Shown: piece after piece, positions 1 through 64,000 of the stretch
How the letters are laid out: every line of letters begins with the position of its first letter
Numbering within the stretch: position 1 is the first letter of the stretch
From: Syncephalis plumigaleata
Taxonomy: Eukaryota > Zoopagomycota > Zoopagomycetes > Zoopagales > Piptocephalidaceae
Length of the DNA stretch: 64,000 nt
Assembly (NCBI GenBank): GCA_025201365.1
Contig: JAIXMF010000008.1
Location: 744,001-808,000, forward strand
Reading direction: 5' to 3'
Translations under genes and position numbers: made by a program
The notes under the pieces: model-generated
Told to the model about the DNA's origin: nothing
The model's database searches: none
What the model saw: only the letters and a program-made list of their open reading frames with translations

Positions 1-470
1 ATATTTGTGTGTTTATCATCTATTTGCACGTGTGTTCATCGCTCTTTTTATATATCTCTTCATTGGCACAGCACTTTGCGTGCAAATTTTATCGTTTCCA
101 TACATATTCTATCGTAACCTCACTCTTTTACTCTTTTACCAGTTAAAGCGTGCTCGTTTGCTTTCTCTTTCTTTTTCTTTCTCTTGAACGATCAAGTTCA
201 TTTTTTATACACTTGGCATATTGTGTTCGTATACGAGTGTGAGTGCGAGTGTTCTATTGGGTGTGTGTGAGAGTCTTACTAGCTGGTTTCACTAACTACT
301 ACAATCACCACAATCACTCGAATAGTAGTGTTTTCTACTATCGTGCATAGTATCTATCTTTGCTTGTCTTTCTTTTGGTCATTCCTCTTGTTCCATCTCT
401 CATCTACATAACTACTATTACTATTACTATATTCTTCTAATAATAGTCGCACTACTCCTACTACTACATA
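1..470 (+). promoter_or_regulatory. Upstream region of the KHA1-like gene
   Basis: No gene is visible. The + strand is pyrimidine-rich, with CT tracts around 140-185 and 360-440, as upstream of other + genes in this window. The short open frame at 5-187 is low-complexity Leu/Phe/Ser and is not supported as a gene. No clear TATA box was identified. Confidence 0.4.
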
Positions 471-3102
471 ATGTCTACGGACGTAGGTGGCATTCTTGCC
501 GGATCTAATCCCATAAAGTATAATAGTGGTAACCCACTGCCACTCTTTCTAATACAGGTAAGCAATAGCATATTACTACACGATAGCAATACTAATATAT
601 GCTTGTATGCTCTTTAGGCACTAGTCATCATTTTATTATGTCGTCTATTGCAGTACCCACTCTCTTATCTGCGTCAACCTCGTGTTATTGCCGAGGTTAT
701 CGGCGGTATCTTGCTAGGACCCACGGCATTCGGTCGTATTGATGGATTTACCGCGACTCTCTTCCCGGCTCCTTCTCTGCCATTAATCAATTTGATCTCC
801 AACTTTGGTTGGTCTTCTTCTTGTTCCTGGTGGGTCTTGAACTGGATCCCGCCATGCTACTCAAGTCGGCTCGTCGCACCATTGGTATCTCGTTGGCGGG
901 TATGGCCTTACCCTTCGGTGTTGGCGTGGCCGTCTCCTATGCACTCTACCAGCAATTAGATGAACAATACAAGAAATCAGGTTTCGGCGGATTCCTCCTC
1001 TTCTGCGGTATTGCCATGGCCATCACTGCCTTCCCGGTATTGGCGCGTATTCTTACGGAATTGAACTTGCTTAAAACACACGTCGGTTCCATTACCATTT
1101 CTGCTGCCGCCGTGGATGACGCCGTCTCCTGGTGCTTACTCGCCTTGGTAATCGCCATTGTCAATGCTGGCAGTGGTATACACGCACTCTACATCTTCCT
1201 GGTGGCCATCGGCTATGTACTCTTCCTTATCCTAGCGGTACGACCGGCATTCATACGCTACGTCATCCCGCGTTTCTACAATCCCGAGGTTGGACCATCG
1301 CAATTCATCGTCACTATCGTCGTGGTGATGGTGTTCATTAGCGCTTTCTTCACCGATGCCCTTGGTATTCACGCGATTTTTGGTGGATTCGTCATTGGTG
1401 TCATTATGCCGCATGAGGGTGGATTTGCCGTTAAATTGACGGAAAAGATCGAGGATCTCGTTACTGTCGTGTTCCTGCCACTCTACTTTGCGCTATCAGG
1501 TCTCAAAACCGAAATCGGCCTGCTCAACGATGGCAAATCATGGGGTATGGTCATTCTAGTGATTGTGGTGGCTGTAGGCGGTAAGGTCGTCGGATGCTCA
1601 TCGGTAGCCAAACTCAGTGGTATGACTTGGCGTGAAGCATTATCGGTGGGATTCCTCATGAACTGCAAGGGTCTCGTCGAGTTGATCGTACTGAACTTGG
1701 GATTAGACGCGGGTGTCATCGACAAGAAGGTGTTCGCCATTCTCGTGCTAATGGCATTGGTAACCACCTTCATTACAACACCTATGGTCATGTGGTTGTA
1801 CCCACCGCGCTACTGGCGTAACGTCAAGGGTATGACACGCGCCAATAGTCGTATGGCATCGCCGATTGCCACCATGAGTGGAGCGGTAACACCGTCCGAG
1901 TTGCTAGTATGTCTTAGTAGAATGCGTCAAGTACCCGCTATTATGCAGTTGATCCGTGTATTGGCACCACGTCGTCGTAAAACGAATAATCGTCGTGTTG
2001 TCCATGCTTTACGCTTGGTAGAACTAGGCCAACGTGAATCGGCGGTGATGCGTGGTCAGGAGATACACGAGATTACTCGACACGATCCAGTCAGTAATGT
2101 GCTACGTGCCTTTGGTCAACTAAGCGGTGTCACCGTCGATGCAGCCATGACAGTGGCCGAGATGACCAGCTATCCAACTGCCGTGGCAGATCACTCCATG
2201 GACATTGATGCCGGTCTCGTGGTCGTGCCATGGACCATCACCACTCAGGAGAATTCTAGCGGCGGCATTGACGACGATGAGATTGTCCCGACATTCGATG
2301 CCAACTCGACGATCTCCTACTTGAGTCAGGACCCGAGACATGCCTCATTCGTCGAGGGATTATTCGACACGGTCGCCTGCTCATGTGCCGTACTAATCGA
2401 TCGCGGTCTCGGTAATGGCGAGGTAACCGTACGTTTCGAGCAATCCAACAAGAACACTGCACAACCAGCACCAACTCGACCAGTCACCATGACCTCGGTA
2501 GCAGTGGCACCCAATGATAATACATCAACCTTGAATAGACATGATAGTCAAGGCACCATTGCATCGACACCTGCCGAGATGAGTGAAGCACAAACTGCTT
2601 CTGACGCATTAGCACATCGTGATACACCTGGTTATCGTAACAACAACAACAACAACAACGATGTTGATGATGAGTTTGCCAGTTTCGATAAGACAGGCGA
2701 GGCTATCGCATTATTCTTTGGCGGTGCTGATGATCGACGTGCTGTTGAAACCGCACAAACCATGATGCGTAACGGTGTACGTGTTACCGTTATTCGTTAC
2801 CGTTCACCGGGTGAGATCATTCCTGAATCTATCGATCAAACGCTATTCGCCGAGTTAAGCAATCGTATTACGGTGATCGATGTTACCATGTCGGTGGCAG
2901 ATGCACGCACCGATGCTGTTAATCGTGTCAAGGAACTAAGTCATCGTGATGTGGTCATTCTCGGTAGAAATGAGAAGAACACGAGTGAACCTGTTGTAGG
3001 TGTATTAGGTACTACTGCCGTACAATTATTGAAAGCGGTTGTCGTGCTAGTATGATGGTTGTTCGTGGACCATTACCCATTGATTACGGCACTAATTATT
3101 AA
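471..3102 (+). CDS. KHA1: KHA1-like K+(Na+)/H+ antiporter (CPA2 family)
   Basis: Monovalent cation/proton exchanger of the KefB/CHX type; the yeast homologue acts in Golgi/endosomal membranes. Exon 1 is 471-557 (starts MSTDVGG) and exon 2 starts at 618 after a 60 bp intron. The start of the exchanger domain is clear (LRQPRVIAEVIGGILLGPTA), followed by VGLELDP and about ten further hydrophobic segments to residue ~440. A soluble tail follows, with a CHX-like block (EAIALFFGGADDRRA, near 2697-2745). The frame breaks twice. Near 806-810, NFG must shift to reach LVFFLFLVGLELDP. Near 3040-3050, the tail ASMMVVRGPLPIDYGTNY, ending at 3100-3102, lies one frame over from the frame that stops at 3055. 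Both fit one missing base. Family call sure; whether the breaks are real is open. Confidence 0.85.
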
Positions 3103-3476
3103 TCAATCTCTACCACATTAGTAGTAGTAGTAGTAGTATTTAACACGTAATGACGATGACGACGTCGATGACCCTTATATTTGATGTGTTTCATTCACTG
3201 ATTCTTTCCATTTCTACTCATCATCATTTCACTTCATTTATATATGTCTATCTATGTGCATTCTTTTCTACTATCTCTATCCTATTCTATTCTATCTTAT
3301 TACGATGATGATATAGAGTAGTAATAAATTATAAAGAATCCCCCCTCTGGCTATTTATTTACCATGTAATTTAATAATGTGCCTTAATTGTCTACATTAA
3401 TTATGATCATCATGTCCTATTATTCATTTATTTAGAAATCATCGTAAACCAACACATTAATCAATTCATTCATTCA
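3103..3476. other. Convergent 3' spacer
   Basis: AT-rich spacer between the KHA1-like gene (+) and PheRS beta (-), both ending here. It holds a short GTA/TAG repeat near 3120-3137 and no open frame of note. Confidence 0.5.
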
Positions 3477-6061
3477 TTAAAGGAATGGTTCTAGATTGAA
3501 TTCCAATGCTGAACAAGGATAGTTAATCTCAAAGTTTTGTAAAACTTTAGGATGTAGTACACCGAGTGTACCAATAGTTTTGACTGATTGTTCACGATCA
3601 CGTAGATAAATATTGGCACTACGACCAGGGAAGTAAGTAGCATCTACAATCATGGTAACATGACAAGTAATTAATTATACTGCTACTACTGCTACTACTG
3701 CTACTACTACTATTAATTGTAATAACTTACTTTCATATTCGGCAATAAAATAGCCTGGTTCCTTGCTAGTGGCATTCACCAAAGGTACATCTAGCATACG
3801 CATCATACGATTAAGTGCACCATGAATGATCTATCATTATGATATAAGCATTTATGATTATGATATCCATGTATATTGTACTTGCCTCGAATCCACTTGT
3901 TTTATTGCTGTAAACGGCACAGACATGACGTTCATTACGAGCACGACGCTCCTCGCGTTCATCCTTTAAACCGACATCGGATACCTCGAATATACGCAAT
4001 GGCAATGGATGTTTCCTATTACTATGAATGGTCTTTAATAGACCGGGTAATAGCAAACTACGTACAACCTGTATGATCATTAGCAAAATGAGTATACGAT
4101 CATGTCAACACGCTAGATCATTCTACTCACTTGATATTCTACGGTTTTTGGATTGGCTAATTTAATGGCAACACTACCATCATCCACTTGATTAAGGAAC
4201 GCGTAGTTCTCATCGTGTGAGCACTAATACGAATTAAATCAGTATTCGTATGATGTAATAACAAAATACTCACTAGAATAAGTGGTAATACTTCGGTCCA
4301 ACCGGCCAATGCAAACTCCCGTCTTATTTGATCGCTCAACTTGTTAATAGGCAATGGTGCGGCAATCGTGTTGGTATTGGGGAAGATACGCTTAATCTTG
4401 TTATAACCATAAGCAATGGCGACATCCTCCATAATATCACAGGCGTGTAGAATGTCACTACGTGTGGGTGGGATACTCGCCGTGATGACGCGCTCATCAG
4501 ACGAGGCGGTAGCACCCAATCCCATACGTTGTAGATAGTTGACAATCTGCGTCGATGTTAATTGCACGCCTACACAACCATTGATATAGTCAACGGATGC
4601 ATCGATGGTGTGTTCGCTCAAGTCGGGGTAGCGCAACGTGCGACCATCAGGATAGACGACATCGACCGGTTCAACGCTATAATAGTGGTCATGATCATTC
4701 TATTAGAAAAAACGATACAGACATTACACTAGTGATGACAATGATGACACATACCTCCATTGATCGGTGCAATACTCGGAGAATGCCGTGATGATTGTAT
4801 TCAACACGACGCGTGCCTTTGTTACATCAGTAGCGGTACATTCGATGAAAATGTTCTTTGTCTCGGTGGTTATCTTTGAGTGATCACCATTAATGATGGG
4901 CGGTAATGATAATACCGTGTTGTCCGCGTCATATACTACTGGATATACGGGTGAATCACGAATAATGGGCAGGTATTTACCGAGATGACGATCATTCTAT
5001 TATAACAAGTATAAATATATGTATATATATATATAGAATGTAATTACTACTACTACTAACAAAACTTACTTCATAGAATGACATGAGTGCTGGACCATCC
5101 AAGGAGACAGTTTGATTCAATGGAATAAACTTGATGTCTTTAGGTGGTTGTGCACGATAATAGAACGGGCCCTTGATCTTGTCGAGATCATGTGTACCAA
5201 TTGATACCAATGTACGCTTACTAAATGGTGCATCTTACTAATCAATACGTCGAATTGACGATAATAGAACATTACTAACCGACAGATATTCTGATGCAAC
5301 TTCTCCTGTAGATCGATAAAACTATTGTATCGGAAATCATCAAGTGTCACATTACGTAGAATGGCCGCTACAACAATAGGACGAACTTGCGCCACCTATC
5401 ATTCACATCATCATTGCAATAGAGATTAGATACAAGTTAATTAAACATCATGCTTGTAGAGTATATATATGTATATGTATATGTATATGTATGCTACCTC
5501 TGGTGCTACATAAAGTTTCTCAACGGATTGACCAGCAGGTGGATCACTAAGATGATACTGCGGTGGTTTCATCTTTTCCTGGAAGATAAGCAATGCCTTT
5601 GCAATACCTTCTAAGCATAGCAAATCGTAACTAAACATGTCATGGATTGTGAGTCATTACGATTAATATGATTACTGCTGCTACTACTACTACTACTTAC
5701 CGATTAGCAGAAATATCGATCTTTAGGATAGGCCGATCGGATAGACCCTCCGCTTTTTCCGCTCCCTTTTCACGGGTGGCCATTTCCTTCTCTGATGTCT
5801 AGCATACATCATATTAATCACGATATATATATATATATATGCATATATATAAATGCTAAAATAGTATGACGTGTTCTATCGCACTTACATCCTCATCCAG
5901 TTCAATGCCAAATTCAAAGCATAGATCACGGAATTCCTCAGTGGCTTATGCCCATCTCCTGTTAGTTATATGCATATAGGGTCAATCTCGTATTATTACT
6001 TACTATAACTTCGGCCTAAAGCCTTGAATAATTCCTCTTTGTCAACGTTAACGGTCGGCAT
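3477..6061 (-). CDS. FRS1: Phenylalanyl-tRNA synthetase beta subunit, cytosolic
   Basis: Forms the alpha2-beta2 PheRS that charges tRNA-Phe in the cytosol; beta carries the B3/B4 (editing) and B5 domains and does not hold the aminoacylation site. The start is the ATG at 6061-6059: [16 protein letters not shown] is the usual eukaryotic beta N-terminus. Following blocks read in order across about ten exons: EFRDLCFEF, a long exon at 4157-4670 including [15 protein letters not shown] and [14 protein letters not shown], then [57 protein letters not shown] and the C-terminal [18 protein letters not shown] before TAA at 3477-3479. Introns are 50-110 bp with GT-AG ends; several contain ATG/TAC microsatellites. 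No frame break seen. Divergently arranged with the ornithine aminotransferase gene. Confidence 0.93.
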
Positions 6062-6954
6062 AATGATCGTTGCTACCAATAGCAGATAGAACTATTGTTT
6101 ACGAAATTGTATACGCTGAACAAGAGCAGAGCAAGAAATGGAATAAGAGAGCGAGAGCAAAGAAAGAGGAGAAAATACAAGTGCAAACTCATATCATTTG
6201 TGATAAATCGAATCACACACCCAACATCATCATCATCATCAGCAGCATCACTATTTGATCTAGAGATCTTTCATCTCAATTAACAATTTGTATACTGCTT
6301 TCTAACTATTATGAATATCTTATATGTTTTATATACATGTATGTAGTCTTCTATTGATATCAGTTCTAATACAGGTAGACACAATCACTATCGTTATCGG
6401 CATATCAGTGTATAACCAGTTTATGCGTAATACGAGTAGGTGTCCACATCCCTTTACTTTCATCCTATGCCCTATCCTCTCTCCTCTCTCCTCTCCTATT
6501 CTATTCTATTTCATCAACTATTGGTGCTTATTGTCCTTCCATCTACAGCATCACTGCTGTATAAAGTGGCAATTTTCTCACGCTTGTTATGATAACGCTG
6601 CCATCATGCTCGTTTTGTATGCATCTATGAGCAAACACGTACAAACAAACGAGTACATACAGAATATGCGACACTCATGCTTATTCATTCTGTGTTTCAA
6701 CGGATATAAATAGGGCAGGATTCATCCTCCTTAACATGTCTCATCCACTTTCTTTCGCGTTCTACTTGTTACTTTTTCTCGTTCTACTCTTTCACTCAAC
6801 TATATAGGCAATCAATACGCTATCGGCTATTCGTGTCGTTCTTACTTGATCACATATCATCATCCATCGTAGTCGTCGTACATACCTGTACCTACAACTT
6901 ACCTACTATCCAATCACCATTGTCGTTCATAGCAAAGTAAATAAGCTACGCAAC
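6062..6954. promoter_or_regulatory. Divergent promoter region, FRS1 / ornithine aminotransferase
   Basis: About 0.9 kb between two divergent starts. The half next to FRS1 is purine-rich on + (6120-6180). The half next to the aminotransferase is CT-rich on + (6470-6500, 6740-6800). The open frame at 6324-6713 is compositionally odd and lacks any recognisable domain, so it is not called. Confidence 0.45.
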
Positions 6955-9063
6955 ATGGCTTCCACTCTCAGTAGCGATGCGCTTATCCATATGGAGGCTG
7001 ACTATGCCGCCCACAAGTAAGTGGTACCTCTCTTGTTCTTCTTCTTCTTCTTCTTTGCTAGTCATCTCGCTGTCTATGTTTGTTTACACCATAACTTATA
7101 AACATGTATCGTTATTGCTTTCCTCTATTCGATTAGCTACCATCCAATGCCTGTAGTATTCGAGAAGGCTCAAGGCGTTTATGTATGGGATCCAGAGGGT
7201 AACAAATATATCGACTTTTTATCCGCCTACTCGGCAGTCAATCAAGGTAAGTTAGCTAGCTAGCTAGCTAGTCGTACTTGCCTTGTGCAAGCTGTGCAAG
7301 TTGTGCTTGTACTTGTGCTTGTGTAGAGACATGCATGCATACATCCTTATGACATGACTGTGACGGCATTCATCCAACCATTGACACGTTCTACTTTTCC
7401 CTTATTTCTTATAGGCCATTCGCACCCCAAGATCATCAAGGCACTCACCGATCAAGCGAGTAAATTATGCTTGAGTTCTCGAGCATTCTACAATAACATG
7501 CTACCTCAGTATGCTAAATTTGTTACTGAAGTAAGTGTTAGTAATATAATAATAATGATAGTGTAACATTATTAATACTCATCATCATTCGTTATTAGTA
7601 TTTTGGCTTTGATATGTTATTGCCCACTAATACCGGTGCTGAAGCAGTAGAGACTGCCATTAAAATGGCTCGCAAATGGGGCTACTCAAAGGTAATTGCG
7701 AACAGTAATTCTACTAAATAGGTTCTAATCATATTATTCGATCTATGCACGAGTAGAAGGGTATTCCGCAAGATCAAGCCATTGTACTAGCTTGTCAGGG
7801 TAACTTCCACGGTCGTACCATCGGTGTCGTGTCAATGTCCAATGATCCCGAGGCACGTAAGGAATTCGGGCCATTTGTGCCATTAGTCACTAGCAATTCT
7901 CCAAGCACTGGTAAGCGGTGTAGAGCTATTCAACAGTCGCAGTAACAATAGTAACAGAGCAAAATCGTTGATATCATGAATAATTAGGTAAACCTATTCG
8001 TTTCAATAATATTCCGGATATTGAAGAGGCATTTGCGTCACATGGTGACAATATGGCTGCCTTCCTAGTGGAACCTATCCAAGGAGAAGCAGGGTAAGTA
8101 ATGCAAAACAGCATCTATTACTACTATTGACCTAGGATGATGTGTATATGATGTGTTGCTTGTTGTCTCTTCCTCCTCCTTCTATTATAGTATCGTTGTA
8201 CCCGATGATGCCTTCCTTCTTCGTGCCTATGAGCTTTGTAAAAAGCATAATGTTCTCTTTATTGCCGACGAGATTCAAACGGGTATTGCTCGTACCGGTA
8301 AATTGCTTGCCATCAATCATGTTGGCATCAAGCCAGATATCGTCACCCTTGGCAAAGCGCTAAGTGGTGGTGTCTACCCGGTAAGCGCGGTCCTCTCCAG
8401 CAAGGAAGTGATGCTATGCATTGAACCAGGTAAGCATGACAATGACAATGACAATGCAATGACAGTAGAGAAATCGAATTAAATGCTTATACGATGATTA
8501 GGCTCGCATGGCAGTACCTTTGGTGGTAATCCAATTGCCTGTGCTGTAGCGATGGCTGCATTAACCGTGGTTAAAGAAGAGAACTTGGCTCATAATGTAT
8601 GTAGTATCATTTCATTACCACGAGCATGATTACTAACTCATTATGCGTATACATCATAGTCCGAAGAACGTGGTAAACAGTTACGACAATTGTTGAATGA
8701 CATTAAACATCCTCTCATTAAAGAAGGTGAGTACTGATTGATTGACTAATTGATTGATTGACGTGTTAATCGATATATTAATAATAATAATATGGAATAG
8801 TTCGTGGAAGAGGTCTTCTCAATGCCATCGAGATTGATAATCATTTGATGCCTGGTAAGGGTGCATGGCATTTATGTCTAATCATGAAGAAGAACGGACT
8901 TTTGGCCAAGCCCACCCACGATACGATTATTCGATTTGCGCCTCCACTTTGCATTACGGAGGAACAAATACGCGATGCAGTTGAGATTATCAAGCGTAGT
9001 ATTCAAGAATTGGAAACAGTAACGGATGTGAAGAGTATTCCTGGCATGGAGTACGAGCATTAA
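6955..9063 (+). CDS. CAR2: Ornithine aminotransferase (PLP, class III)
   Basis: Converts ornithine plus 2-oxoglutarate to glutamate semialdehyde and glutamate in arginine catabolism; cytosolic in yeasts. The start [21 protein letters not shown] has no obvious presequence. Exon 1 is 6955-7016, exon 2 starts at 7137; about nine exons in all. Landmarks: [87 protein letters not shown], and the PLP-lysine block [15 protein letters not shown], then [17 protein letters not shown] and a class III tail to EYEH. No frame breaks. The intron at 7247 holds a (CTAG)n stretch. Family, length (~440 aa) and motif order agree fully. Confidence 0.95.
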
Positions 9064-10446
9064 CTTGTTGGATTTGTGATCACAATAGACATACACGTAT
9101 GATGTACATCCTGCCCTCCTATCATCAAGATATGTCTATCTTGTTATTAGGTGCTAGTACTTGTACAAGTGAGTACCATTAGTAGTAATACTACTAGATC
9201 ATAATCTATTGAATGTGAATAGCTTGTACGTTGCACTAGTAGTCATAATATAATCTTACGCTTGCCTTTATACATTTAAATGATGAGGTTTGCATCAAAT
9301 CCAACTTACACATTTACACAAATTATTCGAATAAACCGGAAAGGTTCATCCTATTAATCAGCACTATTAATACATGTTGATATCATTGTTATGTTCTGTC
9401 AACCAACCAACTATCATATCTCCATTTATATGTTTATAGAGTTGTACGATATCAATACAATGGAGATGATTAGAATCTCATTTTGGGGTATTTTCCTTGA
9501 ATCAGCAGTATACGAATACGTAAAACGCAAATCTTAACAATGCCAGTAATAGAAACAATAAGTGTAGTAGATTGACAAATATATACACGCTTACAGGTTC
9601 ATATTAATGGTAGAAATGTGTGCGCGAATACCCTTGTATTCATCTATGGTCTCACCTTGTCATTCCACTCATGTTTATCCGTATATTCCACTTTTCCTAC
9701 TTTAGTAAATTCAAAGAAAGGAAAAACCATAATGGTTAACCATAACACGCACGTTTTAGTCGCACGAATTGCCTAATTCAAATGTTGTATAGTCGTGTGT
9801 GTGTGTGCCTCTTTCTCTCTCTTTCTGTATGGTATGTCTGTTTCTCAGCGATCGTTCTCTCTCTCTTTCCTTCTTTCGCTGTTCTATGAATTATTTTGTT
9901 ACATCATCACGTGGAGATCACTACTTTTGAGTTTCATCCATGGTTCCGTCGTGTATTTATATGATAACTAGTCAATTCATTATGAAAATAGGGGCGTATT
10001 TCACGTCGTATCTTTTTCTCTTACTACGTCCACTCCCTTGACTATCATTTCCATTACTCTTTCTCTTTCGTTCGCTAGTCGTTGAGAAGGTTAACAGAAC
10101 GCTTTAACGATCCTTATATAAAATACACAACCGTGACATTAACGATATCCCATCCTCGCTCGCTCGCTCGCTCTCTCTCTCATCCCTCTCATCCATCTCC
10201 TTTATTTTACTTGCTGTCTCTCTCCTTTCTTTCTTTAAACAGTGATAGTAATAGTGATTGATATTATAGTGTTATACATTATCTATTTCGTAGTATAAAA
10301 CGAAGTAAATAAAGTGTATACGGTGTGTGTGTGTGTGTGTGGTTAAACAAATACACCGTATTGTTACGGGGTAGTCACGGACGTGTGCATGTATGTGTGT
10401 GTGTGTATGAGTTGGCGTATATTCCTACTCTCTCACAACATCCAAC
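9064..10446. other. Intergenic, 1.4 kb, no gene seen
   Basis: AT-rich with simple repeats: GT runs near 9796 and 10323-10342, CT runs near 9810-9880 and 10155-10180. A TATA-like ttatataaaatac lies near 10114, about 330 bp before the next start codon. No credible coding frame. Confidence 0.5.
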
Positions 10447-12081
10447 ATGACCAGACCGCTAACCTTATGGTTTATGGCCGCAGGCGGTCGTGACCCCTCG
10501 TCTAACTTGTCAGACCCGCAACCACGTGTCACGTCATGGATTTGGTGGCCACAACGCGAAACGGTAAGTGTATATGTGTGTATGGCTTGTTTACTTGTGT
10601 ATCCCTCAAGTAAAAAAAAACAAGGCAAGCATGAGGGGAAAGGAAGTAGGAAACACAACAAGCTTAAACTATTATCCTCCCACTATGTTGTTATTCTATA
10701 GCCACAGTCCAATTGGTTACGAACATTATGGGGCACAGCATTGGCCCTTGATCTTATTCTAGTCGTGTTACAAGCGACAATTATTGGTGTGCTATGCGGT
10801 AATGATGCCGCCATTACATTAACGACATCGGTACCCCTTGTGCAGCACTCCATTTACCTTGCCATGTCCATTTACAATTTCATTTTACTATGGGATGCGT
10901 TACATCGGCGTAATTTCCCGCAATTACTCGGTGCTATTGTGATGCATTTCACGAGTGCCATCTACGCCATTCTACAAGCGGTTTTAGGAACTACCGCACA
11001 TCCCGCAATGGATACCTCAGAGGATAGACGAATTACCCGTGCCATAAGTGCCATTAAAATATTCAATGCTGCGGTGGTGTCTGTCGGTGCCATCATGTTG
11101 GCTTCCATTGCCCGTAAGGCTCGACGTGATTTTGGTTGGCGTGTGTTTAAACATTTAGGTGCTGATCCTCGATTAAAACGTAAGTGTATCATCGATTAGT
11201 ATTCTTCCTAGTTAGCTATAAATGATCGTCTACAGCGAATGTTCACTCTCACTCATTAATTAGGTGTTTACGCCATTCATCATACGCTATTGGCAGCGAT
11301 AAAAATCAACTTATTCTATTTTATTATATATCTATTGCAATATGGATTACTAACGGAAATCAGTACGAAATCGATACATGATGCTCATTGGATCGACTAC
11401 GACGCGGAAGCCAATCCATTGGTGATTGCCGTCATAGTGGTGCAGGTATTCCTCTATCTGTACTTAGCACCGGCCTCATGATACTTTCTGTGAGTAATCT
11501 GTCCATTGGATATAGTCATGCCTAAATGTAAGGAAATACTAACTGGCTAATTGATCAATATGTACGTATACATGGGTATATATAGATTCATCAAGATAAA
11601 CGCTGGTTGTTAGCGATATTTATTTTTACACTTATGATTAGTAATGGATTTCTTCTATATCATATTACAATGGCTAGCATGCAAGCTATTCAATACAATT
11701 ATATTGGCTCGGAAAATTTATCATTTCCTTACTGACTGGTAAGTTGCTTCTCTCCTCGATCCTGTATGTTATCAGTTATTCATATATGTATGTATGTATG
11801 TATACAATTAGCAATTTTATCGTTTTTCTGGACAACCATTACCGCTGTGGCTGCTTTCTGTATCTTTCCTTATTTCGGTACGGGACTCTATCGACATGGT
11901 AAGTGGATTGGATCTAACTAACAATGGTATATACGCTTATTAATGATTCTCATTCATAAATAGTACGTCGTAGTGAACTTCCCAAGGAGATCTTGCCACC
12001 ATTAGCGGGAAATCCACAAATGAACACGACAACACCGTATGGAAATAATCGTGCATCCATATCTAGATGGTCGATAGAATA
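10447..12081 (+). CDS. UPF0658-type Golgi membrane protein
   Basis: Multi-pass protein of the fungus-specific UPF0658 Golgi family; biochemical function unknown. Exon 1 (10447-10562) reads MTRPLTLWFMAAGGRD. Exon 2 (10702-11179) holds three hydrophobic segments and the family signature DFGWRVFKHLGADPRLKR. Exon 3 (from 11264) continues VYAIHHTLLAAIKINLFYF. Later exons give QDKRWLLAIFIFTLM and FFWTTITAVAAFCIF, and the gene ends in WSIE before TAA near 12079-12081. Two one-base frame breaks are seen, near 11470-11474 (the uncorrected frame stops at the TGA after LYLAPAS) and near 11724-11731 (a TGA just before the next donor). Either the gene is decaying or the consensus lacks two bases; similar breaks elsewhere favour the latter. 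Confidence 0.75.
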
Positions 12082-12359
12082 ATTGTAGTAATTGTAATAG
12101 CTGGTTTATTTTTGTTTTGTGTCTTGTACTATTAGCTATTCTCTTCAATTGTAATCATTAGAATAAAGCATCATTATTCAGAAATGATAGATAGATTATG
12201 GAAGAGTAAAAGACACGTAAGATTGTATTTCATTTCATTGGATTAGAGTGGCACATCACACGTAATTGTTGTTGGCTTTCTTTTTTATTTATTTGAATTC
12301 CTTTCCTTCAAACTACTATACATTGTCTTCTCTCATTTGCTCCTATTTTGTGACTAGTA

Positions 12360-13515
12360 TGGCTTCTGAAAGTGCGGCAATATCCACTTCTACTAGTGTT
12401 GATATTAACGATGCACAGGCTCATCTTGATCGAATTGTGGATGCCTGTCATCGACTGAAAACCCTAGTGGACAAAGCCTATATGACAGAAATGAGCGACT
12501 CTGACACTGATCACGTAAGTAGAAACAAACAAGTAAGCAAATGATACACGGGTGTTGGTGCTCGCTTGGATACGATACATGTTGCTTAATAGTGCGCGTT
12601 TACTAAAAGAGAGGAAATATGCCTATGTGTTGACTAGATGGACGACTCCTCTAAGCTTAATGTCTCGCTTGGACTTGGCATGATAGCGAAGCTGAAGCAA
12701 CTGAATCGTACGGCTTACTTTAACGGACGAGATGCTAAAACACACGCCACTACATTTCGGGATAATCTGGAAAGGCAGCATTTGGATTTGCAAAACTTAC
12801 TGTATGAACAAGCTCATTTACGCGAGGAGATTCGTAAATGTCGTGAACGAGAGTGAGTATTAAAAGTGGCAGCAACTTGCACTTTATAATTTGCTTCAAA
12901 TAGCTAACGGGCGAGTAATCATGATTATTAGATATTTATACGCGGATGTGGATATGTACACGCTTGATGAGTTTATGGAGAAGGCACCAGAAGAACTTCG
13001 TGCTCCCGATACAGATGCACACACACTAATGCTGAATCGGCTGCAGTTTGAACTACAAGAACGAGAAAGGTACATACCATTGCAATGATGATTATTTATT
13101 GAGCATGTGAGCAATGATTGATTAGTGTTTACGAGTAGGTTAAAAGAACAGGAGAATGAGTTGTTAAAACGACGACAGGAATTCCTACATGAGAATAAGA
13201 AACGTGGCGAGGAATTACGTCAAGTGGATGAACAGTTTGAAGCATTTGCCAAGGTAAATATCATCACTGTTATTATTAGGAGTTGCTGATGTTTAACATG
13301 TCATTGAATAGATGATGCAACCCATGGTAACAAGTCTTGGATTGCAAGAGACTCGAGACAAGACACGATCAATGGAAGATGATAACGAGATGAACGATAC
13401 GGATCATCATCATCATCATCATCATCATGATGACAAGGCGGATGATGAGATGGACGATGAAATACGCGGGGAACAAGTTGGCACACCTGCCTACTCACGT
13501 AACGCCAATGTCTGA
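12360..13515 (+). CDS. THOC5: THO complex subunit 5 (THOC5/FMIP family)
   Basis: Subunit of THO/TREX, which couples transcription to nuclear mRNA packaging and export. Exons: 12360-12514, 12638-12852, 12932-13069, 13139-13253, 13312-13515. The protein opens with MASESAAISTSTSVDIND, then has the FMIP coiled-coil core: HLDLQNLLYEQAHLREEI, the acidic LDEFMEKAPEEL block and LMLNRLQFELQERERLKEQE. The usual MQP-V-SLGL block is present (MMQPMVTSLGLQ). The last exon is acidic with a run of eight His. At about 280 aa it lacks the long C-terminal half of animal THOC5, as in other compact fungal forms. All introns are GT-AG and the frame stays open. It sits 375 bp upstream of the chitosanase start. Confidence 0.85.
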
Positions 13516-13890
13516 TCATCATCACACTAATATTGCGAAACAAATTGCTCATCTACGCCTTATCCATCATAGAATGGTATTGTTTTTAGTGAATAAGAAG
13601 AAGAGGAAGAGGAAAAACAACTGAACTGGCTCCTTTATTCATTTGTGTTAGTTCATCAGAGAGATACACGATAATAACAATAACCATAATAATGATAATA
13701 ATAATAGTAGTAGTAGTGGCAGTGAATGATGGACCATCCATTGACCTAGTCAAATGAATCAAGGAGATATGGTCTCATGCATGTGCTTCATTACTTATTA
13801 GACTTTAAATACAATGAAGATGTCATTTTGTCATTGTATCATATTCCATTGTCGTTATTCTTTTGTTCAGTACCAATAGTAATAGTAACC
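13516..13890 (+). other. Spacer / 5' region of the chitosanase gene
   Basis: Short AT-rich spacer with AAT/TAG microsatellite at 13680-13720. An upstream in-frame ATG at 13777 would add 38 residues before the signal peptide. The ATG at 13891 is preferred because a clean signal sequence follows it directly. Confidence 0.45.
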
Positions 13891-15003
13891 ATGAAAATGC
13901 TATCATTATCTATATTCTTTATTCTAATAGGCGTATTACTACTTGTAATATTGCCAGTAAATAATGCACAGACTAGTGCTGCTCAGCCATATTGTACAGG
14001 TAGTTATGCGATCAATCGCGAGCACTGCGACGTATTTAATTTCTCGCGTAGTAAATCAGCTAGTTCATCGTCGTCGACTATTTGTTCAATCCCCTTTGAT
14101 ATACTAGCCAGTGGCAATGAATTCCCCGACACCGAATACTGGCCGATGGTCTCGGCAAGCAAGTATACAGAAAGGATGGCACGTCGTATCACGAGTACAT
14201 TCGAGAACGGTAGTGATCAGCCGCAATATGACTACGTGGAGAATCTCAATGATCAACGAGGCTATACGGCAGGTATGGTGGGATTTACCACGGCCACGGG
14301 TGACGTGTTGATGGTGGTCGAGCGATACACGCAGGAACGACCGGATAACGCGCTTGCCTCGTTTCTACCCGAACTGCGACGACTCTCCATGCTGGATCAA
14401 TGTGATGCGCAGCGTAGTAATGTACATGGCCTAGCCGGATTCCCGACTGCTTGGCGCAAGGCCGCTCGAAACGACTCGTTATTTCACGCGGTTCAAGCGA
14501 GAGCAGCGCATGATCTCTGCTTTGAGCCTGCCCTTAAATTTGCTCGTAAAGCGGGTGTTCACTCACCACTCGGTATCGCTATATTTTATGATACTGTCGT
14601 GCAACATGGTTGGCATTTGACAGAGCCAGAGATTAATATACAAAGAATACTCTCGCTCACGACGGAGAATGATCGAAAGGACGGTGGACAATCCGAGGTT
14701 GACTATTTAAACGACTTTTTACACGTACGACGTAGAATGCTATGCTGCTACCCGGATAATACTTGGCCCGAGTCAGCAGGTAGAGTGGCTGATTTGCAGT
14801 CACTACTACAATCCGGTAACACTGACTTGTCATCACCGGTGTCGTTACTAGCATTTAATACTATCCTTAAAGATGTGGACGATGAGAGAATACGCGTAAA
14901 GCATAAGCATCGTAACAATAGTACGACTAGTCATCGTCATCATTATCATCATCCATTGGATAGCTCTAGGAAGAATACAACACGTATATCAACAAACGAC
15001 TAA
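13891..15003 (+). CDS. Secreted chitosanase, glycoside hydrolase family 46
   Basis: Endo-hydrolase of chitosan, predicted extracellular. The chosen start MKMLSLSIFFILIGVLLL begins a signal peptide that ends near NNAQT. The GH46 core is plain: TSTFENGSDQPQYDYVENL contains the catalytic Glu (in FENG), and NDQRGYTAGMVGFTTATGD contains the catalytic Asp (in NDQRGYT). Then come VVERYTQERPDNALASFLPE, LAGFPTAWRKAA, AIFYDTVVQHGW and DYLNDFLHVRR. Mature length (~345 aa) exceeds bacterial GH46 (~260), because of a Ser-rich linker after the signal and a His/Arg-rich tail. No intron is seen, unlike most neighbours. GH46 is mainly bacterial, with some viral and zygomycete members, so ancient lateral transfer is plausible. 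Chitosan is a wall polymer of zygomycete-grade fungi: the role may be wall remodelling or attack on other fungi. Confidence 0.92.
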   Translation: MKMLSLSIFFILIGVLLLVILPVNNAQTSAAQPYCTGSYAINREHCDVFNFSRSKSASSSSSTICSIPFDILASGNEFPDTEYWPMVSASKYTERMARRITSTFENGSDQPQYDYVENLNDQRGYTAGMVGFTTATGDVLMVVERYTQERPDNALASFLPELRRLSMLDQCDAQRSNVHGLAGFPTAWRKAARNDSLFHAVQARAAHDLCFEPALKFARKAGVHSPLGIAIFYDTVVQHGWHLTEPEINIQRILSLTTENDRKDGGQSEVDYLNDFLHVRRRMLCCYPDNTWPESAGRVADLQSLLQSGNTDLSSPVSLLAFNTILKDVDDERIRVKHKHRNNSTTSHRHHYHHPLDSSRKNTTRISTND

Positions 15004-15313
15004 TTATCAGTTGTCTTTTTACTTTCATTAAATTGACCAAATCCATAATAAAGGTTTACTATAAAAAGTAATAAAACTAAGAGTTGTAGTAGGTAATAAT
15101 AATAATAATAATACGGCTAATAAAATAATACAACAACAATAACAAATAATTAATGAATGAATGAATGGGTATAGCTTATTTGCTTAAGCAACAATGTTAT
15201 AACACAATCATCATTGGTCATTCCATTGAATCACGTATTGATGCGTGTGTAATTTAAAACTTTGTCATTCAAACGAAATAATAGCATCATTATCAATCTA
15301 TGTAAAACAAACG
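15004..15313. other. Convergent 3' spacer
   Basis: AT-rich 310 bp between the 3' ends of the chitosanase (+) and the Q/H-rich protein (-). AATAAA-like signals occur on both strands, with an AAT run at 15095-15115. No gene seen. Confidence 0.5.
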
Positions 15314-16777
15314 TTAACGAGCACGATGAGCTGCAGGATGTGTCACGGTTAGTGGTGGCAATGTAACTGCCGATCGATCATCCGTTGGTATCACAGTGGT
15401 AATATAACTATGACTACGAGAAGAAGATGAATGTTGTTGCTGTTGCTGCTGTCGCTGCTGTTGTTGTTGTGGATGGTGACGTTGATGGTGATGATGATGA
15501 TGATGATTAGGCGGTGAGATGTCTCGTGGATTCCGTGTTATAATCGTGTCATGACTAGTTCGTGTCGTGGATCCACGTAGATTCGAATCGTTGTGATAAC
15601 TTAGTGCACGTCGCTTCGATAGAACACGCTCCCTTACGGTACGCATGGCCTCCTCGTGTTGTCGTCGTTTTAGCGTGGTGGGTGTAAGTGCGCTATCGCT
15701 ACCATTACCGCCATCACTATTATTTCCCTCGGTTTGACGACCTGTAGTGTAGGCGGAACGACTACGGCTAAGCGCTGGTGAATCGGATGGGCCACTCGAC
15801 GACACGGGCAATGGTGGCATATGCGTGATGTCCGCGGGTGAGAAGGCGAGACAATCGGTGAATGAGGGTGGTGCGTAACTGGACAATTTACTCGAGGATG
15901 TGGTATTACTAGTAGTAGCACTGCCATTACTAGCACGTCCAAAGAATGAATTATCATTCTCGGGTGAACCACGAGATCGATGTGTAGATGATGACTGTGT
16001 AGAGGGTGTGTAATTGTTCATTTGTGGCAATGAATTACTACCGTATTCAATGGAATGTGACCGTTTTACATCGGGTGGAGTAGGTCTACCAGGATGTGTC
16101 GGTAGCATCTGATGATAATCGGTAATGGAGCGTGTCATTCGTGTGCTTATAGCATGATTGCCCTGACTATGATCTAATAAAACGAGTTAGAAAGGAAAGG
16201 AAAGAAGAAGTAACAGGTATACGGCAATACTTACTTTGTTGCTGTGTTGCTGCTGTTGCAGTTGTTGAGATTGGACAATTTCAAGTTCAACTCGTCTACT
16301 TTCCAATTTCGCCTGTTCCGCTTGAGCATTAGCTTGTGCTGCATAACGCTAATATTACAACGACAACGACAACGACAACAACGTTAATAATATTGATCAT
16401 TATAGATTATATCCTAGTCCTACTTTATCTTCTTCAATCTTGGCCGTAAGCACTAAACGTAATATATCCTCATTATTGGTGTATTGCTCTAGTATATCTC
16501 GTAGAGGTACATCTGCTTTGGCTGCCGATTTATTGGTAGCATTGGACACAGGTGATGTGGCTAATCAATTAGTTTACGCGAATTGTACAGCATGATATTA
16601 ATAAAGAAAAGAGAGGAGAATCTTTACTGCTAGCTCATACTTACCAACAGATGGTGGTGCTGTAGGATGACTGATAGGTGGATGAATGGGATCTCGACTA
16701 TTGGCCGGTGTACGATAATGGCCGGACTCTGTGACGAGTTTATCGCCTGTCGATGATTCTAACAAATGATTGCTCAT
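15314..16777 (-). CDS. Uncharacterised protein with short coiled coil and low-complexity tail
   Basis: Not recognised. Four exons: 16777-16645, 16560 to about 16423, about 16350-16236, and 16162-15314. The start MSNHLLESSTGDKLV is the first ATG after a leftward pyrimidine tract; an upstream in-frame ATG would only add a Leu-rich stretch. The structured part is short: VPLRDILEQYTNNEDILRLV followed by a charged helix rich in Ala/Gln/Glu (QAEQAKLESRRVELEIVQ) that looks like a coiled coil. The last exon (~280 aa) is Ser/Thr/Pro-rich with a His run, a Gln run and basic patches near KRRALSYHND, suggesting a disordered regulatory or nuclear protein. The exon 4 acceptor is chosen at GTCAG because it keeps the frame open. 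Confidence 0.6.
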
Positions 16778-19092
16778 TTTGAATAGTAATAGTAATAGCA
16801 GTAATGGTAATGGGTAATAGATTATCAATAAATTAAAGGAAAGAAAAGAAGAAAGGCGCACCGAGTAAATATCGCTTGATGGTAGAGTTAAATAACGTTA
16901 TGGAGGCGCGTCGTTGGTATCATTAGCCAGTAAATGAGCAACTCATCCAAGGATGATCTAAATATACGCATGTACGTACGTATGTAGTATGTATGTATGT
17001 ATGTATGTACGTGTAAATATAGACACATCCTTTCATAATTTCATGTACTCTACGGCCTTTGTCACTTACATTTTGTTACACGTTTGTGCTTGGCAAACTC
17101 TATATGTCATGGAATAGTATGAAAGATACGTTACATCCGCTGTATAATCCATGCTAGCTGTACTAATCCATCGCTTAATACTTTATAATGATTATAATTG
17201 TAAACTATGCTTATCAAGAGATAGAGGGATTTGTATATGTTGATCATTCATCCATTTCATCATGACATTATCATTTGCTTTAAGCCATTGTCTTTTGTCT
17301 TTTGTCTTTTACGTAACTTTCATTCATTACTTCCTATCCATGCCATGTATAGTCTTGTATAGCATCGTATTGGCTCTAAGAGTTATTGTCTCTCCTCCTC
17401 GACTACAGTGTCTGATGACACTGGGTCATTTCACTTACCGCTGAATATTGTCTTGTATAAAAGTGGAATTGCAATAGACCAAATAGTAAAAAGTGCGCTA
17501 GAGTTGGTAAGTTGAACACAAAAAGAGAAGACGTTGAACGATAGACTTTACGAGAAGAGAAGACAGCCACATTTACTGGGCTGTTTTAACCTGTATCAAC
17601 ACCAGTGATGGTTCCAATGTGCACATGTTTAACCTATGCTCTGTCTGTCTCTCTCTCTTCAGTGCGAATGTGTGTGTACGCGCACACGCGTGTATGTGTG
17701 TTGGTGTGTTGGGCCTTGGATGCCACACAACCACTACTAAATTTGGGGTCCAATATTAAGCCTTCAATCTCGGCTGACCATTGCATACCGGTGTACAAGC
17801 GTGCGTGTGTATATATACATAGATTAATGGCAGTGCTGCATCATTTAAAAGCCGCACACTATCTGCTGCCATGCAGCTATTTATAATTCACAGTCCCTGT
17901 GGATCCCATCTTAATAACAAATGAAAAAACGAAACGAATCGATTGCACCAGCACTAAGTGGAATATTGGTACCACTTGATTACTGGCATTATCATGGTCA
18001 AGTCTAAGATAAGATGTATCATGACATGTCATCATATCATGTGCATGCGTCTATATGTATATATATGTATGTATATATGAATGTGCTAGTAGAACAATGA
18101 ATGAATAGGCTATAAGGACAATATAACTCGTACATTGTGGGCTTACACACACACACACACACATACACATGCAAACTCGCTTCATTCCATCTACTCATTC
18201 GTACAATGAAGGAAACCAAGACTGGGGCCTATTGTCTCTCGATTGTTTCCAGTCTAATACGAGTGTGCTGAGGTGATGAATGCGATGAGAGGCGCATTGT
18301 TAGTGAAGGATAGATGATGAATACATACAAACATACATACGAATTGGCGAGCATGACCAGTTTATTGTTCCCAATCGGTAATACTGACATGCATGTATGA
18401 ATGACGGAATGTTCGATTGTCTTATGAAGGATAACAAACTATGCCAGTTAAATCAATTGATAATATGGTTATAAGCGTATTAATAAAATACACATCCTCA
18501 ATGGTATTTATCGATTACAATGAACATACATGTATCATGCAATGAAGCAACAAAGAAAACAGATTATTTGGTAAGAACTCGTAAACGTATAACATAACAA
18601 GTTTATAATGTGATAGCTTCTTCACTATTACTGTTTACTGATAATGTGTAAACAACACATACAAATACGAGTGATGCTGATGACGATAACAGCGTACAGG
18701 CTTTACTCATTGGTTGCTGTCTCTTTTGGACTTTTTCTTCCCAGCTTAAGCCTATACGATTAGGCGTCCATTTGATTTCATTCACGGCACTCTTTCCACT
18801 CATCACGCCTCGTCTACCGTATTTTGTCTTGGTTCAATCGGCAGACCATATTATTATTACTATTATTGCTATTATTGTTATTGGCAGTCTACTGTTATTT
18901 GATGTCAAAAGAAGTCTAGCTGTTGTCGTTGTTGTCGTTGTTGTTTACTTGCTATTGATCAATAATCCTACTGACGAATTCTAAGGAACACTCTTGATTT
19001 CTGACACACTCTTGCCCTTATTCTTAAGCTGATTCTCTTCCTCTCTTCCTCTCGCTCCCTCACTCACTATACCTTGAATACCAATACGCATC
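16778..19092. other. Long intergenic region, 2.3 kb, no gene seen
   Basis: AT-rich spacer with ATGT tetranucleotide runs near 16975-17010, GT/CA repeats near 17690-17705 and 18147-18165, and a TATA-like tataaaagtgg near 17456. Open frames here are low-complexity and not supported. It is long for this genome; an RNA gene or a lost gene cannot be excluded by eye. Confidence 0.45.
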
Positions 19093-20519
19093 ATGGAGAT
19101 GAATAAGGACGAGGCTAGTCGTTGTATTGGTATAGCACGACGGAAGCGTGATGAAGGCGATATTGTAGGGGCACTGAGATTTGCACGTAAATCCAATAAT
19201 CTTTATCCGACTAGCGAGGCGGGATCACTTATTGAAAAGCTGGAACAAGCGGAATCATCGTCTAGTACCGCTAATAGTTCAGCCACGAATACTACAGCCC
19301 AGGCAGATATACGTCAACGTACCACATCGACATCGACATCTAATAGTGGTGGTGGTAGTGGTGCTACGTCTAGCTCGAAAACAACCTCTAACTACACGGA
19401 GGAGAACATGATGGCCGTGAAACGAGTACTCTCCTGTTCAAAGACCGACTTCTACGGTATACTGGAGTTGGAAAAGTCATCCAGTGAGGTGCACATCAAG
19501 AAAGCGTATCGTAAGGTAACTAGCGAATGAATGAATACCTGAATGAATCATTTATACTAATTATTTGTTATTTGTATCGAATTAGTTGGCATTACAATTG
19601 CATCCGGATAAGAATAGTGCACCAGGTGCCGATGAAGCATTCAAATGTAAGTATATGTTATGGTAATTGCTATCATATATGAGCATTTTATTAATCATTA
19701 TCGTAGTGGTGAGCAAGGCATTCACCGTATTGAGTGATCAGGATAAACGAGAGCATTACGATCGATTTGGTGCCGATCCCGAATCTCGTGCCAGTGCTGG
19801 CGGTGCAGCCGGATTCCATCATGGTGGTGCGGCATTTGACTTTGAATCAGAAATTACACCCGAGCAATTATTTAATATGTTCTTTAATGGAGCTTTTAAT
19901 GAAGGTAATGAACGATCAACATTATTGCTCATATCTATATATATCCATATATCTAATAACCGTTTATTATTTATTTAGGATTTACATCTGCATCATTTAT
20001 GGGTAATGGTGTTCGATTCCAACGATTCAACGCTGGTGCTCATAGGGCACAGGCACAGGCACAACGACAACAACAACAACAACGACAAAGGGAAGAGCAT
20101 GGACTGGTTTTGGTTATCTTGTGCAATTACTGCCGCTATTACTTTTACTACTAATTACATTCTCGAGTAATTTGTTCTCGGGACCATCCGAGCCAAGTTA
20201 CTCGTTTGGACAGACGTATAATCATCATTCATTGCAGTACACGTCAACACGTAATGTGCCTTACTACGTGAATGCACGCGATCTAAACGCTTACGTTGGT
20301 GGTAATCGACATCGTCTAACGCGCTACGAGCAATCCATCGAGAATGATTATGCTCATCATTTAGAGCGACGTTGTCGTCAGGAGCGTTACCATCGACAAC
20401 AGGAGATGCAACGGGCTAAAGGCTGGTTTGGCATTGGCTATGACGAGGAGGCACTACGTCGCGCGGAACGCATACCATTGCCCACCTGTGATGAATTCCA
20501 ACGATTCACTTCATCCTAA
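19093..20519 (+). CDS. ER membrane J-protein, DNAJB12/DNAJB14 family
   Basis: Tail-anchored Hsp40 whose J domain faces the cytosol and recruits Hsp70 for ER quality control. The N-terminus MEMNKDEASRCIGIARRKRD, then GALRFARKSNNLYPTSEA, is diagnostic. A Ser/Thr/Gly linker follows, then the J domain (DFYGILELEKSSSEVHIKKA, HPDKN with the HPD triad, DKREHYDRFG). After it come SEITPEQLFNMFFNGAF, a Gln-rich stretch, a Leu-rich TM segment (QLLPLLLLLLITFSSNLFS) and the DUF1977-type lumenal end (RYEQSIENDYAHHLERRC). Four exons: the first ends near 19515, the last begins at 19980. One one-base frame break lies near 20095-20105, between the Gln-rich stretch and the TM segment. Family certain. Confidence 0.88.
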
Positions 20520-20709
20520 CAAGTGTTTATTACGCAGTATATGTAATAGAATAAAGAATAAAGAGTATTTGCGTTTATTATTTGGTATTAACAAATTGAG
20601 AGGAATCAATGTAAATCATTGTATATATATATATTCTATAATAAGCTATTCAATTGACTATTCAATGCATTGAAACCAGATGCTAATAATGATAAAACAA
20701 GACATTACA

Positions 20710-20741
<32 letters not shown>

Positions 20742-21556
20742 AGTACTGCCCTTGAGTATGGCATGGCAATGATGTGTTCTAGTGGACTTTACATCCCATA
20801 AAAGTAAGTCGCATGTGTGATGATTACCGCCTACTTCCACAAGTATAGTCATCGAAAAAAAGCAGTAGACAATGATGTGCCATATCGTTTGTACATCAAG
20901 AAACGAGTATACTCATTATCGCCATTAGAAATCATGTCAATGACATCGTACAAACTATTGTTTGATTAGTACCACCATTCATTCGCCATCAACTCATGGT
21001 ATTCATGCTTTTTTATGCAATGTCTAGTGGTATTAGTACATCAACATAATGCATACAACATCTAAATTGTATGAGTTGGCATGCACACGCGTAGGACAAT
21101 TCGATGAACTTGTCGGTGCGTGTGAGAGGCAGGACAATGTTTCATTCGATGCACTCCGTTTGTTCCGTTCTCTCTCTCTTTCTATCGTTTCTGTTATTGA
21201 TGCGCTGCAACAACCAGCGTGCTCTCTTGTGCACTCTTCTACTACCATCCTCATATCTCGCCTCATTCATGCGGACACCAATGGTTACACACACTGTAAC
21301 CGGCTGCGTAAACCTTGTCCTTTGCGACTAACTACCCTGTTGTTACAGCCTTGCCATCCAATTTACCTGTCTGCCATATCGTTTTCACTCTCGCTCTCTC
21401 TCTCTCTTTTTTGCTTCATCCTGTTCTATTCCTCGCTTTTCTTCTCTTTAATTGTCTATTCGAATAGCTGTCGCTAGTATCCATCCGTTGGAAGCCTTTG
21501 GTCTTCTTTTTCCTATCCAGTTGACCTTTCTCCGAATATTGCATTCCACGTTTACC
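20520..21556. other. Intergenic region left of the inverted repeat
   Basis: About 1 kb without a supported gene. It has a GATGAT run at 20712-20742 and, towards the repeat arm, + strand CT tracts (21165-21185, 21390-21410) of the kind seen upstream of + genes here. It is single-copy: the inverted repeat starts sharply at about 21557. Confidence 0.45.
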
Positions 21557-23159
21557 TATATTGTAAGCAGTAATAGCTTACTCGTTTATTATTTGCTATT
21601 ACTATAACTACCACCACCTCCTCCACCACTTATTATTAGTGTTATTACGGTATAGGTGCTGACCTCATATATAGTGTAGTGTTGTACGCGCGATAACCAA
21701 CCGCAATAGCATATCTTCCTATCTTCCCTTTAGTATCATTGTTGTGACAATACAGCATACATACACGCTATTGCAGTTGTATTGCGGTGCGTTTGATACA
21801 CCACATACGTCGTTCAGTGCCGTGGTATTATTGACTTACCGTGTAGGTTATTGTTGCTACTGGCGTTTGTATACGGCGAGTCTCTCTTTCCCTCTCTCGC
21901 TCTATAACTGACTCTTCTTCCTCTTATCCCTCTTCCTCGTATATCACATCGTTCCATCCCCTCTTCTCCTTCGTTATCAATTCTCTCTTCTACCTAGTGG
22001 GTGTCCACGGTACTAATAATAGTACTGCGTCTGGCTTGGTTGTTGAACTGTGCTTGTGACGCAACACAAATTGAAGAGAGCTGGTTCTCCTCTAATTTGC
22101 TATTTTTATTCATTGATCCTTTCCTATTCCTCTTTTATTAGTCTATTATTCCTTCGCTCTCTTTTGCTCTCGTATTTACTCAATCGCTCAATCGTTCATA
22201 CACACGTTACTGTGTATCAACCTATCCAATTTATTACCGTTATTATTTGTACTGCGCATTTGTAAGTCACTATTACCATTATCGCGATTTATTATTGTAT
22301 GAGATGTGGAAATCAGATCTATACGAGTACATTTGGCGGAATGTAACACGGCTGTGACGTGATGCCATGATGAAGCGGAGTTACCTGATAATGATAATCA
22401 TTATGATTATGATTATTATGATGGCAATGATGATGATGATGATGATGATGACGATGATGTGCGTGTGATGTATACACCAGCTATTGCCGTAGCAATAATA
22501 TGCTTACGTACATGGTATTACGCACTAGCAGTGATGGAAAGGGGGATGGATTGGATGAGACTAGAGGAAATAAGGAGATCAAGAGCATTTGTGTATGTGT
22601 GTGCGCGTGTGCATGCGTGTGTGTGTGTGTGTGTGTGCATGATGGTGTAAATGAATGAGTTACGGCAGGAGTACACGGAGTGATATCTGATCATAGTAAA
22701 CAATAACATCCATATGGTCACTACGGTTACAGCGACAACGACAGCAACAGCAACAGCAACAGGAGTGCTAGCAGGAGTAACAGTAGTAACAATGGATGAC
22801 GTTTACACCAGTGTCATGGTAGTTCCCCAGACAACAGCGGATTGTGACGCAGCTGCGATACGATTACGTATCAATACACACGTCGATGTTGCTGCATCTG
22901 TTGTCGCTGTTGCTCCTAATATTAACGTGAATGATGCTGGTGACGGGAGATTCGTCTAATAGTCAACTAGTAGCCGGTTACCTTTATTGATGACTATACT
23001 AGTTACTAGTCGTAGCAGTAGTAGCTGTATTATTATATGATATTCTATTCCACTTAATAGCGCACAACCCCTAAACGTAGACTATATTTATTAACTGAAT
23101 AACCCATTACTCTACCAACCTACGGTATATATATATATATTTGTTATAGACAAACCAGC
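21557..23159 (+). promoter_or_regulatory. Duplicated 1.6 kb upstream region of receptor gene A
   Basis: Noncoding by eye but nearly identical to the mirror region 29250-30839. It holds CT tracts (21885-22000), a GAT run near 22430-22455, a GT run near 22615-22637, a CAG/ACA run near 22733-22760 and a TA run at 23127-23141 just before the start. The open frame 22714-22959 (Thr/Ala/Val) is not conserved between arms: a one-base indel changes its end, so it is not called. Confidence 0.6.
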
Positions 23160-24224
23160 ATGACACGAATCAGCATTCTTGCCATTGCTGGCATTGCTTG
23201 CCTGTTGGCCACAAGTGTATCCGCAAGACCTGAGGACAATGCAGCCAAGAAATCTGAGGCTAGTGCATCCAAAGCACCGACACCAGTTGACTTGGCAACC
23301 GCAGAGGAATGCGAGTTTCCATTCTTCCATCGGGAAAAGTGGTGGTCTACTTGTATCACGCTTAGTAGTTCGACTGGAAAAGCTTGGTGTAAACTGAAGA
23401 AAGGATATTATTCGACTGGTACCAAGAATAATGCCACCGCCTATTGCGATCCAACAAAGTTCTCGGCACCGCGCGCTTCAGTTGGCGGCAGCATTCACGA
23501 CTGTCTCACCCAGGAAGTTGACGGCGAATTCTACACGGGTTGTAGTGCCAAGAAGGCGGAGGGACCATTTGTTTGCAAAGTAAACATCGATGGCAAGGAT
23601 GAATACCCAAAGTGTCTTGCGTTCAAGACGCAACTGGATACTTCTAATGAGTCCTCTGCAAAAGCCTCTGTGGCAGGCGAGGTTGCGCCCAGTGATCTAC
23701 AAAAAACTAGTGTAGGCACGCCGACGCTTATAACAGTTTGCGTAACGGTAGGTGCGGTTGCTTTATTAGCCGGTCTATTCGTCTATCGTCGTCGTCAATC
23801 GCGACAAAGCATGTCTATGCAATCGCCGAACAAGAATATGCCACAAATCTCCATGAGTGGACCTAGAATTGAGATTAACCCTCATCCGGCAGCCGCCACT
23901 TCAACTACGCTTTCCGATATTACATTTAGTCAGCATAATTCATCGAGCAATAGTCAGGTTCTCTCGCCTACCAGTCTTGAGGAGATTATGTACCCGGTAG
24001 TCAGCACGTATACCCCGACATTGGGAGACGAGCTCGAGATACAACCAGGCGACAAGGTCAGCATTCTAATCGAATACGATGACGGTTGGTGTCAAGGTGT
24101 CAATCATACACGCGGCGGCTTGAAGGGTGTATTCCCGCGTCATTGTGTCGATATGACGGCAGGTGTTCCCGTTGACGAGTCGATGCGAACTGCAAACACC
24201 AGTGGTGCTAGCTTCAATGCTTAG
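23160..24224 (+). CDS. Receptor-like protein A: signal peptide, FN2-like, TM, SH3
   Basis: 354 aa, no intron. Residues 1-22 are a signal peptide. Residues ~51-96 form a fibronectin type II-like module: CEFPFF, KWWSTC, WCKL and YCD give the four Cys and aromatic positions in order. A second Cys-containing stretch follows (DCLTQEVDGEFYTGC, FVCK, CLAF), then a Ser/Ala-rich stalk and a TM segment near 188-207 (TVGAVALLAGLFVYRRR with a basic stop-transfer). The cytosolic side has a disordered linker and an SH3 domain at ~278-332 (YPVVSTYTPTLGDELEIQPG, DDGWCQG, GVFPRHCVDM). Residues 1-25 and the last 78 match copy B exactly; the middle does not. A type I receptor signalling through SH3 is inferred; the ligand is unknown. 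Confidence 0.85.
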   Translation: MTRISILAIAGIACLLATSVSARPEDNAAKKSEASASKAPTPVDLATAEECEFPFFHREKWWSTCITLSSSTGKAWCKLKKGYYSTGTKNNATAYCDPTKFSAPRASVGGSIHDCLTQEVDGEFYTGCSAKKAEGPFVCKVNIDGKDEYPKCLAFKTQLDTSNESSAKASVAGEVAPSDLQKTSVGTPTLITVCVTVGAVALLAGLFVYRRRQSRQSMSMQSPNKNMPQISMSGPRIEINPHPAAATSTTLSDITFSQHNSSSNSQVLSPTSLEEIMYPVVSTYTPTLGDELEIQPGDKVSILIEYDDGWCQGVNHTRGGLKGVFPRHCVDMTAGVPVDESMRTANTSGASFNA

Positions 24225-25241
24225 AACACACCACTGCCACCATTATCACCACCACGACAAGAACAACGAGGACACCAACAATACACATTAGCAAATACAT
24301 GTAGCATACGAACGCACATGCACGTGTTGAAGCCATTATATTAACTACTACCACTACCACTACTATTCCTACTACTTCGACTACTCGACTATCTCGACTA
24401 TTTCGACTATTGCATATTTATTACTGCAATGGGTAGATGTGGTGCATAATGGTGCACGATATGTGTACGTGTATGAGTGTGAGTGTGTGAGTACACTTGT
24501 ATTTGTACGTGTGTGTAAGTTTGTGTCTACGCGTAATTGATTCCTCCCTTTCTAATAAGCGTAGCTTGTACGCAATGTAACGGTAGCAGCAGTGCACGCG
24601 CCTTACATTGCACACGCTAATCTACGCACATCCACCATCCACCATCTGCCATCTGCCATCTACCATCTACCATCTGCCATCTGCCATGATCGTCTGTCAC
24701 ACTATATTATTAATATTATTAATGACAATTAAACGTTATCATAATGGTAATAATTGTCCTCGATAGAGCTGACCCTTATTTTATTATGACTCGTAAGATG
24801 TAGACTACTACAATACTAGCAGCTGCAACGATGTACTCTACTGCTGACCAGTGAGTAGTGCAGCTGCCATGTATTAGCTTAACATGTGTGTGTATGAATG
24901 TGTGTATGAATGTGTGTGTACTGCAATGTGTGAGTGTGTATATCCTACTATTAGTTATCTAGTGTATACAAGTGCGTTTACTATTACAAGATCCATCGTA
25001 GTTCAATCATAACAATGCTGCCTAATACGATTCTACCATAACCTGAATGATGATGACAGTAACAATAAGATTTAACAACAATCCTGTTGCGTTTGACTAG
25101 TTATCTCGCATCAATTATACAATATATCCATGAGAAATAAATCCATTAAAATAACAAACTGACAAGTCATCAAGTGTAAACAATGACTGATGACTATGAG
25201 ATAGTGTAGATACATTTACATTGATTTAAGTGTGATTGTTA
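24225..25241 (+). other. Duplicated 3' flank of receptor gene A
   Basis: About 1 kb noncoding, mirrored at 27159-28165. It holds ACT repeats near 24340-24410, a GT-rich stretch near 24460-24520, a 10-11 bp minisatellite of CCATCTGC-type units at 24630-24685 whose copy number differs between arms, and TGTGTATGAA repeats near 24885-24915. No gene seen. Confidence 0.5.
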
Positions 25242-27158
25242 TATTTTTACTTTTGTTCTATTACTCTTTACCTTTTTCATTACAAGCTTTCATGACACGT
25301 CTCTCTAACATTGATGGAATAGCCGCTGACGTGTTAACGACACTGAATACAGCTGGTATACACACGGGTAGGTTTACTTATTATAATAACATGTTAGTAA
25401 TTGTCTAATGTAGTCGTGTAATCAAACACATGCAACTCTAGTTCAAGATGTTCTAGTTATTGACGAGAAAACACTATGTAATAAGACAAAACTATCCGTA
25501 TCAGTAAGTTATAAGGGTATGCTATATGCTAATTACAGGTTGCTAATGGAATTAGACGGTGGAGCACTTGTATGAACTATTGTTGGATAGTTTGAACGTA
25601 TCAATGGATAATGCCGCTATGCTTGCTACGTCGACAGCGAATACAATCTGTGCTAGTCGTCGATTATCCACCGGCTGCACTAGGTAACTAATCTATACCA
25701 CTATTGCTGTATTGCATTATAGGAAATCTTACTATTACCATTATTAGTATAGATCGTTTATTAGGTGGTGGTCTATTGCCTGGTCATATTGTTGAATTAT
25801 TTGGACTAGCGGGATCGGGTAAAACTCAGGTAAATTGTCAATATCGCATGAGTACGCTTTATTCAGTAGATTAATATCGATGATACAGATTGCTCATAAT
25901 GTAGTGGCACAAGGCATTATAGCGCTACATACAATGGAGCAGAATAATGTAAATCATAGTGCACTGTTACTGCCGATAATCTACCATATATCATCTATAT
26001 CGATACATGTGGCTCATTCTCCGCGCATAGGCTACGAACACTACTAGCTAGTCAATGGACGAAGCATGAAGGTATGTCAATGATACTTGTTGACCTTGCT
26101 CTTATTCATTAATATATATATATATGCTTGCACTCATTGTTATACAATGTAGACTGTAATGCAGCTCTAAAGCGTGTATCGATATTCTCCTGTAACACTA
26201 TATACGAAGTATTTGACACATTCGAGCAATTGGGGATATTTAGCCATTCGAATGTAGGTATACTCGTGACGAATCTATCTTACCGACTAACTATTTGATC
26301 ATAAGAAATCGCCGTATTTATTAGTCATTGATTCGGTGTCAGCAGTGCTATCGCCGCTACTTTCTAATCATTCACGTCAAGGTATATACATATATATTTA
26401 CATAACTGCAATGATCATACTTGTTTACTTATCGGGTATCTAGGTCATGCACTCATGTTGGAGTTAGCCTATACGCTATCTGATATTGCCCATAGACATT
26501 CTAGTAGAATATTGGTAAGGATAATTAAGCGTGTATTCATCCTATATCCAATTATTCATTTGTTGCTAGATATTGAATACTGCTGTACGTCAAGTGCCAG
26601 AAGACGAGGACAATGGCAATAATCAAGAAGGCGCGATGGCAACTAGTACACAGACAACATCGTCGGCACCATTGTTCAAACCGGCTCTAGGTGCCTCTTG
26701 GCAGTATACACCGCACACGCGTATTTATATGCACGCGATACTGAGTCGCAGTCCAGATCCATTCGTTATTGCTCGCTTGTTCGATCTAAGCAGTCGGTAA
26801 GTTTGTGAATAAATTAGTATCATGCTATTAAAGTAAGTAAGTAATAAATACAATAATGGTCAATTGTCATGTAGGCATTACATTTACGTAGAGAACTTTT
26901 CAAGTTTGATTCATCGTCCTAACAACTTTCGAATATTATTATTATCACTCCAACATAAATATATATATATCGTGTTATTGTACCTTGTCCATGTTCTATG
27001 CAAGTAAGTGCTTATTCGTACTAGTAGGCTTATACTGGTTAGCTGTAGAAGTGCCAGTTCAGCCTGATAGTCTTATTCTAACTAGATCATTTGTATTTAA
27101 TAGTTTTCCAACTTACATTCTAATAGATTGTAAAGGATGTCGATATTGCAGCCAACTT
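25242..27158. other. Single-copy loop between inverted-repeat arms
   Basis: A 1917 bp spacer with no mirrored partner. It contains essentially one gene, the RAD51D-like recombinase, starting 51 bp after the left arm ends. In one splice reading the gene ends on the first base of the right arm. Confidence 0.85.
25292..27007 (+). CDS. RAD51D: RAD51 paralogue, RAD51D-like
   Basis: RecA-family ATPase of homologous recombination; RAD51D works with other RAD51 paralogues (S. pombe Rdl1). Start MTRLSNIDGIAADVLTTLNT; about nine short exons. The Walker A exon reads STGCTSIDRLLGGG, then GHIVELFGLAGSGKTQ (GLAGSGKT). Later come YIIYIDTCGSFSAHRLRTLL, LVIDSVSAVLSPLLSNHSRQ (Walker B region), GHALMLELAYTLSDIAHRHS, ILNTAVRQVPED and the RAD51D-type ALGASWQYTPHTRIYMH. 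A one-base frame break lies near 25965-25970, between VNHSAL and TADNLPY. The C-terminus is uncertain. An in-frame TAA is at 27005-27007, but the GTAAGT beginning at 27004 could instead splice to an exon near 27050 that stops at 27159-27161. Family call good; subtype likely. Confidence 0.78.
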
Positions 27159-27161
27159 TAA

Positions 27162-28165
27162 CAATCACACTTAAATCAATGTAAATGTATCTACACTATC
27201 TCATAGTCATCAGTCATTGTTTACACTTGATGACTTGTCAGTTTGTTATTTTAATGGATTTATTTCTCATGGATATATTGTATAATTGATGCGAGATAAC
27301 TAGTCAAACGCAACAGGATTGTTGTTAAATCTTATTGTTACTGTCATCATCATTCAGGTTATGGTAGAATCGTATTAGGCAGCATTGTTATGATTGAACT
27401 ACGATGGATCTTGTAATAGTAAACGCACTTGTATACACTAGATAACTAATAGTAGGATATACACACTCACACATTGCAGTACACACACATTCATACACAC
27501 ATTCATACACACACATGTTAAGCTAATACATGGCAGCTGCACTACTCACTGGTCAGCAGTAGAGTACATCGTTGCAGCTGCTAGTATTGTAGTAGTCTAC
27601 ATCTTACGAGTCATAATAAAATAAGGGTCAGCTCTATCGAGGACAATTATTACCATTATGATAACGTTTAATTGTCATTAATAATATTAATAATATAGTG
27701 TGACAGACGATCATGGCAGATGGCAGATGGTAGATGGTGGATGGCAGATGGTGGATGGGATGTGCGTAGATTAGCGTGTGCAATGTAAGGCGCGTGCACT
27801 GCTGCTACCGTTACATTGCGTACAAGCTACGCTTATTAGAAAGGAGGAATCAATTACGCGTAGACACAAACTTACACACACGTACAAATACAGGTGTACT
27901 CACACACTCACACTCATACACGTACACATATCGTGCACCATTATGCACCACATCTACCCATTGCAGTAATAAATATGCAATAGTCGAAATAGTCGAAATA
28001 GTCGAGTAGTCGAAGTAGTAGGAATAGTAGTGGTAGTGGTAGTAGTTAATATAATGGCTTCAACACGTGCATGTGCGTTCGTATGCTACATGTATTTGCT
28101 AATGTGTATTGTTGGTGTCCTCGTTGTTCTTGTCGTGGTGGTGATAATGGTGGCAGTGGTGTGTT
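27162..28165 (-). other. Duplicated 3' flank of receptor gene B
   Basis: Mirror of 24225-25241 with the same minisatellite (27714-27758) and CA-rich stretches (27865-27930) in slightly different lengths. No gene seen. Confidence 0.5.
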
Positions 28166-29249
28166 CTAAGCATTGAAGCTAGCACCACTGGTGTTTGCAG
28201 TTCGCATCGACTCGTCAACGGGAACACCTGCCGTCATATCGACACAATGACGCGGGAATACACCCTTCAAGCCGCCGCGTGTATGATTGACACCTTGACA
28301 CCAACCGTCATCGTATTCGATTAGAATGCTGACCTTGTCGCCTGGTTGTATCTCGAGCTCGTCTCCCAATGTCGGGGTATACGTGCTGACTACCGGGTAC
28401 ATACGCTCACCTGGGCTCATGGGCGAGAACATTTGGCTGCTTGTTGTGGATTCACGATATTCTGCAGCCGCAGCAGCAGCAGCGATATTGAAACCATTAC
28501 CAACGGGTGCCGTTTCCATTTGTCCACTAGCCTTTCCTGGTATTGCCATGCTAAGTTCTGGCGCGATTGACGACGACGGTAAATGAATAGACCGGCCAAT
28601 AAAGCCACTAGGACACAGCCACCTATAACACCCGAGACTGCACCGACATTAACACCACCCGTGCTCTTGGCATTAGCGTCGTCAGTTCCTACGGCCGAGC
28701 CTTGAACTACCGCTTTCGATGCATCATATCCGGAATCCAGTTGAGACTTCAACATTGAGCAGGAACCCTTGGACGGTTTTTCATCTGCTTTAGTTTGCAG
28801 TAGAAGTTCTGGCTATTACCGTCCTCGCTGCTACAAGTTGCGCTGGCTACTTTCTTTGATGGTTTTTCTTCTTGAAGACAAGCTTTCTTATCTCCGCCAA
28901 CCATAATGTAAACAGGCTGGAATGCACCCATATCGCAGTAGAGCCAGTTGTTCATGGGAGCCGGTGGCGTGTATTGTGGCTTTAGTACACACATTGGTTT
29001 ATCAGGTGCATCGACGGTACTAATACAGCCATACCACCATTTGTCATCGTAGAAGAATGGGAATTGACAAACTTCAGGTGTACCAAGAGAAGTGGTTACA
29101 TTTTTGCTACCAGTAGACGGAGCTTCAGGTGTACCAGCAGGAGCGGATATCTCTTTGATATGATTAGGCGGAGCTTCAGGTCTTGCGGATACACTTGTGG
29201 CCAACAGGCAAGCAATGCCAGCAATGGCAAGAATGCTGATTCGTGTCAT
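28166..29249 (-). CDS. Receptor-like protein B: signal peptide, FN2-like, TM, SH3
   Basis: Paralogue of gene A in the opposite arm. The signal peptide (MTRISILAIAGIACLLATSV) and final 78 residues including the SH3 domain are identical to A. The ectodomain differs: a Pro/Ser/Thr-rich stretch, then an FN2-like module (CQFPFFYDDKWWYGC, then CVLK and YCD) and a second Cys segment (KKACLQEE, FYCKL). The usual Trp of the WC pair is Met here. The TM segment (VALLAGLFIYRRRQSRQ) is close to that of A. The linker has an Ala run and a Ser/Thr stretch. Two one-base frame breaks occur, near 28790-28796 (stalk) and 28558-28562 (just after the TM). Both resemble the missing-base breaks elsewhere, and the SH3 frame downstream is unblemished, so the gene may be functional. 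Confidence 0.78.
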
Positions 29250-30839
29250 GCTGGTTTGTCTATAACAAATATATATATATATACCGTAGGTTGGTAGAGT
29301 AATGGGTTATTCAGTTAATAAATATAGTCTACGTTTAGGGGTTGTGCGCTATTAAGTGGAATAGAATATCATATAATAATACAGCTACTACTGCTACGAC
29401 TAGTAACTAGTATAGTCATCAATAAAGGTAACCGGCTACTAGTTGACTATTAGACGAATCTCCCGTCACCAGCATCATTCACGTTAATATTAGGAGCAAC
29501 AGCGACAACAGAGCAGCAACATCGACGTGTGTATTGATACGTAATCGTATCGCAGCTGCGTCACAATCCGCTGTTGTCTGGGGAACTACCATGACACTGA
29601 TGTAAACGTCATCCATTGTTACTACTGTTACTCCTGCTAGCACTCCTGTTGCGGTTGCTGTTGCTGTCGTTGTCGCTGTAACCGTAGTGACCATATGGAT
29701 GTTATTGTTTACTATGATCAGATGTCACTCCGTGTACTCCTGCCGTAACTCATTCATTTACACCATCATGCACACACACACACACACGCATGCACACGCG
29801 CACACACATACACAAATGCTCTTGATCTCCTTATTTCCTCTAGACTCATCCAATCCATCCCCCTTTCCATCACTGCTAGTGCGTATACCATGCACGTAAG
29901 CATGTTATTGCTACGGCAATAGCTGGTGTATACATCACACGCACATCATCGTCATCATCATCATCATCATCATTCATCATAATAATCATAATCATAATGA
30001 TTATCATTATCAGGTAACTCCGCTTCATCATGGCATCAAGTCACAGCCGTGTTACATTCCGCCAAATGTACTCGTATAGATCTGATTTCCACATCTCATA
30101 CAATAATAAATCGCGATAATGGTAATAGTGACTTACAAATGCGCAGTACAAATAATAACGGTAATAAATTGGATAGGTTGATACACAGTAACGTGTGTAT
30201 GAACGATTGAGCGATTGAGTAAATACGAGAGCAAAAGAGAGCGAAGGAATAATAGACTAATAAAAGAGGAATAGGAAAGGATCAATGAATAAAAATAGCA
30301 AATTAGAGGAGAACCAGCTCTCTTCAATTTGTGTTGCGTCACAAGCACAGTTCAACAACCAAGCTAGACGCAGTACTATTATTAGTACCGTGGACACCCA
30401 CTAGGTAGAAGAGAGAATTGATAACGAAGGAGAAGAGGGGATGGAACGATGTGATATACGAGGAAGAGGGATAAGAGGAAGAAGAGTCAGTTATAGAGCG
30501 AGAGAGAAAGAGAGACTCGCCGTATACAAACGCCAGTAGCAACAATAACCTACACGGTAAGTCAATAATACCACGGCACTGAACGACGTATGTGGCGTAT
30601 CAAATGCACCGCAATACAACTGCAATAGCGTGTATGTATGCTGTATTGTCACAACAATGATACTAAAGGGAAGATAGGAAGATATGCTATTGCGGTTGGT
30701 TATCGCGCGTACAACACTACACTATATATGAGGTCAGCACCTATACCGTAATAACACTAGTAATAAGTGGTGGAGGAGGTGGTGGTAGTTATAGTAATAG
30801 CAAATAATAAACGAGTAAGCTATTACTGCTTACAATATA
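29250..30839 (-). promoter_or_regulatory. Duplicated upstream region of receptor gene B
   Basis: Mirror of 21557-23159, including the TA run just before the start, the CT tracts (seen as GA on +, 30440-30520) and GAT/CA runs of different length. It is probably the promoter and 5' leader. Nothing here is supported as coding. Confidence 0.6.
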
Positions 30840-33762
30840 ATAGAAAAATTGTAATAAAATGCCAAATGAATGAAAAGACAAGAATAAGAAAAAGGAAAAG
30901 ATGGAGAAAGTGAACGGTGAACGGATAAAGAAGATCAAGCATCTTAATGTAGACATCATCATTAGTAAAGCTCATTGTCGTTCATTAAGAAAGTAAAAGT
31001 CAAGTCGTGCGTCGAACATTTGTGTGCTACAATGTAACAAATGTCAAGTTACATAAATGGTAAGAGCCAAAAATACACCGAACTGAAACAGGAGATAGAC
31101 AGACAGAGATAGAAAGAGGTTGGACGAGTTGAGTGAGCGCAAAAAGGGAGTTCTCGATTGATGGATGAGGTGATAACTAGTGTTGGTCATACACGCACAC
31201 GCACAGCTAGACTATAGAAAACATTGCTTCATCATACGATGTAACAAAAGGAATGATGCTATACAATTCTCTATCATTCTAGCAAATAGGTAGAGTAGAA
31301 GGGAGCTGTCATCTCTCCTATAGCATTAATACAATGTCAATAATGCCTATAGAAGCAATTACAATATGAATGGCAATGGCAACGACAATAGAAATAGTAG
31401 CAATGTTTGGCATCGATAGCACCACAGTCCTCATGCACTGATGCATTAAAAAATAATCATCCAAAAATGGATCAAGGATTTGCTCATGTATCCATTGAAA
31501 TTCGATACTCGCTTGACAGTAAAGGAAACGATGTATCATTGTCCCTGGGGACGAGGAAGACCAATAGCCTTGTATTAACTGTGTAGTAGTAGTAGTAGTA
31601 TATATCCCTTGACTTATATGAATTACTATGTCCTCGCCTATTAGCTAGACGATTAAACGCTAGACTAGATGTTAGAATCAATAATAGATAGTGTGTCTAA
31701 TATCGATTCAATATGATCATGTATAATCAATGTAGCGTGATAATGGCGCATTGTCATGCTTTCTTTCTCTCTTTTTCCATTACAAACTGGTTCTTTCTGA
31801 CAAAAAGAAAACCCATTTTTAGACCCCATACACGCCTACTTTAGCCATCTCAAACGGCCCACACACACACACATATTACTATAGCACCGAGCTCATCATC
31901 ATCATCGTTGCCATAGTAGTAGTAATAGTAGTAGTAGTAGTAACAATATAGTGTATACCCAGATGATTCAAAAACAATAAAGCTATTAGCACTTACCTAG
32001 ACGTATAATAAGGAAGAAGAAGAAGAAGAAGAAGGAATAAAACGGTTGCAAGAAAGATTATCAGTGCTTACAAGAATGAAGCATGAAAAGTTGGCAACTA
32101 TCAAAGTAATAGTAATAGGAAGATAGAATGCCAGGTGTGATATTGATATATATGATTGTGTGGAAGTAGCCGTCACCACAATCAATAACCAACTATAGTA
32201 GGAAATAGAAGGAAGCAGTAATAATCAAGATAGTAGAAGTAATAGTAGAAGAAGTAATAGTAGTGGTAGCGGTTGTAATAGTAACGGAAGTAGTATTGGA
32301 AGTAAGCCAGTTAACGAAGAGTAAATAAAGCGGTAAGAAAGAGCGGAGGCGCAAGCGAAAGCAAGAGAGCGAGAGAGAAAGGCGTGTGTATCAGTGAGAA
32401 TACGCGCACGCGCGCTACAATAATAGGATGAGTGTAAAGAGCACAAGCTATGTAGCAGGAAGAGAGGAGAAAAAGGTGACTGAAAGGGCAGGCAGGTTTA
32501 GTCGGATGCTAAGGCAACTACAGGACTAATAGTAGTAGTGTAGTAGTGTAGTAGAGCCAGTGCAGTAACAATAGTAACAAAAACCTGATATCACCACTAC
32601 CGCAGTAATAATTATAATACTAGTAGGTAAGCCCGCTTACAACAACTATCGCACACACTATTGCTACTAAAGCAAATAACAACAACGAACAACAACAATA
32701 GTAGGAGTGGTAGTAATTACGATACTATCTGGTATATATATCCAGAATGATTGTAATATATATTGAAGAATAAGGGAATAATAGAGTAGAGTAGAGTAGA
32801 GTGAGAGAGCGAGAGAGCGAGAGAATAGTAGTAACGCTTAATAAACACACCCTTCTTCAATTAAAGCTATCACTAAAGAGAATAGCGTATATATAAAGAA
32901 AGAGAGAGAAAGAAAGAGAAAGAAAATAAGCGTCGAGTGGAAATAAAGAAGAATAAAATAAATGGATAGCGGAAGGAGAAAGGCCCTGTAATAGGATTGT
33001 AGTGTGATAACCGTAGTAATACTACTAATTGTAATAGCTGTACCCGCTGTAGCTCTGTTATAGTAATGATGTATAAATTAGATGGTGAACGGGGGCGATT
33101 AATTAAGCTAAACGTCGAGGGAAAGCGAGAAAAGACGTAGACATGTACACTCTCGCACTTTCAGTTGCACGCGTGTCAATGGAGAAAGGCTAAATATGGA
33201 CTGGGAACCGTCCAAAAGTGTATAGGTGAATGAAGGAAAGAACAGACAAATTGGAGTTGGCAACTCAGAAGCTCGATTATGTGTGGCTCCGAAAGAGAAG
33301 GAAAAGTCAGAAGTGGCGCAGATTCAAATCGTACATTGTAGCAAAATGGTCGCACTCCTATGTGTGTGTGGTGTGGTGTGTCCGTCTATGTGTCTGTCTG
33401 TGGTGTTAACCGAGGTCCACGTGGTAATCACACACAGATGGTAGGAGATAGTCCTTTTCGTAACAAATCATTAATGCAGACTGCCGCTACTACTATTATC
33501 CTTCCCCTTTTCTCTTCAATACTCGTTCGCTCACCTACTTGGTAAGCAAGTACTATTTCGTGTAGATATCACTATACTGACAACAACCACAATAATAGCA
33601 GATGGTGTTGAAACAATGTATATATTTATTCCATTAGCATATGGTTTGTGTTGCTTGTGTAAACGTATAGAACAAAGAGGTAGACGTGGACAATCCATCT
33701 AAATAGGATCCATCTCATTATTAGTATCATGTGTGTGTGTGTGTGCGTGTCCTTGCAGACAA
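30840..33762. other. Long purine-rich intergenic region, 2.9 kb
   Basis: No gene is supported. The + strand is strongly purine-rich over long stretches (30880-30930, 32200-32360, 32770-32990), so the - strand is pyrimidine-rich, like the strand leading into - genes here. TAG/TAA triplet microsatellites recur (31585-31600, 31915-31945, 32010-32035). A small CT-rich stretch on + appears at 33500-33530. It could hold a long leader of receptor gene B, or an untranslated RNA gene. Confidence 0.4.
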
Positions 33763-36705
33763 TCATTGTTTGTTCACTCTACCTGTAGTACTAGTATCAC
33801 CATCATTATCAGTATCATTCAACTTGTTATCCACATGGAAGAGTCTGACAATGCTGTTAATGACGTAGAGACATTCCCTAAAACATGAGGAACAACGAAT
33901 ACTGATGTCTTTAATGGTGTAGACTCATGATGTCCACTAGTATTGGCAGTATTCGTTGTAGTAGCTGCTAGATAAATAATAGTAGTATCATCTGAATGTA
34001 CATCTACATCTGTCTTGTTATCTATGGATACTGATGCAATACGTAATCGTATAGGTAGACATCTAATTGTAAATGATCGATACTCGTCATTAATGCATCA
34101 TCACCTTGATCACTACTACTATACTTACTTGTCATTCATCAATAGACGACCAAGTAATACTTGAGCTATACTCGATTGACGTGCTATCACTAATTGACAG
34201 CGTAGTGTCTGCAAGCACCAATCAGTCATCGTATGATGACAATGCTGCTGTTGTGCCTCATTTGTCCTTATGGTAACACGGTCATTGTGGGGAACTTCTT
34301 GGGTGACATGGGTGAACAGACCATGTACTAATAAGCGCATTGTATTGGAGGACAATGAAGGCAATTGTGCATGCAGCATCTGCACCAATGTCAATACACG
34401 ATAACTCACTCGTAGATAATCGATTACTTTCTCATTCGATACATCATCATCATTATCATTATCGAGTGGTAAAGTCTATATTATACAAATCGTATATAGG
34501 ATAGAATTAGTAATATTACGTATGAATAATAATAATCATCATCGTATTCTATACTGACCATACTAAGTAATTGTGCTAGTTCATGATCTATACAATGATA
34601 TTATTGGCATTGCTATCCTAGTAGTCATCATATATCTACACTTACCTATCTGATTATAATAGTAGAGGTAATCCTGTTGTAACTTCATTCGACCAATGGA
34701 TATTATACAATCGAGTGGTGTGGCTAGACACTTTTCAGCTGCCTGTGTAATCATACTCAATTGTTGATATCGTTTCGCTGCATTATCAATGGTATCCAAT
34801 CGAGTGGCATCACGTATTATCTGAGCCAATGTGTATGATTATAATGATGAATCTATACATTAAATAAGTATCATTCTCATTTATACTGATCCGGTGAGTA
34901 TGATCATACCTTTGGTTGAATACGACCAGATCGTACTTGTTCTAGTATCGCGTAGATTGCATCGGCTATTTCTTCTTGATCCGTGACCATTTGACATAGT
35001 TGCCATAACTGTTCGGTAAAGTCGAGTTCACGACATTGATTCGCTAAACTCGCATTGTACGTATCATCCCATATGGGTGGCTGTTGCTGCTGTTGCTGCT
35101 GTTGATGATAAGTAATGAATTGTTCGAGTCGTTCACTAAATGATACACTAGTGCTAGATTCATCTTCTTAGTATTATGCCAGGTATCCATTTTAGCATAT
35201 TGACACCATTCTGCTAGTTGATCAATTTGTCGATATAACATACGTCGTAAATCATCCTCTTCATACTCTAATGTACATGGTGCCATTTGTACCGTCTAAT
35301 AAGATTCGTTACTAATTAGATTGTGCGATGACTATGCCAATCAACTAATGATTAGATCATTAATTATTTACCAGCACTAACGGTGATGTTTCCCCTGCCA
35401 TCTGATGACATCGAAGCCATGACCAATCATCAGTGGATGTACTGCTTCGATGATGATGCTCATGACCTATTACATTATCATATGTATCCTGCCAAGTAAA
35501 TTCCAATGTAATATGACTATTAGATGACTATGAAAAGTGCATTAATAACAATAATGAATGAATGTATACTTCATCGCTACTTACATAACCACTGGAGGTA
35601 ACATCGAATGTGCCTTGTAATTGTAACTATTCCCCATTGAGTTATTTCCTTATGACAAACAAGTGTATGGTTACCGTCATTACTCACTTGTTTCGTTTCT
35701 CGTGGCAATATACTTTGAATGGTTTCTAACGCCTGTTGACTACGCATCAATCCTATACCATTGGAGTCATTGTTATTGTTATTTAGACAAGTAAACAAGT
35801 ATCACCTGCCTCGTTCAATGATTTGATCTATTTTACGTTCAAATCCTATTGGTGAACAGCACATTACTACATGATTTCTATTTGCAAGTAAACAATGAAG
35901 ATATAGATACTATCTAATTACCATGATTTGGATGACGTGTAATTCCTAATAGCATCATACCAGTATGATCCATTGTATGACAATAGGCAAATACAGTGGC
36001 TGCTTCTTCTAACGAGCTGTGATCTCTCTCAGATATACGTGACAAATAAGATCTAACAACACCATTAGTATACAAATCATATTAACAGTGGTATTATCAT
36101 TATTACCTTGCTGTACGATACTCTAATGGTATAATAGTGTCATTCTGATTAGGCCATACCCATTGTGTTGATGTCTTTTTTGTTTAGTAGAAATCATCAC
36201 AATTATTATTATTACAATTGAACATTCTATTAGAATGAATCTTAATAATCAATAATGATTAGTATACACTTACTTTATATAAATGATTAGATAAACTGCT
36301 ATTGTTATTATCAATGATGGTTGATGATGCAGTTAAATCTACTTTAATACACTCCATTGGTAATAAATCGACCCTTGTTTCATTCTATATTGATACATAT
36401 TCATAATATTAAGACAATAATCATGATAATTAACAAGTTACTTACCAATTCATCACCATTACTTAATAGATAGAATGGTGCACTACCAACTATATCGCGT
36501 AATGGATGGTGAACACTTGTAGGAAAGTACCATACACATAGCTGACTATTCAAACCACTAATGCCTACCATCTAGTCATTCAACAAATGAGCGTATACAT
36601 CTATTAGTACTATTAACACTCTTATGACTAGGTTCATAGTATATTTACAGTAGGTGGCTGACTATGTGTTCTAGCTTGCACTAGTAGTTCAGTGAGTGAA
36701 TGCAT
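33763..36705 (-). CDS. ZWILCH: ZWILCH, RZZ kinetochore complex subunit
   Basis: Subunit of ROD-ZW10-ZWILCH, which with Spindly loads dynein and checkpoint proteins on unattached kinetochores. Start MHSLTELLVQARTHSQPPT. The decisive block, near 35010, is RELDFTEQLWQLCQMVTD followed by SGRIQPK; animal ZWILCH has DLDFAEQLW and GDIQP at the same spacing. Further downstream comes CIISIGRMKLQQDYLYYY (animal LLEIGLDKLKKDYISFF). Upstream are VFAYCHTMDHTGMMLLGI, SHITLEFTWQD and DDLRRMLYRQIDQLAEW, matching in order. About a dozen exons. Two one-base frame breaks are likely, near 35165-35170 and 33913-33918. Without the second, the frame stops at 33819-33821; past it, a coding-like end (CFRECLYVINSIVRLFHVDN) runs to 33763. 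Confidence 0.8.
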
Positions 36706-36857
36706 TGTAGAAAATAAAATAATAAAAATAAATCGCGTGTTAATAACAAAAAGATATTAGAGACACGATTTATCTCATAATCACTTAGTGATCATTGTAA
36801 TGATAGTCATTCCTCTTCTCACTTACTTACTCGTTCTACATTCCTTGTTTATTCATT
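36706..36857. promoter_or_regulatory. Compact bidirectional promoter
   Basis: Only 152 bp separate the start codons of ZWILCH (-) and the aminodeoxychorismate lyase-like gene (+). AT-rich with no obvious TATA box; shared regulatory DNA is implied by distance alone. Confidence 0.6.
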
Positions 36858-38025
36858 ATGAACAATAGTCATTTCTCTCTATTAGAGACGATGCTCTATG
36901 AACCAGAGCATGGTATTCTGTTGCTTAAACAACATCTAGAACGATTAAATCGTGCAGTTATCTATTTCCACCGTAAATATCCATTGTATTTTGTACATCA
37001 ACGGATATACATCAATTACAATTGCAATTGAATACTGCCATCAAAGAGAAAGTGAATGATCATCAATCAGCTCGTGTAATTATTATAATTGCTACAATTG
37101 CTACAATTACTATTGGCTTATTTCAATATCATTGAGTGTAGATTCGTTTATTATGGCATCGAGATAGTCGTGCTTCCATCGAGGTGATTCCTATTCAATC
37201 ATCTAGTCATACGCTTATCGATGGTAACTATCCTCATGTACAGTAACATGTATATATGTACTCATCATTGTGATATCTACTAGTGCCATTACATGTTGTA
37301 TTAGCTAGTCAACCGATAGATTGTTCAGATACATCATTCTTATGTCATAAAACAACTCGTCGAGAGGTATATGATGAGGCACGCCAACAACATGGTAAAA
37401 TCTAATATTAATGAGGTATTCTATACTCTCTTCTTCTTCATTCTAACTATTACGTTATTACTCTCTCATCCGCTCATTTAGGAGTTGATCCACATAACCC
37501 GGATGCTCCTTTTGACGTCATACTCTGGAATACTAATGGTGACATTACCGAGACAACCATCGCCAATATTGCAGTAGAAAGTAATCTCCAGATGGACAAG
37601 TACAATGGTTAACGCCATCTGCACTCAATCATGGTAATGATCAATGATCAGTGAATGAATTTATCAATCTAACAACAACGAATGATCCTGTATCTATTGC
37701 TCTCTCTCTCTTATTATTTGGATAACTAATGTAGATTTATTACCCGGTACATTTAGAGCCGACCTATTAGATCGAGGTGAGATTATCGAGGCGGTATTAC
37801 CAAAAAAGATTTCATCCAAGCAGTCAAGGTAAAAAAAAAGGAAAGAATAGGAGGAACAAATCAATCCACACGTATAATAATAATGATGATGATAATGATG
37901 ATAATAATACCAATCATACTAAGCTACGACTAATATCGATGACTATATAGCAAGGTCGGCGTGTTCATTGTTTCAACTCAGTACGCAAACGATATCCGGT
38001 CCAGGTGGTATTGGTCGATGTTTAA
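36858..38025 (+). CDS. PLP class IV enzyme, aminodeoxychorismate lyase-like
   Basis: Fold-type IV PLP protein resembling 4-amino-4-deoxychorismate lyase (pABA/folate synthesis; PabC, yeast Abz2), especially the lyase half of bacterial PabB-PabC fusions. Start MNNSHFSLLETMLYEPEHG, then ILLLKQHLERLNRAVIYF. Next are IRLLWHRDSRASIEV, the PLP-lysine segment FLCHKTTRREVYDEAR, FDVILWNTNGDITETTIANI, WLTPSALNH and LLPGTFRADLLDRGEI. The last exon gives QGRRVHCFNSVRKRYP and ends VLVDV. About seven exons, ~250 aa. Three one-base frame breaks are inferred near 36998-37005, 37588-37592 and 37801-37806; the last is in an A run. Homology resumes after each. Substrate by similarity only; a D-amino-acid or branched-chain aminotransferase is less likely. 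Confidence 0.75.
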
Positions 38026-38109
38026 CGAGCATCGTAACCCATACTTCTACGTTTACTAATAGATGATGGAGATGCTAATAGTAATAAACAAGGCGTAATT
38101 AATTACACG

Positions 38110-39946
38110 TTAATAATCAGATGTAAACTGCTTACCATTGGGTTTCAAGATGGGTTGCGCGAGATCAGGTACACTCTGCGAGAATCGAGGCTCATTATGA
38201 ATGCTGCCATTGTTACTGGATCCGGAACGAGTAGTGCGTGGCGTTTCAGTTATATTAGAGTCGGATCGATTACCACTGACACTTGATGTGGATCTCTATC
38301 ATACACATTGATGGACGATTAGTGTAAAATAATGATAATGACATTGTGAATGATTTGCTTTAATTGCATTACCTGTCTAGAGATAATAGGATGACGAATA
38401 GAGTGTAATCTAATAAAGAGCAGCATTATTATTATTATCTAGAATATACTTTATGTTATTCCTATGGAAACATTCATTTACCTTTCATCGGTCATTAAAT
38501 CTCGACGGGTAATCCTGTCTTTCGTCGTAGTTCGATTAGTTCCTTTCGATAGGCACCGGCCTGATTATGAAGAGTAATCACTAGCATGTATGTATAGGGT
38601 TAGTATGAGTGAAGTTATAATGGATAATGCATCATCATCATTACAACAACAACAACGTATTACGTACGATCTTTCTCTAGTTCGGATATTTTGATACGGG
38701 CACCGTTTACTTCGGCCTTTAACATTTCAGTTACCGTTTGCTGAGACTCAAGTATTCCGAATGAGATGGACGTCGATGATGTCTCCTAACAAATGGTAGC
38801 GTCAATATCATGACAACTTATTGTTATTGTTATAAGCAGCATTCTCTTACATGGTGGGTGAACCGATCGGTGAACTTATATTAGTGGCACTAGCACTGCC
38901 TGAACTAGCCTCACGTCCCGGTGACTGTTGCATCCTCAGCCCATCGAGTTGTTTCTGTAGTTTATTGACGACAAATTCTTGTTCCCGTTCCAATGCATTC
39001 TCAAGATCGATCTTCTCCTGTTGTAACTAGTACGTAACAATAACAAATTGGTTTAGGTTAACATGCAACATTATTACAATAGCTACTCCCTCTCTCCCTC
39101 TCTTCTATTTCCATTAATCGCTTACCTTCTCCAATTTACGCTGAAGTGTATTAGTCAGGTATTCCTCTTCTTGTTCAACTTGTTGCAAAAGTTCTCCCTT
39201 CTCCTTTTTAAGATCAGATATACGCTTTAGTAGCGTGTTCGATATGTACTCCTCTTCTGCTCTGCCGATGCTTGTAAATCCACTGTAAGCTGTCGTAAAC
39301 GCTGATTCTCATGGCGTAGAATGTTGATCTGACCATTCTCCATTTCCAATTCAAAGCGTAACTTTTTAATACAATCTTGTTGCAACTGAGCAATATGAAC
39401 CGTTTCCTCCAATGCCTTTTTCACATCCGCCGGATCCTCTAGCGAACTAGGTATGGGCAGATAAACTCATTCTTCAATATAGGATTACCTTGTTCAAGTG
39501 CCACTTTTGTACGACGAGCCTAGCATGTCATTCATGGACGATTAGCGTATACGCACGCAATACATTGACATTGATATTTCACTTACATGGCCCAGTTGTG
39601 AAGCAAGCGATTGATTCAGTGATTTGGTATCACGTTCAACATCTTCGAGAATCTCACGTCTACCCTATAATGGAGATAGCATTAGTTTAATTATATCATC
39701 ATCATTATCGTCATTATAAAATAGCTTACCATGTTCAAATGGTAGCGTGTCCGTGTTAGCATTTGAACTAGTTGTGCTATTTGCAGTTGATGCAGGGGAG
39801 GTTTGCGAACGTAAAAACAAAGCCAGTCGATTATTGAGACGTTGAATCTCTGTCGATTGCTGCTGCACCAACTGCTGTAGTTCAGTTGTCGTTTCCGGCA
39901 ACGGTTCCGGTCGAGAGAGTCGACGCACTTTGTGTGGAAACTCCAT
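38110..39946 (-). CDS. CCDC6: CCDC6-family coiled-coil protein
   Basis: Long coiled-coil protein of the CCDC6 type; the animal member is a nuclear/cytosolic scaffold in DNA-damage signalling. Start [19 protein letters not shown] first heptad helix ([20 protein letters not shown]) precedes the family hallmark, repeated EEEY/F-x-N-L-K units: [20 protein letters not shown], then [20 protein letters not shown] and [18 protein letters not shown]. After them come SSPIGSP, a helix ([20 protein letters not shown]), [14 protein letters not shown] and a Ser/Arg-rich tail ending [11 protein letters not shown]. Two one-base frame breaks are seen, near 39253-39260 (before EEEYISN) and 38508-38514 (after RKTG). 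The 3' end converges with the lyase gene 85 bp away. Confidence 0.8.
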
Positions 39947-40794
39947 AGCCTGGCGATACGGTATAATTTATATCTGGTGCGTCTGTCGCCTGAACTCTAT
40001 GCATATAAGGTAGGCTATATGCACTCACGCAATGCACACAGTGTGGAATAGCTAGATTGATAATAAAAAGCAAACGGACAGAATAGCAACTCAATAGGAA
40101 AGATGCTTTGTAACGATAGTTATAAACAGTAGACCAGTCGTATTCTACTCGCTTGCCTCTATATGACCCGTTCTAACTAACTGATTGATGGATAGTATGC
40201 AAACACACGTATGCACTACTAAACTATAAGAGGAGGAGGAGGAGGAACAAGCGACAACAACCGTGAGTGTGTAAGCGTAACACCAACGACAACGACGACG
40301 ATAACAGTAGAAGAGAGGTGGTAGCAATAATAACAAGGATAACAAATAACAAATAGACTAATGCTATTACTTAATAGAAATAGAAGGAAAGAAGCGATGC
40401 AGTAGTTTGTAACGCAAGCGAGTGTTAAGGAAAGGAGAGGAAAGCGACACAATGAGAGCGCTGTGAGTGAGTGAGTGCAAGTGCAAGTGCAAGTGTGATG
40501 ATTAAATAAATGCAATGGCTCTTTATTGATGGTGGTGCACTGTCAATCCTTGCATCCGTTATTCCTAATACTGCACTAAAAGTTAGTACGATGCATCTAC
40601 CCCAAACAGTGTTGTCATGTCGGTGCATCTATACTGCTATTAGAATGATTGAGAATAAGAAAATACAAGTAGCGTAATCGATATGATATGAAATAATAAT
40701 AGTAACAACTTGCTCGTAAATACTATAAGTAAATCAGGATTATGTAGACATTTCACTGATAATACACGCGCGTACTATGATTACATTTTATTGA
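39947..40794. other. Intergenic region between two - genes
   Basis: About 0.85 kb, purine-rich on + (40225-40250, 40380-40450), consistent with leader and promoter of the CCDC6-type gene, which reads leftward from 39946. A CAAGTG hexanucleotide run lies near 40475-40495. No gene seen. Confidence 0.45.
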
Positions 40795-41652
40795 TTATGT
40801 CTCACTAACATTCACTACATTTACAACTTCTTTAGGACGTGGTAGTCCGGGAATAATCGGATTGTTATGGCGGGATACCCGAGGATAGTATGTGCCAGGT
40901 GAAGCAATATGCGCATGCGATACTGCTACTTTGGCACGCTGCTCGAGTTCCCATCGACTTGGTGTTGTCTATAGCAATAATAAACGTAAATTAGAACATA
41001 GAAACTTAGTAATGATGCTATTAATTCAATGGGTGTTTGTATGTGCTCGTACACTAATATCATTGTAATCCTCATCATCAACAATGTTACTTACCTCGAA
41101 TACATTGACGGCGCTTAGTCGATGTCCGCCACTACCGCCACTGCCACTACCACTGCTGCTATTTTGCGTGGGTGGAGCAAATGGTGTATTGGCGGCTATT
41201 CCCATATCGATACTATTCGAAATAATGATAATAATAAATAAGATTAGTATACTTTTACTCGCGCGTCATATATTAAGTGCTATTACCCTGTAATACTCGT
41301 GAGGCTAGCATGTCCAGTTATACCAGCTGGATTGGTATTTGGACGTCGTCCAGGGGAAGAAAACGCGCCCGACGTACCTACACCACCACTCGATCCAGGC
41401 AAGCTAATAATGGAGCAATCGTATTAGATAGGACGGGTAGTCATTTGCGTTCTCTTACCCGCTACTATTACTAGGATAGACTGGACTGAATCCGACAGTA
41501 TTGGTGCCACTACCACCGCCTGCACTACCTCCTCGACCAAATGAGCCACGATTAAAGCCACGTCCTCGTGACATACCGCGATTACCGCCGCTATTCGACA
41601 TGCCACGTCCACGACCGCGGAATCCACCGCTCATATCAGTGGGCGTGTCCAT
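40795..41652 (-). CDS. Small RG-rich protein, uncharacterised
   Basis: Not recognised as a named family. Three or four exons; start MDTPTDMSGGFRGRGRGM. The N-terminal ~65 residues are an RGG/RG domain (GRGRGM, MSRGRGFNRGSFGRGG) typical of RNA-binding or arginine-methylated proteins. The middle is Gly/Ser/Pro-rich (GSGSGGSGGHRLSAVNVFE). The last exon has the only ordered-looking part: PSRWELEQRAKVAVSHAHIA, then TYYPRVSRHNNPIIPGLPRP, ending in EVVNVVNVSET. That block could be a conserved peptide motif. RNA-binding is inferred from composition only. Confidence 0.6.
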
Positions 41653-43787
41653 GTTAGATTGCTAATAAAGTTAGCTGATTAAAGAAAAGAGCGAGTAAAG
41701 AGAAAGAAGCGAGTTACTAGTTGGAAAAAATATTGTTACAACAAATTTATAGTTGACCATTTTTATGTGGAACACATCTCTTTCCCCTTTCAAATATCGA
41801 GTTTTCTAACATCTCATAATGCACGTTACGACTATCTTGGATTATTATTACTGACATGCAAGTATCTAGTGCTTTATTCCATGTTGAGTTGATTGTCATG
41901 TATTGTTTGATATGTGTGTTTATTCGAGTATGTATCGTGAATACGACAATGTAAGCTTCGTATCATTTAATACCATTGGTGACTTTGCTGCAATGGTATA
42001 ATGCCGCATATAGCTCAGCAACAAATAGATAAAGTGACAAAGGACGGTGGTATAATGATGAATATTGCTAGTAATTGTACTAGTACGATTCAGTATGTGC
42101 TACACAAGTCTATGAGCAATTGAAGAAGCTGTTGGTAGAGTAAACTGCATGTGTATGTAAATGAATGAATGGATTTATTAGATCGTAAGTATGTTGGTTA
42201 TACAGCGTAATCAATAATGGTAATTGATTATATTGATTGGATGAATGTCGTATTGCATTATAGATACCATCAAGTATGTTCATGTTCTATTGATACGTCC
42301 ATATGGTCGTGGGATCATTCGATGACATGTCGTGATAGATTGCAATCAATATCGATCACGTCAATTGACAATGGAATGAACAATGATAGATGACATACAA
42401 ATGAACATGTCATGTAGATGTCATGATAACGAATGACATTTGTATGAATGTGACAATCAAGTCAGAATAATAATTACATGCATGCTCTATTATTGGAAGC
42501 TATCGTGTATTGTTCGTAATTCGCACGTATTTCTATGCTAAAAGAGCATAATATCGACTACTCAACTTGATTTGCCATCACTATCCAACTAGGCAGACAT
42601 GCTTCCTATTATTACCTAGCCACTTCTTAATCGACTTCATCGAACAGCCGACTATCCTCACCACACATGCATGTAATACGCATAACAATCCGAGCATAGC
42701 ATAATGTCTAGTGTTAGTGAAATGTGCGACTAAGGAGTTAAAACAAGTGATGATGGAAATGAGTACTTTTATTGACAGGGAAGAATGATGTCGAACAAAT
42801 AGGTGGATGTAAACGAGCAACGTCAGTTCCCAGACTAATGGTAGTTGCATTCGATAATTACAAGCAAGTAAACACTCCCTCCTTCGGCAAATACTCATAT
42901 TCCCCAGCTTGCTTACATTGGACTGAACGATCCGATCACTTTGAAAGCAACGGACATCATGAAACACTCGTACATTGTTGTATGCTTGTATTTGTGCCAT
43001 TGTATCGTGGATAACGGCTACTTCACTCCTCATTAAATGATTGGCTATTCTATTCATTTAGCCCAGGTCTCTATTTGAAAATGAAATAGCTGTAACACGA
43101 TCTGTTGAATTGATCTGTTTTACTCGAACTGAGGTTAATTGCTTAACCTTTGACCAGAAAATGGTCATGCAGTTCCCTCATATGAGGTTGGCAAAGTGTA
43201 CACACTTTTGTTCATGGTGCTAGGGCCTTTCATCTCTCCTCTTACAAAGGTTGGCTTACCTGAATACCAGCCCTGATATTTTTAGACAATGCCATTGTCC
43301 TATCACACCATCACCACCAAAGTAATCCCAATGCAAATGTTTCTCCGTGGAAATAATAAGTAAAAGAGAAATGAGAGTGACGAGTATGGAGGAAATAGTG
43401 GATAGCAGCATAGGATTAAATTACAAGGTCCTGTGAAAAAGATCCCGGATGAAGGAAGTAGGGAGAGAAGGCTTCGGTGCTAAAACAGTATATTAAAATG
43501 TGTAATACAGCGTTATAATATCATTTCATGTCGTTACAACATGTCGGCATGTGGAGTAGATGCTTCGGAGAATTACTCACGTGTATAATGAATGACGCCA
43601 CGATAACCATCATCATGCTTTTCACCTAAATATTTAGCATCATCTCGGCTATAAATCGAGCACTTTTTGACACACTCAGCTTGTCATCTTCATACTCACT
43701 CTTCTACTCTACTCTAACTGCTATCTCTACTTTCTACTCTCGTTCTAGCCAGCTTATCTGTCTATCTATTCCACTAGGCCAACATCA
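41653..43787. other. Intergenic region, 2.1 kb
   Basis: AT-rich, no supported gene. Open frames on both strands at 42581-43057 and 42772-43014 overlap each other and have no recognisable domain. A TATA-like ctataaatcg lies near 43650, followed by CT-rich sequence, leading into the relic at 43788. Confidence 0.4.
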
Positions 43788-43874
43788 ACATAAAGTTCTC
43801 TACTGTTATCGCTATTGCCGTCGCTGTTGTCGCCAGTTTAGTCACAGTTGAAGCCACTCCGCCCTAGATCGTCG
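43788..43874 (+). pseudogene. Relic of a small secreted-protein gene
   Basis: A signal-peptide-like reading, KFSTVIAIAVAVVASLVTVE followed by ATPP, is preceded by ATA where a start ATG would sit. It runs into TAG after 25 codons. It resembles the opening of the CAP protein gene (MKVSVSVLAAIALSVTVAQS), and a TATA-like box and CT-rich leader sit upstream (43650-43780). Looks like the decayed head of a secreted-protein gene; the rest was not recognised. Confidence 0.4.
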
Positions 43875-44282
43875 CGCTACTGTATCTGCTCAAATGTTTA
43901 ATCTTTGGAGACCTATGCGTTAAGCAAACAAGACAAGAACATCGTCAAATGGATATGTTGGTATTCAAGTCATTACTCCTTGGTACAACAACAACAAATA
44001 TATCTACAAGATCATTCAATCATTTATTGAATAAATATGTCCTATTCTGACCATTACATCGCATCTAACGAAATCATATATCATTTTCATTAACTCCATT
44101 ATACGTCACGTTATATCGTATTTGCATTTCAACATTGGACTAATTTACACTTTCAGATGGGATTGAATTGTTAAGAACGTAACTTTATTTCAATAAATCA
44201 CCCAGCACATTATACACATATTCCAATTATGAAAACATGAGATGTAAATAAAATTCGTATAAACTTGCTATTGAGTAGACTG
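43875..44282. other. Spacer right of the relic
   Basis: AT-rich 0.4 kb leading to the 3' end of the secreted protein on the - strand. No gene seen. Confidence 0.4.
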
Positions 44283-45483
44283 TTATGATGGTTTACGGAA
44301 AAATTGAGTAAACTTATTTCCAGATGGTTTCGGCGGTGCTGGTGCTGGTGCTGACATACTCTTCAATGCGGCCACAAGGGTAGCACAATCTCTAGTTGGT
44401 TTCAATGTGGCATATACTTGAAGCAGCGAAATATAGGCAGCTGTAGCTTCTTCTAATTTCTTTCCGGTTGAATCCTGAGGCATCGCAGGGCCAGGCTTCT
44501 GTTGTATATACCGTGCTATTTTCACACGATCCTCAGGAGTAACATTTTGTGGGTTTACCCCAATACGTGGGTCAACGTCGCGTGAAATAATGTGGAGTAG
44601 TTCCTCATGGTAACCACTACATCCATAAGGGCCTGTTGACCCAAGACTTTTTGTTATTGGCGTGGTATTGATATCCAACGGGTTTGTAGGCAGTTGAGGC
44701 CTTCCTGTTACATCAAAGGCAAAGATTGTTGCCTTCAATTGACCAGTAGGTAGTTGCAAAATCCTAGCCTCTACATTTATATGTTAGATAAATGTGGCAT
44801 AACTTGGTAACACTTACTGCTTAAGTTTAAATCTATCTGTTTAATACCGGCATTATAAAGATAAATGGAGCCTACGAAATAGTTAGTACATGCATTAAAT
44901 AGCACAAATAAGCAGCTTACCTTTAAGTATTTGCGGCATGACTTGATTGAGAGTAACAAGTCGATCTGCGTAGCTTTTAGGCTGTATGAATTGCTCCAAG
45001 TACATACCAGCAACATTACGGTAGACAAAACAGTTTCCTGCAGTTTGAGATGGTCCTGCGGGAACTGCTATAGGTTTCACCGGATCCTTCACATAATTAC
45101 GATATTCTTCGTTGGCTCCTTTAAGCGTATCTTGTACGCTCACAAGTGCCTGTTATACAAGGGTAAGTAGAAGTATGAACAATGTCCATTATACTTGCCC
45201 TAAATGCTCCATTATCACTATATCCAACAATGCACGTCATATATGCAGGCTCTCCATTGTACGTAAGCTGAGCAGCACTAGAAGTCCTGTCTCCACTAAT
45301 CCACTGCAAATTTAATAGGCCTTCATTGGCAGCTACTTGCTTTGTGAAGAAGCTACGAGCATACAGGTTTGGATCGGGGTTTCCAGTGACAGCAGTACCA
45401 ACTGCTTGTGTTTGGGTGGCACATGATATCAGTACCAATACTGCAGTTATTGCCAATGTCGTTTGATGAAGTAGTGAGCGCAT
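44283..45483 (-). CDS. Secreted protein of unknown function
   Basis: Not recognised. Start MRSLLHQTTLAITAVLVLIS with a signal peptide ending near TQTQA. Exon 1 is 45483-45199. The next intron (45198-45150) appears to use a GC donor (GCAAGT) with a CAG acceptor, leading to ALVSVQDTLKGANEEYRNYV. Two further small introns lie near 44930-44760. The mature protein (~320 aa) has few Cys (single ones in AYMTCIVGY, GNCFVYRNV, YGCSGYHEE and RDCATLV), no TM segment, and a Pro/Ala/Lys-rich end (PAPPKPSGNKFTQFFRKPS). A conserved-looking stretch is ARYIQQKPGPAMPQDSTGKK. Extracellular location is inferred from the signal peptide; no enzymatic motif was found. Confidence 0.65.
45150..45198 (-). other. Probable GC-AG intron
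   Basis: The frame before (GAFR) and after (ALVSVQDTL) joins only if the 49 bp intron begins GCAAGT and ends ACAG on the - strand. GC-AG introns are a minor class of the ordinary spliceosome. A consensus error at the second base cannot be excluded. Confidence 0.5.
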
Positions 45484-46488
45484 GTTATTCGTGATATCTA
45501 GTAATATCCAAAGATAGGATAGACGAGCGTGTATATGTGTGGATAGCGAGAGATCAAGAGATGAGAGAGAGATGATGGTTTGATGCAAAGAAAGTAGCAA
45601 TATTGCCGTCTCTATTTATGTCGTAAACAGCTCAGATGTGCCAGTCTATTGAAGAGAACGATGCTTCGACCGTAAACAGAGTATTGCGGAACAGAACAAT
45701 CTCAACTCCACATGCAAATTGCCATTAATAGTATAGCAATCACCAGTTATGTTATGTTTTGTTTTATCTTGATGATTCGGAATGTGCCCCATTCTTTTTC
45801 GTTCTACTTTGGATAAAGGGATGCTTCGAGTATAAACCGCGCATTGCGGAACAAAACAATCTCAACTCCATATGTCAATTGCCATTAATAGTATGACATC
45901 CATCAGCTGTATTCTGTTTTTGTTTGACGTTGATAATTCGGAATGTGCCGTTCTATCCCATCTTGCTTTGGATAAAGGGATGTTTTAGTTGTAAACTACG
46001 CATTAAAGAAAAGGAGAAAACATTGCGCGATATCAACTTCTATTATTAGCATGCTCATTATTAGAAAGATACTCATCCAATTTAATCTTGTATTGACTAG
46101 TATATCTATGTACGGATGATCATGTTATTGATAGCTGCCACAATATACTATTGTCAGTATCATGATATGAATCGATTTACATTCAACGAAATCATCGATT
46201 TTATCGTTTCTTCTACGGTAGCTCAGCAGCCCATTAATGGTGGCAAGTATGAATCAAGAACTAGTTATAATTCTTTCCTGGCCTACTTAGCTCTATATGA
46301 ACCAACTCATCGATCATTGACGATGATTAAGCCATGAGTCGAACTATTGAGATATCCATACAATATTGGTACAATAGACGATGTTTTCTTTTTAAAATCT
46401 AATTGTATAAAAAACATAAAAGAAACACGAAACAGAATTAAAGCGTATTCATTTCTTTTTATTCTTCTTTTCTTTTAGGTATCATATA
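45484..46488. other. Divergent spacer with tandem repeat
   Basis: Spacer between the secreted protein (-) and ELP6 (+). Mostly filled by the ~160 bp tandem repeat described separately; the rest is AT-rich. The open frame at 46116-46337 has no recognisable domain. Confidence 0.45.
45660..46010. repeat. ~160 bp tandem repeat, about 2.2 copies
   Basis: Units start at GATGCTTCGA (45660), GATGCTTCGA (45820) and a decayed GATGTTTTAG (45979). Each contains GTAAAC/TAAACC, GCATTGCGGAAC-like sequence, CAATCTCAACTCCA, AATTGCCATTAATAGTATG and TCGGAATGTGCC before the next unit. Copies differ by scattered substitutions, so the array is not recent. No coding frame is shared. Confidence 0.85.
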
Positions 46489-47499
46489 ATGGCGTATGCC
46501 TCTTTGTCAACACTACTTCACGGTGACAGTGAACTGCCACCTAGTGGTGAGTGTCATCTCATTGCAGATAGTCTAGAAGCGGACGGCAACTTTCTACTAC
46601 ATCATTATGTGGCGGCATTCCTTCGTAATGCAACTACTACACCGATTACACAGCCTCAAGTAATATTTATTAGTACTAGTCAGATATTCTCTCATTACGC
46701 TGCTATCGGAAAGAAACTGGTGGGTGCTACTATTCACCTGGTATGATCCTACTAATTAAACGCTATCTCATAAGGGTATGAATCTTATTGCGGCCAAGTC
46801 GAAGAATCAACTCTACTTTATGGATTTACTCTATCGTTTTACGGCACCAGTTTATCCTGCTATTGCTACCGGTGATGTAGCACGTCCCGATATCGCAACT
46901 TACAAACTACCCACGGTACCTAATAGCTCGTTTGCCTGGGTAGCTCAATCGGATGATCCATCTACCATCGATTGGGAAGCATCATTGGCGCGAGTCGTTA
47001 CCATTCTAACCGATTTATGCCGAGATAAATCGACGACACCAACGCGTACCGCAGTGATTATTGATGATTTGACTGCATTATTATTTGCGGGATGTCCGGT
47101 GCAAGTACTCGTAGGATTTACACGCGTACTACGTCGTCTATGTGATACGGTAAATAGTCATTGTAATGTGTAGATATTCATATCCTAACTATATACCGTT
47201 GTAATTAGCATGGAATTAATTTGATTATACTAGCTCATGATGACTTGAAGTTTGAATCAGACGTCGAGCATGATATGTGTATGAAGTTGGTGGCTCGTCT
47301 AGCGCACGTTGTCTTGGCGGTACAAGGACTGGAGAGCGGCGTATCCCGCGACGTACACGGTCAGGTAACATTGATGCGAGGTGCAGCCAAAATGGATGCC
47401 ATTCGAGCTACGACGTTCCATCCTCGTCTATTGCATTATCGTCTTTTGGAGAATGGTGCGCAGTTCTTTGCACCAGGTTATGCGGCCTCTGTAATTTAA
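46489..47499 (+). CDS. ELP6: Elongator complex subunit 6
   Basis: RecA-like, Walker-less subunit of the Elp4-5-6 ring of Elongator, which modifies wobble uridines in tRNA. Start MAYASLSTLLHGDSELPPSG, then HLIADSLEADGNFLLHHYVA (the Elp6 opening strand and helix) and FSHYAAIGKKL joining across the first intron to GMNLIAAKSKNQLYFMDLLY. Next come RTAVIIDDLTALLFAGCPVQ, then INLIILAHDDLK and a final strand region LHYRLLENGAQFF. Three exons: 46489 to about 46721, about 46776-47152, and about 47209-47499. Length ~290 aa is usual. Frame open throughout. Confidence 0.85.
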
Positions 47500-47708
47500 A
47501 ATGACTTGCTTGCCACAATAAAACTAGTAAGACCATGGCCGTTACTCTTTATTAGATTTATACATTCAACAACAGCCTTTATTTAATGTAATACGGCGTA
47601 GCTTATTTGATTGCAATAGTGCAATACGAATGCTATCGAGTATAAGTCTCAAATTTACATGATGATTCATTTTGATGCCTACTTACAATCCATGGCATAG
47701 TATTATTG

Positions 47709-48376
47709 TTAAAGATTGATGGCTGCCATACCATGCGCATCGTAACGCTCACCGGTAACACCGATATCATCGATATGCTTGCGTAGTTCCTTGTCATCCT
47801 CATCGGTGATGGTTACATCGCTTGCACCAAGGTTCTCCTCCATGTACTTGACACGTTTAGTACCTGGAATCACAAAGATGCTGATAGTACAAATCGATAT
47901 AGTCGACACCGAGTCGTTGCAAGCTTTCCTCACAGCATTGTCAAATGTAGGATGGTTCGGCACAGATGCCAATTCGACCACCAGGGTATAAACGAATGGC
48001 AAACTTTGTACAAATAAATACCTTGTCTCGATTATCTTTGAGTACACGAGAGATTACTCGCTCGTTATGTCCCATACCATACGCATTCTACATCAGTGAA
48101 TAATGAGTATTCAATTAGCGTAAACTCTACTGAATAACTTACCGCAGTATCCCAAAAGATACATCCATCCTCGATGGCACGCTTCAATGTAGCAATACCT
48201 GACGCGATAATCTCGCCACTTTCATCGACGGGTAGATCGCTCAATGGTACATTGCCGGATTTTGGACTACCTCCGTAAATACCTGGTGACATACTCATAC
48301 ATCCAAGTCCAATGGCGGGCAATAATGGACCATTGCCGCCGAGTTGTCGCTTTGGAATATCGAAAGTGCGAGCCAT
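47709..48376 (-). pseudogene. Aldo-keto reductase with internal deletion
   Basis: The first part is a normal AKR: MARTFDIPKRQLGGNGPLLP, IGLGCMSMSPG, FWDTA/NAYGMGHNE (catalytic Asp and Tyr present), then SLQRLGVDYIDLYYQH. At that point it jumps, out of frame, straight to the family's late block VIPGTKRVKYMEENLGA and the C-terminus AAINL. About 170 residues of the barrel, including the NADPH-binding middle strands, are absent. A ~0.5 kb deletion with a frame change near 47885-47895 explains this. An intron at 48076-48140 is otherwise normal. Not expected to make an active enzyme. Convergent with ELP6. Confidence 0.75.
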
Positions 48377-48690
48377 ATTGAATGGTAGAGTGTCGTTGTC
48401 GCTAGTATAATTCCATCATAGACTTGTGCTATTTATTTGTTACGAATCAATACCAGTGACATAGTTAGAGTTAGTATGCAGTACTACACTCGGAATGGCA
48501 GTATGACTAACAATTGGTTTATACATGTATTGCCATGTGTGTATATTTTGACAGCAATGGATTAGCTGGTATGACCATTTATATTGTAGCGCATTACATA
48601 ATATACAAACAGTATAACCGTTACACATTAATAATAAACCAATTATTTGCTTTGATAAATGCTATTTACTATCTGCTACTTGTAGTTGCA
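48377..48690. other. Spacer between AKR relic and monooxygenase
   Basis: AT-rich 314 bp between two - genes; nothing recognisable. Confidence 0.4.
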
Positions 48691-50637
48691 TCAAATTAAA
48701 CCGATGGTATTCAAACATACGCGTACTGCAATGGGTGCTTCAGAAAGAAGCATACGAGCAGATATATATGTATCCGGTCGAACAAGGTAAACAGCATGCT
48801 GATTTAGTAATGTACAATTGTAAACACTCGCCATAGTATTGTTGTCAAAGCAATCTCCTTGCTCGGTATCAATATATACTGGAGTATTGTGAAATTGTCC
48901 GTTAAGATGGGAGACAATTACTCGAAGGCTATCCGGCAGATCATCCATCTTTCGCTTGACATTCACCCCGTGAAGAATAAACGCCATAGGTATCGGGGAT
49001 TTATACATGCCAAGTGACTCGGTCAAACTCTTCAGTTCCTCGATGGGATTAGTTGATGTTGCGACAGCTGTGTCAATGGTCACTATGCGACAATCTATAA
49101 ATACAAGTGCGGTGTAGGATTTCTTGTTATTCGCAAAGAATCGATTGATATGAGTGTACGTAATAGTATTCGCATCAATCACTTGGCAATTGATGGCACG
49201 AGTACCTGGTGAGCAAAGTGGATCGGAGAAATACCAGAATGGAAACCATGATGAGGATGCTCTTTTCCACGCTGGTGTATCCGGAAAGATACCGTAATGC
49301 TCGGAGGATGCATATTTAACACGTAGTTGAGCATTCTTCTCGAGTAATGGACGTGACCAGACATTGGGCAAGTATTGCATAAATCTTAACACTCGAGTAA
49401 GTAATAGAAACTTCCATGGCCGTTTAGCAATCGACGATAAACCTCTCGAATGATTAATGACCGCGTCAGCTATTGGGATTCTCTCTGTCGCGTAGGACTT
49501 GAGCAGCTCCGGTTTGGCAAGTCCATTGTAGACCATGCCAACCTTCCATGCAAGATTCTCCGCATCTTGCAATCCAGTGTTCATACCTTGTGCTCCCATG
49601 GGACTGTGTACATGAGCAGCATCGCCACACAGGAATACACGCTTATCGTCAGAGATGTACTTGGATGCGCGACATTCATTGGGACTGAAATAGGAAATCG
49701 ACAGGATACGCATTCTCTCTACGTTGTACGGGTAATAGCGACGCTTAAACGTAGCGATCACTTCTTCATCGGTGCAATTCGGACGCTCGGTATAGCAATC
49801 CATGAACAAACGATATTGCCTTTCTTTACGCGCACGAATAACACCGCCATATCCATCGTTATCGACGATAAAACTAGCAGCAGCAGCAGCAGCATTAATA
49901 TTAGCATTAAATATTGCTATAGTAATCGCCACTTACCATGAAGCTGGCAACCACTCGGCATCAAGCTCAACATCGCAAACGCATACTTTAGAGCCGAGAG
50001 ACTGGGCATTGAATTCCACACCGATTGTTTTACGTACACTACTGTGTCCGCCATCACAACCAATTACGTATGACGCGTGCCTCTCCACCATTTCCTCGGA
50101 GTCAACTCGTTTCAATCGTACGTCAACGTATGCCGCATCCTCCATGACCGTATGGGAAATATACTGCCATCCACGCTTCACTTTGATCCCCAGCTCAATT
50201 AATTTCTCCTGAAGTAAGGCTTCCGTGATGACTTGTCCGCAGCCCAGCATGAAGGAATACTTGCTGCGAACACGCTCGATATCGAGAAATGAAATAAACT
50301 TGCCCTTGATGTAAGTGGATAATTTGGTAAATGGATTGCCCGCCTTGATGAACCGATCGATAAGGCCGTAGAAATCAAGCATCTCGAGAATACGAGGATG
50401 TATGACAGATGCACGTAGCTCATTCATTCCTTCAAACCTTCGTTCTAATGCGAGATGTATTGGTGTACATGTGTAGATTATTATCAAATTGAATATCCAG
50501 TATAGGCGTAGTAACTAACCATATATCTCGATTGGGACACCGGCTTCCGTAAGTATTATACCGGCCATTAGACCAACAGGACCGGCACCAATAATGATCA
50601 CTGGATGATGTACATTTGCTTGCAGATTGACATCCAT
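48691..50637 (-). CDS. FAD-dependent aromatic-ring hydroxylase-type monooxygenase
   Basis: PheA/TfdB (phenol 2-monooxygenase)-type flavoprotein using NADPH and O2; substrate unknown. Start MDVNLQANVHHPVIIIGAGP, giving the Rossmann GAGPVGLMAG, then after an intron ERRFEGMNELRASVIHPRIL. The second FAD motif is VIGCDGGHSSVRKTIGV (DG). The third is KRVFLCGDAAHVHSPMGAQG with MNTGLQDAENLAWK (GD). The C-terminal part from about 49240 matches the thioredoxin-like dimerisation domain of this family (SYTALVFIDCRIV, YLVRPDTYISARM). Three exons; the intron near 49885-49933 separates LPASW from DNDGYGGV. About 600 aa, the family norm. No frame break. Confidence 0.88.
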
Positions 50638-51070
50638 GATTGATATTGTATTCAATGTATAGGAATATCAATTGAACTGTTGTTGTTACTGCTGCTGCTG
50701 CTGTATTTATTATAGTGAAATGATAATGATAAGTAAATGAAACTATTTGGTATTTGCGTCATACAAATCGGTATATTTAAATCGGTATTATCCGAGGAAG
50801 CTCGCACTGTCAGTTTAGCTAAATAGATTGTACATGGCAATGACGTAGACGCTGCATGACAGTACATATGGGCGTTGATGTGACTCAATCAAATGAGTTG
50901 TAGTCATCTGATTCATCATCACATTACCTGTTATAATGTTGCACAACAACGCCAGTAATTCTCGAATTATATGAAACTAATAGATAAGCATATACTTAAT
51001 AATATATTTAATAATAATAATAGTAACAATAATAGCAATAATAGCAATAATCATATAATGCGCCATAGCA
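50638..51070. other. Spacer between monooxygenase and SNAP gene
   Basis: AT-rich 433 bp with GCT and AAT runs near 50689-50702 and 51000-51055. No gene seen. Confidence 0.4.
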
Positions 51071-52662
51071 TTATCGCATATCATCCGTGTCGAGTGTAGC
51101 AAATGCAGCATCGATTGCACGTATCTGCCATGATTCCAAATGGGAACGTGTTGTGAATGTAGCGCGCGACTCTTTGAATTTATCCGTATCATTAACGACC
51201 GCACAATCATACGCCATCTAACATCATGTCATTCATATTAGATGATGCGTTATTCCTACCTGAATACCATGAACTTATACAATGCTACTTACCTTCAAGA
51301 ATTGTCCTTGTGGCGATGTTTCAAATGACGGTAGTAACTCGATGGATTTCGCATTATGTCCACCAAGACGACCCCATGCACCGAGTGCCATCCAACATAG
51401 ACCGCCGTTGAATAGATGCTGCGGCATGAGCAACTTATCCGATGGACGATGTCGCATCTCATCGATGGCATCATCGAATGCGTGCACAGCATGTAGATAG
51501 TGACCGAATCGAGCTGCTGTCTCTGCCTCATGAATTCGCGTGTAGCAGTGGCGACTAAATTACACGATCAGTCAGTCAGTCAGTCAGTCAGTCAGTTGGT
51601 ATAGGATGCACACCGTACGATCACACTTGCTAATCTTCTCCTTCTACTTCTCCCTACTCTCTTATCGCATTCTTATTACTCACCCGTCACCCGCTCGCTC
51701 GTATAGATCGGCAGCACGTTTATATATCTGAGCAGCACGTAATCCCGCGGCACAGGGACCGGCTTCCTCTTCGGCACGAGTAATACGGCTTATTTCTGCC
51801 TCGGCCAACTTACAGAGGAGATTAGCGGCTCGTGATTCACCGGTGGCCCCACGACGTGTAAACAGCTCAATCGATCGTTCCAAATAGTTAATCGCTTTCT
51901 CATCTAGTTGCCCATTCGATTAGCCATTCGCCAGTACACTTACATACATCCAATTGTATATCACTATTTACCATGTCGACATCCATTGGCCGCTTGAACT
52001 TGACACTTGTAGGCTTCCTCAAAGCAAACAGCCGCTTCATACGCTGCCAGGTCATCGCCATTCTCCTTGGATTCTGCCACTGCCGCGATAAATGCCTCAC
52101 CCGCCGTGACATAAGCATTGGCAGCTTGAGCGTCTAGCATGAATGTTGTATTAATATTATACACTTATGATACTGGATAGATGATATGAATGACAGGCAT
52201 CATCCAGTAGCACTTACAATTACGCTTGCCCTTTGCATTAATGGCAGTCTCTTTAAGTTCCTCCGCTTTGTCTAGGGCATCCGTATTCGCGGATGTACCG
52301 CTTAATCCATGCGTTGACGTGGCACCGCCTTTAACACGAGTCTCGCTGATGAGCCACCAACGTCCGAACCAACCCAGATAAACGGTCTCAGCACCACTAT
52401 TGTAGCGTACAGTAGTAATGGCGCATACTTTATAGTTCTCGTAGATTATCTCGGGTAGCGGTGTGGCAACCGTAGCAAGTCGTCGTAGGAAACGACCTAC
52501 ATTAGCAGCCGTGGAAGCGGTGCCAGTAGTAGCTGGTGCAGTACCATCAGGAGAACGATCTTTACCAGTGGCAGCTAAATAGTTACGAAAGTGCTCGAAT
52601 GTTGGCACTGTTTGCTGCGAGTAGTAAAGCAGTAAACCTAGCAGGAAGAGTAATGGAAACAT
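51071..52662 (-). CDS. SNAP-family (Sec17-like) protein with added N-terminal membrane domain
   Basis: SNAPs link NSF to SNARE complexes for membrane fusion. The SNAP part is a TPR-like helical array: ALDKAEELKETAINAKGKRN, YAQAANAYVTAGEAFIAAVA, YEAAVCFEEAYKCQVQAANG, DEKAINYLERSIELFTRRG, CKLAEAEISRI, AAQIYKRAADLYERAGDG and LMPQHLFNGGLCWMALGA. It ends SHLESWQIRAIDAAFATLD. Ahead of it, in the same exon and frame, are ~140 extra residues: a hydrophobic anchor (MFPLLFLLGLLLYY), PTFEHFRNYLAATG and an ordered block (YKVCAITTVRYNSG, VYLGWFGRWWLISE). No Met between this block and the first SNAP helix could start a separate protein. The fusion is therefore the only reading visible. Alpha versus gamma subtype was not decided. 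Confidence 0.75.
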
Positions 52663-53126
52663 AATAACAGCAATGTTGATAGAAATAGTAGTAGCAGTAG
52701 CAGTAGTAGTAGACGAGCAAGAACAAAGTTAAGGAGCAACGTTCAATAATAAACGATACTCAATCGCCAAGCCATTATACATCCTATTCTCTCTCTTTCT
52801 TAGTATTCCATTGTATTCATGTCCTATACAACATACTACAATGATATCGTATATTGCTTATGATATAGTTGTCAATTCATTTATTGAATAGAATATTAAC
52901 AAGTCAATACATTAATTAATGAATAGGTTCCTGTATATCAACGTGTATAGTGTAAAAGAGTTGCAAATGGGGCATACTAATTACTTGACTGGTATTTGGT
53001 GATAGTAATAGTAATAGTAATCGTGATGATGGTGGTGGTGGTGAATCATCAGACATCAATGGTGTGGATGTGTCGACTGTCCCAAAGTTCCTCCTCTTCC
53101 ACACACACCTATTTGGAATCGTCGCC
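52663..53126. promoter_or_regulatory. Divergent promoter region, SNAP gene / RPL42
   Basis: 464 bp between divergent starts; CT-rich stretch at 52785-52800. A frame on the opposite strand at 52916-53128 is not supported. Confidence 0.45.
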
Positions 53127-54092
53127 ATGGTGGGTAACTCTAGTAGAAATGATGGATGGCATATATATCATCTACTGCAGTATCATGTACTCCATATCAT
53201 ATACTATCTAGAATGGATCAATCAATAGAGATGAATCTATGAGTGGATGGATGGATGGATGGATGGATGAACATGGATGGATGAATATATATGAGACATG
53301 AAGGAGTGAATCTTGAAAATACTCGTCTATTATGACTGCATACTAGATTACACTGAAACTAGTCAACGACGTGAATACATAAGCGTGTACAGTCTACTTT
53401 AGACAGTGGCGTATATTCACATATATAATATGAATATTATTAACACGATCGTACTATGTGATATTGATACAGGTCAACATCCCAAAGACCCGCAACACCT
53501 TCTGCAAGGGTAAAGAGTGCCGCAAGCACACACCACACAAGGTGACCCAATACAAGGCGGGCAAGCGTGCCGAAAACGCTCTTGGTAAGTAGTAATAACC
53601 AGATGCTATATAAATATCTAGATAGATAGATAGATGAACTATGTTATGACATTTAAGAACATTGTTCAAGTATACTATTATCTTGTTATTAGTTTATATG
53701 GCAACATCAACGTCAACATTATCATATTACAAACTGCTTTTTATTAACATATTCTAATTGATTGTATCATTCGATAGGTGAGCGTCGTTATCGTCGTAAG
53801 CAGGCCGGTTTCGGTGGTCAGACTAAGCCGGTGTTCCACAAGAAGGCCAAGACCACCAAGAAGGTTGTCTTGCGTCTTGAATGCACTGTCTGCAAATACA
53901 AGCAGCAATTGCCTTTGAAGCGTTGCAAACACTTTGAGCTCGGTGGTGACAAGAAGACCAAGGTAAGCTAACAATGATGATGATGATGATGAAATAGCAG
54001 CACATCTAGCATTGTATTAAATATTTATTAACTGTTATTGTTTACTTGTTATTGTTATCATTATTGTATAGGGTGCTGCTCTTGTTTTCTAA
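53127..54092 (+). CDS. RPL42: 60S ribosomal protein eL42
   Basis: Zinc-binding protein of the ribosomal E site (formerly L36a/L44). Exon 1 is only ATG (53127-53129), followed by a 343 bp intron; exon 2 is 53473-53584, exon 3 53778-53962, exon 4 54072-54092. The spliced product, 106 residues including Met, reads [20 protein letters not shown], then [58 protein letters not shown], ending KGAALVF. Zinc Cys pairs are C-x4-C and C-x2-C with a later Cys. GGQTKP keeps the Pro associated with cycloheximide sensitivity in yeast. An intron directly after ATG is also found in yeast RPL42. Confidence 0.96.
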
Positions 54093-54482
54093 GCAGTTTG
54101 GAGTTTATCCCTTTGGAACACACATTCTTCACCTCTATTTGTACGGTGTAGTCATGGTATCCCATTCGTTCAGATAGTGATGGCTATATGTGTTGAAATA
54201 AATTTGCTTCACCATGATATTATTATCATTTATATAGCTATATAGTGTGTAAAAACGCGTCATTTACTTTCTTTATATAACAAAATGGTACTCTTGATCT
54301 CTATATTAAAAAGTATATTTCGATGGCATTTCTTTTATTATATGAATAAATGAACAAGAAAGTAACTAATCTGTGCTAAATTGCAATGGAATAGGAAATG
54401 ATGATAACACATTGGATATGTATACACATGTTGTGCGTGTATGTTCGTTCAAAGTATTTACGTATGAACATGGCGTAGCATA
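54093..54482. other. Convergent 3' spacer, RPL42 / ammonium transporter
   Basis: 390 bp AT-rich; an AATAAA-like gaaataaattt lies at about 54195-54205, about 110 bp after the RPL42 stop. No gene seen. Confidence 0.5.
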
Positions 54483-55838
54483 CTATTTTTGAGATTCAAC
54501 ATCAATGGTAGTAGGTGAAGTTAGCGTGGTGGCATTCAATTCCACAGGAGAGGTCGGCTTCGATATCTGATCATAGTTGTATTCACCCATTTGAGTGACA
54601 TCAAGACCAAGGGCCTCCTCCTCCTCGTCAACACGTAGACGAAGCAATGGGATCTTATTCATAATGAATAGAATGATAAGCGTGATGACAAATGCCCAGC
54701 CAGCACCGGCTGCACTAGCTGCCATCTGGATCGGTAGCTGAATCCAATGACCGTTGACCCAGCCACCCGGGATACTGGCATTATCAAGTGAAGCGATACT
54801 GGCATCGGCAAATATACCGGTTAGCAGATTGCCCACGAGGCCACCAACACCATGTACGCTGAACACGTCGAGTGCATCGTCGTAGCGAAGTCGATGCTTG
54901 AGATCGCCGGCGAAATGGCAGACCACACCCGCGATAATACCGAATACGAGTGCGGCCCATGGTTCAACGAAACCCGATGCCGGTGTGATGGCAACGAGTC
55001 CGGCCACGGCACCGCTACAAAAGTGGAAACTACTTAGTTTACGCTCGTGTCGATAAGCCAGCAGCATCCAGGTGAGTCCGGATGCAGCGGCGGCCACATT
55101 CGTCACGATAGCTGCCATACCGGCACGTCCATTAGCCGCGACAGCACTACCAGGATTGAAACCGATCCAGCCAAACCATAGTAAAGCCGTACCCAGCATG
55201 ACATTGGCGTAGTTGTGCGGCTTGAAGTTCTCCTTGCCAAAGCCTTGACGACGACCAACGACGATGGCGTAGGCGAGTGCGGCGAATCCACTGCTCATGT
55301 GTACGGGAGTGCCACCCGCGTAATCGAGACTACCCAGGGTGCGTAGCCAACCGTTGGGTGCCCATGTCCAATAGGCAATCGGATTGTAGACGAGTGTCGA
55401 CCAAATAAACAGGAATACAATGGCGGGCAGGATGCGAGAACGTTCGGCGGCGGCACCAAACGCTAACGCGGGTGTGAGTGCGGCAAACATACTCTGGTAG
55501 GTGCAGTAGACGGTCTCGGAGATGGTGGGCGCATTGGGATGTGGCGCATTACCGACGCCCATGAGAAAGGCTTGCTTGAGATTGCCGATGAATATGCCAC
55601 CATCTTTGGCGAGGGCCAACGAGTAGCCCCATACAAACCACTCGATACCGACCACGGCCAGACTAAGCATACTAAGAAAGATGAGGGAGAGTGCGTTCTT
55701 GCTACGTGCCATGCCACTGTAGAAGTAGCCGACACCGGGAATCATTATAAATACAAGGGCGGTGGAGGTGAGCACCCATGATTGATCGCCTCCGGAGAGT
55801 GAGGATACCTCTGCGCTTTGTCGTCGAATGAGATGCAT
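54483..55838 (-). CDS. MEP: Ammonium transporter, Mep/Amt family
   Basis: Plasma-membrane NH4+/NH3 transporter, 451 aa, single exon. Eleven hydrophobic segments are visible, opening SWVLTSTALVFIMIPGVGYF and YSGMARSKNALSLIFLSML. Key residues: the pore twin histidines sit in GGTPVHMSSGFAALAY and VFSVHGVGGLVGNLLTG. The family signature block is CSGAVAGLVAITPASGFVEP, and WIGFNPGSAVAANGRAG is also typical. The C-terminal tail (LRVDEEEEALGLDVTQMGEY) carries the GLD regulatory motif. No intron, and codon use is GC-richer than neighbouring spacers, typical of a strongly expressed gene. The motif carried by Mep2-type sensors versus plain transporters cannot be decided by eye. Confidence 0.96.
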   Translation of the reverse strand: MHLIRRQSAEVSSLSGGDQSWVLTSTALVFIMIPGVGYFYSGMARSKNALSLIFLSMLSLAVVGIEWFVWGYSLALAKDGGIFIGNLKQAFLMGVGNAPHPNAPTISETVYCTYQSMFAALTPALAFGAAAERSRILPAIVFLFIWSTLVYNPIAYWTWAPNGWLRTLGSLDYAGGTPVHMSSGFAALAYAIVVGRRQGFGKENFKPHNYANVMLGTALLWFGWIGFNPGSAVAANGRAGMAAIVTNVAAAASGLTWMLLAYRHERKLSSFHFCSGAVAGLVAITPASGFVEPWAALVFGIIAGVVCHFAGDLKHRLRYDDALDVFSVHGVGGLVGNLLTGIFADASIASLDNASIPGGWVNGHWIQLPIQMAASAAGAGWAFVITLIILFIMNKIPLLRLRVDEEEEALGLDVTQMGEYNYDQISKPTSPVELNATTLTSPTTIDVESQK

Positions 55839-56784
55839 AATGATATAAGATGAGATGCAACCAAGTAGTTGCTATTACTATTACTCGACAATAAAGTTGC
55901 AAGTAATAATAATCAATGAAATAAGAAAGAATAATAGAGTCAGTTAGATATGTATTACACGTTACAATGTTAAATAAAATAACCATATAGGTAGATAAAG
56001 AGTAATTAGCAATAAATGATAGTAGCAGTAATAGATGAATAACCACTTTGACAACGAACGAGATAATGGTACGTTTGCGTTATAGTAAATGATAGTAATC
56101 GCTTGCTTATTTATACATTTATAAATTACACAAGTAGATGGCACATCCACCTTGGCAATGATAATTAATGATCATGACATTGCTCCTATTAGCCATTGAC
56201 GTGATTGATAGATAACAGGACTGTTCATTGATAGTTAACGCATCCGAACCAGATTACTTGGACATGTTCCTATAATAGTAAAGATACAGGAGATACAGCT
56301 GTCATACACTCCAGATCTAGTCATGTTGTAAGGTGGTAATGCTATTCATTGAATGGAATGGTACTGTAGTAGTGTACGGATAAGCGGAGGAATGGGCCAC
56401 ATGATGATAGATAATCATTAGATAGACTATGTACACGTACATGCATATCGGATCGTATGATGATTGGTGTGATACGGTTTGTGCTTGTAAAGGGCGGAAA
56501 AGGGAACAAGGCATTTTGATAGAGCAAATTAGCGGTGAATGAATTGCACTCAACTCCTTCATCTTGTAATAACTTACTATTGTAAAATAAATGAATAAGT
56601 AAAGCTATAGCAGTTACATATGCAATTATATGATATTTATTCGTAAAAACAAAAAGGCTAACTGTGTAAATTGGTTGGAAAAGTCCTGTAAATAAAGACA
56701 CTAGAATGAGACATGTCCCGTTTTAGTCTAATTTATCTTTTTTTATTTTATTACTATATTTCATTTTTATATACACGACGTGTA
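55839..56784. promoter_or_regulatory. Divergent spacer, ammonium transporter / MTG1
   Basis: 0.95 kb with AT-rich sequence. A mariner-like terminal motif lies at 56669-56690 (listed separately). The frame at 56342-56701 on - has no known domain. GATA elements (GATAAG near 55846 and others) are present but too common in AT-rich DNA to claim nitrogen control. Confidence 0.4.
56669..56690. repeat. Solo Tc1/mariner-like terminal motif
   Basis: On the - strand this reads TACAGGACTTTTCCAACC followed by AATT, close to the motif at 61285-61305 (TACAGGGTTTTCCAACCGAT). TA followed by CAGGG-type ends is usual for Tc1/mariner elements. No partner end in inverted orientation and no transposase was found near by, so this may be a remnant or a chance match. 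Confidence 0.35.
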
Positions 56785-58367
56785 ATGAGTGGTTTCCGTA
56801 CGTCGTTCACCTACCATCGGTCTATTAACTGGTTTCCTGGCCATATGGCCAAGGGATTACGACAGATTAAGGAGCGACTACAACGTGACGTAGATCTGGT
56901 GGTTGAGGTGCGTGATGCAAGAATATCCTTTAACTATTCCTTTTTGTTCTTTGTTCGCTAGAGAACAAGAACTAAAGGAATGCACACACTAATGAAGAAG
57001 AAAAAGTAATAGTTTACCTTAACTGCTTGTTGTTATTACATTCCCTTCTCGTCTACGAATAGTCGGTTCGAGACATTGGCCCGACGGAAACAACGGCTTA
57101 TCGTCTATAATAAGGCGGATCTGGCTGACCCTACCGCTGAAGTGGTAAGTAAACACGCGTGTATTTATACTTGCATAACTATAATATCAAAGAAATAGAC
57201 GAGGTAAGCCTCTATCTTCACCTTGATACTAATGACAATCGCGTATCTTATTAGGCAATTACACGTGCCTTTGAGGAATATCGAGGTCAATCCGTGTTGT
57301 TTACAGACGCGAACGGTAATCGTAATATAGACAAAGTGCTTCAATGTGCTGCAGGTTAGTGCACGAGATAGCTGGATGAATGAAAAGGAAGAAAACGATT
57401 ACAATACGAGTAAATGGACTAATGATCGATATACTATTACTACGACTATGACAATAATAATGATAATAATTAGATGTGGCTCGGAACAATCAAAGTCGCC
57501 TGTCGCGTACTACCGTGCTAGTCGTGGGGATGCCTAATGTTGGCAAATCCTCTATTATTAATGCGTTACGAAGACTAGGCGTGGGACGTGGTAGGTACCT
57601 ACACAAATTAGTTAATAAAACAATAGGACTAGAGCTCTCGTATATTGTTATCGTTATTGTTTGTACGAACATGTATTGTTTCAGGTAAAGCGGCAGCCAC
57701 GGGTGCTCAACCGGGTGTAACGCGCGCTGTTGTCGGCACTATTAAAGTGTTTGAGAATCCGGATGTCTATATTGTTGACTCGCCAGGTACGCGTCTGAAT
57801 AGAATGTGGTTGAACACTAGTATTGAATAGCAAGACACGATTATTGATATTGATATTGTTATTGATATAGGTGTTATGATACCACATATTGAGGATCCAA
57901 TCACTTCACTCAAAGTAGCAATTACAGGAGGAGTACGTGATCATTTGGCGGATGAAGAAATCATGGTCGATTATCTGTTGTTCCGTTTGAACCAAGCAAG
58001 CAATGAAACGTGAGTAAGGCCTTTTTTCGCTTTCCACTATTCTTGATTATTCGATTATTCGATTATTCTATTATCAATAGCGAAATAAACGCGCATGTGT
58101 ATTTGCAACATACTAATGCTTATTATGGGTAACTTTACACTCAGATATGTGAATTTGTTTGGCCTGCAGCAACCGACCGACAATGTCTATACGCTATTGA
58201 CACAGACTGCATCTAGGATCGGGGCAGTTAGACGTGGCGGAGAAGTGGACACATCTGCTGCAGCCATGTACATTTTGCGTAAATATCGTGAAGGACGCTT
58301 AGGTCGCTTTACACTAGACGACTTTGATAATGATTCGCTTAAAAAGTATTTCTCACCTAACAAATAA
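56785..58367 (+). CDS. MTG1: Mitochondrial ribosome-associated GTPase MTG1
   Basis: Circularly permuted YlqF/MTG1 GTPase for assembly of the mitochondrial large subunit. Start MSGFRTSFTYHRSINWFPGH; an in-frame upstream ATG at 56713 would add a hydrophobic, membrane-like stretch and is less likely. Order of motifs: WFPGHMAKGLRQIKERL, VEVRDAR/IPFSSTNSRFETL across the AT-AC intron, G4 NKADLAD, then G1 GMPNVGKSSIINALRR, GVTRAV (G2) and G3 DSPG. Then HIEDPITSLKVAITGGVRDH and a C-terminal helix AAAMYILRKYREGRLGRFTL, ending SPNK. Eight exons; seven introns, six of them GT-AG. ~320 aa, as usual. No frame break. Confidence 0.93.
56923..57039 (+). other. AT-AC intron with U12-type signals in MTG1
   Basis: The 117 bp intron begins ATATCCTTT, the exact U12 AT-AC donor consensus. 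It contains TACCTTAACT, matching the U12 branch site CCTTAAC, with the branch A about 17 nt before the end, and finishes TTATTAC. Splicing these ends joins GAT GCA AGA to ATT CCC TTC in phase 0, giving RDARIPFSSTNSRFETL; human MTG1 has HDARIPLSGRNPLFQETL. No GT-AG alternative restores this block. Confidence 0.9.
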
Positions 58368-59763
58368 ATCAAATTAAATGATTACACTTGCTTGATTGGG
58401 TAGTGACATTAATGATAGAGGATAGAGAGAGAGAGAGGAGTGACAATCAAGCGTACGCGTGCGTGTATATGTTTGTATATGGTACTCCCACATTTTTCAC
58501 CTCTTCACTTTTTCTTCTATCAGCCTCTATTATTTCTATACGGAGAACACAATGGCGACGGCATTGTTCTAGGAATAGCATCACGGGCTATGCTCGGCAA
58601 CTGATTCCTTTTTGTGTTACGAAACGGTCATCCTATCAGCAATAACGATTAATACAAACAGACTAGCGAGCAAGTAGGGCCGACTTACAAGTGGACTGGC
58701 TAGAATGCCGAGGTTTTCTGTCAGCAGTATATGATGAACAGGTTTGTCTGTTTCATCAATGGTTACCCCGTGCAGTAGCCGTGTCAACGTTGAAATGTCA
58801 AGAAATCCATAGTTGAATGGATGAACACGCACACACACACATGTCATCAGCCAAGCGAGAGAAGGGAGACATGTTCCTTACTTTCTCTCTCTCTCTCTCT
58901 CTCTCTATTTTGCTCAATGTTTATCACTTGAATCATTTACGAATGAGCGTGTATGGATGTGATGCTCATACACACACATACGCATGCCTCTACCTATTAT
59001 TATCAGATACGCGGGATGTAGTTGGCACTTGTCTCATCATCTGCATACACCACACACACACATATATACCCAGAAGCATACACACTTACATGGACGTATT
59101 CGCTCTTCAAGGGCACACATCGCTTTATCAAAACAACTGGTTATTTCGCCTTTTTTAGTGTCGTTCTAACTGCTGTGACCACGTGTTTCACGTAGGACGC
59201 TTGCCTATTGGTGCATGGCCGGTGTAATTACTGCCTTTCTTTCACCTGTTTTTGCTAATATTGGAGAGGAGAGGAAACAGACGGAATAATGCGTGCCATC
59301 GTACAACCAGTCATTAGCACAGTAATGGCTGTAATGACAATAGCATCAATAGTAGTCGTGCTTCCTTTCCCTCTTTTTCTTTTTCTTAATTGCGCAGGGC
59401 CAGCCACATGATATAAATCGTGCCACTGTCCTGTCCCCCAACTACTAATCGACGTTTACCTATCTCCACCACTATTTTACTTCTTTACTACTACACAGCT
59501 ACTACTTTACTATAGCTTCCACTACTATTCATCCGCTTTCCTTGTTCACCTTTAGCGGTCCGATTCTATCCTACGTATAATTCACTCTTTTCTTTCTTAT
59601 TAGGTATACGCTACTTTATTTATCAACTTGTTGGTAAATATTAATACGCAATCGATTTGCGTCTATTTTGTTTGTCATAAGAACAGCAATAACAACAATA
59701 ACAACAACAACACCAATAACCTCACATCCTCTCTCTATCCCATCCAATTCAAATCCATAAATC
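58368..59763 (+). promoter_or_regulatory. Intergenic region upstream of the CAP gene, 1.4 kb
   Basis: No supported gene. It holds CT runs near 58881-58908, CA runs near 58830 and 59050, and a TATA-like gatataaatcg near 59410 followed by CT/ACT-rich sequence typical of promoters here. A CAACAA run lies at 59690-59715 close to the start. Confidence 0.5.
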
Positions 59764-60660
59764 ATGAAGGTCTCCGTTTCTGTTTTGGCTGCTATCGCCC
59801 TTTCGGTCACCGTTGCCCAGTCGGTCAATGCTGACATCGACTATAATGTAGTTGCTTGCGAAGTTAATAAATTCCGTGAAAGCCAGGGCCGCAAGCCCGT
59901 TCGTGTCAGTACAGGTTTGAGCGGCGCCGCCAAAGCTTACAGCTCTCTGATGTCGAGGTTCATCTCTCCTGGTTCCGCGCCCATTCACAATCTATTAGGC
60001 GTTGATTTCACCACTAGATTAAACGGAATTTTGAGCGCTCTCGGTCTAAGCATGCCATACGAGAACATCTCCAATGGCGCGGCCGACGAGAAGGCGGTAG
60101 TTAAGGATTGGATCGACTCGCCAGGACATCGTAGCAACATCTTGTCCGACTCCACCGATATGGGTATCGGTATGGTTGAGAAGGACGGCAACAAATACTG
60201 GACTCAGATCTTTGCCACCGATAATCAAAAGCACGACTACCCAGTCTGTCCCGGTAATGCTCCGGCTCCAGAGCCAAAACCTGCCCCTGCTCCTGAACCA
60301 AAGCCTGCTCCTGCTCCTGAGACAAAGCCCGCTCCAGTCCCAGAGACGAAGCCTGCTCCAGCTCCTGCTCCTGAGCCAGCTTATACTCCAGCTCCAGTGC
60401 CTGCTCCTGAGCCAGCTTATACTCCAGCTCCAGTCCCAGCTCCAGAAGCCCCAGCTCCTCACACTAAGCCACGCAAGTGCCACAAGAAGCAAAAGCAATG
60501 CACCGACGGTGAAAGCAAATGCACTAATGGTGAAATCTCTCACTGCCGTCATGGTCGTTGGGAGACCGCACCATGCCCATCCAACCATTACTGCAAGATT
60601 GACTCACCTGTCAAGGCTTGCTGCGCTGTTGTACCCGCCCCTCCTACATCCGCTTACTAG
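59764..60660 (+). CDS. Secreted CAP/PR-1 protein with Pro-rich stalk and Cys-rich tail
   Basis: 298 aa, no intron. Signal peptide MKVSVSVLAAIALSVTVAQS to about residue 23. CAP domain ~26-155: YNVVACEVNKFRESQGRKPV, AAKAYSSLMSRF, YENISNGAADEKAVVKDWID, SPGHRSNILSDSTDMGIGMV and YWTQIFA. The His of SPGHRSNIL and the Glu of YENI are conserved; the first His of the classic site is not evident. Residues ~165-238 are PAPxPEPKPAPA-type repeats. The tail has eight Cys: KCHKKQKQCTDGESKC, NGEISHCRHGRWETAPCP and YCKIDSPVKACC, resembling fungal CBM19-like chitin-binding modules. CAP proteins bind sterols/lipids; with this tail, wall attachment is inferred. Confidence 0.9.
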   Translation: MKVSVSVLAAIALSVTVAQSVNADIDYNVVACEVNKFRESQGRKPVRVSTGLSGAAKAYSSLMSRFISPGSAPIHNLLGVDFTTRLNGILSALGLSMPYENISNGAADEKAVVKDWIDSPGHRSNILSDSTDMGIGMVEKDGNKYWTQIFATDNQKHDYPVCPGNAPAPEPKPAPAPEPKPAPAPETKPAPVPETKPAPAPAPEPAYTPAPVPAPEPAYTPAPVPAPEAPAPHTKPRKCHKKQKQCTDGESKCTNGEISHCRHGRWETAPCPSNHYCKIDSPVKACCAVVPAPPTSAY

Positions 60661-61511
60661 ATTATTACATTAGCAAGTCTTTAATTGCTATTGGTGAACA
60701 AGTAATATAATACGCAATAATATAAGGCGTGTGTAGTATGTGTATGTGTGCTTGTGCTTGTCTGTGTGATTCCTTCTTACACTCTAATTATAAATCCCCT
60801 TCCTATCCGCTATGGTTTACCTACCTTCTTCTTCTTTCCTTTCTTCTCCCTCCTCGTACTTATCTATTCTGCTACTTGTTGTGCACACATATCTTATCGG
60901 TATGTGTGTATATGTGTATGTATGTATGGATATGTGTACGAGTTGTGACAAAGCAAGAGAGAAAGGGAAAGTAAATTTGTCAAAGAGTAATACGCGTGCG
61001 TATACGTACATTACATGATTCTCGATGGACGCAATATAGATATTTACTATATATCACAGTAGCCGTCAAAAGTAAAGTAGTTTTCTCCGTATATCATCAT
61101 CTCCTTCTCATGTAATAAGCATGTGTGTGTGTGTGTCTATGTATCCTGTTATCATTGCAATGTCCTTATATCATTATTACATCATGTTAACAGTAGTAAT
61201 TAATGATGTTTACGATAATAATGGTGCTAACAATTGAATAGATTATTTATTAATATACTGCAAAATTTAAAAGATAAATGTGCTAATCGGTTGGAAAACC
61301 CTGTATTTAACGTGATAGGAAGCAACTATTGAAGCAAGAACCTAAAGGAAAAAAGCGCTTAGAGAACAATACTGCCATTAGACTGACAATGGTGTCAATG
61401 TAGAATCATACAAATGTAGCTAGCAGTTGGTCGACCATCCATAATAATTAGATGTCGTGTTCTTTTTTTGCTCTCCTTTAATAATTGTATTTCTCTTGCT
61501 TCTATGACATC
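60661..61511. other. Intergenic region between CAP gene and terminal gene
   Basis: 0.85 kb with GT-rich runs (60725-60770, 60900-60945, 61123-61135), AT-rich sequence, and a mariner-like end at 61285-61305. No gene supported. Confidence 0.45.
61285..61305. repeat. Solo Tc1/mariner-like terminal motif
   Basis: On the - strand reads TACAGGGTTTTCCAACCGAT, a classic-looking Tc1/mariner end starting at a TA. It lies in the same orientation as the 56669-56690 motif, so the two cannot be the paired ends of one element. Confidence 0.4.
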
Positions 61512-64000
61512 ATGTGGCAACCTGTCGACTCGTCATCCGCGCATTCTAGCAAAGCACTACCAAAGGAACCGAGTAATCTCGAGGATTCACAAAACAAGTT
61601 AGGCGCTACTTCGTCTAGCACGGAGACTGACCATACAAATCCCGCTACAACGGAGGAATCAAACAGTCGAGCCGCTATCCTTAGTTCACCAAGACGTAGC
61701 GAGGGTCAGAAGCAGCGTGGCACGGTGGTGCAAAGTCATAAACGTACAGACGATGAGCAGTTAAACTCTAGTTCCGCGGATGCTAGTACGTCACCGTTAC
61801 TGACGCGTGTCAAATCTCCGTCTAACGTGGCATGGTCAGCGGTATTACCACCGTCGAAACGAGATACAACCGATGCTACCCTAGAAGAGATACCGACAAA
61901 TACCAATGTAGTATATAATGTGGAGAGGGATACAGCTCGCGATAACCTTGATCATTCGACGAACAATCCAAATCCAACATCTATTGCACCATCATCTGAC
62001 AATGATCCGAATAATCATGAATTTATAATGTCAAGTAAGTAGATGATAGTTATAATAGTATCATTATCATTATTAATCTGTATATACATGTATATATATA
62101 TATATTAGCATCAGAAGAGATACCTACAACAGATACACATTCAACTGGTGTATTCCATCATAATATGCAATGGCCTCAACGACGATTATTTACATTGGAG
62201 GAGGAACGTTCAAAGGATTTATCGAGTGTATGTTTAGATCCAGCGGGTGAACAGGATAATCACAATACAGCTATAGAACAATCGGTTACTGCAAAACCTA
62301 TCGATGATCATTTACCTTCACTGCCATCTAACATTGAAATGGATCGTTACTTGAGCAAATCTGAAGCCAATTCATCGATCGATTCTCATCATTCTGCACC
62401 AGTTGAGGCATCAGCTAGCGTGATTATCGAAGAAGCAATAACTAATCAGGCAGATCTACACGACCATACAAATGAACAACTAGCTAGAACACCCGTTCTT
62501 GATGCATTACCTAAAGATCAAACGGCAGAGGATGATGTGCTAACAGAAAACAAACAGCACTTGGATCCACACACACCATTACGACAGGATAATCACCGCA
62601 AGGTATCCTATGTGTCATCACCGTTACTCCATTGGGATGCATCGCCATTACATGAAGCATCAGGCAGTGCATTGACAAAACTACCTGGACAGCATGCTCC
62701 ACCTTCGCAGAATGCATTAGCACATTATCAAATGGCCGATACAGATGATAGTGTAGCGGAGGCAACCAACATACGTGATCAGATGACATCAACGGCAGAT
62801 ATCGAATTGACGAACAACAACTCAACCATCTCGCAATTGCCCACCGTCGAGAATGACATGACCATCGAAGTGTCAGAGGAACTAGAACATAGAATAGACA
62901 CTAGCATCAATCTGCCAATCAATGGAATGATCAATAGACAGGATCCTATTAGTGTGAATGCACGTAACTTACCACAAGAATCGATCGCTTTTTTGTCATC
63001 AGCCATTCCAATGAACGACACGTACATTCCTGCTATAAGCCTACCCAATCGACCGAATACCGCCAATTTGACATCATCCGCATCGGCACCACATACGCCA
63101 ACTCGTCGTCCATTGTCAACACCTGCTTGGCAGCCTGTATCTGCTAGACCTGCAGGAGTATCCGATAAGAAGGTGCTATTCAACGATGAATTCGATGATG
63201 ATAAACGAGAAAGAACAAACAGATCAACAAAAGAAGAACAAGAGCAAGAAGACAAAGACAAAGACAAAGAAGGAACTGATCATTATGATGACATGATTGT
63301 AAGAAAACATCATACAGTTGATCCATTTACGCGTGTCAATGATGATCAGCATAGCAATAACACTAATAATGATAATAATAACACGATCAAATCAAAAGCT
63401 GTAAAAGCAGCCTCAGCGCATGGAACACCGGCAACTTCACCAAGGAAGCAACAAGAAGGCGTACCGATGAATGGCGACCTAAGATTGTCCATGCTATCAG
63501 ATTCAGCGGAAGTTATGGGTAAAGCACCGGATAGAAAACAACATTTGGCACAGTTGTCTCGACGAGCAAATATGCTGAAAATGCGTCAATCTACATGTAA
63601 GCAACGATAATTGCTCATCTAAATATACAATGATAGTCATACTAACATCAATAACTTTGTATATAGCATCTGTACCAGGATTATCCAATAATGCCGAGTC
63701 TAGTACATCGGCACTAGCATCGAAGAGTGTCAATAATTATGAAGCGAAACCATTATTTGCACCAATGAAATCGAGCGATATACGTAAAAAGCTTGAATTC
63801 GCATCCAACACGATGACAATCAATCCTATAACGACTGAGACAATAAACTACGTGCCAATGTTGGATGAATTTTCACCTCGTTCTATGGCAGCATCCACTC
63901 ATTTTGCTGGTGAAGTGGTAGTTGATACCACATCTAATACAACAGCACCATTATGGCCATTGGAACAATCGGGACAACAACAACAACAGCAGCAACAGCA
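61512..64000 (+). CDS. Large low-complexity protein, partial (3' end beyond window)
   Basis: Not recognised. Exons 61512-62034, 62109-63596 and 63666 to beyond the window; the introns are GT-AG and splicing keeps the frame open. Start MWQPVDSSSAHSSKALPKEP; an ATG nine codons upstream (61485) is possible. At least 690 residues, rich in Ser, Thr, Asn, Asp and Gln, with many SP/TP sites (SSPRRS, PHTPTRRPLSTPAWQPVSA, TPATSPRKQ), an acidic/basic run around 63190-63270 and a Gln run at the window edge. Short ordered-looking motifs: KVLFNDEFDDD, HLAQLSRRANMLKMRQST and SSDIRKKLEFASNTM. It looks like a disordered phospho-regulated protein (cell cycle, cytoskeletal or transcription). No domain supports a specific role. 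Confidence 0.65.

Follow-up and report, generated by a model that had tools for sequence, protein, structure and literature searches.

The window analysed here, a stretch of 64,000 nucleotides, corresponds to positions 744001-808000 of one contig in an assembly of 32.6 Mb and 383 contigs. It contains two inverted arms of about 3.7 kb each, at 21557-25241 (+) and 27159-30839 (-), which enclose a unique spacer of 1.9 kb. Each arm carries one gene for a putative surface receptor, A on the left and B on the right, and the spacer contains exons of a gene related to the RAD51 family (Table 1).

Table 1. Features of the inverted repeat and its surroundings, in positions of the window.
Feature	Position	Strand	Basis
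Left outer arm, noncoding, upstream of A	21557..23159	+	12 mismatches in 1,590 aligned bases versus 29250-30839; sharp end at 21557
Receptor gene A, 354 residues	23160..24224	+	Single open frame; fn2 and SH3 both above their Pfam cut-offs
Diverged cassette of A (ectodomain, TM, linker)	23234..23986	+	348 mismatches in 715 aligned bases versus B
FN2 domain of A	23310..23414	+	Genome search with PF00040, 34.3 bits
SH3 domain of A	23997..24149	+	Genome search with PF14604
Left inner arm, noncoding	24225..25241	+	5 mismatches in 1,007 aligned bases; sharp end
Unique spacer with exons of RAD51-family paralogue gene	25242..27158	+	Open pieces, Walker-A motif; single copy
Right inner arm, noncoding	27159..28165	-	Arm alignment
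Receptor gene B, plan as in A	28166..29249	-	Three open pieces, two single-base frame changes as assembled
SH3 domain of B	28241..28393	-	Genome search with PF14604
Diverged cassette of B	28404..29175	-	182/234 residues identical to P0002, 85/236 to A
FN2 domain of B	28935..29069	-	Genome search with PF00040, 28.6 bits
Right outer arm, noncoding, upstream of B	29250..30839	-	Arm alignment; sharp end
Ammonium transporter	54486-55868	-	88% identical to Syncephalis fuscata, 83% to Thamnocephalis sphaerospora

Gene A encodes, in order, a signal peptide, an FN2 domain, a second stretch with four cysteines, one TM segment, a linker and an SH3 domain. The two FN2 copies score 27.8 and 24.7 bits against Pfam fn2 (PF00040), for which the cut-off is 22.2 bits, and the label 'FN2-like' of the original prediction is thus confirmed for both. 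Each of the eight cysteines in the ectodomain of A is matched by one in B: seven align directly, and the one matching the sixth comes two residues further on in B and falls in register in the metagenome protein P0002, which is by its sequence the orthologue of B. A structure model of A is confident for about residues 41-155 and for the SH3 domain, and the model of P0002 has lower confidence. Fold searches of the PDB returned lists filled by SH3 domain matches, and a viral structure library yielded nothing useful for P0002. The arrangement of FN2 outside and SH3 inside suggests a sensor that crosses the membrane once and brings in signalling or actin proteins, perhaps similar to yeast Fus1 or Sho1.

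The spacer gene probably begins at position 25292, about 50 bases from the arm end. Its Walker-A piece scores 21.0 bits for KaiC-ATPase (cut-off 26.6) and 20.5 bits for Rad51 (cut-off 22), both below the cut-off, and matches PDB chains of archaeal RadA, RAD51 homolog 4 and RAD51 about equally. The last piece of the gene presumably resembles proteins of the RAD51 homolog 4 type, also named RAD51D. To the left of the arms lies a DnaJ-type gene in which DUF1977 is well above its cut-off and the DnaJ pieces are below theirs. The next listed relatives of the ammonium transporter, after the two species in Table 1, are two metagenome proteins (77% and 73%) and a protein of Piptocephalis tieghemiana (68%). 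These identities point to a Syncephalis-like member of the Zoopagales as the source. No RNA family matches above threshold within the window.

In the noncoding parts of the arms, 17 of 2,597 aligned bases differ (0.65%), of which 14 are transitions, and the alignment has a total of 7 gap events. The 400 nt next to the cassettes on each side are free of these differences, against an expectation of 4.6 (P = 0.004). The longest identical run in the joined arms is 831, which is not significant in a patchiness test of the arm differences (p = 0.066). When the best candidates were scored, the 32.6-Mb assembly yielded no further copy of the arms, and elsewhere in it only matches of 35-46 bases occur.

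The coding ends of A and B are identical at all 312 bases, comprising 74 in the signal-peptide end and 238 in the last 78 codons plus stop. Between these ends, 348 of 715 aligned cassette bases are mismatched and 85-86 of 236 cassette residues are identical (36%). The cassettes are bordered by uninterrupted identical runs of 337 and 406 bases, and at each cassette border identity drops to about half within one 50-column window. The step is equally sharp at synonymous sites: 0/53 sites differ in the last 78 codons and 1/20 in the first 25, whereas the cassette is saturated, with 121 of about 160. In these counts the border codon was assigned to the signal end, which accounts for the 1/20 despite 0/74 differing bases, and codons in alignment gaps or at the two frame changes of B were left out. 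Because selection on the protein cannot saturate synonymous sites and yet spare sites a few codons away, the cassettes must have parted much earlier than the ends. The tail has a GC3 of 0.54, and the cassettes of A and B have 0.45 and 0.41; this points, if weakly, the way that conversion predicts, but amino-acid content could also cause it.

These results agree with most of what had been predicted for the locus, namely mirrored arms with more than 2.5 kb of nearly identical noncoding flank, a nearly identical 25-residue signal peptide and nearly identical last 78 residues around diverged cassettes, and sharp borders at the cassette coordinates of Table 1. The base-by-base alignment of the arms that had been proposed as a check puts flank divergence (17/2,597) far below cassette divergence (348/715).

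Relatives of the receptors were collected in a search with A (46 listed proteins, E up to 1e-3) and one with P0002 (41 listed proteins, E up to 1e-10). P0002, which is encoded on a 6,871-base metagenome contig, shares with A and B an identical signal end of 25 residues. In the cassette it agrees with B at 182 of 234 residues (78%) and with A at 84 of 232 (36%), and a cassette tree joins it to B with support of 0.996, so that for B the cassettes group by type across species. The 78-residue tails group differently: A and B are identical at 78/78 residues, and each matches P0002 at 73/78, such that the homogenised tail is closer between the paralogues than to the orthologue. These genealogies conflict, and they imply that the cassettes are older than the split from P0002 and that the shared ends are younger. 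Another relative, P0003, is about equally distant from A, B and P0002 (39-41% identity in the cassette, 71% in the tail). No orthologue of A is present among the 46 and 41 listed proteins, and for B there is only P0002, which limits the case for an old inverted duplication shared with other species.

The leaders extend this contrast upstream of the start codon, where 200 of 200 bases are identical between A and B. The P0002 leader was read in translation, since the gene call extends upstream of the start codon, and was compared over 40 translated codons in a test that gives a lower bound. At least 10 of the nearest 39 bases differ in ungapped pairing. The leader is nonetheless homologous, because its gapped cost of 32.75 is below that of all 100 shuffles (lowest 40.0). 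Over the short stretch tested, the flank just upstream is therefore free to vary and the identity of A and B there is young. Strong constraint on the noncoding arms, another possible cause of their similarity, is weakened by this altered leader.

Receptor relatives with FN2, TM and SH3 come from Basidiobolus and metagenome sources, and a relative in Piptocephalis lacks an fn2 match. Many members of the Zoopagales are mycoparasites; the presence of relatives in Basidiobolus and other sources indicates that the family is not confined to such fungi. No Syncephalis or Thamnocephalis name appears among the listed receptor relatives, most of which have no species label, and transporters of both genera are in the database.

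A search of the 32.6-Mb assembly with PF00040, in which the best candidates were scored, found no FN2 gene besides A and B. The corresponding search for SH3 (PF14604) gave 34 matches, and 30 of these, including A and B, were examined as loci. Judged by the SH3-bearing open frame, two loci (L021 and L044) have a TM-like stretch before the SH3 domain and only L044 has a Cys-rich stretch; neither has an fn2 match. Among the candidates scored, the genome-wide collection of FN2-TM-SH3 genes that had been suggested thus comprises A and B, with no further copies sharing their flanks. The comparison with antigen variation loses its footing here, because no further cassettes were found among the scored candidates.

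The assembly also includes three pairs of near-duplicate contigs with roughly 0.5-1.1% mismatches, and 0.35% in one 284-base piece (four comparisons, two of them of one pair). These contigs look like second haplotypes, and the arms, at 0.65%, are about as alike as they are. A single-cell study that included Syncephalis and Thamnocephalis describes three of four Zoopagomycota as not haploid (PMC6784888), and the present genome is probably not haploid either. No second haplotype of the locus was found in the assembly, where the spacer matches once, the left flank once, and the right flank once in full and 20 times over short stretches.

To follow P0002, gene B must be read in three frames one after another, switching by a single base near 28795 and again near 28540, and it may not be a working gene in this assembly. 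Its broken frame counts against reading selection on B in this strain. Both changes adjoin short single-base runs, beside which assembly errors often fall, and they may be either such errors or recent losses. The frame changes, the RAD51-family gene between the arms, and the Syncephalis-like character and probable non-haploidy of the genome had all been overlooked in the original prediction. A tentative alternative, which we rate as appreciable and still short of even, is that B is a dead or dying copy whose cassette is a relic untouched by conversion, a state compatible with the other histories considered below. The two frame changes as assembled fit this idea, as do the branch lengths in the FastTree cassette tree (0.22 for B versus 0.08 for P0002). 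On the other hand, the three open pieces of B contain no internal stop, its cysteines are retained, relative-rate counts are balanced between B and P0002 for each of five outgroups (6:9, 9:8, 6:4, 7:5 and 7:8), and the single-base runs are where assembly errors would be expected. If the frame changes are real, this strain has one working receptor and one that is freshly broken.

The best reading of the locus, and one that we regard as moderately probable, is gene conversion from arm to arm around two old ectodomains that stay apart. A gene for an FN2-TM-SH3 surface receptor would long ago have been duplicated and inverted around the RAD51-family gene. Conversion between the arms would since have erased most differences in the flanks, promoters, signal-peptide end and SH3 end, while the cassettes of ectodomain, TM segment and linker would be too unlike to pair, and selection would presumably remove events that merge the two. 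The result would be two different outer parts that share one promoter sequence and one signalling end. The data establish the inverted repeat, the synonymous step and the discordant histories of cassettes and ends; conversion as the cause, selection against merged cassettes, the great age of the duplication and a role as receptors are inferences from them. The overall interpretation first offered for the locus, homogenised arms with ectodomains that were retained or imported, is supported by the synonymous step and the conflicting genealogies; its antigen-variation component is not. The absence of differences within 400 nt of the cassettes argues against conversion with a simple heterology block, which would leave more of them there. 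Coding constraint explains part of these clean zones, and the remainder would follow from exchange focused on the genes.

Such exchange is also expected under the main rival history, in which the A and B cassettes are two ancient allelic types under balancing selection whose flanks mix freely, and a recent inverted duplication, together with exchange involving the other allele, set both types side by side. This history fits the data nearly as well as conversion does. It accommodates young ends around cassettes older than the P0002 split, full identity beside the cassettes, and arms about as alike as the presumed haplotypes, and it is compatible with the non-haploid state of three of the four Zoopagomycota in the single-cell study (PMC6784888). 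However, it requires an inverted duplication and a separate cassette exchange, both of them recent, and a second haplotype of the locus is absent from the assembly. We consider it plausible but rather unlikely. Recent duplication followed by positive selection driving the ectodomains apart would agree with the young flanks, but the cassette of B is common to another lineage, as P0002 demonstrates. The saturated synonymous sites of the cassettes rule this history out unless the local mutation rate is extreme, and we give it practically no weight.

Misassembly, which would make the inverted repeat an artefact of joining two unrelated or allelic regions, might be suspected in an assembly that has near-duplicate small contigs. 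However, a head-to-head misjoin should extend the mirror copy into the spacer and the outer flanks, whereas all four arm ends are sharp, and no second long match to the spacer or to either outer flank exists in the assembly. In addition, a B-type gene with the same signal-peptide end exists on the independent contig of P0002. The anatomy of the locus therefore makes misassembly look unlikely, and our estimate of its probability is very low.

Perhaps the palindrome is a recognition locus with which a Zoopagales mycoparasite tells self, mate or host apart, a speculative proposal that we consider improbable at present. In such a locus there would be two ectodomain types, or many in the population, that persist across species and share a promoter, a signal peptide and an SH3 end, and exchange between the arms would equalise everything except the sensing part. 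The locus may serve in allorecognition. Among the matches listed in text searches of the open literature, no paper on fungal FN2 receptors was found. The sole literature match that combines fungal allorecognition, gene conversion and inverted duplicates deals with a mating-type region.

The locus offers a very clear natural example of homogenisation and of the point at which it stops, both visible within one gene, with synonymous sites going from unchanged to saturated within a few codons on both sides of the cassette. It also points to a little-described family of FN2-TM-SH3 receptors in early-diverging fungi, and offers a site at which to study receptor specificity and perhaps recognition.

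The proposed process, homogenisation of a pair by conversion around a protected segment, is already known; the receptor family is little known. Inverted paralogue pairs in Caenorhabditis have arms that are far more alike within than between species, and in one C. briggsae pair the first 297 nt are 99-100% identical and the C-terminal parts have diverged (PMC1803023). Those pairs resemble A and B in being convergent or divergent paralogues within inverted repeats with similar arms. They differ in that the diverged part is one end, whereas here it is an internal cassette homogenised on both sides, and the genes are others (PMC1803023). Primate L/M opsins have introns homogenised by conversion, spectral-tuning exons that remain apart, and conflicting trees of their parts, but they are arranged in tandem with far smaller divergence, and selection on opsins is backed by population data, whereas here it is presumed (PMC3213168). 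A and B match no cadherin repeats; the families that exceed their cut-offs are fn2 and SH3. The clustered protocadherins are surface recognition genes, of which parts are more than 99% homogenised by conversion and EC1-EC3 remain distinct, but they form large tandem clusters with cadherin repeats, in contrast to two genes with FN2 and SH3 (PMC1852091). CD300A and CD300C also constitute a receptor pair with one part homogenised by conversion and the other kept apart; the arrangement is the reverse of that of A and B, with homogenised ectodomains and distinct signalling ends (PMC12447643).

The N-terminal stretch of the diverged cassette in receptor gene B contains a tandem repeat (51-base unit, 2.2 copies, 77% matches), and because of this repeat the stretch is longer than that of P0002, a metagenome protein orthologous to B. 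The tryptophan preceding the third FN2 cysteine is nearly invariant in the 14-sequence alignment, and is replaced by methionine in both P0002 and the FN2 domain of B, whose gene lies at 28166-29249 of the window. A search of the further open frame carrying an SH3 domain for a match to the fn2 profile (Pfam PF00040) found none. Several small contigs of the assembly are nearly duplicate, being ~97-99.6% identical to stretches of larger ones, as would be expected of second haplotypes.

Features in the window and in other contigs (C) of the assembly; L, matched loci
Feature	Location	Remarks
GH46 (chitosanase-type) protein	13750-15003	174.9 bits
RAD51-family recombination gene	25292-26797	open pieces; fills spacer between arms
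51-base tandem repeat	29072-29181	
Further open frame (L044)	C201:8164-8313	Cys-rich stretch, TM-like segment, SH3
Near-duplicate loci L026/L027, L017/L018, L033/L034, L041/L042	C351/C375, C320/C112, C37/C113	

The RAD51-family open pieces begin ~50 bases from the end of the left arm. A palindrome that encloses a recombination gene is a curious placement, which may be due to chance.

The GH46 protein has a hydrophobic start resembling a signal peptide. Because the walls of mucoralean hosts contain chitosan, a role for this protein in mycoparasitism is possible.
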